Position numbers and translations under genes: made by a program
Shown here: piece by piece, positions 1 through 64,000 of the stretch
How the letters are laid out: the number at the start of each line of letters is the position of its first letter
Numbering within the stretch: position 1 is the stretch's first letter
NCBI RefSeq assembly: GCF_947488135.1
Contig: NZ_CANKYW010000002.1
Coordinates: forward strand, 496,001 to 560,000
Source: an uncultured Marivita sp.
Lineage (GTDB): Bacteria > Pseudomonadota > Alphaproteobacteria > Rhodobacterales > Rhodobacteraceae
Reading direction: 5' to 3'
DNA: 64,000 bases
Notes under the pieces: generated by a model
Seen by the model: only the letters and a program-made list of their open reading frames with translations
Told to the model about the DNA's origin: nothing
Database searches by the model: none

Positions 1-507
1 ACAATGCAGGAAGCCCTTGTCGTAGCTGTCGGGATCGTCCTGAGTGCTGAGCGACCCCAGACCGGCGGCACGGCGGATGATCGGCTCGTAGACCTTTTCC
101 CAGAATGCGGCGGGCCACATGAAGGTCTTGTAGTAGAACCCGGCGGCAAAGAAATTCGACAGCAGGTCGTTGACCTCCATCGCGTCGAATTTCAGCGACG
201 GCCATCGGTTCTGCGAATTGGCGCGCAGGCCGTCATAAAGCTCCGCTGTGGTTGCGCGGATGTTGGGTTCCTTGCGCGCCCCTTCACGCAGCTCGACAAT
301 CGCGTTCGGCTCTTCCGACCCGGCAGTCATCGGCCCACGCGGGCGGTGGTACTTGAACGACCGGCCCATGAGGCGCACGCCATTTGCCAGCAGCGCCGAG
401 GCGAGCGTATCGCCCTTGTGTCCCTTGTAATAGGTGTCGTCAAAACGGAAGGACAGGGTTTCGGACCGGTCGATCAGCCCACCGTCCAAACGGTTTTTCT
501 GGCTCAT
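1..507 (-). CDS. soxA: Sarcosine oxidase alpha subunit, N-terminal part (cut by window edge)
   Basis: Only the first 169 codons are present; the frame is open to base 1. The family is about 1000 residues, so most of the protein lies outside. The start ATG (505-507) overlaps the soxD stop as ATGA, the usual translational coupling. The visible part carries the N-terminal plug-like domain of heterotetrameric sarcosine oxidase alpha, including a segment reading RSFKYHRPRGP. Family knowledge: the alpha subunit binds NAD and tetrahydrofolate and helps oxidise sarcosine to glycine, H2O2 and 5,10-methylene-THF in the cytoplasm. Identification rests on this segment and on soxB-soxD immediately upstream. 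Confidence 0.88.
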   Translation of the reverse strand, partial: MSQKNRLDGGLIDRSETLSFRFDDTYYKGHKGDTLASALLANGVRLMGRSFKYHRPRGPMTAGSEEPNAIVELREGARKEPNIRATTAELYDGLRANSQNRWPSLKFDAMEVNDLLSNFFAAGFYYKTFMWPAAFWEKVYEPIIRRAAGLGSLSTQDDPDSYDKGFLHC

Positions 508-791
508 TTCGACCGCCCCTCTGCCCGGGCCACATCGCGGGCAAGCTCCACCTGCGTGATTTCATGCGTGACCGTGTTGCGCGTCACGACAAGCCACGAT
601 CGGTCGCCTTGTTCGTGATACCAAAGTTCGCGATGCAAACCCGCCGGGTTATCGCGGGTGTGGCCGTAGTCGATGAATTGCTCCAGCGCATCCTCGGCCT
701 GCCAGTCGGGGCGGTTGATGAGGCACGCATCGCCCAGATAGACGAATTCGCTGGAATCGCGCGGGCCAAGGATCGGATGGTTGATGATCAT
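504..791 (-). CDS. soxD: Sarcosine oxidase delta subunit, zinc-ligand-poor variant
   Basis: A 95-residue protein between soxB and soxA, overlapping soxB by one base (TGATG) and soxA by four. The pattern GPRDSSEF near the start and GLHRELWYHEQGDRSW at 51-66 match the delta subunit of heterotetrameric sarcosine oxidase. In the characterised enzymes delta binds a structural zinc through three Cys and one His. Here the N-terminal CxxC pair is His5/Leu8 and the Cys after His59 is Asp63, so only His59 remains. The overall family match is still clear. A very long open frame continues upstream in the same frame, but it is antisense-like noise inside soxB; the ATG at 791 is the sensible start. Confidence 0.9.
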   Translation of the reverse strand: MIINHPILGPRDSSEFVYLGDACLINRPDWQAEDALEQFIDYGHTRDNPAGLHRELWYHEQGDRSWLVVTRNTVTHEITQVELARDVARAEGRSK

Positions 792-2041
792 CAGTGCAGA
801 TTGGGCTGATTGCCCACCCCTTTTTCGTCGACCATGTGCCCGGTATGAAACCGGTCCAGCCGGAACGCGGTGGCGGTGTCGTGCGGTGTGTCGGTGGCCA
901 GCAGATGCGCATAGACAAAGCCCGAGGCGGGTGTGGCCTTGAACCCGCCATAGCACCAGCCACCGTTGAAATAGAGCCCGTCGATATGGGTCTTGTCGAT
1001 GATCGGCGTGCCGTCCATCGACATATCCATGATCCCGCCCCACGACCGCAAAAGTCGCGCGCGACCGAGCATCGGGAACATGGCGATGGCTTCTTCCATC
1101 ACGTCCTCGACCATCGGCAGGTTGCCGCGTGAGGCGTAGGAATTGTAGCCGTCGATATTGCCGCCGAACACCAGACCGCCCTTGTCGGACTGGCTGCAAT
1201 AGAAATGGCCCGCGCCAAAGGTGATGACACCGGGCAGGACGGGTTTCAGACCTTCGGACACGAACGCCTGCAAGACATGGCTTTCGATCGGCAGACGCAT
1301 CCCGGCATAGGCCATGACCCGCGACGACGATCCGGCGACACAAACACCGACTTTCTCTGCGCCGATATAGCCGCGGGTGGTCTCGACCCCCTGAACCCTT
1401 CCACCTTCGATCCTGAAACCCGTAACTTCGCAATTCTGAATGATGTCCACACCGCGCTGATCGGCGGCCCGTGCATACCCCCAGGCCACCGCATCGTGCC
1501 GCGCGGTGCCGGCCCGCGCCTGAAGCAACCCGCCCATCACAGGGAAACGGGCGTTCTTCACGTTGAGGAACGGATACTTCTCCAACACCTGTTTCTGATC
1601 CAGAAGCTGCGCATCCGCGCCGTTCAGGATCATCGCGTTACCGCGCCGGATATAGGCGTCGCGCTGGGCGTCGGAATGCATCAGGTTGATGATCCCGCGC
1701 TGGCTCATCATCGCGTTGTAGTTCAAGTCCTGCTCCAGCCCCTCCCAAAGCTTAAGCGAAAATTCGTAAAATGGCTCATTGCCATCCAGCAGGTAGTTCG
1801 ACCGCACAATCGTGGTGTTCCGCCCAACGTTGCCGCCGCCGATCCAGCCCTTTTCAAGCACGGCGATCCGCGACTGCTTGAATTCCTTGGCAAGGTAATA
1901 GGCCGTTGCCAAACCATGCCCGCCGCCGCCGATCACGACATAATCATACGCGGGCTGCGGGTCAGGATCACGCCACGCCGGTCCCCAGCCGCGATGGCCG
2001 GTGAGCGCTTCCTTGATCACGCGGAAACCTGAATAACGCAT
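791..2041 (-). CDS. soxB: Sarcosine oxidase beta subunit
   Basis: 416 residues, normal for the beta subunit. An FAD-binding dinucleotide fold starts at about residue 34 (VIGGGGHG, then an acidic strand end at VLEKG). The motif ARAGTARHDAVAWGYA places His182 at the histidine known to carry covalent FMN in this family. The C-terminal part contains GGWCYGGFKATPASG typical of these DAO-fold oxidases. It is the first gene of soxB-soxD-soxA and produces glycine and H2O2 from sarcosine, feeding one-carbon metabolism from betaine breakdown. No regulator is visible in the 125 bases upstream. Confidence 0.95.
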   Translation of the reverse strand: MRYSGFRVIKEALTGHRGWGPAWRDPDPQPAYDYVVIGGGGHGLATAYYLAKEFKQSRIAVLEKGWIGGGNVGRNTTIVRSNYLLDGNEPFYEFSLKLWEGLEQDLNYNAMMSQRGIINLMHSDAQRDAYIRRGNAMILNGADAQLLDQKQVLEKYPFLNVKNARFPVMGGLLQARAGTARHDAVAWGYARAADQRGVDIIQNCEVTGFRIEGGRVQGVETTRGYIGAEKVGVCVAGSSSRVMAYAGMRLPIESHVLQAFVSEGLKPVLPGVITFGAGHFYCSQSDKGGLVFGGNIDGYNSYASRGNLPMVEDVMEEAIAMFPMLGRARLLRSWGGIMDMSMDGTPIIDKTHIDGLYFNGGWCYGGFKATPASGFVYAHLLATDTPHDTATAFRLDRFHTGHMVDEKGVGNQPNLH

Positions 2042-2166
2042 CGCAGTCGACTCCTTCCCGGCGACCGTCGCACGGGTCTGAACGGCAGGGCCTGTCTCTT
2101 TCAGTCAGATCGAGGTCCGAAAAAGACATGCCGCACGGCAAAGCTCTTGCCGAATTCGGCGGAGTG

Positions 2167-2964
2167 TCAAGAAGCGCCTCCGAGAATTGCCTGCATCAAG
2201 GGGCTGTCGGCCTGTGTCATGCCATTTATCACGTCAAAATGATGCTTGCCGGGGTCGATGACCCGCTCACATTCCCATGCATCGGCCAGCCATTGCGCCT
2301 GATGGAGGAACACGGGCCGCTCGCCGCCGCCCACCCAGACCGTCACCGGGACGGATGGCGGGGACATCAGCACCGGGCTTTCCGCCTCAGCCGCTGCCAT
2401 GTCTAGTTTGAAGTCCCGATTCATCACCGTGTGCATCAGCGGGCGCAGGTCCGCGATCGGAGAGATCGGAACGCATTTCACGACGCGCGCCAGCACGTCT
2501 TCGGGCAGAACGCCCTTTTCCAGCATCCGTGCGACAAGCTGCCCGCCCGCCGAATGACCGGCGAGACGGATCGGACCCTCCACTTCGCGTGCGATCACCG
2601 TAATCGCGTTGGCCACCTGCCGCGTGATGTCTGCGATCCGGACGCGGGGACACAAATCATAGGTGGGCATCGCAACCGCCCATCCGTGATCCAGCGCGCC
2701 CTGCGCAAAATGCGACCACATCGACCCGTCGCCCTGCCGCCAGTAGCCGCCGTGGACAAAGACGACGATCCCTTTCGGCTTGCCATCGGGCAGGAACAGA
2801 TCCACGATCTCGCGCGTTCCGTGCCCATACATCACCCCAAGGCGCGCGCGCCCGAGAACGGACATGCGTTGACGAAACGCATCCGCGTCCGCCTGCCACC
2901 GGATCGGGTAAGTATCTCCGTCCGGAATGTGTTTCGAATTTGCGTATGCGTCGTCCCAGTCCAC
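2167..2964 (-). CDS. Alpha/beta hydrolase, kynurenine formamidase-like
   Basis: 265 residues from a GTG at 2962-2964, chosen because a strong AGGAGG lies six bases upstream; an ATG at 3000 would add 12 residues without a comparable site. The protein starts VDWDDAYANSKHIPDG, as in arylformamidase-like hydrolases. It shows the oxyanion-hole motif HGGYW and the nucleophile elbow GHSAGG, with a likely catalytic His in the KHHFDVI segment near the end. Family members hydrolyse small amides or esters; N-formylkynurenine is one known substrate. No kynurenine-pathway gene is nearby, so the substrate is open. It is divergent from gabD. Confidence 0.8.
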   Translation of the reverse strand: MDWDDAYANSKHIPDGDTYPIRWQADADAFRQRMSVLGRARLGVMYGHGTREIVDLFLPDGKPKGIVVFVHGGYWRQGDGSMWSHFAQGALDHGWAVAMPTYDLCPRVRIADITRQVANAITVIAREVEGPIRLAGHSAGGQLVARMLEKGVLPEDVLARVVKCVPISPIADLRPLMHTVMNRDFKLDMAAAEAESPVLMSPPSVPVTVWVGGGERPVFLHQAQWLADAWECERVIDPGKHHFDVINGMTQADSPLMQAILGGAS

Positions 2965-3045
2965 GGCGCGCCTCCTGCTCAACAGCCCTTGCCATTGCAT
3001 CTATCAAGTGTTCCACCTTTGTCAGCATAAAACCGGAGGGATCCC

Positions 3046-4521
3046 ATGCTTGACCAGACAACAAATCTCGCCAGCTTGCTCAAGGACCCGTCGCTGCTGG
3101 AAACCCGTGCCTATGTAAACGGCGAATGGATCGACGGGGACGATGGCACCTTCGCCGTCGACAACCCGGCCCGCCGCGACACCATTGCCGAGGTCGCGGA
3201 CCTGTCGCGCGCGCAGGTCGCAAAAGCCATCGCAGCGGCCGAGACCGCGCAGAAGGAGTGGGCCAAGTGGACCGGCAAGGAACGCGCCGCCGTGCTGCGC
3301 AAATGGTTCGACCTGATGATGGAGAACCAGGACGATCTCGCCACGATCCTGACCGCCGAGCAGGGCAAGCCCCTGACCGAAGCAAAGGGCGAAATCGGCT
3401 ACGGCGCGTCCTTCGTCGAGTTCTTCGCCGAAGAGGCCAAACGCGTCTACGGCGAAACCATCCCCGGCCACCAGCGCGACAAGCGCATCATGGTGATGAA
3501 GCAGCCCATCGGCGTTGTCGGCTCGATCACGCCGTGGAATTTCCCCACCGCCATGATCACCCGCAAGGCCGGCCCGGCGCTGGCCGCCGGGTGCAGCTTT
3601 GTTGCCCGCCCCGCCGCCGAAACGCCGCTGTCGGCCATCGTACTTGGCGTGCTGGCCGAACGGGCGGGTATCCCGGCGGGCGTGTTCAACGTCGTGCCGT
3701 CATCCTCGTCGTCCGAAGTCGGCAAGGAAATGTGCGAGAACCCGGCAGTGCGCAAGATCACCTTCACCGGCTCGACCGAAGTGGGTCGCATCCTGCTGCG
3801 CCAGGCCGCTGACCAGGTCATGAAATGTTCGATGGAGCTTGGTGGCAACGCACCGTTCATCGTGTTCGACGATGCCGATATCGACGCCGCCGTCGATGGC
3901 GCGATCATGTGCAAGTTCCGCAACAACGGGCAGACTTGCGTCTGCGCCAACCGCATCTACGTGCAGGCCGGTGTGTATGACGAGTTTGCCCGCAAGCTGA
4001 AGGACAAGGTCTCGAAGATGAAAGTCGGGGATGGCCTTGAGGCGGGCACGGATCTTGGCCCGCTGATCAATTCCGAGGCGCTTGAAAAGGTGCAGGAGCA
4101 TATCGATGACGCCAAATCCAAGGGCGCAGATGTGATCCTCGGCGAGAAAGAGCACAACCTCAGGGGCAATTTCTTTGCCCCTGCCATCGTCACGGGGGCC
4201 ACGCCGGACATGAAATTCTCGACCGAGGAAACCTTCGGCCCGCTCGCCCCGCTTTTCAAGTTCGAGACCGAGGATGACGTGATCGCGCTGGCAAATGATA
4301 CGATCTTCGGCCTTGCCAGCTATTTCTACGCCAAGGACCTCAGCCGCGTCTACAAGGTGGCTGAGGCGCTGGAATACGGGATCGTCGGGGTCAATACGGG
4401 CATCATCTCGACCGAAGTGGCCCCGTTCGGCGGCGTCAAGCAATCGGGCCTCGGCCGGGAGGGCAGCCATCACGGGATCGAGGAATTCCTTGAGATGAAA
4501 TACGTCTGCCTCAGCGTCTGA
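3046..4521 (+). CDS. gabD: NAD(P)-dependent succinate-semialdehyde dehydrogenase
   Basis: 491 residues, full length for GabD. The aldehyde dehydrogenase signature MELGGNAPF gives Glu264 and NNGQTCVCANR gives catalytic Cys298 with the second Cys at 300, the CxC pair seen in GabD enzymes. It converts succinate semialdehyde to succinate, the last step of GABA use. The conserved Lys of the KPA motif that binds the nucleotide ribose is Arg188 here (VARPA). The gene is monocistronic, followed by hairpins and a strong terminator. A GABA aminotransferase gene is not in the window, so a broader aldehyde substrate is possible. Confidence 0.9.
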   Translation: MLDQTTNLASLLKDPSLLETRAYVNGEWIDGDDGTFAVDNPARRDTIAEVADLSRAQVAKAIAAAETAQKEWAKWTGKERAAVLRKWFDLMMENQDDLATILTAEQGKPLTEAKGEIGYGASFVEFFAEEAKRVYGETIPGHQRDKRIMVMKQPIGVVGSITPWNFPTAMITRKAGPALAAGCSFVARPAAETPLSAIVLGVLAERAGIPAGVFNVVPSSSSSEVGKEMCENPAVRKITFTGSTEVGRILLRQAADQVMKCSMELGGNAPFIVFDDADIDAAVDGAIMCKFRNNGQTCVCANRIYVQAGVYDEFARKLKDKVSKMKVGDGLEAGTDLGPLINSEALEKVQEHIDDAKSKGADVILGEKEHNLRGNFFAPAIVTGATPDMKFSTEETFGPLAPLFKFETEDDVIALANDTIFGLASYFYAKDLSRVYKVAEALEYGIVGVNTGIISTEVAPFGGVKQSGLGREGSHHGIEEFLEMKYVCLSV

Positions 4522-4525
4522 GGCG

Positions 4526-4568
4526 GCGATTTTTCGAAAAAATCGCACGAGACCCTTCAAAGGGTCTC
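4526..4568. repeat. Two adjacent perfect hairpins after gabD
   Basis: Hairpin one has arms GCGATTTTT and AAAAATCGC (4526-4534, 4538-4546). Hairpin two has arms GAGACCCTT and AAGGGTCTC (4549-4557, 4560-4568). Both start within 50 bases of the gabD stop and lie just before the terminator. They may be dispersed intergenic repeats or transcript-end processing signals. Confidence 0.7.
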
Positions 4569-4583
4569 AGCCCCGCCCAAAAA

Positions 4584-4619
4584 AAGGCCCGGCAGCGTCC
4601 TGCCGGGCCTTGTTCTTTT
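4584..4619. terminator. Bidirectional intrinsic terminator between gabD and hsp20
   Basis: A perfect 12-bp stem, AAGGCCCGGCAG (4584-4595) with CTGCCGGGCCTT (4600-4611), a four-base loop, an A tract before it and a T-rich tract (TTGTTCTTTT) after it. It lies between two convergent genes and can serve both strands. Confidence 0.9.
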
Positions 4620-4671
4620 CAATCCGGGTCTCGGTCACGAAACCCAGTCGGACGTTCGAAATCCGCGCGGC

Positions 4672-5139
4672 TTAATTGACCGCTTTCGCGTCCACCACAT
4701 CCTTTTCGATCGCATCTGCCTTCGCAATTTCAATCCGGCGCGGTTTCAACGCTTCGGGGATCTCGCGCTCGAGGTCGATATGCAGCATGCCGTTCTCATG
4801 GCTCGCGCCCACGACGCGGACATGGTCGGCCAGATGGAACCGGCGCTGGAACGCGCGGGTGGCGATGCCGCGATGCAAGAAGGTGCGGTCCTCGTCCTCG
4901 TCCACCTTTTTGGCGGACACGTGAAGGGCCCCATCCTTGACCTCGACGGTCAGATCGTCATCCGAGAATCCGGCGACGGCGATCGAGATGCGATAGGCAT
5001 CATCTGCGGTTTTTTCGATGTTGTAAGGCGGGTAGGTGGGCTGGCTGACCTCGTTGGTCAGAACCCGGTCCATGAGATCGGCGATTTGGTCAAAGCCGAC
5101 GGTTGCGCGGTAAAGCGGTGCGAAATCATATCCTCGCAT
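4672..5139 (-). CDS. Small heat shock protein, Hsp20/IbpA family
   Basis: 155 residues with a central alpha-crystallin domain: PPYNIEKTADDAYRISIAVAGF at its start and the conserved GMLHIDLEREIPE strand near residue 120, followed by a KPRRIEI tail as in IbpA-type proteins. It acts as an ATP-independent holdase for unfolding proteins in the cytoplasm. A purine-rich site (GGAGGATGACCT) precedes the ATG. A heat-shock promoter would be expected upstream, but no convincing RpoH site could be made out. Convergent with gabD across the shared terminator. Confidence 0.93.
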   Translation of the reverse strand: MRGYDFAPLYRATVGFDQIADLMDRVLTNEVSQPTYPPYNIEKTADDAYRISIAVAGFSDDDLTVEVKDGALHVSAKKVDEDEDRTFLHRGIATRAFQRRFHLADHVRVVGASHENGMLHIDLEREIPEALKPRRIEIAKADAIEKDVVDAKAVN

Positions 5140-5255
5140 AGGTCATCCTCCATTGAGCGATACCAGTTGTGACAAGCCTTCCAGTGTGGACAGGCTCGGT
5201 TAACGATGTCGGGCCCCGATTGGGCATCCCGACGCGATAAATGTGGGAAGGTTGA

Positions 5256-6089
5256 TCAGGGTTTCAAGAGGTCCGACGACCCGACGGGACGCACGAATTT
5301 CGCACCCGTGTTCTTGCGCGCACCGTCTTCGGCGCGGAAGGGTCGAAAGACCGATCCCTCTTCAAAGCCGGCGCCGTCTTTCATCACCGACAGGATTTCG
5401 TCGATCTGCTGATCCAGCGGCGCGCCAAGCGAAACCGGCTGATCGCCGCTTCGCGCTTTAGAGGACACTATCGAGACAATTCTCGGACCGTCCGAGCGGA
5501 AGGCGAAAACTGGTGAGCCGGAGCTGCCGAAATCCACCGAACAGGACATGATCACCACCGTGGCCTGCGCCGAGATCACCTCGCAGGTGTCCTGCATCGA
5601 GGGCGCTTCGGATCGGTTGTGGGCGTAGGATACGACGCCGACACTCTCGCCGATGGGGGGGCGTTCACCGGTGACGAAGGGGATGATCGTCGTGTTGCGC
5701 ACGGGATGCTGCAATTCGATCACCGCGATATCGTGATACACCCGGTCCGAGCTCGGCGCGGCGGCAAAGTCATACTCCGGATGCGCGACGGCGCGCCGGA
5801 CACGGCGATACGCGGCGGCCCGACCATTGCGCCAGCCCGCCAGAAACTGAATATCTTCGGGCGCAAGCAAAGCGCCCGCGTCATCGTAAAGGCAATGCGC
5901 GGCGGTCAGCACCATCTTGGGCGAGATCAGCGACCCCGTGCAAAACGCGCGGCCGGCAAGTTCGAGACGGCCAACCGCTTCCCACGCGCGACCATCCTGA
6001 CGGCTCTCCATCGAGAACAGCCCGGTATCCTGTGCTGCCACCATGACCGGCAGCAACGCAAAGCATGCCCCCACGAGCACATGGCGCAC
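5256..6089 (-). CDS. Exported trypsin-like serine protease
   Basis: 277 residues beginning with a Sec signal peptide (cleavage likely after MVAAQ, about residue 20). The chymotrypsin triad is complete: His65 in TAAHC, Asp120 in HDIAVIEL and Ser190 in DFGSSGSPVF. Paired cysteines at 50/66 and 169/183 suggest disulfides and a periplasmic or extracellular location. The family includes glutamyl endopeptidase-like and stress-related proteases. There is no PDZ domain, so it is not a DegP/DegQ protein. It stands alone; the target is unknown. Confidence 0.87.
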   Translation of the reverse strand: MRHVLVGACFALLPVMVAAQDTGLFSMESRQDGRAWEAVGRLELAGRAFCTGSLISPKMVLTAAHCLYDDAGALLAPEDIQFLAGWRNGRAAAYRRVRRAVAHPEYDFAAAPSSDRVYHDIAVIELQHPVRNTTIIPFVTGERPPIGESVGVVSYAHNRSEAPSMQDTCEVISAQATVVIMSCSVDFGSSGSPVFAFRSDGPRIVSIVSSKARSGDQPVSLGAPLDQQIDEILSVMKDGAGFEEGSVFRPFRAEDGARKNTGAKFVRPVGSSDLLKP

Positions 6090-6150
6090 AAATCACCTCC
6101 GTTTGGTCTACGGTCTATGATCTGAATCGAGCATAAATATGACCAAGTCG

Positions 6151-7464
6151 TTAAACAACAAGCGAATTTAACGCGGCGGGTTTCGGCCCACCTGTCGCCC
6201 AGTCCAATAATTCCACCGTGTGAACGATGGGAATCTCGGTTCCCGATCCGATCTGCATCATGCAGCCGATATTGCCAGCTGCAATGATCTCCGGCTGTTT
6301 CGCCTCGAGCGTCCGGACCTTGCGCGCTTTCAATTGCTTCGAGATTTCCGGCTGCATCAGGTTATACGTTCCCGCCGATCCGCAACACAGATGGCTGTCC
6401 GCCGGTTCGACAACCTCGAACCCGGCCGCTTTGAGCAGGGTCTTCGGATGCGTCTTGATCTGTTGCCCGTGCTGAAGGCTGCACGCCGCGTGATAGGCCA
6501 CGCGCTTGCCGCCATGAATGGTTCGAGCCTGCGCCACTGCGGCCTCGTCGACGAGGTCCACAAGCACTTCGCTCACATCCCTGGCAATCGCGGACACGCG
6601 CGCGGCGTCCGCCGCCAGCGCATCGTTGCGGAACATATGAACGTAATCCTTGACGGTCGTGCCGCACCCGCTGGTGTTGATGACAATGGCATCGAGCCCC
6701 GGACCGTCCATCTCGCGCGCCCAGGCTTTGATGTTGGCCGCCGCCGAATGATGGCTTTCATCCACCTTGCCCATGTGATGGGTCAGCGCCCCGCAACAGC
6801 CAGCCCCTTCCGCAACGACCACTTCGCAGCCCAGCCGCGTCAGCAACCGGATCGTGGCGTCATTGATATCGGTGTTGAGCGCCTTCTGCGCACAGCCCGT
6901 CATCAGCGCGACGCGCTTCTTGCGCGGCTGCGCAGGCGCAAAGCTCTGCGGATCGTCATTGCGGCTGACCGGCGGGATGCGTTTCGGTGCCATCTCAAGC
7001 ATCGCCTTGACGCGCGCATCCGGGATCAAGGGCGCAAAGGGTTTGCCGATCTTCGCCAGAAGCAAAGCCACACGAAACCGGGTCGGATAGGGCAGGATCC
7101 GCGCCAGCGTCCAACGAAGCGCTTTCTCGTGCCAAGGGCGGTCGTAATGCTCTTCGATATAAGCCCGCGCGTGATCGACCAGATGCATGTAATGCACACC
7201 CGACGGGCAGGTTGTCATGCAGGCCAGGCAGGACAGACAGCGATCGATATGTTTAACCGTCTTCTCATCGGGTTTGCGCTCGTTCTCGAGCATGTCCTTG
7301 ATGAGGTAAATCCGCCCCCTCGGGCTGTCCAATTCGTCCCCCAACACCTGATATGTTGGACAGGTCGCGGTGCAGAACCCGCAATGCACGCAGGTCCGCA
7401 GCACCTCGTTCGAGCGTTTGAAATCCGGGTCGCGAAGCTGGTCTTCGGTGAATGTCGTCTGCAT
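6151..7464 (-). CDS. glcF: Glycolate oxidase iron-sulfur subunit
   Basis: 437 residues. Two ferredoxin-type clusters are visible near the N-terminus: CVHCGFCTATCP and CLSCLACMTTCP. Two CCG-type cysteine-rich modules follow (GCCGALTHHMG and HLCCGSAGTYN), as in GlcF and heterodisulfide-reductase-like subunits. With GlcD and GlcE it oxidises glycolate to glyoxylate at the membrane, passing electrons to quinone. It is the last gene of glcD-glcE-glcF, starting three bases after glcE ends. Confidence 0.94.
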   Translation of the reverse strand: MQTTFTEDQLRDPDFKRSNEVLRTCVHCGFCTATCPTYQVLGDELDSPRGRIYLIKDMLENERKPDEKTVKHIDRCLSCLACMTTCPSGVHYMHLVDHARAYIEEHYDRPWHEKALRWTLARILPYPTRFRVALLLAKIGKPFAPLIPDARVKAMLEMAPKRIPPVSRNDDPQSFAPAQPRKKRVALMTGCAQKALNTDINDATIRLLTRLGCEVVVAEGAGCCGALTHHMGKVDESHHSAAANIKAWAREMDGPGLDAIVINTSGCGTTVKDYVHMFRNDALAADAARVSAIARDVSEVLVDLVDEAAVAQARTIHGGKRVAYHAACSLQHGQQIKTHPKTLLKAAGFEVVEPADSHLCCGSAGTYNLMQPEISKQLKARKVRTLEAKQPEIIAAGNIGCMMQIGSGTEIPIVHTVELLDWATGGPKPAALNSLVV

Positions 7465-7467
7465 CGA

Positions 7468-8571
7468 TTACCCCATCAAGCCTGCGTTCAGGATGCCCTT
7501 CGGATCGAATTTCTGCCGCAGCCCCTGTGACAAAGCCGCAATCGGCCCGGGTTCGGGCTGGAACTTCGGCTGCCCGCTGCCGCGTACCAGAGTCGCGTGG
7601 CCGTCGAACGCACCCAACCGCGCCCGAACATCGGTCCCCTCCGGCACGCGTGCCCAGATCAGCCCACCGCCCCAGTCGTACAGAACAGCATCTGCCTCGA
7701 TCGAGGCTGCCAACGCCGCCGCATCGGTCGGTGTCACCGACACGCGCCACACGTCCCCCGCAACGCCGTGAAACGGCGCCACGTCCCGGACCCGGTTCCA
7801 GCTTTCGGCGACCGCATCGGCATCCCGCTCGATCCGGACCGCCAGATCGGGGAACAATTCCGCCAGCTTCTCCGCGCGATAAGTGACCGATCCGGCAAAA
7901 CCTTCGATCCGCAACATGGTCACGGGGGTTTCGTCCGGCCCCACCGGCAGATGCGCTGCGCCGGACACTTCAAAGGGCGATCCCAAGGCCTTTGCCATCG
8001 CCGTGACTGCCTCGGTGTCGTCCAGCCCGTCGATCAGGACACAGGCCGCAGTTTCCGGCTTGGGCAGCACCTTCAGGCTCACTTCGGTCAAGACACCAAG
8101 CGTGCCCCAGGACCCGCTCATCAGCTTGACCAAATCATACCCGGTGACGTTCTTCATCACGCGCCCGCCATTCTTGATGATATTGCCTGCACCATCGACG
8201 AACCGCACACCCAGCATGAAATCGCGACAGGCCCCCACCGACACGCGGCGTGGCCCGCTGACATTCGCGGCGACAACACCGCCGATGGTCGGCTCCCCAT
8301 CCGTGCCCATCAGACCGCGATGGTCCATCGGCTCGAACGCCAACCTTTGCCCCTCGGCCGCGAGAGCCGCCTCGATCTCGGCCAATGGCGTCCCGGCCTG
8401 CGCCACCAGTGTCAGCGATCCCGGTTCATACAGCGTGATCCCCGACAGCCCGCCGGTCTCCAGCAACGTCCCATTAAGGTTAACGCCCCGCGTTCCGCCG
8501 CCACGCACACATATCGGAGCGGCGGCCGCAGAAATCATCTCGGCCAATTCGGCTTCTGTCTCAGGTCTCAT
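7468..8571 (-). CDS. glcE: Glycolate oxidase FAD-binding subunit GlcE
   Basis: 367 residues from the ATG at 8569-8571. The open frame reaches further up, but that part lies in the hairpin repeat and has no coding character. FAD_binding_4-type features are present: RGGGTRG near residue 25, GGVVAANVSGPRRVS and the NVTGYDLVKLMSGSWGTLGVLTE segment that in this family packs against the FAD. GlcE pairs with GlcD in glycolate oxidase. Translation starts directly after an ATATTTG-type repeat and an AAAGAAACC stretch, not a classical ribosome site. Confidence 0.93.
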   Translation of the reverse strand: MRPETEAELAEMISAAAAPICVRGGGTRGVNLNGTLLETGGLSGITLYEPGSLTLVAQAGTPLAEIEAALAAEGQRLAFEPMDHRGLMGTDGEPTIGGVVAANVSGPRRVSVGACRDFMLGVRFVDGAGNIIKNGGRVMKNVTGYDLVKLMSGSWGTLGVLTEVSLKVLPKPETAACVLIDGLDDTEAVTAMAKALGSPFEVSGAAHLPVGPDETPVTMLRIEGFAGSVTYRAEKLAELFPDLAVRIERDADAVAESWNRVRDVAPFHGVAGDVWRVSVTPTDAAALAASIEADAVLYDWGGGLIWARVPEGTDVRARLGAFDGHATLVRGSGQPKFQPEPGPIAALSQGLRQKFDPKGILNAGLMG

Positions 8572-8587
8572 GGTTTCTTTGGGCCTC

Positions 8588-8634
8588 AAATATCTCGGGG
8601 GAGTCGCGCAAAGCGCGACGGGGGCAGCGCCCCC
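8588..8634 (-). repeat. GC-rich double-hairpin intergenic repeat inside the glc operon
   Basis: Read on the minus strand, hairpin GGGGGC/GCCCCC (8620-8634) is followed by GTCGCGC/GCGCGAC (8603-8619), a C-run and GAGATATTTG. It fills the 68-base gap between glcD and glcE, so it is transcribed inside the operon. The ATATTTG tail resembles three other intergenic motifs in this window (26349, 50514, 53139). A role in uneven glcD/glcE expression is inference. Confidence 0.7.
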
Positions 8635-8639
8635 AGTCC

Positions 8640-10088
8640 TCACTCTGCCGCCAACGCGACGCTGCGACGGCTTTCCGACGCGGCCAAGGGAAACACCTTC
8701 GCCGGGTTCAAAAGCCACGCGGGATCGAACACGTCCTTCACAGCCATCTGTGCTTCAAGATCCGCAGGCGCGAACTGGTCCACCATCAGATCCCGCTTCT
8801 CGATCCCTACACCATGTTCTCCGGTCAGGCACCCGCCCACCTCGACGCACAGCCGCAGGATGTCTGCTCCGAACGCTTCGCAGAGCTCCAGATCACCTTC
8901 CTTGTTCGCATCGAACAGGATCAAAGGGTGCATGTTGCCATCGCCCGCATGGAACACGTTGGCGACATCAAGCCCGTATTCCTTGGACATCTCGCCGATC
9001 CGGCGCAGCACATACGGCAATTCCGACACCGGGATCGTGCCATCAAGGCACATATAATCGTTGATTTGCCCCATCGCGCCGAAAGCGGATTTGCGCCCCA
9101 GCCAGATGCGCCCGGCCTCGTCCGCGTCCTTGGCCTCGCGCAGTTCCACCGGGTTGTGCCGCCGCGCGATCTCCAGGATGAGCGCCAATTGCTCGTCGAT
9201 CTCCGCCGGGCTGCCCTCGACCTCGACGATCAACAGCGCTTCGCACATCGGGTAGCCCGCCTTGGCGAACGCCTCGGTCGCTTCGATGCAGGGGCGGTCC
9301 ATGAATTCGATGGCCACGGGCAGGACGCCCGCCTTGATGATGTCGGCCACACAGGCGCCCGCCACCTCGTTCGAATCGAACCCCATAAGCACCGGCCGCG
9401 CGCCTTCGGGTTTCGGTAGGATGCGCAGCGTGGCCTCGGTGACGACGCCCAACTGGCCTTCCGATCCGCAGATCAGACCCAAGAGGTCATAGCCCCCGGC
9501 ATCCAGATGCTTGCCGCCGATCTCCATGATGGTGCCATCCATCTGCACCAGGGTCACGCCCATCAGGTTGTTCGTCGTCACCCCATATTTCAGGCAATGC
9601 GCCCCACCCGAATTCATCGCGATGTTGCCCGCGATAGCGCAGGCCAGCTGGCTGGACGGGTCGGGCGCGTAGAAAAACCCATCCGCCTCAACAGCGCCGG
9701 TCACGCTTAGATTGGTGCGCCCGGTCTGCACGCGGATGAAGCGGTTGTCGTAGTCGGTTTCGAGCACATCGTTCATCCGTGCCACGCCCAAGAGCACACA
9801 ATCCGCCGTGGGCAAAGCGCCACCTGCCAGCGAAGTACCGGACCCGCGCGGCACCACCGGTACGCCCATCTCGTGACAGACTTTCAGCACTGCCGACACC
9901 TCTTCGGTCGACGAGGGCAGAACCACGGCCAGCGGCGGGCACTTGTAGGCGGTGAGCGCGTCGCATTCGTAGGCGCGGGTTTCCATCTCGTCCGAGATCA
10001 CAGCGTCGGGCGGGATCACGTTGCGCAGGCGGGCGACGATCTGTGCCTTTCGGGACAGCACGTTGGCGTTGGGCTGGGGCATCTGCAT
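8640..10088 (-). CDS. glcD: Glycolate oxidase catalytic subunit GlcD
   Basis: 482 residues from the ATG at 10086-10088, preceded by GGAGGAACC; upstream in-frame ATGs lack such a site. The protein is an FAD-linked oxidase: PRGSGTSLAGGALP and NIAMNSGGAHCLKYGVTTNNLMG form the FAD-binding part, and the C-terminal segment has HAGDGNMHP and GGCLTGEHGVGIEK typical of GlcD/LldD-like enzymes. It oxidises glycolate, relevant to phytoplankton-derived glycolate in marine bacteria. First gene of glcD-glcE-glcF. A GlcC-type regulator gene is not in the window. Confidence 0.95.
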   Translation of the reverse strand: MQMPQPNANVLSRKAQIVARLRNVIPPDAVISDEMETRAYECDALTAYKCPPLAVVLPSSTEEVSAVLKVCHEMGVPVVPRGSGTSLAGGALPTADCVLLGVARMNDVLETDYDNRFIRVQTGRTNLSVTGAVEADGFFYAPDPSSQLACAIAGNIAMNSGGAHCLKYGVTTNNLMGVTLVQMDGTIMEIGGKHLDAGGYDLLGLICGSEGQLGVVTEATLRILPKPEGARPVLMGFDSNEVAGACVADIIKAGVLPVAIEFMDRPCIEATEAFAKAGYPMCEALLIVEVEGSPAEIDEQLALILEIARRHNPVELREAKDADEAGRIWLGRKSAFGAMGQINDYMCLDGTIPVSELPYVLRRIGEMSKEYGLDVANVFHAGDGNMHPLILFDANKEGDLELCEAFGADILRLCVEVGGCLTGEHGVGIEKRDLMVDQFAPADLEAQMAVKDVFDPAWLLNPAKVFPLAASESRRSVALAAE

Positions 10089-10102
10089 GACGGTTCCTCC
10101 AA

Positions 10103-10125
10103 ATTGGTAAAAAGATATAACCAAT
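10103..10125. promoter_or_regulatory. Inverted repeat upstream of glcD, candidate operator
   Basis: Arms ATTGGT (10103-10108) and ACCAAT (10120-10125) flank an A/T-rich centre holding a TATATC that could be the -10 of the glcD promoter on the minus strand. GntR/FadR-family regulators such as GlcC bind TGGT-ACCA type dyads, but usually with a three-base centre rather than eleven, so the regulator assignment is uncertain. Confidence 0.45.
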
Positions 10126-10210
10126 CTGACTGAATAGGCCAGCGGAAATTTCGCCCCACGCGGCATCTGTGCCTCTTGCCTTTGACCACAAGCCCCGTCA
10201 CCAAGCACAT

Positions 10211-10621
10211 ATGGATTGGATCAAGATCATTCATATTCTCTGCGTCATGGGGTGGATGACCTCGATTTTCGCAGTGCCGCGGGCGTTGATCTATTGGAAG
10301 CGCGAGTATGATCGGATCGGCGAATTCGGTCCCTTGGGCGATCTGACGATCCGGCTCTATCGCTTTTCCGCCGGGCTGGGGGTGATCGCGCTCATTACCG
10401 GGCTTTGGCTGGGCGGGCTTTGGGGAATGCCCACATGGTTGTGGCTCAAGCTCGGTCTCGTCCTGCTGTTGGCGCTGCATTACGCGTGGACCGGGCGGTT
10501 GGTGATCCGTGCAAAACGCGGTGTCTTCACCGAATCCGACCGCTATCTGCGCATCTTCAACGAAGTCAGCGTTTTCGGCGTTATCGCGATCCTTTGGGTC
10601 GTCGTGGTCAAGCCGTTCTGA
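10211..10621 (+). CDS. HemJ-family integral membrane protein
   Basis: 136 residues starting at ATG 10211 (MDWIKIIHILCVMGW); an upstream in-frame start adds 14 polar residues with little support. About four membrane segments. The N-terminal IHxLCVMGWM...PRALIYW and the C-terminal FNEVSVFGVIAILWVVVVKPF fit the HemJ/CopD superfamily, whose HemJ member oxidises protoporphyrinogen IX using a conserved first-helix histidine (His8 here). It could be the main HemJ or a paralogue; no other haem gene is near. DUF599 gene follows after three bases. Confidence 0.7.
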   Translation: MDWIKIIHILCVMGWMTSIFAVPRALIYWKREYDRIGEFGPLGDLTIRLYRFSAGLGVIALITGLWLGGLWGMPTWLWLKLGLVLLLALHYAWTGRLVIRAKRGVFTESDRYLRIFNEVSVFGVIAILWVVVVKPF

Positions 10622-10624
10622 GCG

Positions 10625-11335
10625 ATGGAGTGGTTCGACCGCCTCTACCTGTTCACGGCTCTCGACGCGGTGGGCCTTTGCCTTCTGGTGGTGAGTTGGA
10701 TCGGATGTACGCTGGTCGTCGAGAACGCCCCGAAATCCTACCCCTCCACCTCGCAGATCATGGCCGGGTTCCGCCGCGACTGGATGCGCCAGTTCGTGAC
10801 CCGGCAGCCGCGCATCTATGACGGGCAAATCATCGCAAGCCTCCGACAGGGCACGGCCTTTTTCGCTTCGGCCAGCATGATCGCAATCGGCGGTGGTTTC
10901 GCATTGCTGGGCAACGCGGAACGGTTGCGCGGCGTGGCGCAGGACTTGACGCTGGAAAGCGATCCGATCTTCCTGCTCGAAGTCAAACTGCTGGTGCTGC
11001 TCCTGTTCGCAGCGAACGCGTTTCTCAAGTTCGTCTGGTCGCACCGGCTGTTCGGCTATTGCTCGGTGATCATGTCGGCGGTTCCCAACGATCCCGAAGA
11101 CCCCCAGGCGATGCCGATGGCTTTGCAGGCGGCCGAAGTGAACATTACCGCCGCGCGGGGGTACAATCGCGGACTGCGCTCCGTGTATTTCGGCATCGCG
11201 TCCTCCGCCTGGCTTCTTGGGGCGGGACCATTGTTACTTGCCACCGGAGTGACGTTGCTGGTGATCCTGCGCCGGGAATTCGCGTCGCAATCGCGGCAGG
11301 TTCTGCTCTACGGCGCGCCGGACGCGAAAACGTGA
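10625..11335 (+). CDS. DUF599 family membrane protein
   Basis: 236 residues with four or five hydrophobic segments. Matches the DUF599 pattern: FRRDWMRQFVTRQPRIYDGQIIASLRQGTAFFASASM, then a second conserved stretch with RGYNRGLRSVYFGIASSAWLLG. The function of the family is unknown. It starts three bases after the HemJ-like gene, so the two are very likely co-transcribed. Confidence 0.8.
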   Translation: MEWFDRLYLFTALDAVGLCLLVVSWIGCTLVVENAPKSYPSTSQIMAGFRRDWMRQFVTRQPRIYDGQIIASLRQGTAFFASASMIAIGGGFALLGNAERLRGVAQDLTLESDPIFLLEVKLLVLLLFAANAFLKFVWSHRLFGYCSVIMSAVPNDPEDPQAMPMALQAAEVNITAARGYNRGLRSVYFGIASSAWLLGAGPLLLATGVTLLVILRREFASQSRQVLLYGAPDAKT

Positions 11336-11370
11336 CTTTCGGTCTTGGTGCGGTCTGGTAGCCTGAGGGC

Positions 11371-11703
11371 ATGATGACCCGATTGCTGATCTGCCTCGCG
11401 TGTTTCGCAATGCCCGTTCTGGCCGACCCGCCGGACATCGTGGGGGCCGAGGTGAGTGGAACACGCGTGTCTGTGACGCTGGCACATCCGGATACCGGTT
11501 GGGATCACTATGCCGATGGCTGGCGGATCGAGGCCGAGGACGGGAGCGTGATCGGCACACGGGAATTGCTGCATCCGCATGTTGAGGAGCAACCGTTCAA
11601 GCGCAGCCTGACCTTCAGCGACTTGCCAGACGGGCCGCTGTTCATCCGTGCGAAATGCTCTGTCGACGGATGGTCGGAAACGCGGTTTCCTTTGTCCCGC
11701 TAA
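11371..11703 (+). CDS. Small exported protein of unknown function
   Basis: 110 residues with a signal peptide (cleavage likely after PVLA, residue 18). The mature part of about 92 residues looks like a single beta-sandwich and ends with one Cys (AKCSVDGWSETRFPL). A GAGGG site sits before the ATG. I do not recognise the family; similar small secreted proteins occur beside DUF599 genes in related bacteria as far as I recall, which is weak support. Its stop codon is the first three bases of a 26-bp palindrome. Confidence 0.7.
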   Translation: MMTRLLICLACFAMPVLADPPDIVGAEVSGTRVSVTLAHPDTGWDHYADGWRIEAEDGSVIGTRELLHPHVEEQPFKRSLTFSDLPDGPLFIRAKCSVDGWSETRFPLSR

Positions 11704-11726
11704 GATTCTTCGTACGAAGAATCTTA
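11701..11726. repeat. Perfect 26-bp palindrome at a gene end
   Basis: Arms TAAGATTCTTCG and CGAAGAATCTTA around a central TA. It includes the stop codon of the preceding gene and lies between convergent genes. No T-tract follows, so it is not a standard terminator, though its transcript would fold strongly. Confidence 0.85.
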
Positions 11727-11775
11727 GGCCCGACCCCATAAAAATGTGTGAACGAGAAAGGGAACGGAAGCTGAC

Positions 11776-11803
11776 CTAATGTTTCGCGCGCGAAACAATA
11801 GGA
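11776..11803. repeat. Near-perfect 28-bp palindrome
   Basis: Core TGTTTCGCG/CGCGAAACA is perfect (11780-11797); flanks CCTA and TAGG extend it with one mismatched pair. It sits 50 bases from the other palindrome, in the same gap between convergent genes, near the end of trhO. Confidence 0.8.
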
Positions 11804-11818
11804 CCGGGCCGGACCTAT

Positions 11819-12739
11819 TTACCTTTCGTCAACCACATCTGCGTGCAGGTGTCGCTCGCCCCTCGCTTCGGCCAAGCGGATTTGCTTTTGCCGTTCGCGA
11901 AAGCGCGCCTTGTCCTCGTCCGAGGTCTCGTCGATGCACAGATGGCAAGACACGCCGTGTTCATATTCGGCCCGGTTCTTGTCTTCCGGTAAAATCGGGC
12001 GACGGCATGCGTGGCAGAGCAGATGCGGTCCTTCCTTCAACCCATGCCCCACGGACACGCGACCATCGAAGACAAAGCAGTCGCCCTTCCAGGTGCTTTG
12101 ATCTTCGGGCACCTCTTCGAGATATTTCAGAATCCCGCCCTTGAGGTGATACACCTCGTCGATCCCTTGGCTCAGCAGGTAATTGGTGGACTTTTCGCAG
12201 CGAATGCCGCCGGTGCAGAACATCGCGATGCGCTTGTTGTGGAAGCGGTCTTTGTTAGCTTCCCACCATTCAGGGAATTCGCGGAAGCTCTCAGTCTTGG
12301 GATCGACTGCGCCTTCGAAAGTGCCGATGGCGACCTCGTAATCGTTGCGCGTGTCGATCACGGCGACATCCGGGCTTTGGATCAGCTCGTTCCAGTCGGA
12401 GGGTTGCACGTAGTGACCCACCTTTGCGCGCGGATCGACATCGGGCACGCCCATCGTGACGATCTCTTTCTTCAAGCGCACCTTCATGCGGGCAAAGGGG
12501 CGTTCGGACGCGGTGGAGAGCTTCCATTCCAGATCTGCACAGCCGGGCAGGGCGCGCAGATGGGTTAACAAAGCGTTAACGCCAGCCTCGGGGCCAGCCA
12601 CCGTGCCGTTGATCCCTTCGCGCGCCAAAAGCAGCGTGCCGGTGATTTTGTGATCGCGACACAGCGCGATGAGCGGCCCCTGCAAGGCGGCGGGGTCGTC
12701 GAACCGGGTGAAGTGGTAGAGTGCGCAAACCGTAAACAT
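11819..12739 (-). CDS. trhO: Oxygen-dependent tRNA uridine-34 hydroxylase (rhodanese family)
   Basis: 306 residues from ATG 12737-12739. An N-terminal ferredoxin-like domain is followed by a rhodanese domain with active-site loop [12 protein letters not shown], then a C-terminal cysteine cluster (CHACRRPI and HGVSCHLC). This is the TrhO/YceA architecture. TrhO makes 5-hydroxyuridine at the wobble position of several tRNAs using O2. The upstream in-frame extension of 29 residues reads as promoter sequence. It stands alone, divergent from pncA. Confidence 0.92.
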
Positions 12740-12852
12740 GGGCGCGGGATTACGCCCCGAAGCTGCGCCTTGCAAGGTTCTCGAATGCCACAACCCTTGA
12801 CCGCCCTTAGCTGGGTTCTTACCCAAGAGACATCCAATAGGAGGCTTGCCCT

Positions 12853-13446
12853 ATGTCCGCGCTGATCGTCATCGACGTGCAAAACGATTTCTGCCCCGGA
12901 GGTGCCCTTGCCGTGCCGGAGGGGGATCAGATCGTTTCGGGGATCAACGCGCTGATGGCCGAAGCCGAGGCCGTGGTGCTGACGCAGGATTGGCACCCCG
13001 CCGACCATTCGAGCTTTGCGTCGCAGCACGCGGGGCAAGAGCCGTACGGCATGATCGAGATGCCCTACGGGCCACAGGTGCTCTGGCCGGATCATTGCGT
13101 GATCGGATCGGAGGGGGCGGCGTTTCACGAGGAACTCGATACCGACCGGGCGGAAATGGTGATCCGCAAGGGATTCCGCCGCGCCATCGACAGCTATTCG
13201 GCGTTCTTCGAGAATGACCACAAAACGCCGACGGGGCTGGAAGGCTACTTGCGCGCGCGGGGGATCACCAAGCTGACGATGGCGGGTCTCGCCACGGATT
13301 TCTGTGTCGCCTTTTCCGCCATTGATGCGGCGAAGCTGGGATTCGACGTAACAGTCCGCATGGACCTGTGCCGCGCCATCGACCTGAACGGATCGCTGGA
13401 CAAGGCGAAACAGGACATGGCCCAAGCCGGTGTCACGCTGGCATGA
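12853..13446 (+). CDS. pncA: Nicotinamidase/pyrazinamidase
   Basis: 197 residues. Isochorismatase-fold amidase with the catalytic set Asp8 (IDVQNDF), Lys106 (VIRKGF) and Cys151 (GLATDFCVAFSA); metal-site residues Asp46, His48 and His52 are in QDWHPADH. Converts nicotinamide to nicotinate for NAD salvage, the substrate of PncB encoded 2.1 kb downstream. The stop overlaps the ATG of the next gene (ATGA), so the two are coupled. Confidence 0.94.
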   Translation: MSALIVIDVQNDFCPGGALAVPEGDQIVSGINALMAEAEAVVLTQDWHPADHSSFASQHAGQEPYGMIEMPYGPQVLWPDHCVIGSEGAAFHEELDTDRAEMVIRKGFRRAIDSYSAFFENDHKTPTGLEGYLRARGITKLTMAGLATDFCVAFSAIDAAKLGFDVTVRMDLCRAIDLNGSLDKAKQDMAQAGVTLA

Positions 13447-14144
13447 GCAAATCCCCGACGCTTGCAGACAGGCTTCGTGAGGCGCGGGTCGCCAGTTCAC
13501 CGGATGTGAGTGATCGCGCGAAACGGGGGCTTCTGGCCTATGTCGGCGCGCAGACCGATGCCCGTCAAGCAACAGCGGACGTCGCCGATGGCACGGCTGC
13601 CACCGGCATAGGACGGGTGGCCTTGTCGGCGATGTCACCGACGGGGCTGGCCTGTACGACCGGCTGCGCGTTCTGCTGCATCCTGTCGGGAGAGGATGGA
13701 GGTACCATCACCGAAGCCGAAGCGGTTGCCCTGCATCGCGCGCTGGCGCCCTTGGCGGGTCAGCCGGACGGGCGCGACTGGCACCCCAAGGCTTGCCCAT
13801 CGCTCGACCCCGACACCCATACATGCCGGGCGTACGAGCACCGACCCACCATTTGCCGCGCCTACGTGTCGACGGACGTCGAAGCCTGCAAGGCCGTGGC
13901 CGAGGGACAGGCGGCGCAGGGTCCGGGCACGCTCGGCCCGTACCACACCTATCTTGCGGCCATCGGCCTGAGCCGCGCGGCGCTTAGGGGGACGAAACGG
14001 GTTTCGACCTATGCGCTTGCGCGGGTGGCTGCAGCGGCTGTCGACGGGCGGTCTCTGGACGAGGCGCTGTCGCTGTCCCGGCACAAGCCCGCTGAGCTTG
14101 ATGCGGAACTCAGGCGCAGCAAGCGGGATCTGTCGCGCGCCTGA
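13443..14144 (+). CDS. YkgJ-like cysteine-cluster protein
   Basis: 233 residues from the ATG at 13443, overlapping pncA by four bases. The middle carries CTTGCAFCC and then CPSLDPDTHTCRAYEHRPTICR, the zinc/iron-binding cysteine cluster of the YkgJ (CxxCxxCC) family. Biochemical role unknown. Coupling to pncA suggests a link to NAD salvage, but this is only inference from position. Confidence 0.82.
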   Translation: MSKSPTLADRLREARVASSPDVSDRAKRGLLAYVGAQTDARQATADVADGTAATGIGRVALSAMSPTGLACTTGCAFCCILSGEDGGTITEAEAVALHRALAPLAGQPDGRDWHPKACPSLDPDTHTCRAYEHRPTICRAYVSTDVEACKAVAEGQAAQGPGTLGPYHTYLAAIGLSRAALRGTKRVSTYALARVAAAAVDGRSLDEALSLSRHKPAELDAELRRSKRDLSRA

Positions 14145-14268
14145 GCCCGGGGTGTTTCTGAATGTCCACTGTCGCACAACGACCGGTGCCACCTTGTGTT
14201 TCTTGCTTTGTGGTCCTTGCGGAGTTTCGTAAGATGCAGAAAAACAGATCGCTCAGAGGCACCGAGCC

Positions 14269-14739
14269 ATGTTCGAACGTATCCTTGCCCTTTTTGACAA
14301 GGCCGTACCCACCACACCCTTGCCGCCGGCCGACGCAAAATACGCGCTGGGCGCACTGATGGTGCGGACCGCGATGGCGGATAAGGCGTATCTCTTCCAG
14401 GAGGTCGAGGAGATCGACCGCGTTCTGGCGCGCATGTACGGGCTGAAGCCACTGGAGGCCGCGAAGATGCGCGCGCAATGTGAACGGCTGGAACACGAAT
14501 TGCCGAAGACCGCCGATCTGACCGCGATCCTGACCGAGACTATCAGCCAGGAGGAGCGTGAAGCTGCAGTCGCGGCGCTGTGGGATGTGGTCTATGCGGA
14601 TGGGAATCGGACGCTGAAGGAGACTTTGCTGGTGGGCGAAATCGCCGGGCTGCTTGGCGTCGATCCCAAGACATGCGAGGCGATCCGGGATCGCGAACTG
14701 GCCAATTGGTCAGAGACCCACCGGCACAGCGCAACGTGA
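14269..14739 (+). CDS. TerB-like protein
   Basis: 156 residues of helical, acidic character with no signal peptide. The pattern ALGALMVRTAMADKAYLFQEVEEIDRVL and later ALWDVVYADGNRTLKETLLVGEIAGLLGV is the TerB/DjlA N-terminal fold, with acidic residues that may bind metal. The family is named from tellurite resistance but is widespread as a stand-alone domain of unclear function. No ter genes are near. Confidence 0.82.
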   Translation: MFERILALFDKAVPTTPLPPADAKYALGALMVRTAMADKAYLFQEVEEIDRVLARMYGLKPLEAAKMRAQCERLEHELPKTADLTAILTETISQEEREAAVAALWDVVYADGNRTLKETLLVGEIAGLLGVDPKTCEAIRDRELANWSETHRHSAT

Positions 14740-14740
14740 T

Positions 14741-15466
14741 CTAGACCGCTGGTCGCGCCGCCTGTTCGGAGCGATACACGAGCAAAATAGCAAGTGCGAA
14801 TATCAGCATGACGCTTCCCGTGACAAGCTCACCGCCATCCTCGATCAGACCGAACATGCGGAAGGCCAGACGCCCGGGAAGATCGCTCGGCTGGCGGAAA
14901 GCGATGTGCAGCATATCGATTACAACGCCGAAAAACCCCAAAAGTACAAACAACGCGGCGAATGCCTTGGCGTGTGCCCTTTCTGCCCCATTCGCAGCGC
15001 GGTAGCCGATCAGGAAGGCCGTCAAGAGGATCGAGGTTGCGAGGGCCGTGGCGAGCATTTCGCCGAAATCCTTGGCACGCAGCGAAAAAGCGGGCTCGAA
15101 CCCAAAAGTGGCCGCGAGCCACTGGCCCATCGTTTCGTGGTATTGAAAAGCGTCGTCGATAAAGAGGTATCCGAAGGCGAGGCACCAGAACAGATCCATT
15201 GAACGCTGCCGGCGCAGGAACAGCGTGCCCATGATTGTCGCGATTGCGGCCCATTTCAGCCAGAGAAAGACGGAAGGTGCGCTGAATTCCGCCGTGATGC
15301 TGAAAGCTTGGGGAACGCTTTGCAAAACACCCGAGAATGACAGGAAGGAGAGACCGATATATAGACCAATGAACAGGACATCGACCGCCAGAACCGCAAG
15401 TGCAAGATAACGCGCGTGGACATTCTGATGAACGGCTGCAAAGCTTTGCTTCAACACACCCAACAC
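14741..15466 (-). CDS. Multi-spanning membrane protein of unknown function
   Basis: About 241 residues, with roughly six hydrophobic segments, from a GTG at 15464-15466 with an AAGG nine bases upstream; a second GTG at 15457 is also possible. A much longer open frame extends over pncB on the other strand but is a shadow. A short soluble stretch between helices reads FQYHETMGQWL and could hold ligands. I do not recognise the family. Convergent with the terB-like gene and divergent from pncB. Confidence 0.65.
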   Translation of the reverse strand: MLGVLKQSFAAVHQNVHARYLALAVLAVDVLFIGLYIGLSFLSFSGVLQSVPQAFSITAEFSAPSVFLWLKWAAIATIMGTLFLRRQRSMDLFWCLAFGYLFIDDAFQYHETMGQWLAATFGFEPAFSLRAKDFGEMLATALATSILLTAFLIGYRAANGAERAHAKAFAALFVLLGFFGVVIDMLHIAFRQPSDLPGRLAFRMFGLIEDGGELVTGSVMLIFALAILLVYRSEQAARPAV

Positions 15467-15589
15467 AACTCGCAACCTTGTTCCAACTAACCTGTTGGAA
15501 AACCTAGCCCCGGTATATGTGTTGAACAAGCCCGCTTGCTCTGACTCCCTGCATCCGGCAAAAGGCTTGCAGTCCTTCAGGAGCGCGCA

Positions 15590-16882
15590 ATGACCGATCT
15601 TGCCACACGTGTCTGGAACCACAAATGGAAGATCGACCCTATCGTGCGGTCGCTCATTGATACGGATTTCTACAAGCTTCTGATGTGCCAGTCGGTGTTC
15701 CGCAACAAGCGCGACACGCAGGTGACGTTCAGCCTGATCAACCGATCGTCGCATGTGCCTTTGGCCAAGCTGATCGACGAAGGCGAGTTGCGCGAGCAGT
15801 TGGATCATATCCGGTCGCTCTCCTTGCGCCGCAACGAAAGCACCTGGCTGCGCGGGAACACGTTTTACGGCAAACGGCAGATGTTCCGCCCGGATTTCAT
15901 GGAATGGTTCGAGAACCTGCGTCTGCCGCCCTATCACTTGGAACGCTTGGGCGATCAGTATGAATTGACGTTCGAAGGGGCGTGGCCCGAGGTCATGCTG
16001 TGGGAGATCCCCGCGCTGGCCGTGTTGATGGAGCTGCGGGGGCGTGCGGTTCTCAACGATATGGGGCGGTTCGAGCTTCAGGTGCTCTACGCCCGCGCCA
16101 TGACGAAGCTCTGGGAAAAGATCGAGAAGCTGCGCGAGGTGCCGGAGCTGCGCATCGCGGATTTCGGCACGCGGCGGCGGCATTCCTTCCTGTGGCAGGA
16201 TTGGTGTGTGCAGGCGATGTTCGAAGGGCTTGGCGACAGTTTCGTCGGCACGTCGAATTGTCTGATCGCCAAGAACCGCGATCTTGAAGCGATCGGCACA
16301 AACGCGCATGAGTTGCCGATGGTTTATGCCGCGCTGGCCGAAGATGACGCGGCGCTTGCCAAGGCCCCCTACGATGTTCTGGCCGATTGGCACGAAGAGC
16401 ACGAGGGCAACTTGCGGATGATCTTGCCGGACACCTATGGCACAGAAGGTTTCTTGCGCAATGCGCCCGATTGGCTGGCGGGGTGGACCGGCATCCGGAT
16501 CGATTCAGGCGATCCGGCGACCGGCGCGGAGATCGCCATCAAGTGGTGGAAGGAACGCGGTGAGGACCCGACCAAGAAGCTCGTGATCTTCTCGGACGGT
16601 CTGGACGTGAACAAGATCCTCGAATTGCAGCGCCAGTTCGCGGGCCGCGTGCGCATGTCCTTTGGTTGGGGCACTTTGTTGACCAACGATTTCCGAGGGC
16701 TGACCCCCGATGACCGTCTCGCGCCGTTCAGCCTTGTCTGCAAGGCGGTCGAGGCGAACGGCCGTCCGACAGTCAAGTTGTCGGACAATCCCAACAAGGC
16801 GATGGGGCCGCAGGACCAGATCGACCGCTACAAACGCGTGTTCGGTGTGGGCGACCAGGAACGGCTCGAGGTAGTGGTCTAG
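15590..16882 (+). CDS. pncB: Nicotinate phosphoribosyltransferase
   Basis: 430 residues, full length. Recognisable NAPRTase segments: SLIDTDFYKLLMCQSVF near the start, FGTRRRHSF around residue 190, then FVGTSNCLIAK and GIRIDSGDP for phosphoribosyl pyrophosphate binding, and FSDGLDVNKIL. Converts nicotinate, PRPP and ATP to nicotinate mononucleotide. Together with pncA it gives a complete nicotinamide salvage branch. AGGAGC lies before the ATG. Confidence 0.95.
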   Translation: MTDLATRVWNHKWKIDPIVRSLIDTDFYKLLMCQSVFRNKRDTQVTFSLINRSSHVPLAKLIDEGELREQLDHIRSLSLRRNESTWLRGNTFYGKRQMFRPDFMEWFENLRLPPYHLERLGDQYELTFEGAWPEVMLWEIPALAVLMELRGRAVLNDMGRFELQVLYARAMTKLWEKIEKLREVPELRIADFGTRRRHSFLWQDWCVQAMFEGLGDSFVGTSNCLIAKNRDLEAIGTNAHELPMVYAALAEDDAALAKAPYDVLADWHEEHEGNLRMILPDTYGTEGFLRNAPDWLAGWTGIRIDSGDPATGAEIAIKWWKERGEDPTKKLVIFSDGLDVNKILELQRQFAGRVRMSFGWGTLLTNDFRGLTPDDRLAPFSLVCKAVEANGRPTVKLSDNPNKAMGPQDQIDRYKRVFGVGDQERLEVVV

Positions 16883-16974
16883 GTTCCGCTCCGCCCGCGC
16901 ATCGCGTTGCCGCTGGACTCTGTTTCGCGGTCAGCCATATCCTTCGCGCAAAGGCTCCAACAGGAAGGTTCAAG

Positions 16975-17787
16975 ATGTCCAAGATCGTATCCTTGAGTGC
17001 CGTGTTCGCCCTGATGGCGACATCGGCGATAGCGGCGGGCGAATGTGCCGCTGGAAAGACACTGGAAGATGGCAAGCTGACCATCGCGACGGGCAACCCG
17101 GCCTATTACCCTTGGGTGCTAAACGACGCTCCTGAAAGCGGCGAGGGGTTCGAAGCCGCCGCTGCCTATGCCGTGGCCGAGGAAATGGGCTTTGCCGCCG
17201 ACAACGTGGTCTGGGTGCGGTCGTCCTTCGATGAGGCGATCCAGCCGGGGGCCAAGAATTTCGATCTGAACATGCAGCAATATTCGATCACGCCGGAGCG
17301 CGACCGGGTGGTCGATTTTTCAGAGCCGTACTACACCGCGCCAATGGCCGTTTTGGTCAGCCCGGGGGCAACCGAAACCGAACCGACGCTGGACGCGCTG
17401 CGTATTTTGAAATGGGGGGCGGTCGGATCGACCACGGCGGTGCCGAAGCTGGACAGCGTGATCCAGCCCGATAGCGATGTACTGCTGTACGGTGACAACG
17501 CCGATGTGAACGCGGCGATGTCGGCCAACCAGATCGATGCCGCGCTGTTCGATCTGCCCACGGCGCTGTTCCTGTCGGCGGTGATGATCGAAGGATCCAA
17601 GGTGATCGGCCAGTTCGCGCCGGATGCCAGCGACAACCCAGACCAGTTCGGGATGCTGATGGAAGAAGGCAGCGCGCTCAAGGAATGTGTCGATGCGGCG
17701 CTGACCGCGCTTCGCGACAGCGGTCGGCTGGCCGAGATCGAGGCGCAATGGTTGCAGGACACGACCGGCGTTCCCCTGATCCAGTAG
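16975..17787 (+). CDS. Polar amino acid ABC transporter, periplasmic binding protein
   Basis: 270 residues with a Sec signal peptide (MATSAIAAG, cleavage about residue 21). Family-3 solute-binding features: KLTIATGNPAYYPWV at the mature N-terminus and ITPERDRVVDFSEPYYTAPMAVLV in the middle, plus a Cys pair (24 and about 238) that may form a disulfide. AGGAAGG precedes the ATG. First of a three-gene importer. The ligand cannot be told from sequence alone. Confidence 0.9.
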   Translation: MSKIVSLSAVFALMATSAIAAGECAAGKTLEDGKLTIATGNPAYYPWVLNDAPESGEGFEAAAAYAVAEEMGFAADNVVWVRSSFDEAIQPGAKNFDLNMQQYSITPERDRVVDFSEPYYTAPMAVLVSPGATETEPTLDALRILKWGAVGSTTAVPKLDSVIQPDSDVLLYGDNADVNAAMSANQIDAALFDLPTALFLSAVMIEGSKVIGQFAPDASDNPDQFGMLMEEGSALKECVDAALTALRDSGRLAEIEAQWLQDTTGVPLIQ

Positions 17788-17800
17788 GCGGCCTGCGCGC

Positions 17801-18634
17801 ATGACACAGCCAAACGCGGCGGGCGCAACCCGCCGCCAAAGATACGAGGCCGCACAGCGCCGCCGCGCTGCATTGATCGCGGCGACCAGCACGGCTTTGG
17901 TGGCAGCCGCCATCGTGACCCTTGTCCCGATGACACCCGGTTGGGAAAAAGTGCAGCGCAGTTTTTTCAACTACGACACGCTGGTTCTGACCTTTCCCAA
18001 ACTGCTTGAGGCCTTCACGATTAACGTGATGATCTTTGCCTGGTCGGCACCTGCGATTGCGGTCTTGGGGCTTTTGATCGCCTTGGCGCGGGACACCAAA
18101 TCTCCGGCACTCTTCCCGTTGCGCATATTCGGCGCGGCCTTCACGGATGTGTTCCGGGGGGTTCCGGTCATTCTGACGGTGTATCTGATCGGATTCGGTA
18201 TTCCCGGCCTTGGCCTGCCACGACCTTGGAATTCGCCTTATATTTGGGGATCTCTAGCGCTCATCCTGACGTATTCGGCCTATGTTGCCGAGATCTTCCG
18301 ATCCGGCATCGACAGCGTGCACCACAGCCAGCGCGCCGCGGCCTTGTCGCTGGGTCTCACCGAACGGCAGGTCACGCGCGACGTGGTGCTGCCGCAGGCC
18401 ATTCGCAACGTGGTGCCTGCGCAGATGAACATGCTGATCGCGTTGCAAAAGGACGTGTCGCTGCTAAGCTTCATCGGCCCGGTCGAGGTGTTCCGGCAGG
18501 CCGGGGTGTTCAAATCGCTGCTGGCCGATTTCACTCCCTATGTGGGAGCCGCGATCATCTTTCTGGTCGTGACAGTCCCGGCCACGCGCTATGCCGATTA
18601 CCTGATGGCGCGACAAAGACGGGACCGACGCTGA
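17801..18634 (+). CDS. Amino acid ABC transporter permease
   Basis: 277 residues with a cytoplasmic basic N-terminus and about five membrane segments. The coupling-helix region reads EIFRSGIDSVHHSQRAAALSLGL, the EAA motif of HisM/HisQ-type permeases, followed by VVLPQAIRNVVPAQ. Only one permease is encoded, so it likely works as a homodimer. Stop and next start overlap as TGATG. Confidence 0.92.
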   Translation: MTQPNAAGATRRQRYEAAQRRRAALIAATSTALVAAAIVTLVPMTPGWEKVQRSFFNYDTLVLTFPKLLEAFTINVMIFAWSAPAIAVLGLLIALARDTKSPALFPLRIFGAAFTDVFRGVPVILTVYLIGFGIPGLGLPRPWNSPYIWGSLALILTYSAYVAEIFRSGIDSVHHSQRAAALSLGLTERQVTRDVVLPQAIRNVVPAQMNMLIALQKDVSLLSFIGPVEVFRQAGVFKSLLADFTPYVGAAIIFLVVTVPATRYADYLMARQRRDRR

Positions 18635-19365
18635 TGGCCAAGCTGAAATTGCGCGGGGTTATCAAGCGGTTCGGCGACGTGACCGTGTGCGACGGGATTG
18701 ATCTGGATGTTGCCGAAGGCGAGATGGTCTGCCTGATCGGGGCGTCGGGTGGCGGGAAATCGACATTGCTCCGCTGCATCAACCTGTTGGAACAGATCGA
18801 AGATGGCGCGATCTTTCTTGATGGAGAGGACGTGTCGGTTCCGGGGCTTGATCCGCAGCGGGTGCGGTCGCGCATCGGCATGGTTTTTCAAAGCTACAAC
18901 CTGTTTCCGCACATGACCGCGATCGAGAACGCGATGCTCGCCCCCCGCCGGGTCAGGGGCCTGTCACGCGACGCGCTGCGCCCCGAGATCGAGGCGCTGT
19001 TCACGCGGTTCGGGCTGGCGGACCGGATGGAGAAATACCCCGACCAGTTGTCAGGTGGGCAACAGCAACGGGTGGCCATTGTCCGGGCGTTGGCGATGAA
19101 GCCCGAGGTGATGCTGTTCGACGAGATCACCTCGGCTCTCGATCCGCAATTGGTGGGCGAGGTCCTTGACGTGCTTTTGCAGCTCAAGTCGGAAGGTATG
19201 ACCATGCTGCTGGCCACGCACGAGATGGAGTTCGCGCGGCAGGCCGCTGACAAGGTGTGTTTCCTGCGCGATGGCAAGATCATCGAGGAAGGCCCGCCGG
19301 CAGTGGTGTTCGGCGCGCCGCAGCGGGCAGAGACCCGCGCGTTCCTGAAACGTGCTTTGAAATGA
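18634..19365 (+). CDS. Amino acid ABC transporter ATP-binding protein
   Basis: 243 residues from ATG 18634. Walker A GASGGGKST, Q-loop MVFQSYNLFPH, signature LSGGQQQRVAI, Walker B VMLFDEITSALDP and switch His in LLATHEM are all present. GlnQ/HisP-type ATPase that powers the importer encoded just upstream. The longer open frame starting at 18226 is the overlap with the permease in another frame. Confidence 0.95.
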   Translation: MAKLKLRGVIKRFGDVTVCDGIDLDVAEGEMVCLIGASGGGKSTLLRCINLLEQIEDGAIFLDGEDVSVPGLDPQRVRSRIGMVFQSYNLFPHMTAIENAMLAPRRVRGLSRDALRPEIEALFTRFGLADRMEKYPDQLSGGQQQRVAIVRALAMKPEVMLFDEITSALDPQLVGEVLDVLLQLKSEGMTMLLATHEMEFARQAADKVCFLRDGKIIEEGPPAVVFGAPQRAETRAFLKRALK

Positions 19366-19460
19366 CCTTTTGGAACTGGCATGCGATGCCAGCTTTGGAC
19401 TCTGACAATTCCGCAGGTTAGTTACGACCGCGCAACGATATCAATACGCAAGGAGCGATC

Positions 19461-20882
19461 ATGACGCAAAACCATCCAGTCTACGGGCGCATTGACGGGC
19501 CGATCGTGATGATCGGATTCGGGTCGATCGGGAAGGGGACGTGGCCTCTGATCGAGCGGCATTTCGAATATGATGCGGACAAGTTCACCGTGATCGAGCC
19601 TGATGCGGGCCAGGCGAATTTTTTGCGGCAGCACAAGATCAATCACAAACAGGTCGCGCTCACGCCGGAGAATTACCGGGAGGTGCTGGGAGAGCTGTTT
19701 ACCGACGGAAAAGGGTTCTGTGTGAACCTGTCGGTGGATACCTCGTCGCTCGACCTGATGAAGTTCTGCCGCGAAATGGGCGTGCTTTATATCGACACCG
19801 TCGTGGAGCCTTGGGCGGGCTATTATTTCGACACGACCGACAACGCGGAGCGGACGAATTACGCCTTGCGACAGAAGGTTCGCGACGAGAAGGCGGCCAA
19901 TCCCGGTGGCACGACGGCGGTCAGCTGCTGTGGGGCCAATCCGGGCATGGTGTCATGGTTCGTGAAAGAGGCGTTGTTGACGCTTGCCAAGGACACGGGG
20001 AGCGACGTGGACGTGCCGCAGGACCGCTCTGGTTGGGCGAAGCTCATGCAGTCTCTGGGAGTCAAGGGTGTGCATATCGCCGAACGCGACACGCAGGCGC
20101 GGCGGACGCCTCGGCCCCGCGATGTGTTCGTGAACACATGGTCCGTCGAGGGGTTCATCGCCGAAGGGTTCCAACCGGCGGAACTGGGTTGGGGTACGCA
20201 TGAGACCTGGTTCCCAGAGAACGGCCATTCCTATGACAAAGGATGTCAGGCGGGTATTTGGCTCGAACGGCCGGGCGCGATCACGCGGGTGCACACGTGG
20301 TGCCCGACACCGGGGCCGCAATTCGGGTTTCTGGTGACCCATAACGAGGCGATCTCGATTTCGGATTACTATACCGTGGGCGATCCCGGCGCGCCGGACT
20401 ACCGACCCACCTGTCACTACGCCTATCACCCCTGCGACGATGCGGTTCTGTCGCTGCACGAGATGTTCGGGTCGGGCAAGCAGCAGACCAGGCATCATAT
20501 CCTGACCGAAGACGAGATCGTTGAAGGCATCGACGAATTGGGGGTGCTGCTATACGGGCACGAGAAAAACGCGCTCTGGTACGGATCGCGCCTGTCGAAC
20601 GAGGAAACCCGCGATCTGGCGCCCTATCAGAACGCCACTGGCCTCCAGGTCACGTCAGCGGTTCTGGCAGGCATGGTCTGGGCACTCGAAAATCCGCAAG
20701 CCGGGATTGTCGAGACCGACGAGATGGATCACGCCCGCTGCCTAGAGGTGCAACGCCCGTATCTTGGCCCCGTCGAGGCGCATTATACAGATTGGACACC
20801 GCTTCAGGACCGGTGGGAACACTTCCCCGAAGACATCGACGAAAGCGATCCCTGGCTGTTTCGGAATGTGCTGGCGAGCTGA
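19461..20882 (+). CDS. hss: Homospermidine synthase
   Basis: 473 residues. An NAD-binding Rossmann start, PIVMIGFGSIGKGTWPLIERHF, is followed by the saccharopine-dehydrogenase-like fold of bacterial homospermidine synthase, including VVEPWAGYY, GANPGMVSWFVKEALL and the long aromatic C-terminal half (GWGTHETWFPENGHSY). It makes sym-homospermidine from putrescine/spermidine, the typical long polyamine of many alphaproteobacteria. AAGGAGCG precedes the ATG. The ABC importer upstream could conceivably supply a polyamine precursor, but its binding protein is of the amino acid class. Confidence 0.93.
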   Translation: MTQNHPVYGRIDGPIVMIGFGSIGKGTWPLIERHFEYDADKFTVIEPDAGQANFLRQHKINHKQVALTPENYREVLGELFTDGKGFCVNLSVDTSSLDLMKFCREMGVLYIDTVVEPWAGYYFDTTDNAERTNYALRQKVRDEKAANPGGTTAVSCCGANPGMVSWFVKEALLTLAKDTGSDVDVPQDRSGWAKLMQSLGVKGVHIAERDTQARRTPRPRDVFVNTWSVEGFIAEGFQPAELGWGTHETWFPENGHSYDKGCQAGIWLERPGAITRVHTWCPTPGPQFGFLVTHNEAISISDYYTVGDPGAPDYRPTCHYAYHPCDDAVLSLHEMFGSGKQQTRHHILTEDEIVEGIDELGVLLYGHEKNALWYGSRLSNEETRDLAPYQNATGLQVTSAVLAGMVWALENPQAGIVETDEMDHARCLEVQRPYLGPVEAHYTDWTPLQDRWEHFPEDIDESDPWLFRNVLAS

Positions 20883-21047
20883 GAATAGAGCGCGTTGATT
20901 GCGGTATATCTGAACAACGCACGGGATGACGTCGCTGGAATGCCGGGCATTTGATCATCTTCAGGATGCAAAATTGCTATACATACCATCTGTGCGGCGC
21001 TACCCCTGACCGTGATGTGAGTGGGCGCTGTAAGAGTGGAACGTGAG

Positions 21048-21842
21048 ATGTCGTCTGACCTGACCGAATTGGATGTGCTGGATAGCTTCAGGGCAAACCT
21101 GAAGAACATCATGAAAGCGCAAAACCTCAGCGAAGCAGAGCTTTCGGTTCGGGCGGGGTTCGAGGACACGGGCGCGGTCGACGCGATGATGCAAGGCACA
21201 ACGTTACCCAATCTCGCCGCACCTGTGCGGCTGGCGGACGCGTTGGGCGTTCCGGTCGAGGTTCTCTTGCGTGACCAGCGCGCGCATCTTCAAAAAGATT
21301 TTGAGGCGGTCCCGATCCAGGAGGTGGACAAACAGGCGGCGCGTCTCTTGTCCGCGGTGTTCAAATCGGCGGAACGGTCCTTGGACCGGATCGGGACGCG
21401 TCCGACGCTCGATTCCATCATTTCGTGGTGGAAAGAAACCGATGGGGATTTGTCCCGTTCCGAACAGATCGCGCCGCATTTCGATCTGGTCAGTGCGGCT
21501 GAGGCGCTGACTTCGGTGCCGCGTATCCATCACGTCGGGGCGCTGGGGCTTTCGGCAACGACACTGGGCTCGGCCGAGAATGCGCGGTTGGAGAATTTCC
21601 TCGAAACGTTGAGCACCTCTGACCGGGCCGAGTTGAACGGCCAGATCCGGTCGGTCTCGCATACCGGTGTCGGGATGATCACGCCGCTCAAGCGGATCGT
21701 GCCGTTCCCGGAAACGAACGAAACCGTGGAAGTCAGTTTCGTTCGTCTCATGCTGCCGGTGCGGGATGCGTCGGGAACGTTGTTCGTCCTGAATTATTCC
21801 ACCCTTCTGAGCGAATCGAGGCCAAGAAGACAGGATGGGTGA
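21048..21842 (+). CDS. XRE-type transcriptional regulator
   Basis: 264 residues from ATG 21048 (MSSDLTELD); an earlier GTG/ATG at 21021 adds nine residues. The N-terminal 75 residues form a Cro/C1-type HTH (LKNIMKAQNLSEAELSVRAG ... LPNLAAPVRLADALGVPVEVLL). The remaining 180 residues resemble a PAS-like sensing module without recognisable cofactor residues. It overlaps the next, convergent gene by 49 bases. Target genes are unknown. Confidence 0.75.
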   Translation: MSSDLTELDVLDSFRANLKNIMKAQNLSEAELSVRAGFEDTGAVDAMMQGTTLPNLAAPVRLADALGVPVEVLLRDQRAHLQKDFEAVPIQEVDKQAARLLSAVFKSAERSLDRIGTRPTLDSIISWWKETDGDLSRSEQIAPHFDLVSAAEALTSVPRIHHVGALGLSATTLGSAENARLENFLETLSTSDRAELNGQIRSVSHTGVGMITPLKRIVPFPETNETVEVSFVRLMLPVRDASGTLFVLNYSTLLSESRPRRQDG

Positions 21843-22513
21843 CGGTTGAAAAACCGCGCCATGTCGGCCAGTTCGGCTGACTGGATCGCGACAAGGTATT
21901 CGCCCACGGCCCGGCCTTTCGGCAAGGCGCCCCAGACATGCGCGCCGGGATATTGCCGGGTGAAGCCGTATTCGGTTGCATATCCAAGCCGCGCGTCGTC
22001 GGCGCGGACAAAAGCGTAAAGCCAATCGGGATGCCAGCGCATTTGGCAATAGGCGAAAAGCAGATGCGTATAAAGCGACAGCAGATGCCGCGACCCGCGC
22101 ATGTGTTCGGCGATGAAAAACTCGCCCATATAGATCACCTTGCCGGCAATCTCGTCACAGGGGCGCGGTCCGTCCGAGACCACGCGCAGATGCCCCTGTC
22201 CCTTGTAAAGCCTGCCATAGCTGCGTTCCCAAAACCCCGACAGGGTTTCGGTGATCAGCGTGTCTGAGCGCGCAGCGACGCCGCCGATGTCGTCTCCATC
22301 CTTGCGAAGGATGAGCCATCCGGCGTTGTCCTTCGACAGATCGTTGTGTTCGGACGAGATCATCGGCGTGATCGAGTTCTTGCCGATCGCCCGCATGCGG
22401 TCTTCGCAGGCCTGGAAATCGGAGGATTCCTCGATTGTGATGCCGCGCTCTTCGAGGCTGCGCAGGCAAGAGCTGAAGAAGGTCATGAGGTCTAGGATTG
22501 CAGATTTGGCCAC
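21794..22513 (-). CDS. Uncharacterised protein with GNAT-like features
   Basis: 239 residues from a GTG at 22511-22513 with a GGAG site upstream; the open frame runs on 33 residues without a better start. The segment GKVIYMGEFFIAEHMRGSRHLLSLY resembles the acetyl-CoA-binding motif of GNAT acetyltransferases and FVRADDARLGYATEYGFTRQYPG resembles their last motif, but similarity is loose. Tail-to-tail overlap of 49 bases with the XRE regulator gene. Function not assigned. Confidence 0.65.
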   Translation of the reverse strand: MAKSAILDLMTFFSSCLRSLEERGITIEESSDFQACEDRMRAIGKNSITPMISSEHNDLSKDNAGWLILRKDGDDIGGVAARSDTLITETLSGFWERSYGRLYKGQGHLRVVSDGPRPCDEIAGKVIYMGEFFIAEHMRGSRHLLSLYTHLLFAYCQMRWHPDWLYAFVRADDARLGYATEYGFTRQYPGAHVWGALPKGRAVGEYLVAIQSAELADMARFFNRHPSCLLGLDSLRRVE

Positions 22514-22852
22514 GTGGTGTCTCCGTTGGTGAGAGGTTGAATAACGCCACCAGACCATCCCATTCACGGACCTGCGCCAAGCCTTAAGGTTGTTTTTTCG
22601 GATGTGATACACCCTTTAGGCGCGTGCTGCCGATGGTGTAACACATCCCGAAAGCCCGGATTCTTGACGTTGTCTGAACAGGTCCCTGGTTGAGGCGGCG
22701 CAGATATGCCAGCCGGGATCACGAAGCTGTGGGAACGCTTTTGCGAATTCGGCGGATGCCCTACCTTTCTTTCAGGTATTCATGTGGCAAGGGCTCTGGC
22801 GGATCGGCCCCTCGGTCGGCGGTCCCTTGCGCAAAATGACAGGAGGCCTGAG
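22514..22852. other. 339-base intergenic region with a paired-site inverted repeat
   Basis: Separates two divergent genes. The only clear structure is the inverted repeat at 22600-22648. The last bases carry an AGGAGG ribosome site for the Tat-protein gene. An in-frame start at 22706 upstream of the Tat signal is not believed, because the twin-arginine signal peptide begins at 22853. Confidence 0.6.
22600..22648. promoter_or_regulatory. Inverted pair of 14-bp sites between divergent genes
   Basis: GGATGTGATACACC (22600-22613) and GGTGTAACACATCC (22635-22648) are reverse complements except for one base, with 21 bases between and centres 35 bases apart. Each arm is itself nearly dyadic (GTGT-ACAC core). 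This looks like two operator sites for one dimeric regulator. Placement fits control of the minus-strand gene, the Tat gene or both. Confidence 0.55.
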
Positions 22853-23341
22853 ATGACGACTCGCGTTTTTACACGCCGGACACTTCTGACCACCGGAACC
22901 GCTGCCGTGACGCTTGGTGCGTCCGGCCTTGTCGTCCCCGCGCGGGCGCAGGGCGTGGCGCCCACTCCGTCGATGCGGGGCGGATCGAACAACTACCTTC
23001 CGGGCGCGCCCATCGTGGAGCAGATCGGCGGAGGCGGTTTCTGGATGACCGGCACCGTGCGCCGTGCCGGAGACGGAGCGCCACTGGCGGGGCAGCGCAT
23101 TCAGGTCTGGGCCCACACGACCGAAGGCCACGAGCGCGACCCGCACAGCCACGGTGCGACACTGACGGATGCAAATGGCGAGTTTCGCCTCGAGATGCCG
23201 CAGATCGTGCCCGCTTTCGGTCAGGCGCATGGGCATCTGGCCTATGACGACGACGAGTTCGAGACGGTGTTCCTGCGGCCCCTGATGGGCAGCCCGCGGG
23301 ACACGAGCCTGAGCGCGCATTTCGTTCTTCAGCCCGCGTGA
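22853..23341 (+). CDS. Tat-exported intradiol-dioxygenase-fold protein
   Basis: 162 residues from ATG 22853, chosen for AGGAGG and because it starts the signal MTTRVFTRRTLLTTGTAAVTLG with cleavage after PARAQ. The remaining 130 residues form a single beta-sandwich similar to the core of intradiol ring-cleavage dioxygenases (TGTVRRAGDGAPLAGQRIQVWAH). The family's two Tyr, two His iron site is not obvious; conserved-looking histidines are in HSHGAT and GQAHGHLAYDDDE. Activity is therefore uncertain. A ferric-reductase-like gene follows 28 bases later. Confidence 0.75.
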   Translation: MTTRVFTRRTLLTTGTAAVTLGASGLVVPARAQGVAPTPSMRGGSNNYLPGAPIVEQIGGGGFWMTGTVRRAGDGAPLAGQRIQVWAHTTEGHERDPHSHGATLTDANGEFRLEMPQIVPAFGQAHGHLAYDDDEFETVFLRPLMGSPRDTSLSAHFVLQPA

Positions 23342-23369
23342 TCCGACCGGACCCGGTGCGTTCACACAA

Positions 23370-23969
23370 ATGCGTGGAACACTGATCTGGGCACTGGTGG
23401 CCATCGCCATTCTGATGCCCAGCGGGCTGGCCTTGTCGAGCCCGCTTCTGCAATGGCGTCAGCCCGTCTACATCATCGCCGGGTTTGCTGGCGTCGTCGG
23501 CATGACCCTGTTGCTGCTCCAGCCATTGCTCGTGCGTGGCGTTCTGCCCGGATTTGCGGCGATGCGGGGCAGGCGAGCGCATCGGTTCGTCGGTGCCGCG
23601 CTTGTCTTGGCTGTCGTCGTCCACGTGGTCGGTCTTTGGATCACCAGCCCGCCCGATGTGGTCGACGCGCTGACCTTTACCTCTCCGACACCCTTTTCGG
23701 CCTGGGGCGTGATCGCGATGTGGGCCATTTTCGGTGCGGCGTTGCTGGCGGTCCTGCGCCGCCGCGCCGGGATACGGCTTGGGCTTTGGCGGATCGCGCA
23801 TACCGCGTTGGCGGTGGTCATTGTGGTTGGAACGGTGATCCACGCTGTGCTGATCGAAGGGACCATGGAAACCGTGTCAAAGATCGGTTTGGCGGGTCTT
23901 GTCTTGATTGCGACGGGTGTCGTCATCGCGGATCTGCGAGGCTGGTTCCGACGTGCGCCAAGCCGTTGA
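23370..23969 (+). CDS. Ferric-reductase-like transmembrane protein
   Basis: 199 residues with about six membrane segments. Two helices each carry a His pair about 13-14 residues apart (HRFVGAALVLAVVVH and HTALAVVIVVGTVIH), the bis-haem arrangement of the ferric reductase/NOX membrane domain. There is no FAD/NAD domain, as in MsrQ/YedZ-type proteins that take electrons from quinol or another protein. Likely partner is the exported protein encoded just upstream. Confidence 0.82.
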   Translation: MRGTLIWALVAIAILMPSGLALSSPLLQWRQPVYIIAGFAGVVGMTLLLLQPLLVRGVLPGFAAMRGRRAHRFVGAALVLAVVVHVVGLWITSPPDVVDALTFTSPTPFSAWGVIAMWAIFGAALLAVLRRRAGIRLGLWRIAHTALAVVIVVGTVIHAVLIEGTMETVSKIGLAGLVLIATGVVIADLRGWFRRAPSR

Positions 23970-23973
23970 TCCG

Positions 23974-25197
23974 TCAGGCCGTCGCCGGGCGAACCGACCG
24001 GCCGCGTTGTCCACGTAGCAGGATGACGATCATGATCGCGATGTTGAGACCGTTCCAGACGATGCCGTTCACGAAGGCCCATTGGTAGCTGCCGGTCACA
24101 TCGTAAATCCAGCCGGACAACCAGCCGCCAAGGGCCATGCCCATGATCGTCATCATCATGACGAAGCCAACACGCGCCCCGGCCTCGCGCGCGGGCATGT
24201 ATTCGCGCACAATCACCGCGTAGCTCGGCACGATGCCGCCCTGGCTCAGCCCGAAGACAAGGCTGACAAGGTAAAGTGACACCAGCCCGCCTGCGGGCAG
24301 GTACAGAAACAGGGCTATGGCCTGGAGCGTCGAACCGAGCAGCAAGGTGGGAACGCCTCCGATCCGGTCTGCCAATGTGCCCGAGATCAGCCGCGAAACG
24401 ACCCCTCCCAAAAGCATCAGTGACAGCATCTCGGCCCCGACGGCGGCGCCGAAGCCGTAATCGACACAGAGCGCCACGATATGTACCTGCGGCATCGACA
24501 TTGCGACACAGCACCCGATCCCGGCGAGACCCAGCATCCACTGTAACTGTCGTGGCGAAAACCCGGTGGCGCGGGTGCGGCTGGCCGATTGCGTGTCAGC
24601 GGTTGCGATGGCCTCGGCCGGGACACGGGTGCGCAGCATCAGCGCGAGTGGCGGTATGATGAGCAGCGTGAGCAGGGCCAGTGCCGAATAGCTCCACCGC
24701 CAGCTTGCGCCATCGGCCAGGTTGCCCAGAAGCAGCGGCCAGATCGCGCCGGACAGGTAATTGCCCGACGCCGCGATGGCCACAGCAATGCCCCGACGGC
24801 GCAGGAACCACTGCGAGATATCGGCGATCAGCGGGCCGAAGCTGCACGCGGTCGCAAAACCGATCACGAATTGCAGCGCCGTCAGGATTAAGAGCGACGG
24901 GCTCAACGCGGCAAGCCCATAGGCCACGGTCAGGGTCAGGGCGCAGACGATGAGGGCCGTGGTGATGCCAAACCGGTCGACCGCACGGCCGACATAGAAG
25001 TTGCCCAAGGCAAAGCCGATCATCGTCAGCGTGTAAGCAAGCGACACATCGGCCCGGCCCGCAGCGAATTCCGTTTCGACTTCGGGCATGACGACGATGA
25101 TCGCCCACATGCCCACATTGCCCATGACCGCGATCAGGAGAGTGACAAGAAGGCGGAGCCACGCATAGCGGCTGTCGAGGACGGACGGCATACCCAT
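23974..25197 (-). CDS. Major facilitator superfamily transporter
   Basis: 407 residues with about 12 membrane segments. MFS loop motif appears as GRAVDRFGITTAL after helix two and again as GTLADRIGGVPTLLLG in the second half. The sequence LSQGGIVPSYAVIVREYMPAREAG resembles the monocarboxylate/oxalate-formate branch of the superfamily. Substrate not known. Convergent with the ferric-reductase-like gene and divergent from the epimerase gene. Confidence 0.88.
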   Translation of the reverse strand: MGMPSVLDSRYAWLRLLVTLLIAVMGNVGMWAIIVVMPEVETEFAAGRADVSLAYTLTMIGFALGNFYVGRAVDRFGITTALIVCALTLTVAYGLAALSPSLLILTALQFVIGFATACSFGPLIADISQWFLRRRGIAVAIAASGNYLSGAIWPLLLGNLADGASWRWSYSALALLTLLIIPPLALMLRTRVPAEAIATADTQSASRTRATGFSPRQLQWMLGLAGIGCCVAMSMPQVHIVALCVDYGFGAAVGAEMLSLMLLGGVVSRLISGTLADRIGGVPTLLLGSTLQAIALFLYLPAGGLVSLYLVSLVFGLSQGGIVPSYAVIVREYMPAREAGARVGFVMMMTIMGMALGGWLSGWIYDVTGSYQWAFVNGIVWNGLNIAIMIVILLRGQRGRSVRPATA

Positions 25198-25299
25198 GGC
25201 GCCACCTTAGCGGGGCGGCGGGGCGGTGCCAGCGTATTTTCCGCTCCCCTTGACCTTGGCGCGGCTTCGGGCCTTTTTGACGAGGAGGGAGGCGCGATC

Positions 25300-26232
25300 G
25301 TGGACGAGATTTCGCAACATCTTCTGCGCGACGGGGAGACTGAAATCACCGTTCTGTCGATGGGCTGTGCCATCATGGATTGGCGGGTTCGGGATCGGTC
25401 CGTCGTACTTGGATATGCCGCGCCGGAGCAGTATCGACAAAACCCGGCCTCGATGGGCGTCGTCTGCGGGCGGGTCATCAATCGCATCGCGGATGCGCGC
25501 TTTGTCCTGGATGGGGTCGACTATGCCTTGCCAGCGAATGACGGGCCGCATCACCTGCATGGGGGACCGCAAGGTCTGGGCCGCCGCAACTGGGGAATCG
25601 AACGGATCGATGATCGTGCGGTTCGGTTCACCCTAGTGTCCGAGGATGGTGACCAAGGCTATCCCGGGCGCGTTCGGTTTGTTGTGCATCTGAGCCTGAA
25701 TGCGGGATGCCTCACTTGGGAGATGGAGGCCCTGCCCGATCGCGTGACGCCGATCAATTTGGGTCAGCACCTCTATTTCAACCTGATGGGCGCGGGCACT
25801 GTGAAGGACCATGTTCTGACCATTGCGGCGGATCGCTACACCCCGACCCGTGCGGACCTCGTGCCGGAGGGGCGGATTATTCCGGTGGACGGTACGGCCT
25901 TCGACTTTCGGAAGGGTGTGCGGCTGAGCGACGGCGCGGGCTGGGACGGCAATGTCGTGTTGAACCCCGAGGCCGACATGGCGGCGGAACTGACCGCGCC
26001 AGATGGGATGCGCCTGCGTCTGTGGACGGACCGTCCGGGTGTGCAGGTCTACACGGCCAACAAGCTGACGCAGAGCTTGCCCGAAGGACGCGGAGCGGCG
26101 CATCGCCCCTGGGCCGGTATTTGCCTCGAGGCGCAGGATTTGCCGAACGCGGTGAATGAACCTTCGTTCGGGTCGATTCTGAGCTCACCGGACGCGCCGT
26201 ATCGGCAGGTGACGTCGATCGAAATCGGCTAG
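25300..26232 (+). CDS. galM: Aldose 1-epimerase
   Basis: 310 residues from a GTG at 25300 preceded by GAGGAGGGAGG. GalM features: NRIADARF, then PHHLHGGPQGLGRRNW with catalytic His, NLGQHLYFNLMG for the second His, and a C-terminal GICLEAQDLPNAVNEPSF containing the catalytic Glu. Interconverts alpha and beta anomers of hexoses. No galactose operon is near, so the sugar context is open. Confidence 0.92.
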   Translation: MDEISQHLLRDGETEITVLSMGCAIMDWRVRDRSVVLGYAAPEQYRQNPASMGVVCGRVINRIADARFVLDGVDYALPANDGPHHLHGGPQGLGRRNWGIERIDDRAVRFTLVSEDGDQGYPGRVRFVVHLSLNAGCLTWEMEALPDRVTPINLGQHLYFNLMGAGTVKDHVLTIAADRYTPTRADLVPEGRIIPVDGTAFDFRKGVRLSDGAGWDGNVVLNPEADMAAELTAPDGMRLRLWTDRPGVQVYTANKLTQSLPEGRGAAHRPWAGICLEAQDLPNAVNEPSFGSILSSPDAPYRQVTSIEIG

Positions 26233-26245
26233 GACGTTTCGGTGA

Positions 26246-26285
26246 TCGATGCGGTGACGCATCGAGTCTTTCCGTTGACGGAAAG
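26246..26285. repeat. Paired-hairpin intergenic element, copy 1
   Basis: Hairpin TCGATGCG/CGCATCGA with loop GTGA (26246-26265), two bases, then CTTTCCG/CGGAAAG with loop TTGA (26268-26285). The same two hairpins occur in reverse order at 43711-43752, which is this element inverted. Confidence 0.8.
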
Positions 26286-26348
26286 ATGCGCCGGTTGTCA
26301 GGTTTGCGATACCTCTCCAATCGCGGCTTTCTTGGCATGCGGCGGAGT

Positions 26349-26370
26349 GCATATTTGGAAAAAGAAGAAG
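26349..26370 (+). repeat. ATATTTGGAAAAAGAAG-type intergenic motif
   Basis: A purine-rich 22-base motif beginning GCATATTTGG. It ends one base beyond the stop codon of the minus-strand copper-chaperone remnant. An identical copy is at 50514 and a near copy at 53139. Confidence 0.75.
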
Positions 26371-26371
26371 C

Positions 26372-26547
26372 TCAGTCAGCTTTGGGCAAAGTGGCCAGAT
26401 CGCTCAGGATCGGGCCGGTGTCCACATCGGCCTCGCGCAAGACGCGTTCCGAGCTTTCGAGGACCGCCTGTCCAGCAATGCGCGCTCCACCCCGCCGGTG
26501 CATCCGGCGCAGCTCAGGTTTTCGACAGCGAAGCGGAGTGTGGTCAT
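26372..26547 (-). pseudogene. Copper chaperone (heavy-metal-associated domain), deleted and frameshifted
   Basis: From ATG 26545-26547 the frame reads MTTLRFAVENLSCAGCTGGV, the beta strand and CxxC metal site of a CopZ-type domain, then turns into a Ser/Arg-rich tail ending at 26404. In the next frame the sequence instead continues AVLESSERVLREADVDTG and PILSDLATLPKAD up to a stop at 26372-26374, which looks like the proper C-terminus. The distance is 176 bases, not a multiple of three, and too short for a 65-75 residue domain, so about 20-30 codons of the core are missing. Whether the 47-residue product (MTTL to the stop at 26404) has any use is unknown. Confidence 0.75.
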
Positions 26548-26573
26548 GGGTGTGATCCTTCTGTCATGAGGAT

Positions 26574-26604
26574 CAGATAGGGTTTCCAGTGACTGGAAGG
26601 TCAA
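26574..26604 (-). promoter_or_regulatory. CueR/HmrR-type copper-responsive promoter
   Basis: On the minus strand a -35 TTGACC (26599-26604) and a -10 TATCTG (26574-26579) are separated by 19 bases, the over-long spacer typical of MerR-family promoters. The spacer holds the dyad TTCCAGT/ACTGGAA (26584-26598), close to known CueR operators. It lies 27 bases before the copper-chaperone remnant start. The regulator gene is not in the window. Confidence 0.8.
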
Positions 26605-26643
26605 GGGCCTGCTGGGTGATTTTCGATCAGGAGGTGACCGAAC

Positions 26644-27093
26644 TTAGTGTAGATTGGGCGGGGGCGGCGACAGGACCCGCAACCGGCACTCTTCGCACAG
26701 CAGCGGCAGACCGAAGCGGGATGCGGCGCAGAGCAGGGGCAGGATTGCTGATCCTGACACAAGAAAGGTGGCCTGTGCCAAGGCAAGGTCCCGTTCCTGT
26801 TCGGTCGCGGCCATCACGAAGCGGGCAAGATCGGCTTCGTCCGCCGACGCTTGGGCGTGATCAGCGGGGTGGATCGACAGCGGTTTCCAGCCATGTTTGC
26901 GCAGCAACATCAGCATATGTTCGAACGCCTGAAGGCAGGACCGCGCCCGACCCGTACTCATGGAGCGGCAGAGCGACGTCCAGACCTCGGCCTGGGCCGC
27001 CTCGCCGTTCTGCCATGCCCGCAGCATCGTCACGACTCGCTGTTCAGGCGCGCGCAAGGATTTGAGAGGGACTGAAATCTGCGAGTGCAGCAT
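26644..27093 (-). CDS. Uncharacterised helical protein
   Basis: 149 residues, no signal peptide, mostly helical (LRAWQNGEAAQAEVWTSLCR ... ACLQAFEHMLMLLRKHGW), with a second half rich in Leu and Cys (PLLCAASRFGLPLLCEECRL) that could bind metal. The C-terminus is proline-rich. Codon use is normal for the genome, supporting a real gene. No family recognised. The copper promoter remnant lies just downstream. Confidence 0.6.
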   Translation of the reverse strand: MLHSQISVPLKSLRAPEQRVVTMLRAWQNGEAAQAEVWTSLCRSMSTGRARSCLQAFEHMLMLLRKHGWKPLSIHPADHAQASADEADLARFVMAATEQERDLALAQATFLVSGSAILPLLCAASRFGLPLLCEECRLRVLSPPPPNLH

Positions 27094-27282
27094 GGGTTTG
27101 GTCCGGTTGGTGCATTTAAGGTAACCGCATACGCAATTTATCCGACAAAAACAATCGGAAATATATTGAAATGAATCGCGCGTGGGACCGTCGGTCGGAT
27201 ACCTGCCTGACGAAGGATCTCATCCGACCGTAAAATTGTCATCGTTCTTGAGTTTATCTGGGGCCGTGAAGCGGAGGTAGTG

Positions 27283-27696
27283 ATGAGAGCAAGATGCGTA
27301 AGTCTATGGGCTTTGAGCCTTATTTTCTCGGTAGGGCCCTCGGGCGCAGAAATCGATATACCTGAGGTCTACTCGGCTGCGTCTGCGCAAGCGCTTACGC
27401 AATGTGTTCGCCGCGCCTCAAGTGCTGAAAGCGTGCTTGTTTGTGCCACCCCCTACTTGTTTCGGTGCCTCGAAATTCTGGACGGATCGCTCTTTGAAGA
27501 TTGCCGACGAACCGCGTTGTTTTGGTGGAACGATCGCGTTGAAGAAGCGCGGGAACTTGACCCCGTTGCAGTAAAGCAATTGGAACTGAAAGTTGAGCGG
27601 ATGCCTTGTAGTGATTTCACTCTCTTGGGTGATTATGCGTGTCAGGAGCGAAAGTACGGCGTGATTTACACGACGGTCATGGCTGGACGTCATTAG
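27283..27696 (+). CDS. Small exported cysteine-rich protein, unknown
   Basis: 137 residues from ATG 27283, five bases after GGAGG; the GTG three bases earlier is too close to that site. A signal peptide ends near GPSGA (about residue 22). The mature part has six Cys (CVRR, VCAT, RCLE, DCRR, PCSD, ACQE), suggesting three disulfides. It lies in the lower-G+C stretch. I do not recognise the family. Confidence 0.6.
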   Translation: MRARCVSLWALSLIFSVGPSGAEIDIPEVYSAASAQALTQCVRRASSAESVLVCATPYLFRCLEILDGSLFEDCRRTALFWWNDRVEEARELDPVAVKQLELKVERMPCSDFTLLGDYACQERKYGVIYTTVMAGRH

Positions 27697-28022
27697 AGGT
27701 CCGACAGTTTCACCGTGTCCCTGTTCAAAACCGCTACAACGAACCGCACCGTGGTTATGGGCGTGAACCTTTTGCCAAACGAAAACATAGAGCTGCCAGT
27801 GATGGGAAGGCTGGGATTTGGCAATGCAGTAGGTCGGAATAAGTGCTGCTCTTTAACCAAGCGGTGCCTATTCCCGTTTGATAGCAGCATTCGTTTGGAG
27901 CGGTGCTCATGAGAGCAAGTTCGATGCAATGACGCGATGATCGGTGATTTCACCTGCGAACGTCAAAATGTGGCCCAATTGCTCATGTTCACTTCAGCGC
28001 GGAATTTCTGGATGTTGTTGCT
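27697..28022. other. 326-base AT-richer gap holding only a decayed copper locus copy
   Basis: No convincing gene in any frame. G+C falls well below the surroundings. The part at 27715-27815 is a degraded copy of the copper promoter and gene start (next entry). The rest shows no structure that I can name. Confidence 0.6.
27715..27815 (-). pseudogene. Relic of a second copper-responsive promoter and chaperone start
   Basis: Read on the minus strand it aligns over about 95 bases with 26515-26605. The former -35/operator region reads CCTTCCCATCACTGG versus CCTTCCAGTCACTGG, the -10 is TATGTT versus TATCTG, and the leader AAAGGTTCACGCCCATAACC matches AAGGATCACACCCATGACC. The start codon is ATA (27756-27758). 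The next codons read TTVRFVVAVLN against TTLRFAVENLS, then similarity stops before the CxxC site. A dead duplicate. Confidence 0.65.
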
Positions 28023-28685
28023 ATGTCGGACTTGGTGGCAGTGTTTGTAGACGGGGATAATGTGCCTTCGTCATTTGCTGGCAGGATCGTTCGAATTGCC
28101 AGAAGCCTCGGGCGCTTATCCGTTGCAAAGGTCTATGGAAACAAACAGACGATTGAGTGCTGGCGCGATGCCTTTTCGTTCCAGTTGGTCTACTCCGGTG
28201 ACGGGAAAAATGCGACGGATGTTCTGATCGCCGTGGAGGCAACCGATCATGTCCTGACCAATCCCGTCCAATCAGTCGTCATGTGCAGTTCGGATGCCGA
28301 TTTCTCCCACTTGGCCAGGTATATCCGGTCCAAGGGTATCAACGTTGTCGGGATGGGAGAGGACAAGACCAAGGCGCAGATGCGCCACGCCTGTTCGGAG
28401 TTTCAGCTTTTGGGAAATGAGCCATCGGAGACTCCGAAGTCGAGCCGTGCATCCGACCTTGATCCAAACGTCATCGCGATGATCAGAAAGCACCAAGTGG
28501 AAAGTAACAGCAGCGCGATGCCGATGTCTACTTTGGGCTCCAAAATGTACCAAGTCCATAAAGTGAAGATCAGCGACACATCACACAAGACATGGCGCGC
28601 ATACTTGGAATGCCGTCCAGACGTTTACAGGCTGAAACAGATCGGTTCAAAAATGACTGTATCGCTAAGGCAAAGCCCGAATTAG
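28023..28685 (+). CDS. NYN-domain ribonuclease-like protein with LOTUS-like C-terminus
   Basis: 220 residues. Residues 1-130 form a PIN-like NYN domain (LabA/DUF88 type) with the acidic set Asp10/Asp12 (FVDGDNV), Asp66 ([13 protein letters not shown]) and Asp91/Asp93 ([18 protein letters not shown]). Residues 148-216 look like an OST-HTH/LOTUS winged helix (IAMIRKHQ ... [13 protein letters not shown] ... [11 protein letters not shown]), an RNA-binding module often fused to NYN. Predicted metal-dependent RNase. G+C is lower than neighbours. No clear ribosome site. Its end overlaps rlmN by four bases, tail to tail. Confidence 0.82.
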
Positions 28686-29869
28686 TTGGTCCTCGTTTCC
28701 GCCGCGATCTGTGCCTTGCTCTTGCGGGCGCGTTCGGTGGCTGACTTCAACTGCCCGCAGGCCGCCATGATGTCCTCGCCGCGCGGGGTGCGGATGGGGC
28801 TGGCATAGCCCGCCTTGTAGATGATGTCGGCGAAGGATTCGATGCGGCTCCAGTCCGAGCGTTCGTAGGGCGCGCCGGGCCATTCATTGAAGGGGATCAG
28901 GTTGATTTTGGCGGGGATGCCCTGGATCAGCTTGACCAGACGGCGCGCGTCTTCGTCGCTGTCGTTCACGTCCTTGAGCATCACATATTCGAAGGTGATG
29001 CGTTCGGAGTTCGACTTTTTCGGATACTCGCGCAGCGCGTCGAGCAGGGTTTCGATGTTCCAGCGCTTGTTGATTGGGACAAGCTTGTCGCGCACCTCAT
29101 CCGTGGTGGCGTGGAAGCTGACGGCCAGAAGGCAGCCGATCTCCTCGGCCGTCTTGGCGATCTCGGGCACGACACCGGATGTGGACAGCGTGATCCGTCG
29201 GCGCGAGAGGGCGATGCCTTCGCCGTCCATCGCGATCTTCATCGCGTCGCGGACGTTGTCGAAATTGTAGAGCGGTTCGCCCATGCCCATGAGCACGATG
29301 TTCGACAGAAGGCGCGGACCGTTTTCGCCGGTGCCGACACCGGGTTCGGGCCATTCACCCAGATCATCGCGCGCCAGCATGACCTGTCCGATGATTTCCC
29401 CGGCGGTCAGGTTGCGCACCAGCTTTTGTGTGCCGGTGTGACAGAAGGAACAGGTGAGCGTGCATCCGACCTGGGACGAAATGCAAAGCGTGCCGCGGTC
29501 GGTTTCGGGGATATATACAACCTCGACCTCGTGCCCGCCCGCGATGCGGACAAGGTACTTGCGGGTTCCATCGGCCGAGACGTTCTTGGAGACCATCTCG
29601 GGAACGGCGATGTCGAACGCGTCGTCCAGTTGCGCGCGGTATCCCTTGGCGAGGTTCGTCATCGCGTGGAAATCCCGCACGCCCCATTGGTAGACCCATT
29701 GCCAGATCTGGTTCACCCGCATCTTCGCTTGCTTTTCGGGCGTGCCCATCGCGATCAGCGCATCCCGCAGGGCCGGACGGGTCAGGCCGACGATGTTCGT
29801 CTTGTCGCCTTCGGGCGTCTTGCGCGGGATGGTCAGAACGTCTTGCGTGATCGGTGCAGAGCCGGTCAT
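28682..29869 (-). CDS. rlmN: Dual-specificity 23S rRNA/tRNA adenine-C2 methyltransferase
   Basis: 395 residues from ATG 29867-29869 ([10 protein letters not shown]); an ATG 11 codons upstream is the alternative. Radical SAM motif CTLTCSFC lies in the middle, with the [12 protein letters not shown] segment and the C-terminal [13 protein letters not shown] supplying the methyl-carrying cysteine. It methylates A2503 of 23S rRNA and A37 of some tRNAs. Full length and intact. Confidence 0.95.
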
Positions 29870-30060
29870 TGGGTCAGCCTTTCTCGAAAAGAGATGAGGC
29901 ACATATAGGATTCTTTGCGCTTTGCCAAAGGGGAAACGGCAAAGATGGCGTGCTTGCAGATTTCATGGCTCCGGGGGATTTACCTAGGGTAAACTTGCGC
30001 GCCGTGTCATGATTGCCCTCTGGATCCCATTATGGGTTCTTTTAACCGGGGGGAATTAAA

Positions 30061-30345
30061 GTGGCATATTTTTCAGTTTCGCATTGGGACACGACGGATT
30101 GGACCGACGATATGGAGGCTTTGGCTCGGGACAAATATGTCCCTATGGTCATGAACCTCGGAGCCGAAAGCGTCGACATGATCCGGACAGGCAAGCACAA
30201 CTTCGTCGTGGTTACAAAGTATACAGACGCGACCAAGGGTGAGGCGGCCCAGGCGCGTATCGAAAAGATTCGCGACCAGGCAGCCGAGGAAATGCCGATG
30301 AAGATGACCGGTGTCCATCGTGGATCGACCTTCGCGAACGGGTGA
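30061..30345 (+). CDS. Small protein of unknown function
   Basis: 94 residues from a GTG at 30061 with GGGGGGAA upstream. The pattern of strands and helices (YFSVSHWDTTDW ... VPMVMNLGAESVDMIRTG ... NFVVVTKYTDATKGEAAQARIEKIR) suggests a ferredoxin-like dimeric alpha-beta barrel, as in small monooxygenase-like proteins. No catalytic residues recognised. It stands alone. Confidence 0.65.
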   Translation: MAYFSVSHWDTTDWTDDMEALARDKYVPMVMNLGAESVDMIRTGKHNFVVVTKYTDATKGEAAQARIEKIRDQAAEEMPMKMTGVHRGSTFANG

Positions 30346-30368
30346 TCCAGAAGTCCGGACGGCTCTGA

Positions 30369-31412
30369 TCAGAGCATTGTCCAGCCTTGGTAGGCTAGGC
30401 CGATCAGGAACGCGCCGCCAAGCGAGATGGCGATGTAGAGCGTGAACACGCGCGGTTTGACCAGTGCCCACACCGCGATCGCGGCGGGGAGCGATGTGAC
30501 ACCGCCCGCGACAAGAAAGGCGAGACCAGCGCCGGATGCCATGCCTTGCTCCATCAAACCGCTGATCAGGGGCAGGGCTGCATAGCCGTTGAGATATGCC
30601 GGGACGCCGACGACCGTTGCAATGGCGATCGGGCCGATTCCGGTGCCGCCAAGAACGGATGTGATGGTCTCCGCCGGGATATAGGCGAGCATCAAGCTTT
30701 CCAGCAGGAAGGCCAGCGTGAGCCATTGCGCGAGGAACAGTGTGGTTTTCCACGCCTCTTTCCCGAACTTCTCGACACGATCGGAATGCTGCCAAAAGCG
30801 CCAGACCACCGGTTTGGGGTTGCGGATCCGGGCCGATCCGCAGCCGCCATTGCCCACGCCTTCGCGCAACGCGTCGTGCAGGATGTGGCTGCCTCCAAGC
30901 GCGAGGACGATGAGCCCGCCCGCCATGCCAAGGCCGACCGCGGCAAGCGTTTTCGCGATGGCAAACTCGAATCCGAGAACGCCTGATGTCAGCAGGAACA
31001 TCGACGGATCCATGATCGGGGACGCCAGCCAGAAGGCCATCACGGCAGACAAGGGCACGCCCATCGTCAGCAATGCCGCGATCAAGGGGATGACGCCGCA
31101 GGAACAGAAGGGCGACAGGCCGCCGGCCAAAGCGGCGAGGAAAATCATCAGAACCGGCGACCCGGTGAAGGCGCGGGCGATCAGATTGTCCGCACCCGTC
31201 GCCCCTGCCCAGGCCGCGACACCGATGGACAAGAGCAGAAAAGGCCCGGTGTTGAGCAAGGATTGCGCGACAAAACCCGCGCTTTCCCCGGCCTGCGATG
31301 GCGCGATAAGTGCGATCAGAAGCAGGATCACGCCAGAGGCGATCCAGACCTTCTGTTTTTTGACCGAAACCCAGATCGGGTTCGGGGGAGTCGTGGAAGA
31401 AAGATCGGCCAT
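30369..31412 (-). CDS. YraQ/UPF0718-type permease
   Basis: 347 residues with eight to ten membrane segments and a central cytoplasmic loop around residues 185-215. The first half carries GGLSPFCSCGVIPLIAALL, the conserved Ser-Cys motif of the DUF318/YraQ permease family. Such permeases are often linked to metal, arsenic or thiol stress. An ArsR-type gene lies 15 bases upstream in the same direction, so they form one transcript. Substrate not established. Confidence 0.85.
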   Translation of the reverse strand: MADLSSTTPPNPIWVSVKKQKVWIASGVILLLIALIAPSQAGESAGFVAQSLLNTGPFLLLSIGVAAWAGATGADNLIARAFTGSPVLMIFLAALAGGLSPFCSCGVIPLIAALLTMGVPLSAVMAFWLASPIMDPSMFLLTSGVLGFEFAIAKTLAAVGLGMAGGLIVLALGGSHILHDALREGVGNGGCGSARIRNPKPVVWRFWQHSDRVEKFGKEAWKTTLFLAQWLTLAFLLESLMLAYIPAETITSVLGGTGIGPIAIATVVGVPAYLNGYAALPLISGLMEQGMASGAGLAFLVAGGVTSLPAAIAVWALVKPRVFTLYIAISLGGAFLIGLAYQGWTML

Positions 31413-31427
31413 GGCTGGGTCCTTTGC

Positions 31428-31745
31428 TCAGGCGGCGGTGTCGTCTTCGGCTGCGTCAAAACCGATGCAGCATTCGTCGGACAGGAATCCGATCACCGCA
31501 TTCATCTTGTCGTAATCGACGGTGTTGATCACCTCGCGCCCGTTGCGGGTTTGTGTCACGAGGCCCGCTTCCACCAGCATCTTGAGGTGATGCGCCTGGG
31601 TCGACGCCGGAAGCCCAAGGTGGTCCGCGATCTGGCTCACCGTCAGGCCGGAATGACCCGCCCTGACCAATACGCGAAAGATCTGAAGCCTGGCATCGTG
31701 GCCAAGTGCAGAGAGACTGCGTGCGATGATCTGAGTCCTGTTCAT
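31428..31745 (-). CDS. ArsR-family metalloregulator
   Basis: 105 residues: a compact winged HTH (LTVSQIADHLGLPASTQAHHLKMLVEAGLVTQTRNGRE) with a C-terminal thiol pair in DECCIGF. ArsR proteins repress their operon until a metal or metalloid binds Cys. The usual alpha-3 ELxCxC site is absent, so the ECC pair near residue 93 is the likely sensor. First gene of the arsR-permease pair. Confidence 0.88.
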   Translation of the reverse strand: MNRTQIIARSLSALGHDARLQIFRVLVRAGHSGLTVSQIADHLGLPASTQAHHLKMLVEAGLVTQTRNGREVINTVDYDKMNAVIGFLSDECCIGFDAAEDDTAA

Positions 31746-31773
31746 AAAACTACATAACTAGAAATATAGTTTT
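31746..31773 (-). promoter_or_regulatory. Candidate ArsR operator
   Basis: Inverted repeat with arms AAAACTA and TAGTTTT, 14 A/T-rich bases apart, starting directly before the arsR start codon. Position and A/T-rich dyad fit autorepression. The site also overlaps a possible TATATT -10. Confidence 0.5.
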
Positions 31774-31877
31774 ATTGCAAGCGCGAAACTGCGCAGCTGC
31801 TATTGCCTGCGCCGAGAAAAAGAAAAAGGCCGGACAAAACTGCCCGACCTGTGGATTGCGCGTTGGCAAAAAAAGCG

Positions 31878-32408
31878 TCAGGACGCGCAGCGTTTCTCGG
31901 CGTCCTCTACTGCGGCCGTGAAGCCCAAAAGCGAGAACGTGTCTTTCGTCACCGTCCCACGCGATGACTGCGCCGTGAGAACCGCGTCCGCGCCGCGCTT
32001 CATCGCGGTTACGATCTTTGCGTCATCCTGCGGTGTGGCGGGCCAAGCCCATTCGCCTTCGGTGAAAAGCTCGAATTCCGTCCCGCCAATATTGACGTTC
32101 ACGGTCGATCCGGGTGCGAACGGATATCCTCCGGTGAATGCCAACTGACCCTGAACCTCGGCCCCGGGACGGTAGAACACCATCAGTAGAATTTCGCCCC
32201 GCGTCACCGCCACGACGCGACCGCCGCGCGTGTTCACGCTTTCCTTATACGTCGTCACCGCCCAGCATTCGCGCGGGTCCTGTCCCTCGAACACGCTCCA
32301 GTCGGTGATGGCGTTCACGCGGTTGGTGCTTGTTTCCTGCGCGACACCTGCGCCAGCCGTTACCAGCGACATTGCGCCGATCACCGCCCCGCCAATCCAT
32401 GATTTCAT
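31878..32408 (-). CDS. Invasion-associated locus B (IalB)-like protein
   Basis: 176 residues from ATG 32406-32408 with GGAGG upstream; the open frame starts 16 residues earlier. Signal peptide ends near GVAQE (residue 24). The mature part follows the IalB pattern: ITDWSVFEGQDPRECWAVTTY, then a central beta domain and a final Cys (EKRCAS) that likely pairs with Cys48. Periplasmic; exact function unknown in free-living bacteria. Confidence 0.85.
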   Translation of the reverse strand: MKSWIGGAVIGAMSLVTAGAGVAQETSTNRVNAITDWSVFEGQDPRECWAVTTYKESVNTRGGRVVAVTRGEILLMVFYRPGAEVQGQLAFTGGYPFAPGSTVNVNIGGTEFELFTEGEWAWPATPQDDAKIVTAMKRGADAVLTAQSSRGTVTKDTFSLLGFTAAVEDAEKRCAS

Positions 32409-32582
32409 GCGTCCAGCCTCCAGACTGTCCTTAGCCTCAACTCGTTTCTCCGTCACAGTATGGGTTTAGCATCCCCTTATGTCACTGCAACTTTGCTCTC
32501 GACCTTGTCAGATTAGCCTGATTTACGGTCCTCTTGAAAGCCCAATTGGCAGATTCTTGCCCAATCCGAAAGGAGCGAACCC

Positions 32583-33581
32583 ATGGCACAACCTGCATCG
32601 CTCGCCGAGGTCTGGCGCGGCCCGTTTCACGAAAGCCATCATGTCGGACACGCCGTCATCTGCGACGGCTCAGGCCAGATCCTGTCGGCCTGGGGAGACC
32701 CGGACGCCGTCGTGCTGCCGCGCAGTTCCTCGAAGATGATCCAGGCCCTGCCGCTGCTGACATCGGGGGCTGCCGACGCGCGGGGATTGACCACGGAGCA
32801 ACTTGCATTGGCCTGCGCATCGCACCAAGGCGCGCCGATCCATGTGGAGCGTGTGAACCGCTGGCTGTCCGACCTCGGTCTGGGGGACGATGCCTTGCGC
32901 TGCGGCCCGCAGGTCAGCCGCGATACGGATCTCAAGCTCGAGATGATCCGCGCGCATGAATCGCCGTGCCGGGTTCATAACAATTGCTCGGGCAAACACG
33001 CCGGGTTCCTGACGCTGGCGCAGCATCTGGGCGCGGGGCCGGAATACGTGGACCCGGATCATCCGGTACAGAAAGCCTGCCTCGATGCGTTCGAGACGGT
33101 CACGGATCAGGCCAGTCCGGGGTTCGGGATCGATGGGTGCTCTGCCCCCAACTTCGCGACGACGATGCACGGGATGGCGCGCGCAATGGCGTGGTTCGCG
33201 ACCGCCGGGCAAAGGTCCGATACGATGAGCACTGCTGCCGCAAGGCTGGTTGAGGCGATGCACACGCATCCCGACTTGGTCGCGGGCGAAGGGCGTGCCT
33301 GCACCCGGCTGATGCGGGCGGCCAAGGACCCCGTGGCGCTGAAGACCGGGGCGGAAGGCTACTTCATCGCCATTCTACCGACGCTGGGTCTTGGGATCGC
33401 GATCAAGGCTGCCGATGGTGCGACGCGGGCGGCCGAGTGTGCGATTGCGGCGCTTCTGGTGCGGCTTGACGTGCTCGATGCCGAGAACCCAGAGGTAAAG
33501 GCGTTCCTAAATCCAACGATCCACAATTGGGACGGGTTGGTGACGGGCGAGATCAGACCTGCGCCGGGCCTTCTGGCGTGA
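32583..33581 (+). CDS. L-asparaginase, Rhizobium type II-like
   Basis: 332 residues. Motifs of the ReAII-type asparaginase family are present: LPRSSSKMIQALPLL near residue 45 and NNCSGKHAGFL around residue 135, the latter holding the conserved Cys and Lys of this class, plus FGIDGCSAPNF. It is unrelated to the classical E. coli enzymes. Hydrolyses asparagine to aspartate and ammonia. No signal peptide. AAAGGAG before the ATG. Ends overlap serB by 29 bases, tail to tail. Confidence 0.88.
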   Translation: MAQPASLAEVWRGPFHESHHVGHAVICDGSGQILSAWGDPDAVVLPRSSSKMIQALPLLTSGAADARGLTTEQLALACASHQGAPIHVERVNRWLSDLGLGDDALRCGPQVSRDTDLKLEMIRAHESPCRVHNNCSGKHAGFLTLAQHLGAGPEYVDPDHPVQKACLDAFETVTDQASPGFGIDGCSAPNFATTMHGMARAMAWFATAGQRSDTMSTAAARLVEAMHTHPDLVAGEGRACTRLMRAAKDPVALKTGAEGYFIAILPTLGLGIAIKAADGATRAAECAIAALLVRLDVLDAENPEVKAFLNPTIHNWDGLVTGEIRPAPGLLA

Positions 33582-34443
33582 CGAACGCGTCACGGCTGTA
33601 GCCTTGTAGGTACAGCAGTGCGGTCAGATCGCCGTGGTTGATCCGCAGCTTAGCCTGCGCCTGTACGCTTGGCTTGGCGTGCAACGCGACACCTGAACCG
33701 GCTCGCTGCAACATGCCAAGGTCGTTGGCGCCGTCGCCCACGGCCAGGACATCCTCTTCGTTCACGCCAAGCCGTGCGCTGATGTCTTCCAGCGCGCTCA
33801 CCTTGGCATCGCGCCCGAGAATCGGTCGCTGCACATCGCCGGTGAGGATGCCGTTGTCGGTCAGAAGCGTATTGGCCCGGTTTTCATCGAACCCGAGTGT
33901 CTTGGCGACGCGGGCGGTGAAGGCGGTGAACCCACCCGAGACCAGGGCCGCGTAAGCCCCATGAGCTTTCATCGTTGCCACAAGCGCGCGGCCGCCGGGC
34001 ATCAGGGTGATCCGCGAGTCGAGCACTTCGCCGATGACGGTTTCCGGCAATCCCGCGAGAAGCCGCACCCGTTCGATCAGCGCGCCTTCGAAGTCCAACT
34101 CGCCGTTCATCGCGCGGGCGGTGATCTCTTTCACATGCGCACCGACGCCCGCAACCTCTGCAAGCTCGTCGATGCATTCCTGCCGGATCATCGTGCTGTC
34201 CATATCCGCCAGAAGCACGGCCTTGCGTCGGCCCTCTTTGGGCTGGATCGCCAGATCGACGCCCTGGTCCTGCAAGGCGCTCCAGCTTGCTTCTGCAGTG
34301 TCGGGGACTGCCGCCATGTCGAATTCCGCCGCCTCGTCGGGGGACAGCCAGATGAGATCACCACCGCCCCACGCATTGCGCAACGCTTCGGCCAAAGCAG
34401 GATCGAGTGCGCCGGGTTTGGCGATCAAGGATGCGGTGAACAT
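33553..34443 (-). CDS. serB: Phosphoserine phosphatase
   Basis: 296 residues. An N-terminal domain of about 80 residues precedes the HAD phosphatase core: LLADMDSTMIRQECIDELA (nucleophile Asp and acid Asp), SGGFTAFT for the Ser/Thr motif, and AVGDGANDLGML for the metal-binding acids. Final step of serine synthesis. Its placement 300 bases from the divergent serC-serA pair completes the pathway apart from shared glycolytic steps. Confidence 0.95.
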   Translation of the reverse strand: MFTASLIAKPGALDPALAEALRNAWGGGDLIWLSPDEAAEFDMAAVPDTAEASWSALQDQGVDLAIQPKEGRRKAVLLADMDSTMIRQECIDELAEVAGVGAHVKEITARAMNGELDFEGALIERVRLLAGLPETVIGEVLDSRITLMPGGRALVATMKAHGAYAALVSGGFTAFTARVAKTLGFDENRANTLLTDNGILTGDVQRPILGRDAKVSALEDISARLGVNEEDVLAVGDGANDLGMLQRAGSGVALHAKPSVQAQAKLRINHGDLTALLYLQGYSRDAFVTPEGPAQV

Positions 34444-34743
34444 GGCAGGCTCCTAAGCGGCGGGTCGCGGCGATGTACATAGCAGGGCGCGAAAAGACCA
34501 GATGGAACCTGCGCGTTGCTCCTAGCCTCTTACCTTACCAATACCGCCCGCCGGAGGCATCCGGCGATGGCATCAGCGCAGCGTTCGAGAAAGTTTCCGA
34601 TCCGCAACACGGGCTGCAACGGGAGTCTCGAATGCGTCACATCGGCTGCATTTTCCGACTTGCGTGGCCCGCGTCCCCCGCATAAACGCAGCGGTGGGAC
34701 ACCCCTCCCCAACGAGGGGCGCTTATCTGGAAGGGTAGCATCA
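34444..34743 (+). ncRNA. serC leader region with candidate serC RNA motif
   Basis: The 300 bases between serB and serC contain no gene. The last 60 bases hold a hairpin CCCCTC/GAGGGG (34702-34707, 34714-34719) followed by a constant-looking GCTTATCTGGAAGGGTAG and the start codon. Known from comparative genomics: a serC RNA motif precedes serC in alphaproteobacteria. Position and the hairpin plus ribosome-site arrangement fit; the exact consensus was not compared here. A weaker stem lies near 34552-34565 (CCGGAGG/CATCCGG). Confidence 0.5.
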
Positions 34744-35925
34744 ATGGCTATTGCAAAACCGGCGTCGCACGGAAGCGTGCGCAAACCATCAACGCGGCCG
34801 GCTAATCCGCGTTTCTCCTCTGGCCCCTGTGCCAAACCCCCCGTTTTCGAATTGAACAAACTTGCCGACGCGCCCTTGGGCCGGTCTCACCGGGCTGCTG
34901 TCGGTAAGGCCAAGCTCAAGGCCGCGATTGAAGAGACGCGCGAATTGCTTGGCGTGCCCGCCGATTACAAGATCGGTATCGTGCCCGCATCCGACACGGG
35001 TGCTGTCGAGATGGCGATGTGGTCGCTGCTGGGTGTTCGCAAGGCGACGATGGTCGCCTGGGAATCCTTTGGCGCAGGCTGGGTCACCGATGTGGTCAAG
35101 CAGCTCAAGATCGACGCCGATGTGAAAACCGCCGACTATGGCCAGATCGTCGATATGGCGGCGGTGGATTACGACACCGATGTTGTGTTCACCTGGAACG
35201 GCACCACCTCGGGCGTGCGGATGCCGCATGGCGACATGATCCCGGCGGATCGCGAAGGTCTCACGATCTGCGACGCGACCTCGGCCGCCTTTGCGCAGGA
35301 TCTTCCGTGGGATAAGCTCGATGTGACGACGTTCTCCTGGCAGAAAGTGCTGGGCGGCGAAGCGGCGCATGGCATGCTGATCCTGAGCCCCCGCGCGGTG
35401 GAACGGCTGGAAAGCTACACGCCCGCATGGCCGTTGCCCAAGATTTTCCGCCTGACCAAGGGCGGCAAGCTGATCGACGGCATCTTTGTCGGCGAGACGA
35501 TCAACACGCCGTCGATGCTCGCGGTGGAGGATTACCTGCTGGCACTGGACTGGGCACGCTCCGTGGGCGGTCTCAAGGGTCTGATGGCACGGGCCGACGC
35601 CAATGCTCAGGCGATCTGGGATTTCTGTGAGGCCAACGACTGGATTGCCAATCTGGCCGATGATCCGGCCACGCGGTCAAACACGTCGGTTTGCCTGAAG
35701 TTCACCGATGACCGGATCACCGATGGCGCGGCATTTGCCAAGGCGGTCGCCAAGCGGCTCGAGGCGGAAGGTGTCGCGCTCGACATCGGGGCCTATCGTG
35801 ACGCGCCTGCCGGTCTGCGCATCTGGTGTGGTGGCACAGTCGAAACCTCGGACATCGAAGCGATGTTGCCGTGGCTTGACTGGGCGTTTCATGCCGAGAT
35901 CGATGCGCTCGCAAAGGCGGCGTAA
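34744..35925 (+). CDS. serC: Phosphoserine aminotransferase
   Basis: 393 residues from ATG 34744, preceded by GGAAGGG. The open frame further upstream lies in the leader. PLP enzyme of the alphaproteobacterial SerC type: [14 protein letters not shown] at the start, SQ-like segment [24 protein letters not shown] with the Schiff-base Lys (TFSWQK), and [14 protein letters not shown]. Converts 3-phosphohydroxypyruvate to phosphoserine. Followed 96 bases later by serA. Confidence 0.95.
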
Positions 35926-36021
35926 CGAAAGCGGTGCGTGCGAGCACCGCCTCCCCTTTCCAACATCAGTAGGGTGCGTGATCTCGCGCACCTTTCCCCG
36001 ATATTCAAAAGGACCAATGAT

Positions 36022-37617
36022 ATGGCCCCCCGTGTACTCATCTCTGACAAACTCTCCGACGCGGCTGTTCAGATCTTCAAGGATCGCGGCATCGACGTGG
36101 ATTTCCAACCCGACCTCGGCAAGGACAAGGACAAACTGGCCGAAGTGATCGGCCAGTACGATGGTCTTGCCATCCGATCCGCCACAAAGGTCACGCCAAC
36201 GATTCTCGAGAACGCGACCAATCTCAAGGTGATCGGTCGCGCCGGGATCGGCACCGACAACATCGACAAGGAAGCGGCCTCCAAGAAAGGCGTGATCGTC
36301 ATGAACACGCCCTTCGGCAACATGATCACCACCGCCGAACATGCCATCGCCATGATGTTCGCCTGTGCGCGCCAAATCCCCGAAGCGTCGGCCTCGACCC
36401 ATGCGGGCAAGTGGGAAAAGTCCAAGTTCATGGGGGTCGAGTTGACCGGCAAGACGCTGGGCGTGATCGGTGCGGGCAATATTGGTGGCATCGTCTGCGA
36501 CCGTGCACGCGGTCTCAAGATGAAGGTCATCGCCTACGATCCGTTCCTTGGCGAAGAGAAGGCCAAGCAGATGCAGGTCGAAAAGGTCGATCTGGACGAT
36601 CTGCTCAAGCGCGCCGATTTCATCACGCTGCACGTGCCACTGACCGACCAGACCAAAAACATCCTGTCGGCCGAGAACCTTGCCAAGACCAAGAAAGGCG
36701 TGCGGATCATCAACTGTGCCCGGGGCGGTCTGGTCGACGAGGCCGCGTTGGCCGAATTGCTTAAGTCGGGCCACGTTGCCGGCGCTGCGTTTGATGTGTT
36801 CAGCGAGGAGCCGGCCAGGGAAAACCCGCTCTTCGGTCTGCCCAACGTGGTCTGCACACCGCACCTTGGCGCGGCCACAACCGAAGCACAGGAAAACGTC
36901 GCGCTTCAGGTGGCCGAACAGATGGCGAATTACCTGCTGACCGGTGCCGTGGAAAACGCACTCAACATGCCGTCGGTGACCGCCGAAGAGGCCAAGATCA
37001 TGGGGCCGTGGATCAAGCTGTCCGATCATCTGGGCAGCTTTATCGGCCAGATGACCGACGAGCCGATCAAGGCGATCAACATCCTTTACGACGGGGCCGT
37101 GTCCGAGATGAACCTCGAGGCGCTGAACTGTTCGGTCATCGCCGGGATCATGAAGCGCGCCAACCCGGACGTGAACATGGTATCCGCGCCGTTGATCGCG
37201 AAGGAGCGTGGGATCAAGATTTCGACCACGAACCAGGCCAAGTCGGGCGCCTTCGATGGCTACGTCAAGGTGACTGTCGTCACCGACAGCCGCGAGCGGT
37301 CGATTGCCGGGACCGTGTTCAGCGACGGCAAACCGCGGTTCATCCAGATCAAGGGTATCAATATCGACGCCGAGATCGGGGAGCACATGATCTACACCAC
37401 CAACGAAGACGTGCCCGGCATCATCGGCACGCTGGGCATGACGCTTGGTCAGAACAACGTGAACATCGCCAACTTCACCCTTGGCCGCTCGGTCGCGAAG
37501 GGCGAAGCGATTGCCTTGCTCTATGTCGATGAGCCTGTTCCGGCCGACGTGGTGAAGAAACTTCACGACACGGGGATGTTCCGGCAGGTCAAGCCGCTTC
37601 AATTCGACGTGGCCTGA
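36022..37617 (+). CDS. serA: D-3-phosphoglycerate dehydrogenase
   Basis: 531 residues from ATG 36022 with AAAAGGA upstream, the long SerA form. NAD-binding GVIGAGNIGGIV near residue 155, INCARGGLVDEAAL with catalytic Arg, and CTPHLGAATTEAQENVA with catalytic His. The C-terminal 200 residues carry an intervening substrate-binding domain and an ACT domain (DVPGIIGTLGMTLGQNNVNIANF) for serine feedback. First step of serine synthesis; co-oriented with serC. Confidence 0.96.
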   Translation: MAPRVLISDKLSDAAVQIFKDRGIDVDFQPDLGKDKDKLAEVIGQYDGLAIRSATKVTPTILENATNLKVIGRAGIGTDNIDKEAASKKGVIVMNTPFGNMITTAEHAIAMMFACARQIPEASASTHAGKWEKSKFMGVELTGKTLGVIGAGNIGGIVCDRARGLKMKVIAYDPFLGEEKAKQMQVEKVDLDDLLKRADFITLHVPLTDQTKNILSAENLAKTKKGVRIINCARGGLVDEAALAELLKSGHVAGAAFDVFSEEPARENPLFGLPNVVCTPHLGAATTEAQENVALQVAEQMANYLLTGAVENALNMPSVTAEEAKIMGPWIKLSDHLGSFIGQMTDEPIKAINILYDGAVSEMNLEALNCSVIAGIMKRANPDVNMVSAPLIAKERGIKISTTNQAKSGAFDGYVKVTVVTDSRERSIAGTVFSDGKPRFIQIKGINIDAEIGEHMIYTTNEDVPGIIGTLGMTLGQNNVNIANFTLGRSVAKGEAIALLYVDEPVPADVVKKLHDTGMFRQVKPLQFDVA

Positions 37618-37664
37618 TCGGCCCGTCGATTGCACCCAACCCTGACCCATGCGAAAGAGCGCGC

Positions 37665-38402
37665 ATGACACGCGCTCTTTACGCTTTTGGGGATATTCAC
37701 GGCCAGTCTGCCATGCTCGAAGAGGCTCTGGCCTGGGTCGAGGCGGATGGCGGTGCCGATGCTCGGGTGGTCTTTGTTGGCGACTACGTCGACCGTGGAC
37801 CGGACAGCCGGGGCGTGATCGACACGCTTGTCACCGGGCTGGCGGAAGGGCGCGATTGGGTGTGCCTCAAGGGCAACCACGACCGCTTCTTCGAGTGGTT
37901 CATCCACCCCGACGGGCCGCGCAACGACCCGCATCTTCTGGTCGGCTATGACTGGTTTCACAATGCCATCGGCGGCACCGAAACCATCGCGTCCTACGAT
38001 GTTTATCCACCCGAGCGCATTCGTCAGAGAGAACTGGCGAACCTGTTGCGGGAGGCCGTGCCGGACACGCACAAGGCATTCCTGCGCAATCTGAAAACCT
38101 TTCACCGCGAAAATGACTTCTTCTTCGTCCACGCCGGCATTCGTCCCGGTATCGACCTCGACCAGCAGGACGAGAACGACCTGCTGTGGATCCGTCAGGA
38201 GTTTCACGCCGACCGCCGCGATCACGGCGCGGTTGTGGTGCATGGGCATACGCCGGTCGATGAACCCGAACGTTATCACAACCGGGTCAATCTGGACACG
38301 GGCGCCGGGTATGGGCGCCCGCTGACCGTTGCGGTGTTCGACGGGGACGAGATGTTCCGGCTTACGGCCAAGGGCCGCCAACGGGTTCCTAGTCGTAGCT
38401 GA
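37665..38402 (+). CDS. Metallophosphoesterase (PPP-type protein phosphatase-like)
   Basis: 245 residues. The three metal motifs of the PPP family are seen: GDIHGQ, GDYVDRGPDSRG and GNHDRF, then HAGIRPG and VVHGHTP for the later histidines. Family members dephosphorylate proteins or Ap4A-type nucleotides. The end overlaps cydB by 14 bases in opposite orientation. Target unknown. Confidence 0.9.
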   Translation: MTRALYAFGDIHGQSAMLEEALAWVEADGGADARVVFVGDYVDRGPDSRGVIDTLVTGLAEGRDWVCLKGNHDRFFEWFIHPDGPRNDPHLLVGYDWFHNAIGGTETIASYDVYPPERIRQRELANLLREAVPDTHKAFLRNLKTFHRENDFFFVHAGIRPGIDLDQQDENDLLWIRQEFHADRRDHGAVVVHGHTPVDEPERYHNRVNLDTGAGYGRPLTVAVFDGDEMFRLTAKGRQRVPSRS

Positions 38403-39399
38403 GCGCAGTCGCCTTGCCCCGGAACACGGTATAGGCAAGCGCGGTATAGCCCAGGATCATCGGCAGCACGAAAAGCGTTCCGATCAGGATGATGAACAGG
38501 CTTTCCGGAGCGCTGGCCGCTTCGTAGATGGTGATCTGGTCCGGCACGATGAACGGGTAGAACGAATACGCCATCCCGAAAAAGCCCAGCACGAAGAGCA
38601 CGATTGTCGCCGCGAACGGGAACCACGCAAAGCTATCGTCGCTTGTCGGCAAGCGGCGCAACGCCAGCCACAAGAGCACGATCAGCGCGCCCGACATCAG
38701 GGGTAGCGGCAGCAGCAGGAAAAACTCCGGCATTGAGAACCATTTGTCGAAGATACGCGGGCTGACCAGCGGCGACGCGACCGAGATCGCGCCAAGCCCC
38801 AACACGACGCCCCAGATGCCACCCTTCGACCAGGTCACGGCCTTGAGCTGCAACGCGCCTTCGGTTTTCAGGATCAGCCATGTCGCCCCAATGAACGAAT
38901 AGGCCACAGTCAGGAACACCGCAGTCCCTGCTGAAAAGGCAAGAGTGAAGGCCGTGACGTCTAGCCCCATGATATACATGCCTAGCATGTACCCTTGGCT
39001 GAGCGAGGTCATCATCGACCCGATGTAAAAGGCGCGGTCCCAGGATCGCTTGTGGCCCGCGGGAGCCTTGACCCGAAATTCGAACGACACGCCACGCAGG
39101 ATCAATCCGATCAACATTACCGCAACCGGCATGTAGAGCGCAGTCAGGATGGTGCCGTGCGCGGTTGGGAAGGCCACCAGCAGGATACCGATGGCCAGAA
39201 CCAGCCACGTTTCATTCGCGTCCCAGAACGGACCGATGGAGGCGATCATCCGGTCTTTCTCATCGGGATCGGCGAAGGGGAACAAAACCCCGACGCCAAG
39301 GTCGAACCCGTCCAGAACGACGTAGATCAGGATCGACAGGCCCAGCAGGGCGGCGAAAGCCAAGGGCAGCCAGGTGGCGGGGTCTCCGAACAGGTACAT
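38389..39399 (-). CDS. cydB: Cytochrome bd-type quinol oxidase subunit II
   Basis: 336 residues from ATG 39397-39399, with about nine membrane segments. CydB/CioB features: VLDGFDLGVGVLFPF near residue 30 and IGPFWDANETWLVLA soon after. It supports the haem-bearing subunit I in reducing O2 to water with quinol. Starts four bases after cydA stops. No cydX-like small frame was identified after it and no cydDC assembly genes are nearby. Confidence 0.95.
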   Translation of the reverse strand: MYLFGDPATWLPLAFAALLGLSILIYVVLDGFDLGVGVLFPFADPDEKDRMIASIGPFWDANETWLVLAIGILLVAFPTAHGTILTALYMPVAVMLIGLILRGVSFEFRVKAPAGHKRSWDRAFYIGSMMTSLSQGYMLGMYIMGLDVTAFTLAFSAGTAVFLTVAYSFIGATWLILKTEGALQLKAVTWSKGGIWGVVLGLGAISVASPLVSPRIFDKWFSMPEFFLLLPLPLMSGALIVLLWLALRRLPTSDDSFAWFPFAATIVLFVLGFFGMAYSFYPFIVPDQITIYEAASAPESLFIILIGTLFVLPMILGYTALAYTVFRGKATALSYD

Positions 39400-39403
39400 G
39401 ACG

Positions 39404-40789
39404 CTACTCCGCTGCCACGGTGACTTGCGCCGCTTGCGCGACGGGCACACGCGGACCAAGGGGTTCGCCCTTCGCTGCCTTGCGCGCAAGATAGAAGAGC
39501 ACCCCGATATAGGCGGTCAGCAGGGCTGCATAGATCGCGAGGTAGACGATCAGCGTCGAGGCCACCATCGGTGCCGGGACGTCTGCCACAGCGGCTTCGG
39601 TTGTTAGAACGCCCTGAACAAGCCACGGCTGACGACCAATCTCGGTCGTATACCATCCTGCCAACGTGGCGAGCCAACCCGAAAAGGCCATCGGCACCAT
39701 CGCGTAAAGCAGCGGCTTCGGCAGCCCTTCGACGCCGCGCCGTTTGCGGGCCATGAAGAATACGCTGGCCCAACTGAGCAACAGCATCGCCATGCCGGTC
39801 GCCACCATGATGCGGAAGCTGAAGAATACCGGTGCCACGGGTGGGTGCTGAACCGTGCCATCCTCGGCCACAAAATCGTTGAGGCCCGGCACAACGCCAT
39901 CCGGCGAGTGTTTGAGGATCAGCGACGCACCGTTCGGAATGCCGATCTCGAAATCGTTGGAGCGGGTTTCCTCGTTCGGGATCGCAAACAGGACCAGCGG
40001 GACGTTCGGCCCGGTTTCCCAGTTGCCTTCCATCGCAGCCACTTTCTGCGGCTGGTGCTCAAGCGTATTGAGGCCGTGGAAATCGCCCGCCAGGATTTGC
40101 AGCGGGATCAACACGGCGCCGATGGTCAGACCGGTCTTGATCGTCGCGCGCACGCCGTCGGACCGGTCGCCGATCAGCCATCGGAAGGCGCTGAGACCGG
40201 CGAGCAGGAACGCCACGGTCAGGCCAGAGGCCAAAAGCATGTGGACAAGGCGATAGGGCATCGAGGGGTTGAAGATGATCGCGAACCAATCTGTCGCGAA
40301 GGCCACACCATCGCGCATCTCGAACCCGGCTGGGGTGTGCATCCAGCTGTTCAGAACGAGGATCCAGAAGGCCGACATGGTCGTCCCGAAGGCCACAAGG
40401 AACGTGGACAGCGTGTGCAGCCAGCTCGGCACCTTGGACATGCCGAAGAGCATGATGCCCAGGAACACAGCTTCAAGGAAGAACGCGGTCATCACTTCGT
40501 AGGCCAGCAATGGTCCCGCGATATTGCCGACGCTTTCCATGAAGCCCGGCCAGTTGGTGCCGAACTGGAAAGACATGGTGATGCCGGACACGACACCCAT
40601 CGCAAAGCTGAGCGCAAAGACCTTGACCCAGAAGCGATACGCTTCGAGCCACTTCTGATCTCCGGTGCGCGAAAAGCGTAATTTGAAGAACAAGAGCACC
40701 CAGCCCAGGGCAATCGTGATCGTCGGAAACAGGATGTGAAACGAGATATTCGCACCGAATTGGATGCGCGAAAGTATGAGTGTGTCCAT
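39404..40789 (-). CDS. cydA: Cytochrome bd-type quinol oxidase subunit I
   Basis: 461 residues from ATG 40787-40789 (MDTLILSRIQFGANISFH). His18 matches the haem b595 ligand. The length and short periplasmic Q-loop indicate the CioA/short-loop class rather than E. coli CydA, compatible with cyanide-tolerant oxidases. It provides high-affinity or stress-resistant respiration. First gene of cydAB. A longer frame upstream reads into the promoter region. Confidence 0.95.
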   Translation of the reverse strand: MDTLILSRIQFGANISFHILFPTITIALGWVLLFFKLRFSRTGDQKWLEAYRFWVKVFALSFAMGVVSGITMSFQFGTNWPGFMESVGNIAGPLLAYEVMTAFFLEAVFLGIMLFGMSKVPSWLHTLSTFLVAFGTTMSAFWILVLNSWMHTPAGFEMRDGVAFATDWFAIIFNPSMPYRLVHMLLASGLTVAFLLAGLSAFRWLIGDRSDGVRATIKTGLTIGAVLIPLQILAGDFHGLNTLEHQPQKVAAMEGNWETGPNVPLVLFAIPNEETRSNDFEIGIPNGASLILKHSPDGVVPGLNDFVAEDGTVQHPPVAPVFFSFRIMVATGMAMLLLSWASVFFMARKRRGVEGLPKPLLYAMVPMAFSGWLATLAGWYTTEIGRQPWLVQGVLTTEAAVADVPAPMVASTLIVYLAIYAALLTAYIGVLFYLARKAAKGEPLGPRVPVAQAAQVTVAAE

Positions 40790-41089
40790 TGTAACTATCC
40801 TCAGAGGGAAAGTGTTTCTGTCAGGAAATAAGATAGATCGGCAATGCAGGTTTGCCCCCGCCTGCGACAGCATTGCGCAGCTTACGTAAGGGCTTTTCGC
40901 GGAACGTTTTACGCCCGGTGAAAGACTCCGCAACTTGGCGAATATTTGTCCGAAAAGACTTAAAGAGCGGTCTCTTTTACGCCGTTTTCTCCGTCAAGTT
41001 GCATTTTTTAGGCGAACTGCCTTGCAGGAAGGTGCTAGCGTTAACGGACCGGCGTGTAGACCGGGAAAAGCTCCAAAAAGGGGGACAGT
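40790..41089. other. 300-base divergent promoter region between cydA and the stress protein gene
   Basis: No gene. A small hairpin AAAGAG/CTCTTT with loop CGGT lies at 40962-40977. I looked for an FNR/Anr-type box (TTGAT-N4-ATCAA) and found none. AAAGGGGG precedes the stress-protein start. Confidence 0.5.
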
Positions 41090-41524
41090 ATGTCTGAGAA
41101 ATTTGTCGTTGGTTATGACGGCAGCGATGTGTCCAAGCGCGCGCTCGACTTTGCCGTTGCACGGGCCAAGGCGCAGGGTGGCAGCATCCTCATCGTTCAC
41201 GTGCTGGAATGGTCGCCCTATTCCTTCCTGACGCCGCAAGAGATCGAAGAGCGGCACGCCCGCCGCACCGAAGAGCTGGAGCGCGCGGAAACGGCGCTGA
41301 TGGCACCTTTGAAGAAGACGATCTCCGAAGCCGGTATCCCGATCGACACGCAGATCAAATACGGCCACGTCGCCAAGACCCTGTGTGACATCGCCAAGAA
41401 GGAAGGCGCGACGCAGATGGTCATCGGGCGGGACGGCGATGGTGGCTTGTCCACTCGGGTGTTCGGCTCTGTCGCGGGGTCTCTGGTTCAGGTCGCCCCG
41501 GTGCCCTGTACGATCGTTCCATAA
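41090..41524 (+). CDS. Universal stress protein, UspA family
   Basis: 144 residues, one Usp domain: EKFVVGYDGSDVSKRALDFAV at the start and the ATP-binding type C-terminal motif GRDGDGGLSTRVFGSVAGSLVQVAPVPCTIV (G-2x-G-9x-G-S/T form). Cytoplasmic. It is 20 bases upstream of the alanine symporter gene and divergent from cydAB. Confidence 0.92.
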   Translation: MSEKFVVGYDGSDVSKRALDFAVARAKAQGGSILIVHVLEWSPYSFLTPQEIEERHARRTEELERAETALMAPLKKTISEAGIPIDTQIKYGHVAKTLCDIAKKEGATQMVIGRDGDGGLSTRVFGSVAGSLVQVAPVPCTIVP

Positions 41525-41544
41525 CCGTTTGAGGGTTTTCAAAG

Positions 41545-43089
41545 ATGACACGTCTTGTTCCAACGGCGGTTCTGGCCGCCTTCTTCACGGTACTGGCTGC
41601 GGTATCGGCCTCGGCTCAGTCCATTGACGAAACCATCAATGGCCTTTTCGCCAGTTCAACGGGCTGGTTCGTCAACCTGATCTTCAGCAACTTTCCCGGC
41701 ACAACTTTTCCCTGGATCGTCGGCTGGCTCGTCGTCGCGGCGACCGTTTTCACCGTCTATTTCGGCCTGATTCAGTTCCGCGCCTTCGGGCACGCAATTG
41801 CCCTGGTCAAAGGCGACTACTCCGATCCCAACGATGCGGGTGAGGTCAGCCACTTTCAGGCACTCGCCACCGCGCTTTCGGGGACCGTCGGTCTTGGCAA
41901 CATCGCCGGTGTGGCGGTTGCTGTGAGCATTGGCGGGCCGGGGGCGACGTTCTGGATGATCCTCGCGGGTCTTTTGGGAATGGCGTCCAAGTTCACCGAA
42001 TGTACGCTGGGCGTGAAATACCGCAACGAATACGAAAACGGCACCGTGTCGGGTGGTCCGATGTACTACCTGACCAAAGGCTTCGCCGAGCGCGGTATTC
42101 CCGGCGGTCGGTTCCTCGCGATCATGTTCTCGATCTTCTGTATCCTCGGGGCGCTGGGCGGCGGCAATATGTTCCAGGCCAACCAGGCCCACGCGCAGTT
42201 GACCAATGTGTTCGGAGAATACCCTGGCTTCATCACTGGCGTGATCTTCGCGGGCATCGTTTTCGCGGTCATCGTCGGCGGTCTGAAATCCATCGCTCGG
42301 GTGACGGAAAAGGTCGTCCCGATCATGGGTGTGATTTATGTCGGCACCGCGCTCATCATCATCCTGATGAATTACGACATGATCGGCTGGGCGTTCGGGC
42401 AAATCTTCGCCGGGGCCTTCACCGGGCTTGGCGTCGCAGGCGGTTTCGTCGGTGCATTGATCCAGGGCTTCCGTCGCGCCGCGTTCTCGAACGAGGCGGG
42501 CGTCGGCTCCGCCGCGATCGCGCACTCGGCGGTTCGGACCAAGGAACCGATCACCGAGGGCTTCGTATCGCTGCTCGAGCCCTTGATCGACACGGTCGTC
42601 GTCTGCACCATGACCGCGCTGGTGATCATCATCACCGGTCAGCTCATGTCCGATCCGGACACCGGTCTCTACCTCCTCAACGAGGCAGGCACGGCGATCC
42701 GGACCGTGGGTGACAATTCCGGCGTCGCGCTGACCTCGGCGGCGTTCTCGTCCTCCATCTCGGGGTTCAAGTATGTCCTCGTTCTGGCGGTGATCCTCTT
42801 CGCCTTCTCCACGATGATCTCGTGGTCCTATTACGGGCTGAAGGCGTGGACCTACCTGTTCGGCGAGGGCAAGGGCAAGGAAATCACCTTCAAGACGATT
42901 TTCTGCATCTTCGTCATCATCGGCGCGTCGGCCAACCTCGGTCCGGTGATCGACTTCTCGGATGCGGCGATCTTCGCCATGGCGGTGGTCAACATCATCG
43001 GTCTCTACGTCCTGATGCCCATCGTACGCCGCGAGCTGAACAGCTACTGGTCGCGCCTCAAGTCGGGTGAGATCAAGAAGTACACCTGA
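41545..43089 (+). CDS. Alanine/glycine:cation symporter (AGCS family)
   Basis: 514 residues. The N-terminus resembles a signal sequence (SASAQS), unusual for AGCS carriers, followed by about eleven membrane segments. Family segments: ALSGTVGLGNIAGVAVAVSIGGPGATFWM and the signature-like FRRAAFSNEAGVGSAAIAHS. Na+-coupled uptake of alanine or glycine. A good terminator follows. Confidence 0.93.
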   Translation: MTRLVPTAVLAAFFTVLAAVSASAQSIDETINGLFASSTGWFVNLIFSNFPGTTFPWIVGWLVVAATVFTVYFGLIQFRAFGHAIALVKGDYSDPNDAGEVSHFQALATALSGTVGLGNIAGVAVAVSIGGPGATFWMILAGLLGMASKFTECTLGVKYRNEYENGTVSGGPMYYLTKGFAERGIPGGRFLAIMFSIFCILGALGGGNMFQANQAHAQLTNVFGEYPGFITGVIFAGIVFAVIVGGLKSIARVTEKVVPIMGVIYVGTALIIILMNYDMIGWAFGQIFAGAFTGLGVAGGFVGALIQGFRRAAFSNEAGVGSAAIAHSAVRTKEPITEGFVSLLEPLIDTVVVCTMTALVIIITGQLMSDPDTGLYLLNEAGTAIRTVGDNSGVALTSAAFSSSISGFKYVLVLAVILFAFSTMISWSYYGLKAWTYLFGEGKGKEITFKTIFCIFVIIGASANLGPVIDFSDAAIFAMAVVNIIGLYVLMPIVRRELNSYWSRLKSGEIKKYT

Positions 43090-43115
43090 TCTCGCGCAGA
43101 CAGGAAAAAGACGGG

Positions 43116-43142
43116 AAAGGCGGGCCACACGGTCCGCCTTTC
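43116..43142 (+). terminator. Intrinsic terminator after the alanine symporter
   Basis: Stem AAAGGCGG/CCGCCTTT (43116-43123, 43134-43141) with a ten-base loop, preceded by an A-rich stretch and followed by a short T run. Confidence 0.75.
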
Positions 43143-43227
43143 TGCTATAGCTGCTGCGGAATAGCGGTTTCAAAATTCCTGTGACATCCTATATCTAGCC
43201 CTCTCGCGGGCCAAGGAGACCGCAACG

Positions 43228-43701
43228 ATGGCAAAGCCGAAGGACAATCCGAACTACAAGGTGATCGCCGAAAACCGCCGCGCGCGGTTTGACTATGCCA
43301 TCGAGGATGACCTCGAGGCGGGCATCATCCTGCAAGGGTCCGAGGTGAAGTCGTTGCGCGAGAACACGTCAAACATCGCCGAAAGCTATGCGGCGGTCGA
43401 AGATGGCGAATTGTGGCTCGTGAATTCCTACATCGCGCCCTACAACCGGGCGATGTTCCCGCACGAGGAACGTCGGCGCCGCAAGCTTTTGGTGTCGCGC
43501 AAGGAACTGTCCAAGCTCTGGAACGAGACCCAGCGCAAGGGCATGACGCTTGTGCCGCTGGTGCTTTACTTCAACCACAAGGGCATCGCGAAGATCAAAA
43601 TCGGCATCGCCAAGGGTAAAAAGACCCACGACAAGCGCGAAACCGAGGCCAAGCGCGACTGGAGCCGTCAGAAACAGCGCCTTCTCAAGAACGCCGGCTG
43701 A
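43228..43701 (+). CDS. smpB: SsrA-binding protein SmpB
   Basis: 157 residues. SmpB features: [30 protein letters not shown] near the start, [10 protein letters not shown] in the middle and the basic tail [28 protein letters not shown]. Needed with tmRNA for rescue of stalled ribosomes. No tmRNA gene is in the window. AAGGAGACC precedes the ATG. Confidence 0.96.
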
Positions 43702-43710
43702 ACTTCGCGT

Positions 43711-43752
43711 CTTTCCGTCCACGGAAAGTCGTCGATGCGTTGACGCATCGAC
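43711..43752. repeat. Paired-hairpin intergenic element, copy 2
   Basis: CTTTCCGT/ACGGAAAG (43711-43728) then GTCGATGCG/CGCATCGAC with loop TTGA (43731-43752), starting nine bases after the smpB stop. It is copy 1 (26246-26285) in reverse orientation. Confidence 0.8.
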
Positions 43753-43833
43753 CTGCGTCGCAGGACCACTCCCTTGCGAGTCGGAGCCGTGGGTTCTATG
43801 CAGAACCGATCTTTTCAAGAAGCGGCGACAGTT

Positions 43834-44691
43834 ATGGCACAGGACGATCCGAGAACGCTGGTTTCGACAGAGTGGCTTGCCTCGCATATGCGCGACCCCG
43901 ATCTGCGCATTCTCGACGGGTCGATGTACTTGCCCGGCAGCGGTCGCGACGCGAAGGCCGAATATGACGCAGGCCATATCCCCGGAGCACGCTTCTTCGA
44001 CATCGATGACATCTCGGACAGCCGGTCTGACCTGCCCCACATGGCGCCGCCGATCGAGAAATTCATGTCGCGCCTCCGCGCCATGGGGGTCGGCGACGGA
44101 CATCAGGTCGTGGTCTATGACGGCGCCGGCCTGTTTTCCGCCGCGCGCGTGTGGTGGTTGTTCAAGCTGATGGGCCAGAACGATGTCGCCGTGCTTGATG
44201 GCGGTTTGCCCAAATGGGTGGCCGAGGGCCGCGATCTGGAAGACATGCCGCCCATCGTGCGCGACCGGCACATGACGGTGCGGCGTCAGGCGCATCTGGT
44301 CAAGGACGTGACCCAGGTCTCTGCCGCGTCGAAGCTGCGCGATCAGGAAATCATCGACGCGCGCTCTGCGGGCCGGTTCCGGGGGGAAGAGCCCGAACCC
44401 CGCCCCGGTCTGCGCGCCGGGCACATCCCCGGGTCGAAAAACGTCCACTATGCCAGCCTGCTGAACGACGATCAGACCATGAAGTCGCCCGAGGAGACCC
44501 GCGCGATCTTCGAGGCGGCGGGCGTCGACCTGTCGAAACCCGCAATCACCACATGCGGCTCTGGCGTGACGGCGGCGATCCTGTCGCTGGCCATGGCGCG
44601 CATGGGCAAAGATGACCATTCCCTTTACGACGGCTCGTGGTCCGAATGGGGAATGTTCCCCACGGTGCCCGTGGCCACTGGAGACAGCTGA
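43834..44691 (+). CDS. sseA: 3-mercaptopyruvate/thiosulfate sulfurtransferase
   Basis: 285 residues from ATG 43834, the usual two-rhodanese-domain length; an in-frame start 20 codons upstream is less likely. The inactive N-terminal domain (VSTEWLASHM, LRILDGSMYLPG) is followed by the active one with catalytic loop TTCGSGVTAA. Transfers sulfur from 3-mercaptopyruvate or thiosulfate. Stop and next start overlap as TGATG, so it is coupled to the aminotransferase that could supply mercaptopyruvate from cysteine by transamination (inference). Confidence 0.93.
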   Translation: MAQDDPRTLVSTEWLASHMRDPDLRILDGSMYLPGSGRDAKAEYDAGHIPGARFFDIDDISDSRSDLPHMAPPIEKFMSRLRAMGVGDGHQVVVYDGAGLFSAARVWWLFKLMGQNDVAVLDGGLPKWVAEGRDLEDMPPIVRDRHMTVRRQAHLVKDVTQVSAASKLRDQEIIDARSAGRFRGEEPEPRPGLRAGHIPGSKNVHYASLLNDDQTMKSPEETRAIFEAAGVDLSKPAITTCGSGVTAAILSLAMARMGKDDHSLYDGSWSEWGMFPTVPVATGDS

Positions 44692-45875
44692 TGTTCGAGA
44701 CTCTCAAGGAACAACCCGCCGATAAGATTCTGGCGCTGATGCAAGCCTATCGGGACGATCCGCGCGACGGAAAGATCGATCTCGGCGTCGGTGTCTACAA
44801 GGATGCCTCCGGCAACACGCCGATCATGCGGGCGATCAAGCAAGCCGAGCGTCAACTTTGGGAGGCCGAAACCACCAAGGCATACACGGGCCTTGCCGGG
44901 GATCCGGCCTTCGCCGATGCGATGATCGCGATGGTGCTGGGCGATGCCGTGCCGCGTGCCAACGTGGCGGCGGTGGCGACACCCGGCGGGACCGGTGCCG
45001 TGCGCCAGGGTTTTGACATGGTGCGGATGGCCAACCCCGAGGCGCGCGTTTTCGTCAGCGATCCGACCTGGCCGAACCATCTGTCGATTCTCAAGCACAT
45101 GGGCATGACCATGGTGCCCTATCGGTATTTCGACGATGACAGCCGCGGCGTTGATTTCAACGGCATGATGGAGGATCTGGCACAGGCGGGACCGGGCGAC
45201 ATCATTCTCGTGCATGGCTGCTGCCACAACCCGACCGGGGCCAATCTGAACATGACCGAATGGAAGGCGCTGGTCGATCTGCTGATCAAGACGGGTGCCA
45301 CGCCGATGGTGGATATCGCCTATCAGGGGTTCGGTGACGGGCTTGAGGAAGATGCAGCGGGCACCCGTCTGATCGCATCCTCGGTGCCCGAAACGATCAT
45401 CGCGGCAAGCTGCTCCAAGAACTTCGGCATCTATCGCGAACGGACCGGTCTGTTGATGGCGGTGGCGGCCGATCCTTCGGCGCACAAGCTGAACCAGGGC
45501 ACCTTGGCCTATCTCAACCGCCAGAACTATTCGTTCCCGCCCGATCACGGTGCGCGGCTGGTGACGATGGTGCTGACCGACGACGCCTTGCGCACGGAAT
45601 GGTCGAAAGAACTCGAAGAGATGCGCAACGGCATGCTGGGTCTGCGTGAACAGCTGGCCGCCGAGTTGCAGCGGCTCTCCGGCTCCGACCGCTTCGGCTT
45701 CATCGCGCAGCACCGTGGCATGTTCTCACGGCTCGGCGCGACGCCCGAACAGGTCGAAAAGCTGCGTGAAGAACATGCGATCTATCTTGTCGGCGATTCC
45801 CGCCTGAACATTGCCGGTCTGAACAAGGACTCGGTGCCGGTTCTTGCCAAGGCGATGATCGACGTCGGGATCTAG
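44691..45875 (+). CDS. Aromatic/aspartate aminotransferase
   Basis: 394 residues from ATG 44691. Class I PLP aminotransferase of the AspC/TyrB group: KIDLGVGVYKDASGNTPI at the N-terminus, HGCCHNPTGANL, VDIAYQGFGDG, and ASCSKNFGIYRERTG containing the PLP Lys. It likely acts on aspartate and aromatic amino acids. Coupled to sseA; a UUCG-capped terminator ends the pair. Confidence 0.93.
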   Translation: MFETLKEQPADKILALMQAYRDDPRDGKIDLGVGVYKDASGNTPIMRAIKQAERQLWEAETTKAYTGLAGDPAFADAMIAMVLGDAVPRANVAAVATPGGTGAVRQGFDMVRMANPEARVFVSDPTWPNHLSILKHMGMTMVPYRYFDDDSRGVDFNGMMEDLAQAGPGDIILVHGCCHNPTGANLNMTEWKALVDLLIKTGATPMVDIAYQGFGDGLEEDAAGTRLIASSVPETIIAASCSKNFGIYRERTGLLMAVAADPSAHKLNQGTLAYLNRQNYSFPPDHGARLVTMVLTDDALRTEWSKELEEMRNGMLGLREQLAAELQRLSGSDRFGFIAQHRGMFSRLGATPEQVEKLREEHAIYLVGDSRLNIAGLNKDSVPVLAKAMIDVGI

Positions 45876-45884
45876 ACAGATTGA

Positions 45885-45910
45885 ATGGGCGCCTTCGGGC
45901 GCCCATGCTG
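45885..45910 (+). terminator. UUCG-tetraloop terminator
   Basis: Perfect stem ATGGGCGCC/GGCGCCCAT (45885-45893, 45898-45906) closed by a C(TTCG)G tetraloop, ten bases after the aminotransferase stop, with a T-rich TTTCTTTT a little downstream. Confidence 0.8.
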
Positions 45911-46000
45911 GTTTCTTTTGCCCGTGATGAGGCAACGCGTTTTCCCGGCGTTGTGCAGTTTGCAAAGTTGTGTTTGCATATTTGCAGAACAATGAAGGTG

Positions 46001-46345
46001 TCAGCCGTGCACCTTGACGCTGTCCTCGGGCGCCTGATCCCGGTCGAACATGCCGTAGTCGCGCATGACGTGGCACACGCGCAGACGGTAATCCGAGAAG
46101 ACGCCATTGCGGCCTTTCGATTGCGCATTGCGATGCGCCGCCAGCTTGCGCCAGCGCAGGACCGCGTCTTCGTCCTCGAAGAAACTGATCGAGAGCAGCT
46201 TGTCCGGGTTGGTCAGGCTTTGGAAGCGTTCGACCGAGATGAAGCCTTCGACTTGCTCCACCATGGGGCGCATGGCGGCGGCGATGTCGAGATAGGCGTC
46301 TTTCTGGCCCTCGGCCGGCATGACTTCGAAGATGATGGCAATCAT
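46001..46345 (-). CDS. Antibiotic biosynthesis monooxygenase (ABM) domain protein
   Basis: 114 residues, a single ABM-type ferredoxin-like domain: IAIIFEVMPAEGQKDAYLDIAAAMRPMVEQVEGFISVERF and SISFFEDEDAVLRWRKLAAHR. Such proteins oxidise small aromatic or quinol compounds, or degrade haem. It overlaps the NIPSNAP gene by four bases (ATGA), second in the operon. Confidence 0.88.
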   Translation of the reverse strand: MIAIIFEVMPAEGQKDAYLDIAAAMRPMVEQVEGFISVERFQSLTNPDKLLSISFFEDEDAVLRWRKLAAHRNAQSKGRNGVFSDYRLRVCHVMRDYGMFDRDQAPEDSVKVHG

Positions 46346-46665
46346 ATTGGGTTCCCGTGTGGCGTGGAGCAGAGTTTCAGGAAGGTGCGGTCCTCGCGCA
46401 AGAGGAACTTCTCTTTCTGGGCGAAGGCGTAGTTTTCCCGGCCCAGCGGATCGGCTGCAAGGCGGGAGCGGTAGGCTTCGTATTCCGCAAGGCTTTCAAT
46501 GGTGTAGATGCCGTAAGCCAGCGTGCTCGATCCTTCATGCGGAGCGTAATAGCCGATCAGGTTGGCGCCGCAACGGGGGATCGCCTGACCCCAGTTGCGG
46601 GCGTAGGTTTCGAATTGCGCTTTCTTGGTGGGGTCGATCCGGTAGCGGATGATGCAGGTGAGCAT
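46342..46665 (-). CDS. NIPSNAP-family protein
   Basis: 107 residues from ATG 46663-46665; the much longer frame upstream overlaps the regulator and is a shadow. Pattern: LTCIIRYRIDPTKKAQFETYARNW, then NLIGYYAPHEGSSTLAYGIYTIESLAEYEAYRSRLAADP, typical of the NIPSNAP dimeric alpha-beta barrel. Biochemical role unknown. First gene of a two-gene operon with the ABM protein, divergent from an ArsR-type regulator. Confidence 0.85.
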   Translation of the reverse strand: MLTCIIRYRIDPTKKAQFETYARNWGQAIPRCGANLIGYYAPHEGSSTLAYGIYTIESLAEYEAYRSRLAADPLGRENYAFAQKEKFLLREDRTFLKLCSTPHGNPI

Positions 46666-46768
46666 GTCGTTTCCTTTCGTTGCCGACCCTGTGTGGCACG
46701 GTTTGTGGCGGGGACACTTCGATGCAGATCGAATTGTGCGCGTCGTTTCCGCGTGTAAGGTGGTTCCC

Positions 46769-47467
46769 GTGAAACACGGACCTGACATCGCCCGCATCGC
46801 GTCGCTGATCGGAGACCCTGCCCGGGCGAACATCCTGACGGCGTTGATGAGCGGAAAAGCGTTGACCGCCAGTGAGTTGGCGGCAGAGGCCGGGGTGTCG
46901 CCGTCGACGGCGTCGTCGCATCTGGGTCGTTTGTCCGAGGGCGGCCTGGTCAGGGAGGCGCGGCAGGGGCGGCACAAGTATTTCGCGCTGGCAGGCGAAG
47001 AGGTGGCGCAGGTGCTGGAGGCTTTGATGGGGTTTGCGGCTGGACAGGGGCATTTGCGAACCCGGACCGGGCCGAAGGATGCGCAATTGCGCGAGGCGCG
47101 GGTGTGTTACAACCATCTGGCCGGGACGCGGGGCATACAGCTTTACGACAGTCTTTTCGCGCGGGATTTCATGGTGTTGGAGGGAGACGTGCCGCGCCTG
47201 ACCGAGGCGGGAGTGAGCTTTGTGCGCGATCTCGGCGTGGATTTTGACCATTTGGTAAAATCCCGCGCACCCGTCTGCCGGACCTGTCTGGACTGGAGCG
47301 CGCGGCGGCCGCATCTGGCGGGGTCGTTGGGGCGGGCGCTGCTCAAGCGGTTCGAGATGATGGGTTGGACCTACCGGGTGCGGGATACGCGGATCGTGTC
47401 CTTCACGAGTGAGGGATTGCGGCAGTTCAATGGGGCGTTCCCGGTCAATCCGGCGCCCCGCGTGTGA
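46769..47467 (+). CDS. ArsR-type winged-helix regulator
   Basis: 232 residues from a GTG at 46769 with AAGG eight bases upstream. The first 90 residues are an ArsR HTH (ARIASLIGDPARANILTALMSGKALTASELAAEAGVSPSTASSHLGRL). The rest is a family-specific extension with RVCYNHLAGTRG and a CRTCLDW motif that could bind a metal or sense oxidation. It is divergent from the NIPSNAP/ABM operon, the probable target. Its end overlaps dnaE2 by 23 bases. Confidence 0.87.
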   Translation: MKHGPDIARIASLIGDPARANILTALMSGKALTASELAAEAGVSPSTASSHLGRLSEGGLVREARQGRHKYFALAGEEVAQVLEALMGFAAGQGHLRTRTGPKDAQLREARVCYNHLAGTRGIQLYDSLFARDFMVLEGDVPRLTEAGVSFVRDLGVDFDHLVKSRAPVCRTCLDWSARRPHLAGSLGRALLKRFEMMGWTYRVRDTRIVSFTSEGLRQFNGAFPVNPAPRV

Positions 47468-50429
47468 CGGGGAGCGGCATGGGCGGTTTGTACGGTTGGC
47501 CCCCTGAAACGTACGGTGCCACCGTACGGTTCGGCTCCGGCGTCAGGATGTGGCGGAGCAGCGCCACCGGGTGGCGGCGCAGGGTCAGGCGCATGGCGAC
47601 GTAATCCTCGACCACCTGTTCGCCTTCGGTCATCTGCGGCAAGAGGGCTGCAGGTTCGACGATGCCTTCGCCATCCATATCACCGTCGAAGAGCGGCAGG
47701 GTCTTGCGGGTGGTGAGCGCCTTGGCTTCCCACAGGGCGTCGCGGCGGGTGAGGCCGATGTCGCGGAACACGTCCGCTTCGGCCAGACGGGCGATGGTCG
47801 CGGGGTCCAGCCCGGCGCGGCGCCAGAGGTCGCCGACGCTCTGGTAGCCGTTGCCGCGCCCGGCGGCGATCCAAGACGCGTCTTCCTCGTTCAGGCCCTT
47901 GATCTGACGGAACCCCAGACGCAGGGCGAGGCCGCCCTTGGCGTCGGGTTCCATGACATTGTCCCAGAAGCTGGCATTGATGCAGACGGGCAGGACGGTC
48001 ACACCATGTTCGCGGGCGTCGCGGACGATCTGGGCGGGGGCGTAAAAGCCCATCGGCTGGGAGTTCAGCAGCGCGCAGGCGAAGATGCCGGGGTGGTGGT
48101 GTTTGATCCAGGCGGAGGCATAGACCAGCAGGGCAAAGCTGGCGGCGTGGCTTTCGGGGAAGCCGTAGGAACCGAAGCCCTCGATCTGGGAAAAGCAGCG
48201 TTCGGCGAAATCCTCGTCATAGCCGTTGTTGCGCATGCCGCGCATGAAGAGGGTGCGGAATTCGCTGACGCTCCCGTGTTTCTTGAACGTGGCAAGCGAT
48301 CGGCGCAAGCGGTCGGCCTGTTCGGGGGTGAAGCCCGCGCCGACGATGGCGATCTGCATCGCCTGTTCCTGAAACAGTGGCACGCCGAGGGTTTTGCCAA
48401 GGACTGCGCCGAGTTCATCGGATGGAAAGCTCACCTCCTCTTCGCCGTTGCGGCGGCGGATATAGGGGTGGACCATGTCGCCCTGGATCGGGCCGGGGCG
48501 GATGATCGCCACCTCGATCACCAGATCGTAGAAGGTGCGCGGTTTCATGCGCGGCAGGAAGTTCATCTGCGCGCGGGATTCGACCTGAAACACCCCGATC
48601 GTATCGGCACGGCAGAGCATGTCGTAGACGTCCGGGTCTTCGGGGGGCAGGGTGGCAAGGCTGTAGGTCTGGCCGTGATGCAGGGTCATCAGGTCGAACC
48701 CCTTGCGGATGCAGGAGAGCATCCCGAGCGCCAGCACATCCACCTTGAGGATGCCCAGCGCGTCGATATCGTCCTTGTCCCAGCAGATGACGGTGCGATC
48801 CTCCATCGTGGCGTTTTCAATGGGCACGAGTTCATCGAGTCTACCTTCGGTGATGATGAAACCGCCGACGTGTTGGCTGAGGTGACGGGGGAAGCCGATG
48901 ATCTCGAAGATCAGCTCCATCGTCAGGCGCAGACGGTGATCGTTGGGATCGAGACCGATCTCGCGCATGCGCTGTTCTTCGAGCCCGTTGGTCGAGAAGA
49001 AGCCCCAGAGTTGCGAGCTGAGCGCGCCGATGGTGTCCTGTGACAGGCCCATCGCCGCACCCACCTCGCGGATGGCGCGTTTGCCGCGGTAGTGGATGAC
49101 GGTGGCGCAGAGGCCCGCGCGGTGGCGGCCGTATCTTTCGTAGATGTGCTGGATCACCTCTTCACGGCGTTCGTGTTCGAAATCGACGTCAATGTCGGGC
49201 GGCTCGTCGCGCGCCTCGGAGACGAAACGTTCGAAGACCATCGTTCCCATCTCGGGAGAGACCGAGGTGACGCCGAGGCAATAGCAGACCACGGAATTCG
49301 CCGCAGACCCGCGCCCTTGACACAAGATGCCGCGGGAGCGGGCGAAATCGACGATGTCGCGCACGGTCAGGAAATAGGGTTCGTAGTTCAGCTTTTCGAT
49401 CAGGGCCAGTTCGTGTTTGAGCAGGCGTTTGACCTTGTCCGTCGCGCCAAAGGGATAGCGCCATTTCATGCCTTCATAGGCAAGGCGGGTGAGCCTTTGG
49501 GTGGCGGTTTCATTGCCCGTGATCTCGCTCGGGTATTCGTAACGGAGCTGGCCGAGGTCGAAATGGCAGTCCTGCGCAAGCTGCGCGGCGCGATCCACGG
49601 CAGCCGCGTGCGGGCCGAGCAGGCGGCGCATTTCGGGGCCAGAGCGCAGGCGTTGTTCGCCATTGGCCAGCGCCTGGGTGCCCAGTTCGTCGACGCGGCA
49701 GCCTTCGCGGATGGCGGTGACCACATCGGCCATGCGGCGGCGGCGGCCGTGATGCATGATCGGCATAGCCGAGGCGATGGTGGGCAGGCCGAGGTCGGAT
49801 GCGAGTCTTGCGTGGCGGTCGAAGCGGTGTTGGTCCTGCCCGTCGTAACGCGGGCTGAGGATGAGATAGGTCGCCCCGGGAAAGCGGCGCGACAGCCGGT
49901 CCGCCTGTGTCCGCCAATCGCCCGCGCCGGGGGGCGCGCTTTGCGGCCGTGTCGGCGGGTGCAGGAGCCAGTGCAGACCGTCGGTGCAGGCCAGAAGGTC
50001 GTCCAGCGTGAGGTGGCAACAGCCCTTGGGCGCGCGGGTGCGGCCCTTGGTGATCAGGCGGCACAGCTGCGCCCAGCCCGTGCGGGTGCTGGCCAGCGCA
50101 GTGGCGGTGAAGCCGGTATCGGTGACGATCCTTGCCCCGGGGATGAGGCGCGGGACATGGGTGAGGATCTGTGCGCGCCGGTGGGGGATATGGTCGGGAA
50201 CGGGTGGGCCGATGGGGCCGTGTTTCGCCTCTTGCTCGGCCCGTTCCTTGAGGGTGCGCCGGATCTGTTTTCCTTCGGTCCAGGCGCGGACGATGCCGGC
50301 GACGGTATTGGTGTCGGTGATGGCGATGGCCGCAAGGCCCAGCGTGCTGGCACGCTCCATGTATTCCTCGGGGTGGGAGGCCCCGGTGAGGAAGGTGAAG
50401 TTGGACGTGATCGACAACTCGGCGAACAT
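47445..50429 (-). CDS. dnaE2: Error-prone DNA polymerase DnaE2/ImuC, C-terminally shortened
   Basis: 994 residues against about 1080 for well-known DnaE2/ImuC proteins. The PHP domain starts normally (MFAELSITSNFTFLTGASHPEEY), the polymerase core has PDIDVDFEHERREEVIQHIYERYGR with catalytic Asp residues, and the fingers and HhH region follow to HPVALLRHIL. The expected OB-fold end is missing; the last 25 or so residues have no family likeness and pass through a palindromic repeat. It performs translesion synthesis with ImuA and ImuB elsewhere, but neither gene is adjacent. An SOS box lies just upstream. Confidence 0.9.
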   Translation of the reverse strand: MFAELSITSNFTFLTGASHPEEYMERASTLGLAAIAITDTNTVAGIVRAWTEGKQIRRTLKERAEQEAKHGPIGPPVPDHIPHRRAQILTHVPRLIPGARIVTDTGFTATALASTRTGWAQLCRLITKGRTRAPKGCCHLTLDDLLACTDGLHWLLHPPTRPQSAPPGAGDWRTQADRLSRRFPGATYLILSPRYDGQDQHRFDRHARLASDLGLPTIASAMPIMHHGRRRRMADVVTAIREGCRVDELGTQALANGEQRLRSGPEMRRLLGPHAAAVDRAAQLAQDCHFDLGQLRYEYPSEITGNETATQRLTRLAYEGMKWRYPFGATDKVKRLLKHELALIEKLNYEPYFLTVRDIVDFARSRGILCQGRGSAANSVVCYCLGVTSVSPEMGTMVFERFVSEARDEPPDIDVDFEHERREEVIQHIYERYGRHRAGLCATVIHYRGKRAIREVGAAMGLSQDTIGALSSQLWGFFSTNGLEEQRMREIGLDPNDHRLRLTMELIFEIIGFPRHLSQHVGGFIITEGRLDELVPIENATMEDRTVICWDKDDIDALGILKVDVLALGMLSCIRKGFDLMTLHHGQTYSLATLPPEDPDVYDMLCRADTIGVFQVESRAQMNFLPRMKPRTFYDLVIEVAIIRPGPIQGDMVHPYIRRRNGEEEVSFPSDELGAVLGKTLGVPLFQEQAMQIAIVGAGFTPEQADRLRRSLATFKKHGSVSEFRTLFMRGMRNNGYDEDFAERCFSQIEGFGSYGFPESHAASFALLVYASAWIKHHHPGIFACALLNSQPMGFYAPAQIVRDAREHGVTVLPVCINASFWDNVMEPDAKGGLALRLGFRQIKGLNEEDASWIAAGRGNGYQSVGDLWRRAGLDPATIARLAEADVFRDIGLTRRDALWEAKALTTRKTLPLFDGDMDGEGIVEPAALLPQMTEGEQVVEDYVAMRLTLRRHPVALLRHILTPEPNRTVAPYVSGGQPYKPPMPLPVTRGAPD
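47490..47531. repeat. GTACGGTT repeat and palindrome at the dnaE2 3' end
   Basis: Palindrome CGTACGGTG/CACCGTACG around one central base (47510-47528), with the direct repeat GTACGGTT at 47490-47497 and 47524-47531. It lies inside the last codons of dnaE2, where similarity to the family ends. Confidence 0.75.
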
Positions 50430-50442
50430 GCCCTTCTTTTAT

Positions 50443-50457
50443 GTTCTTCTTTTGTTC
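50443..50457. promoter_or_regulatory. LexA (SOS) box upstream of dnaE2
   Basis: GTTC (50443-50446), seven bases, GTTC (50454-50457): the alphaproteobacterial LexA recognition form GTTC-N7-GTTC. It lies 13 bases from the dnaE2 start codon, matching the known SOS control of dnaE2/imu genes. Confidence 0.85.
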
Positions 50458-50513
50458 TTAATCAATGATTCGCGCCCTGCCGGACGATCTGTCCTTTGGG
50501 AACGGGCGGTTTT

Positions 50514-50535
50514 GCATATTTGGAAAAAGAAGAAG
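50514..50535 (+). repeat. ATATTTGGAAAAAGAAG-type intergenic motif
   Basis: Same 22 bases as 26349-26370. Again it ends one base beyond the stop codon of a minus-strand gene, here the phosphopantetheinyl transferase. Confidence 0.75.
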
Positions 50536-50536
50536 A

Positions 50537-51274
50537 TCAGACGGAAGGCACGGACAGCCAGGTCAGCACATGGGTGTCGGTCAGGCGGTAGTGGATGTCG
50601 AAGCGCCGACCCCTGGTGATGTCTTCGGTGAGATCGGTGGTCAGGGACAGGGTCAGAATGCCGTCCTTTGGCGGGGCGGTCAGTTCGGCGGCGTCGAAGC
50701 CGAAATGGCGCCCGACGCCTGGGTAGAGCGCCTTGAACAGGGCCTCCTTGGCGGAGAAGGCCAGCGTGGCGCTGGTTGCGGCGGGTAGAGGGCCTTGCGT
50801 GATCGTGTGACCTTCGCGCGCGAACAGGGTTTCCGACAGGATCGCTTTGAGGCTGCGGCCTTGGGCGATCGCCTCGGTGTCGACGCCGTAGCTGTGGCTC
50901 GTGTCGCGCGACAGCAGGCAGGCGCAGCGGCCCCGCGCGTGACTGATCGACCCGGCAAGGCCGGTGGGCCAAAGAGGCGCGCGATTGGGTTGCGGGATGA
51001 TCGGACTTGGCGGATGTTCGAGGACCGCCATCGCGGCCTGCGCCATGGCGCGCCCGGCCAGGAACTCGGCGCGGCGCTTGTCGACGGCGCGGTCCAGAGA
51101 TGCGGGGCAGGGAATGTCGAGGGCCGCGAACAGCGATTGGGAAAAGGCCGTGCCGTTGTAGCGCGCGGTGACCAGAACGGCGTTCGGGATCAGGCTGTCC
51201 TCCAGTGCGATATCGGACAGGAAGCCTGTCGAGCGGGTTTGCAGGTCGAGGAGGGCAGTTTGGGTCATTGTCAT
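50537..51274 (-). CDS. 4'-phosphopantetheinyl transferase, EntD type
   Basis: 245 residues from ATG 51272-51274 with GAGG upstream; an ATG five codons earlier is possible. Motifs of the Sfp/EntD family: RRAEFLAGRAMAQAAM, then SISHARGRCACLL, GVDTEAI with the Mg-binding Asp/Glu, and FSAKEALFKALYP. It loads phosphopantetheine onto carrier proteins of siderophore, peptide or polyketide assembly lines. No such cluster is in the window. Confidence 0.92.
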   Translation of the reverse strand: MTMTQTALLDLQTRSTGFLSDIALEDSLIPNAVLVTARYNGTAFSQSLFAALDIPCPASLDRAVDKRRAEFLAGRAMAQAAMAVLEHPPSPIIPQPNRAPLWPTGLAGSISHARGRCACLLSRDTSHSYGVDTEAIAQGRSLKAILSETLFAREGHTITQGPLPAATSATLAFSAKEALFKALYPGVGRHFGFDAAELTAPPKDGILTLSLTTDLTEDITRGRRFDIHYRLTDTHVLTWLSVPSV

Positions 51275-51377
51275 TTGGAATCCTCGCAAGTCCGTGCGCG
51301 GTCAAGTGAAATCGCCTCCGGATTTACTTGGGCGGCGCGGGGCGATAGGCGTTCTGGGACAGAAGGAGACGGTTTCC

Positions 51378-52061
51378 ATGTCGGAACGAGCCCGGACCCG
51401 GGGGGTCATGTACGTGGCGTGGGGGAAGGCCCATGTGGATGTCGCGCGGCGGTCGGCGGCGTCGGTGAAGACGCACAATCCGGGGATGTCCTGCGCGATC
51501 TGGTGTGCGGCGGATGACGACACCAGCGGCTTCGATCAGAGCTTTGTCATTCCGCCCGAGATGACCCGGCCCAAGGTCGGGGCGCTGAAGCTGAGCCCTT
51601 ATGACGAGACGCTGTATCTGGACAATGACACCATGATCCGGGCCGATCTGTCGTCCTTGTTCGATCTGTTGCGGAAATTCGATCTGTGCGGGGCGCATGT
51701 CATGTTGTGGCATCGCCCGCGCCACAGGCGGATGTGGCAGACCGAAGTGCCCGAAACGTTTCCCGAGATCAATTGCGGGGTGCTCTTGTACCGCAAGACT
51801 GCGGCGACCGAGGCCTTCTTCGACGATTGGCAAGCGGCGTATGACGCGGCTGGCATGAAGATCGACCAGCCGACCTTTCGCGAAACCCTGTGGAATTCGG
51901 ACCTGCGGTTCTACGTTTTTCCGCCGCAGTACAACAAGCGCATCTTCGAGGCATCGGAGCTGATCTATTCGGATCAGCCGAAGCCGCGTATCCTGCATCT
52001 GCCGATCCTGCGCCCGCAGAAGAATGCCGTGAAGCGGTGGTTTGCGAACCTGATCCGGTAG
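51378..52061 (+). CDS. Glycosyltransferase-like protein
   Basis: 227 residues from ATG 51378; the open frame begins 70 codons earlier, over the PPTase promoter. A GT-A-like fold is suggested by GVMYVAWGKAHVDVARRSAASVK at the start and YDETLYLDNDTMIRADLSSLFDLL, with LDND as the metal-binding DxD, and FPEINCGVLLYRKTAATEAFFDDW later. Resembles family 8 type transferases. The acceptor is unknown. Confidence 0.75.
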   Translation: MSERARTRGVMYVAWGKAHVDVARRSAASVKTHNPGMSCAIWCAADDDTSGFDQSFVIPPEMTRPKVGALKLSPYDETLYLDNDTMIRADLSSLFDLLRKFDLCGAHVMLWHRPRHRRMWQTEVPETFPEINCGVLLYRKTAATEAFFDDWQAAYDAAGMKIDQPTFRETLWNSDLRFYVFPPQYNKRIFEASELIYSDQPKPRILHLPILRPQKNAVKRWFANLIR

Positions 52062-52145
52062 GAGCAAAGCGATCCTACGCGGCGTCGTGGCTTGTGCGCG
52101 GTCGGAGGCCGTGTCAGCATCCGTGTTCAAGGAGTGAGTTGATCC

Positions 52146-53132
52146 ATGCAGACGACACAGACGGATAGGGTGCATTTGCCGCAGACGCTCGAGCCGCGCA
52201 ATCCCGGCATGGCGCTGGACCTCGATTGGGTGATGCGCGCGACCGCGAACCGCTCGGCGATCGAGCGGCGCGCGGCGACGTTGCCGGGGCGGCGGTCGGT
52301 GAAGAAAGAGCACCAGGCGGCGTGGCTGTGCCGGGCGATCACCTGCATCGACCTGACGACATTGGCGGGGGACGACACGGTAGGCCGGGTGAACCGGCTT
52401 TGTGCCAAGGCGCGTCAGCCGGTGCGGGCCGACCTGCTCGAGGTGCTTGGCATGGACGGGCTGACCGTCGGTGCGGTCTGTGTGTATCACGACATGGTCG
52501 AGGCGGCAGTGGCCGCTTTGGACGGGTCGGGGATTCCGGTTGCGGCTGTGTCCACCGGGTTTCCGGCGGGTCTTTCGCCGTTCCATCTGCGTGTGGCGGA
52601 GATCGAGGAAAGCGTGAAGGCGGGTGCGGCCGAGATCGACATCGTGATCTCGCGCCGGCATGTGCTGACCGGGAACTGGCAGGCGCTGTACGACGAGATG
52701 CGCGCCTTTCGCGCGGCCTGTGGTGAGGCGCATGTGAAGGCGATCCTGGCGACGGGCGAGCTGGGCACGTTACAGAACGTGGCGCGCGCGTCGCTGGTCT
52801 GCATGATGGCGGGGGCGGATTTCATCAAAACCTCGACCGGCAAGGAAAGCGTCAACGCCACGCTGCCGGTGTCGCTGGTGATGATCCGGGCGATCCGGGA
52901 GTTCCACGAGGCGACGGGATACCGGGTCGGCTACAAGCCTGCGGGTGGGATTTCGAAGGCGAAGGATGCGCTGGTTTACCTGGCGCTGATCAAGGAAGAG
53001 CTGGGCGACCGATGGTTACAGAACGATCTGTTCCGCTTCGGCGCGTCGTCGCTTCTGGGCGATATCGAACGGCAGTTGGAACATCATGTGACGGGGGCCT
53101 ATTCGGCCTCCTGGCGGCATGCCATTGGATAG
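52146..53132 (+). CDS. deoC: Deoxyribose-phosphate aldolase
   Basis: 328 residues, with an N-terminal extension of about 60 residues over the short form. TIM-barrel class I aldolase: Schiff-base Lys in FIKTSTGKES, proton-relay Lys in VGYKPAGGIS and Asp in AAEIDIVISRR. Splits deoxyribose-5-phosphate into acetaldehyde and glyceraldehyde-3-phosphate. The aldehyde dehydrogenase gene 33 bases downstream probably removes the acetaldehyde. Confidence 0.94.
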   Translation: MQTTQTDRVHLPQTLEPRNPGMALDLDWVMRATANRSAIERRAATLPGRRSVKKEHQAAWLCRAITCIDLTTLAGDDTVGRVNRLCAKARQPVRADLLEVLGMDGLTVGAVCVYHDMVEAAVAALDGSGIPVAAVSTGFPAGLSPFHLRVAEIEESVKAGAAEIDIVISRRHVLTGNWQALYDEMRAFRAACGEAHVKAILATGELGTLQNVARASLVCMMAGADFIKTSTGKESVNATLPVSLVMIRAIREFHEATGYRVGYKPAGGISKAKDALVYLALIKEELGDRWLQNDLFRFGASSLLGDIERQLEHHVTGAYSASWRHAIG

Positions 53133-53138
53133 GTCGCG

Positions 53139-53160
53139 TTTGCATATTTTTGAAAAGAAG
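53139..53160 (+). repeat. ATATTT...GAAAAGAAGAAG intergenic motif
   Basis: Variant of the motif at 26349 and 50514, here GCATATTTTTG followed by AAAAGAAGAAG. It fills the deoC to ALDH16 gap and ends six bases before the start codon, so its purine run may serve as the ribosome site. Confidence 0.65.
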
Positions 53161-53165
53161 AAGCC

Positions 53166-55514
53166 ATGACCGTGCGAGAGAAATTCGAAACGATGGATTA
53201 TGGGACCGCGCCGGAATCGGCGGCGGATGCCTTGGCTTGGCTTGTCGATCAGGGTGATCGCTTCGGGCATTTCATCGGCGGCGCGATGACCGATCCGGGT
53301 GATGTGTTCGAAAGCCGCAATCCGGCGACGGGCGAGGTTCTGGCGCATGTGACGCAAGCCACCCAAGCGGATGTCGACGCGGCTGTGGCAGCGGCGCGCA
53401 AGGCGCAGAAGGGCTGGGCCAAGCTCGGCGGGCCGGGGCGCGCGCGGTATATCTACGCGCTCGCTCGGCTTTTGCAGAAACATGCGCGGTTGTTCGCGGT
53501 GTTGGAGACATTGGACAACGGCAAGCCGATCCGGGAAAGCCGCGACATCGACGTGCCATTGGCGCAGCGGCATTTCTACTATCACGCCGGTCAGGCGCAG
53601 TTGTTCGACAGTGAATATGCGGGACGCGCCGCGCATGGCGTGTGCGGGCAGGTCGTGCCGTGGAATTTCCCGCTCTTGATGCTGGCGTGGAAGGTGGCCC
53701 CTGCCTTGGCGGCGGGCAACACGTTGGTTTTGAAGCCCGCGGAATATACCTCGCTGACTGCCTTGCTGTTTGCAGATATCTGCCGACAGGCGGGGCTGCC
53801 GAAGGGCGTGGTCAACATCGTGACCGGCGACGGGGCGGTGGGCGAGATGATCGTCACGCACCCGGATGTGGACAAGGTGGCCTTTACTGGATCTACCGCT
53901 GTCGGGCGTCGGATTCGCGCGGCGACCGCCGGTTCCGGAAAGGCGCTGACTTTGGAACTGGGCGGCAAGTCGCCCTATATCGTGTTCGAGGATGCGGATC
54001 TGGACTCCGCTGTCGAAGGACTGGTCGATGCGATCTGGTTCAACCAAGGGCAGGTCTGTTGTGCCGGGTCGCGGCTCTTGGTGCAGGAAGGTGTCGCGGA
54101 GCGGTTTCATGCCAAGCTGCGGGCGCGGATGGACAAGCTGCGGGTCGGCTCGCCATTGGACAAATCGATCGACGTAGGCGCGATTGTCGATTCCAAGCAG
54201 TTGGACACCATCACGCGGCTGGTCGATGGCAATACGGCAGGCGAGACCTATCGCGCGACTTGCGAGATGCCGGACACGGGCTGTTTCTATCCGCCGACCC
54301 TGATCACCGGGCTGGGGACAGCTGATCCGCTGATGCAGGAAGAGATCTTTGGCCCGGTTCTGGTTGGTACGACCTTCCGCACCCCGTCCGAGGCCGTCGA
54401 GGTGGCGAACAACACGCGTTACGGGCTGGCGGCGACATTGTGGAGCGAGAACATCAATGTCGCTTTGGACATCGCGCCGAAGTTGGCGGCGGGGGTGGTC
54501 TGGGTGAACGGCACCAATATGTTCGATGCTGCCGCTCCTTTTGGCGGTATCCGTGAAAGCGGGTTCGGGCGCGAAGGCGGGCCGGAAGGGATGATGGCCT
54601 ATACGCGGCCCTCTGGCACCGGCAAGACGCTGGGGAAGATCGAGGGCTTCGGCAGCGGGCCGGATGCGGAACCGCAGGCGGTGGACCGGACGGCGAAGCT
54701 CTATGTCGGTGGTAAGCAGGTGCGGCCTGACGGGGGCTATGCCTACGAGGTGTTCACCAAGTCGGGCAAGCTGATCGGGCAAGCCCCCTTGGCCAACCGC
54801 AAGGACGTGCGCAACGCGGTCGAGGCGGCGCAGAGTGCCAAGGGCTGGGCCGGGACAACGGCGCATCTTCGGGCGCAAATCCTTTACTACATCGCCGAGA
54901 ACCTCGCGGCCCGGAAAGACGAGTTTGCCACCCGGATCAACCAGATGACGGGCGCGCGCACGGGGGCCAAAGAGTTGGATGTGTCGGTGAACCGCCTATT
55001 CACTTATGCCGCCTGGGCCGACAAGTTCGACGGGCGTGTGGCGCAAGTGCCATTGCGGGGTGTGGCGCTTGCCATGCGCGAGCCTTGTGGTGTGATCGGG
55101 GCGATTTGCCCGGACGATGTGCCACTTCTGGGGCTGGTGTCGGTGATGGCCCCCGCCATCGCCATGGGTAACCGGGTGGTGCTTGTGGCGTCCGAACCCT
55201 TCCCGCTGGCCGCGACGGATTTCTATCAGGTGCTGGACACCTCGGACGTGCCGGGCGGAGTGGTCAATATCCTCACCGGTCGGCACGCGGAGCTGGCGCC
55301 GACGCTGGCGCAGCACATGGATGTGGAGGCGGTCTGGTCGTTCTCGTCCTCGGATCTCTCGGCAGAGATCGAGAGGGGGGCCACGCTCAATCTCAAGCGG
55401 ACATGGGTCAACAATGGCCATACACGCGATTGGATGGGCCCCGAGGGCGAGGGGCGGAGCTTCCTTGATGCAGCGACGGAAACCAAGACTGTCTGGGTTC
55501 CCTATGGCGCATGA
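53166..55514 (+). CDS. ALDH16-family double-domain aldehyde dehydrogenase
   Basis: 782 residues. The first ALDH domain (about 30-490) is complete: VVPWNFPL, Lys190 in VLKPAEYT, Glu264 in TLELGGKS and catalytic Cys298 in NQGQVCCAG. A second domain (about 505-782) repeats only the nucleotide-binding part (REPCGVIGAICPDDVPLL, MGNRVVLVASEPFPL) and lacks a catalytic Cys. This two-domain plan with an inactive second half is the ALDH16 family, known in Roseobacter relatives and animals. Likely oxidises acetaldehyde produced by DeoC (inference from adjacency). Confidence 0.9.
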   Translation: MTVREKFETMDYGTAPESAADALAWLVDQGDRFGHFIGGAMTDPGDVFESRNPATGEVLAHVTQATQADVDAAVAAARKAQKGWAKLGGPGRARYIYALARLLQKHARLFAVLETLDNGKPIRESRDIDVPLAQRHFYYHAGQAQLFDSEYAGRAAHGVCGQVVPWNFPLLMLAWKVAPALAAGNTLVLKPAEYTSLTALLFADICRQAGLPKGVVNIVTGDGAVGEMIVTHPDVDKVAFTGSTAVGRRIRAATAGSGKALTLELGGKSPYIVFEDADLDSAVEGLVDAIWFNQGQVCCAGSRLLVQEGVAERFHAKLRARMDKLRVGSPLDKSIDVGAIVDSKQLDTITRLVDGNTAGETYRATCEMPDTGCFYPPTLITGLGTADPLMQEEIFGPVLVGTTFRTPSEAVEVANNTRYGLAATLWSENINVALDIAPKLAAGVVWVNGTNMFDAAAPFGGIRESGFGREGGPEGMMAYTRPSGTGKTLGKIEGFGSGPDAEPQAVDRTAKLYVGGKQVRPDGGYAYEVFTKSGKLIGQAPLANRKDVRNAVEAAQSAKGWAGTTAHLRAQILYYIAENLAARKDEFATRINQMTGARTGAKELDVSVNRLFTYAAWADKFDGRVAQVPLRGVALAMREPCGVIGAICPDDVPLLGLVSVMAPAIAMGNRVVLVASEPFPLAATDFYQVLDTSDVPGGVVNILTGRHAELAPTLAQHMDVEAVWSFSSSDLSAEIERGATLNLKRTWVNNGHTRDWMGPEGEGRSFLDAATETKTVWVPYGA

Positions 55515-55613
55515 TCGCCAATTTTTCCCCGGGTCATTGAGAATTCACCTATGCGATGTTATTTTGATGCTACCCAGCGTCGGGGCGGAACGGCGCGTCT
55601 ATCAAGGAGGACG

Positions 55614-55670
55614 ATGTCCTGTCTTTTCAATCGGATGTGGCACATGCCGCTGACGGGGGTCTGCCGATGA
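55614..55670 (+). CDS. Possible 18-residue leader peptide before rsfS
   Basis: AAGGAGG (55604-55610) precedes ATG 55614 by three bases. The frame encodes MSCLFNRMWHMPLTGVCR and its stop overlaps the rsfS ATG as ATGA, so it could couple translation. Spacing is short. Alternatively the strong site serves a CTG start at 55619 in the rsfS frame, giving a longer RsfS. Confidence 0.4.
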   Translation: MSCLFNRMWHMPLTGVCR

Positions 55671-56032
55671 CCGGTACGCCCGAAACCGGATCAGCCAGCG
55701 AAGCGACGCTCGCGGCGATTCTTTCTGAACTCAACGACAACAAAGCCGAAGACATCGTGCAGATCGACCTGCGCGGAAAGTCCTCTATCGGCGACTACAT
55801 GGTTGTCTGCTCGGGTCGGTCGACCCGTCAGGTGGCGGCTCTGGCGGACAAGCTGCTGGAGATGCTCAAATCCGAACGCGGAATCCTGTCCAAGGTCGAG
55901 GGCAAGGAAACCGGCGATTGGGTGCTGATCGATACGGGAGATGTGATTGTACACATCTTCCGGCCGGAAGTGCGCGAATTCTACCAGTTGGAAAAGATGT
56001 GGCTCCCGGCAGGGGCGGCCCTGACCAACTAG
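55667..56032 (+). CDS. rsfS: Ribosomal silencing factor RsfS
   Basis: 121 residues from ATG 55667. In-frame GTG 55637 or CTG 55619 would add 10 or 16 residues, and the strong AAGGAGG is better spaced for the CTG. RsfS/Iojap motif: LDNKAEDIVQIDLRGKSSIGDYMVVCSGRSTRQVAALAD-like core and a final EFYQLEKMW. It binds ribosomal protein L14 and blocks subunit joining in starvation. rlmH follows one base after the stop. Confidence 0.9.
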   Translation: MTGTPETGSASEATLAAILSELNDNKAEDIVQIDLRGKSSIGDYMVVCSGRSTRQVAALADKLLEMLKSERGILSKVEGKETGDWVLIDTGDVIVHIFRPEVREFYQLEKMWLPAGAALTN

Positions 56033-56033
56033 G

Positions 56034-56507
56034 ATGCGGGTGCATCTTCGCGCCGTCGGGCGGCTTGCGGGCCGCTCGGAGGAACGCGCGCTGGTCGATG
56101 ATTATCTGACCCGGTTCGGACAGACCGGGCGCGGTCTTGGGTGGCGCTTCGAGGGCGAGACCGAGGTCGAAGACAAGAAGAACGGCGGGATGGCAGCGGA
56201 GGCGGCGCTGTTGCGGGCCTCCATCCCGGCCGGTTCCTTGGTCGTCTGTCTGGATGAGCGCGGGTTTTTGATGTCCTCGCCGGATTTTGCCAGAAAATTG
56301 CAGGGATGGGCCGATCAGGGGCGGTCCGACGTGACCTTCGTCATCGGAGGGGCGGACGGAATCGATCCGTCGCTGCGTGCGGATGCGGATATGCTGTTGT
56401 CCTTTGGCAAGATGGTCTGGCCGCACAAACTGGTGCGGGTGATGATTGCCGAACAATTGTACCGCGCCGCGTCGATCGTCGCCGGAACGCCCTACCACCG
56501 CGACTGA
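56034..56507 (+). CDS. rlmH: 23S rRNA pseudouridine-1915 N3-methyltransferase
   Basis: 157 residues, a SPOUT-class methyltransferase. LDERGFLMSSPDFARKL in the middle, FVIGGADGIDPSLR for the SAM-binding knot and the ending MIAEQLYRAASIVAGTPYHRD are all typical. Methylates m3-pseudouridine 1915 in helix 69. Coupled with rsfS in the common rsfS-rlmH pair. Confidence 0.96.
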   Translation: MRVHLRAVGRLAGRSEERALVDDYLTRFGQTGRGLGWRFEGETEVEDKKNGGMAAEAALLRASIPAGSLVVCLDERGFLMSSPDFARKLQGWADQGRSDVTFVIGGADGIDPSLRADADMLLSFGKMVWPHKLVRVMIAEQLYRAASIVAGTPYHRD

Positions 56508-56514
56508 CGATCGG

Positions 56515-57318
56515 TCAGGTGTAGGCGATGATGAGCAGGATCACACCGAGGATCACGCGGTAGATCACGTAGGGTGTGAAACTGACGGATTTCAGCAAAG
56601 CAAACATCAGTTTCAGCGCGGCCAAGGCTGCGACGAAGGCGAAGACCGCGGCGATGGCGGCATCGCGGAACAGCGCCATATGCGCTTCCTGGGCAACCTC
56701 GACCGTCAGGAATGCGCCAGAGGCGATGATCGTCGGGATCGACATGAGCATCGCCAGACGCGCGGCGCTTTCACGGTCGTAGCCGAGTTGCCGAGCGGCC
56801 GTGATCGTGATGCCCGAGCGCGAGGTGCCCGGGATCAGGGCAAGCGCCTGCCACAGGCCCATGATCACCGCGTCTTTCAGGCTCCAGTTCGCCGTGCGTT
56901 TAACCTCGGGGCCGGTCTGGTCCGCCCAGTAAAGAACAACACCGAAAATGAGCATCATCCAACCGATCACAGCGGTGGAGCGGAGCATGTCGTTATAGCC
57001 CGACAGTTTCAGGGCGAGGCCAAGAAGGACCACGGGCACTGTTGCGACAAGCAGGCAGAGCGCCCAGAACGCGCCTTGCGTGTCTACGCGACCCTTCGCC
57101 AATCGGCCCAGCCCCAAGGTGACAACCTTAACGTCGGACCAGAAATACAGTATAACCGCAAACAGCGTGCCAACATGAACAGCGACATCGAGCGCCTGAC
57201 CCTGATCGGTCATCCCGGTCAGATTCGGGAGAAGAATCAGGTGGCCTGACGACGAAACCGGAAGAAATTCCGTAACACCCTGAATCAATGCGAGGATCAG
57301 CAGATGGGTCAGGGTCAT
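56515..57318 (-). CDS. uppP: Undecaprenyl-diphosphatase
   Basis: 267 residues with about eight membrane segments. UppP/BacA motifs: LIQGVTEFLPVSSSGHLILL at the N-terminus with catalytic Glu and Ser residues, and LALIPGTSRSGITITAARQLG around residue 150 with the key Arg. Recycles the lipid carrier of cell wall synthesis and can give bacitracin tolerance. Convergent with rlmH and divergent from gltD. Confidence 0.95.
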   Translation of the reverse strand: MTLTHLLILALIQGVTEFLPVSSSGHLILLPNLTGMTDQGQALDVAVHVGTLFAVILYFWSDVKVVTLGLGRLAKGRVDTQGAFWALCLLVATVPVVLLGLALKLSGYNDMLRSTAVIGWMMLIFGVVLYWADQTGPEVKRTANWSLKDAVIMGLWQALALIPGTSRSGITITAARQLGYDRESAARLAMLMSIPTIIASGAFLTVEVAQEAHMALFRDAAIAAVFAFVAALAALKLMFALLKSVSFTPYVIYRVILGVILLIIAYT

Positions 57319-57462
57319 GAGGAACTGTCCGAAGTCGTAGGATGCGTCGGGTATAAAGTGTTAAAAACCAATAGGAAGCGATAATTTAAGTCCGTTTCGG
57401 ACCTATTTTAGCTGCATCGCAGCGCGATCGCTGAGGTCGAGGTCTGAAAAATCGTAAAAAAG

Positions 57463-57504
57463 GTCAGTATGACTGACTTTTCTTTCCAGTCAGTCTTCTA
57501 TAAT
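57463..57504 (+). promoter_or_regulatory. gltD promoter with dyad operator sites
   Basis: A consensus -10 TATAAT sits at 57499-57504. Upstream, GTCAGT-ATG-ACTGAC (57463-57477) covers the expected -35 area, and a third GTCAGTC (57489-57495) lies in the spacer, complementary to GACTGAC at 57471-57477. Best read as operator sites for a regulator of glutamate synthase. A transcript hairpin switch is less likely, because the sites are upstream of the probable start of transcription. Confidence 0.6.
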
Positions 57505-57538
57505 CAGACGCGACCAGTTGCAGGGAAGGACGTGAGTC

Positions 57539-58972
57539 ATGGCGAAACAGCCGATGTTGAAATTCGTGCAGGTTGCACGCGACATGCCCACGAAGCGTGA
57601 GGCTGAACAGCGGCGCGAGGACTTCCATGAGATCTATGCCGAATATGCCGATGCGAAAGCCAAGGAACAGGCGAGCCGGTGTTCGCAATGCGGCGTGCCG
57701 TATTGTCAGTCGCATTGCCCGCTGCACAACAACATCCCCGATTGGCTGCGTCTGACCGCCGAAGGCAGATTGCAGGAGGCATACGAGATTAGCCAAGCGA
57801 CAAACACGTTTCCAGAGATCTGCGGCCGCATCTGCCCGCAAGACCGTCTTTGCGAGGGCAATTGTGTCATCGAACAGTCCGGTCACGGCACTGTCACCAT
57901 CGGCGCGGTCGAGAAATACATCACCGACACCGCCTGGGAAGAAGGCTGGGTCCAGCCGATCAAGCCTGCGCATGAACGGAAGGAAAGCGTTGCCATCATC
58001 GGCGCCGGTCCCGGAGGACTGGCGGCAGCGGACGTGCTGCGCCGACAGGGTGTGCAAGTGACCGTGTACGACCGCTATGACCGCGCTGGCGGGTTGCTGA
58101 CCTATGGCATTCCGGGCTTCAAGCTTGAAAAGCCGGTTGTGATGCGTCGCAACGAGCAGCTTGAACAAGGCGGTGTGCGCTTTGTCCTGAACTGCAACAT
58201 CGGCGAGGACATGAGTTTCGAGGAGATCCGCGAACAACATGACGCGGTGATCATCGCGACGGGTGTCTACAAATCGCGCGATCTGGCGGGTCCGGGGTCG
58301 GGTGCCGATGGGATCGTCAAGGCGCTGGACTTTTTGACCGTGTCCAACCGCAAGAGCTTTGGTGATGACGTGGCCGAGTTCGACAGCGGAAAGCTGAACG
58401 CCGAAGGCAAGAAGGTTGTCGTGATCGGCGGGGGCGACACCGCGATGGATTGCGTGCGCACTGCGATCCGCCAAGGGGCGACATCGGTGAAATGCCTGTA
58501 TCGCCGCGACCGCGCCAACATGCCCGGCTCGCAGCGCGAGGTGCAGAATGCGGAGGAAGAAGGCGTGCAGTTCGAATGGTTGACCGCGCCGAAGGGCTTT
58601 ACCGGCGATCCTGTGGACGGCGTGATCGTCGAACGCATGCGTCTGGGCTTGCCAGATGCAACCGGTCGCCAGATGCCCGAAGTGATCGAGGGGTCCGACT
58701 ATGTCGAACCCGCCGATTTGGTGATCAAGGCGCTGGGGTTCGAGCCGGAAGCACTGCCGACGCTTTGGGGTGTGCCCGAGCTTGAGGTCACGCGCTGGGG
58801 TACCATCAAGGCCGAGTTCACAACAGGCGCCACCGCGCTTCCGGGCGTCTATGCCGTGGGTGACATCGTTCGGGGTGCTTCGCTTGTCGTCTGGGCGATC
58901 CGCGATGGACGAGACTGCGCCGATGCGGTGCTGCGCCAGTTGCACGGCGCGAGCGCCGTCGCTGCGGAATGA
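57539..58972 (+). CDS. gltD: Glutamate synthase small subunit
   Basis: 477 residues. Cysteines for two 4Fe-4S clusters are in CSQCGVPYCQSHCP and CGRICPQDRLCEGNC. FAD- and NADPH-binding folds follow (AIIGAGPGGLAAADVLRRQG and VVVIGGGDTAMDCVRTAIRQG), then GVYAVGDIVRGASLVVWAI. It passes electrons from NADPH to GltB. Overlaps the small GFA gene by four bases; order is gltD-GFA-gltB. Confidence 0.96.
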   Translation: MAKQPMLKFVQVARDMPTKREAEQRREDFHEIYAEYADAKAKEQASRCSQCGVPYCQSHCPLHNNIPDWLRLTAEGRLQEAYEISQATNTFPEICGRICPQDRLCEGNCVIEQSGHGTVTIGAVEKYITDTAWEEGWVQPIKPAHERKESVAIIGAGPGGLAAADVLRRQGVQVTVYDRYDRAGGLLTYGIPGFKLEKPVVMRRNEQLEQGGVRFVLNCNIGEDMSFEEIREQHDAVIIATGVYKSRDLAGPGSGADGIVKALDFLTVSNRKSFGDDVAEFDSGKLNAEGKKVVVIGGGDTAMDCVRTAIRQGATSVKCLYRRDRANMPGSQREVQNAEEEGVQFEWLTAPKGFTGDPVDGVIVERMRLGLPDATGRQMPEVIEGSDYVEPADLVIKALGFEPEALPTLWGVPELEVTRWGTIKAEFTTGATALPGVYAVGDIVRGASLVVWAIRDGRDCADAVLRQLHGASAVAAE

Positions 58973-59426
58973 GCGATCTCGTCGCCCCGTATCGTCGGAC
59001 GGGTACGTTGGAGGGGGCTTGCCTTTGCGGCTCCGTCCGCGTGACGATCGACGGCGATTACGTGGCCGCCGTGGGCGTCTGCCATTGCGGCATGTGCCAG
59101 CGCTGGAACGGGGTCGTGTTCGGCTGCTTTGCCGCCTCGGCCGAGGCGGTGACGATCACCGGGCCAGTGACCCGCCACGCGTCGTCGGAATTTGCCGAAC
59201 GCGCGTTCTGTGCGACCTGCGGCAGCCATCTCTGGATGCGGAACACGCAGCCCGAGGACGATTACGAATTCATGCCGGGGCTTTTCCCGGATGCGGCGGA
59301 GTTTCCGCTGATCTCTGAAATCTACGCTGACCACGCGCCAGCCTATGTGTCGCTTGCGGGCGATCACAAACGTGCCACGCGCGACGAATACGAAGCGAAA
59401 AACCTCTTTGTCGAAGGAGACACGCC

Positions 59427-59430
<4 letters not shown>
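58969..59430 (+). CDS. GFA-family (glutathione-dependent formaldehyde-activating-like) protein
   Basis: 153 residues. Zinc-binding Cys pattern of the GFA/CENP-V fold: GACLCGSVRVTI, then VCHCGMCQRWNG, and AFCATCGSHLWM. The family includes Gfa but most members have unknown substrates. It overlaps gltD at its start and gltB at its end by four bases each (ATGA), so it is translated as part of the glutamate synthase operon, an unusual insertion. Confidence 0.88.
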
Positions 59431-63965
<4,535 letters not shown>

Positions 63966-64000
63966 ATCGCAGCGAAGAAGGACCAGAAAGCCCGGTGCAC

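Follow-up and report, generated by a model that had tools for sequence, protein, structure and literature searches.

The window analysed here, a 64-kb stretch of contig C2 of an uncultured Marivita sp. (genome G000), carries the remains of a copper-export locus beside rlmN. This anchor gene lies on the minus strand (28682-29902) and is followed by the plus-strand gene for an NYN-domain protein (28023-28685). Further along come a minus-strand stub (27734-27814) and, convergent with it, an open reading frame for 137 amino acids on the plus strand (27283-27696) with a signal-peptide-like start as judged by eye. Back on the minus strand, they are succeeded by orfA, an open frame of 149 residues (26644-27093), and by pieces of a copA-cueR operon: an intact CueR-type copA promoter and leader (26545-26606), the first 25 codons of the native copA (26472-26547), a possible inner copA fragment (26408-26473) and the end of cueR (26348-26415). 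The other flank is formed by a plus-strand aldose 1-epimerase gene (25300-26232). The gene order and flanks are those of the native rlmN-copA-cueR-epimerase locus of the genus: rlmN, orfA and the epimerase gene hold their place and strand, with the operon pieces in order between them.

In all 16 congeners examined, an intact copA is present at the rlmN locus. It is followed by cueR in 15 of them; cueR was not seen in G011 and is cut by the fragment end in G007. The epimerase gene flanks the locus in 13 of the 16 (not seen in G011, G008 and G012). Twelve have orfA between rlmN and copA, directly upstream of the latter, and G003 yields a partial match, while orfA is absent from the locus in G006, G015, G012 and the other-genus genome G036. 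Neither Pfam nor NCBIfam provides a name for orfA. It also adjoins copA or cueR in loci of Salipiger, Alloyangia, Allosediminivita and Puniceibacterium. Possibly, orfA is an unnamed copper-linked gene that has been kept here although copA is gone. The NYN gene occurs between rlmN and the copper genes in three of the 16 congeners (G007, G008 and G012), and in G012 copA comes straight after it. Its identity to the NYN genes at the same place in these three is 44-50%, compared with 94-96% for rlmN, and a search across the family gave a match in 254 of 394 genomes. By eye, rlmN and the copper genes are separated in G007 and G015 by a sensor-kinase-like frame that runs on the opposite strand (L052 4400-5365 and L050 3405-4370), and on this reading the space behind rlmN accommodates genes of various kinds. 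The 137-residue frame has a G+C content of 0.524, no name in Pfam or NCBIfam, and a match in only one of 121 genomes, which is the window's own. The initial annotation had taken the two copies, with three hypothetical or unusual genes around them, to point to a duplicated locus. The neighbouring genes are not products of a duplication: other members of the genus have orfA and NYN at this site too, and the 137-residue frame has no counterpart outside its own genome among those searched.

The first copy of the copper genes, copA1, begins with a promoter that has all elements common to the congener copies, i.e., the -35 sequence TTGACC, the dyad CCTTCCAGT-ACTGGAA and a -10 like TATCTGAT. Here, the -35 is TTGACC, the operator reads CCTTCCAGTCACTGGAAAC and the -10 is TATCTGAT, and the leader ends in an ATG at 26547-26545. 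In a promoter matrix built from 16 rows, the lowest member of which scores 48.1, copA1 reaches 56.3 of a maximum of 59.0. Congener alignment and operon profile agree that the native reading frame, with the start of the first HMA domain and its SCAGC motif, continues for 25 codons and is then cut off. The start codon and the CxxC-bearing HMA domain expected of CopA are thus present over these codons only, and the Pfam HMA match remains below its cut-off (17.3 versus 24.8 bits). Read on from the ATG, the remaining frame encodes 47 residues, which include SCAGC but no ATPase. We considered a gene for a small copper chaperone (copZ) at 26547 and ruled it out, since the congeners have copA there.

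The extent of the loss was assessed with a profile of the whole operon (2965 positions, 13 of the 16 congeners, with G007, G008 and G011 left out). Three pieces of the window lie above its inclusion threshold: 26606-26472, corresponding to model positions 2-135, 26415-26348, corresponding to 2868-2936 (E 0.0039), and the upstream stub, 27810-27734, corresponding to 8-84 (E 0.00063). The second of these covers the last codons of cueR, the stop region and the 3' flank; the encoded PILSDLAT is identical to eight residues near the end of many congener CueR proteins. The ATPase body was not found in the window by this profile, and a CopA query from contig C8 of the same genome, which finds all 16 congener copies, did not detect it on contig C2. 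What there is of it is the weak inner piece 26408-26473 (AGQAVLESSERVLREADVDTGP). This piece matched copA in tblastn (E 1.9e-5 with G014, 6.4e-5 with G002) and scored 22 at the DNA level against G012, where 300 shuffles gave 17 at most. On the other hand, it was missed by the operon profile, and its DNA scores against G014 (17, shuffle maximum 19) and G002 (10, shuffle maximum 16) stay within the shuffled range. We tentatively regard it as an inner copA fragment. Accordingly, all that remains of copA-cueR here is the promoter, 25 copA codons and the end of cueR, with perhaps a short inner piece between them. As read from its letters, the first copy is dead, a copA stub joined to a cueR tail. 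Because its promoter is still perfect, the loss looks recent, which suggests a recent deletion. Of the copA-cueR export operon, which consists of a P1B-type ATPase gene and the gene for the MerR-family activator CueR, the window pieces match the promoter, the first HMA domain and the cueR tail. The ATPase body is missing, as is almost the whole of cueR, and all that the second copy offers is a decayed promoter and start.

This second copy lies 1.2 kb upstream of the first. Local alignment of the minus strands of 26300-26700 and 27600-27900 (match 1, mismatch -1) returned one block, 26600-26525 against 27810-27736, with a score of 32. None of 2000 dinucleotide shuffles reached this value (mean 10.2, maximum 19), and when a 110-base core of the first copy was compared with 300-base tiles on both strands, the next-best place after the two copies scored 17. 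BLASTN of 27600-27900 (one strand, seeds of 7) against fragments from the 16 congeners and one from G036 gave nothing at E 1, and we therefore used a profile of copA 5' ends. It consists of 17 ends from the 16 congeners; the window rows were included in the alignment and dropped before the profile was built. Over the 64 kb its best match is 26605-26483 (E 6.5e-32) and its second-best 27810-27733 (E 3e-6), followed by a third match at E 0.75. When both rows from G008 are omitted, the E value of the upstream stub is 1.6e-5, and that of the third match 0.42. The minus strand of 27810-27734 is thus a homologue of 26605-26525, where promoter, leader and first codons lie, and the two are identical at 54 of 78 columns. 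With none of the shuffles attaining the observed score and a wide gap in the profile between the stub and the next match, a chance resemblance to a copA start is ruled out for practical purposes, and we consider it extremely improbable. The initial annotation had stated that the copper promoter and gene start occur here a second time, as a dead copy, and had proposed an alignment with a shuffled control as a check; both the shuffles and the profile bear this out.

Alignment, profiles and promoter matrix together describe the stub as a decayed CueR-type promoter with leader and about seven copA codons. Where ATG is expected, it has ATA (27758-27756). The -35 TTGACC is replaced by CCAGCC, the -10 is TATGTT, and the operator reads CCTTCCCATCACTGGCAGC compared with CCTTCCAGTCACTGGAAAC in the first copy, so that an operator core and a -10 persist next to the lost start and -35, just as the initial annotation had noted. 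Compared with the elements common to the congener promoters, the -35 is lost and the dyad broken; compared with CopA, both the start codon and an HMA domain with CxxC are lacking. The stub scores 6.2 in the promoter matrix, still the second-best value among all positions on both strands, and a stub in G008, dealt with further below, 36.3. Of 33 columns that do not change in 15 congeners (G008 left out), seven are altered in the upstream stub, two in the G008 stub and none in copA1. The surroundings are poorer in G+C, as had also been observed before, with 0.51-0.53 in three 500-base tiles covering 27000-28499 versus 0.614 for the whole window.

Could this site nevertheless function as a CueR promoter, with orfA or an RNA antisense to the neighbouring open reading frame as its transcript? 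It is located upstream of orfA on the same strand and retains the operator half CCTTCC and the ACTGG core. The loss of the -35, the distance of 6.2 from the values for copA1 and even the G008 stub, and the changes in seven of the 33 invariant columns make this very unlikely. A somewhat better case, albeit still an improbable one, can be made for a stub derived from another HMA gene with a similar promoter, e.g., that for a CopZ chaperone, given that about seven codons cannot separate an HMA chaperone from the first HMA domain of CopA. However, the leader and the TTxRF start match the native copA pattern, and the small HMA gene on contig C8 begins differently as judged by eye. We conclude that 27734-27814 on the minus strand is very probably what is left of the 5' end of a second copA, a non-functional stub of the CueR-controlled gene for a copper-export ATPase. 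Most likely, judged by the state of its promoter and start, the stub has no function now.

In bacteria, deletion and displacement leave gene remnants behind, known as pseudogenes. A pseudogene is recognized by disabling changes in a sequence that is homologous to an intact gene, and the upstream stub shows both. The window resembles known cases in that genes are truncated, a start codon is lost, conserved sites are mutated and an intact homologue exists elsewhere. It differs from them in that a single locus holds two stubs of the same gene that are not of the same age. The upstream stub is an ordinary gene remnant, older than the neighbouring copA-cueR scar. The earlier notion of a duplicated copper locus that has been eroding is correct as far as erosion is concerned; the first copy, however, is not alive either. 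Nor did a comparison of synteny bring to light a genome with both copies intact: there is none among the 16 congeners, within about 5.2 kb behind rlmN, and none among 80 named rlmN loci, several of which are shortened by contig ends. Nine of these 80 have copA, orfA or NYN near rlmN; seven have copA, one of them probably being G005 again. Three further relatives, G018, G026 and G032, have neither the copA start nor orfA or NYN near rlmN as far as matches were obtained. In Puniceibacterium antarcticum (L119 8528-8972), orfA is followed by a copper-type promoter directly before cueR and there is no copA match, so that copA seems to have been lost independently in this case.

Two origins of the upstream stub have to be weighed. 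In a tandem duplication within the lineage of the window, the copA promoter and start would have been copied 1.2 kb upstream and would then have decayed, with no incoming DNA involved. This has a real, though slightly less than even, chance of being correct. The closest sequence to the stub is indeed copA1 with its 54 of 78 identical columns, and the two share six sites against the congener majority. Yet the 17 congener rows range from 37 to 52 identities, G014 being nearly as close (52), and G015 also shares six such sites and G006 five. In a tree of 124 columns, a clade of the stub and copA1 was neither found nor rejected (p-AU 0.411), and the same holds true for rejection of a pairing with the G008 stub (p-AU 0.387). 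Furthermore, no additional duplicated sequence is joined to the block within the 401 and 301 bases compared.

Alternatively, the resident copA was displaced: a foreign orfA-copA block would have come to lie next to it, and of the old gene the 5' end would have stayed behind between NYN and orfA. This scenario draws on G008, which shows the same arrangement, a copA 5' stub (L049, about 4560-4730) between NYN and orfA, upstream of copA. The layout in the window is likewise NYN, stub, orfA and copA, with the 137-residue frame between stub and orfA. In contrast to the upstream stub, that of G008 retains the ATG, a -35-like TTGTCC and the CxxC motif and continues into a 59-residue open reading frame, and, unlike in the window, copA-cueR behind it is intact. 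The G008 stub groups with copA of G006 (97/91), while in a mosaic test the full G008 copA was about equally distant from the congeners along its length, with no segment standing out as close to G006 or G015, and the G008 orfA groups with that of G011 (0.997). In a tree of rpoB, gyrB and rlmN, in which G001, G009 and G036 have only 15-31% of the columns, G006 and G015, both without orfA, fall into one clade with G000, G008, G011 and G014 (86/99, not starred); a genus tree from rlmN and the window genes at 30369-31412 and 19461-20882 was weakly supported. G012, where copA directly follows NYN, and G036 also lack orfA. In G008, an incoming block may have displaced the resident copA, of which the stub would be the remnant. 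Several observations point the other way. Within the same clade, G011 and G014 do have orfA. In the cueR tree, G008 clusters with G015 and G006 (0.693 and 0.877), and the full G008 copA is placed with G036, a long branch, beside the G006-G015 pair (0.993 and 0.979), so that a foreign source of the G008 copA-cueR is not shown. The stub in the window itself has no resolved affinity in the tree and shares 46 of 78 columns with the G008 stub. As the copA and cueR trees are partly at odds with a foreign source in G008, displacement and duplication are put on a par, and displacement, too, falls a little short of an even chance.

Stubs of copA beside rlmN thus occur in two of the 17 genomes of the genus. 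A more far-reaching proposal states that the gap behind rlmN is a site of recurrent replacement, where orfA-copA blocks leave resident stubs behind, and that in addition the recent scar still makes a copper-induced CxxC peptide of 47 residues. Taken as a whole, this combination appears rather unlikely.

Although copA-cueR is reduced to a scar at this locus, the genome has copper-export genes elsewhere. Contig C8 of G000 carries a full copA, cueR and a small HMA gene, with matches to the models for copper ATPases and CueR. A further CueR-like operator is present on the same contig (L008 1500-1530, 90% identical over 30 bases). Other matches to the C8 CopA in G000 are P-type ATPases on contig C1, with 31-34% identity in longer pieces and 50% in one short piece. 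The C8 region of 7651 bases shows an 83% match over 100% of the query to plasmids of Phaeobacter, Marinibacterium and Sagittula, and in 28 records a single place accounts for 80% or more of the query. By these matches, the C8 copA-cueR is a plasmid-type cassette. A copA of this type was also found in G012 (97%), G008 (88%), G009 (87 and 91% in two pieces) and G002 (70%), all of which retain the native copA as well. The cassette alone hence does not force the loss of the native gene; it may permit it. The titles and opening parts of abstracts on CueR or copA pseudogenes in Rhodobacter and on Marivita and copper do not mention the locus.

A probable course of events would be that the C8 cassette made the chromosomal copper locus dispensable, that the upstream stub was the first to decay and that copA-cueR went later by internal deletion. 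For annotation, the case illustrates that a perfect CueR promoter followed by an HMA start, as at 26606-26472, can be a mere scar that is easily mistaken for the gene of a copper chaperone. The locus also shows in legible form how a chromosomal operon for metal resistance dies in two steps where the genome possesses a plasmid-type cassette of the same function.
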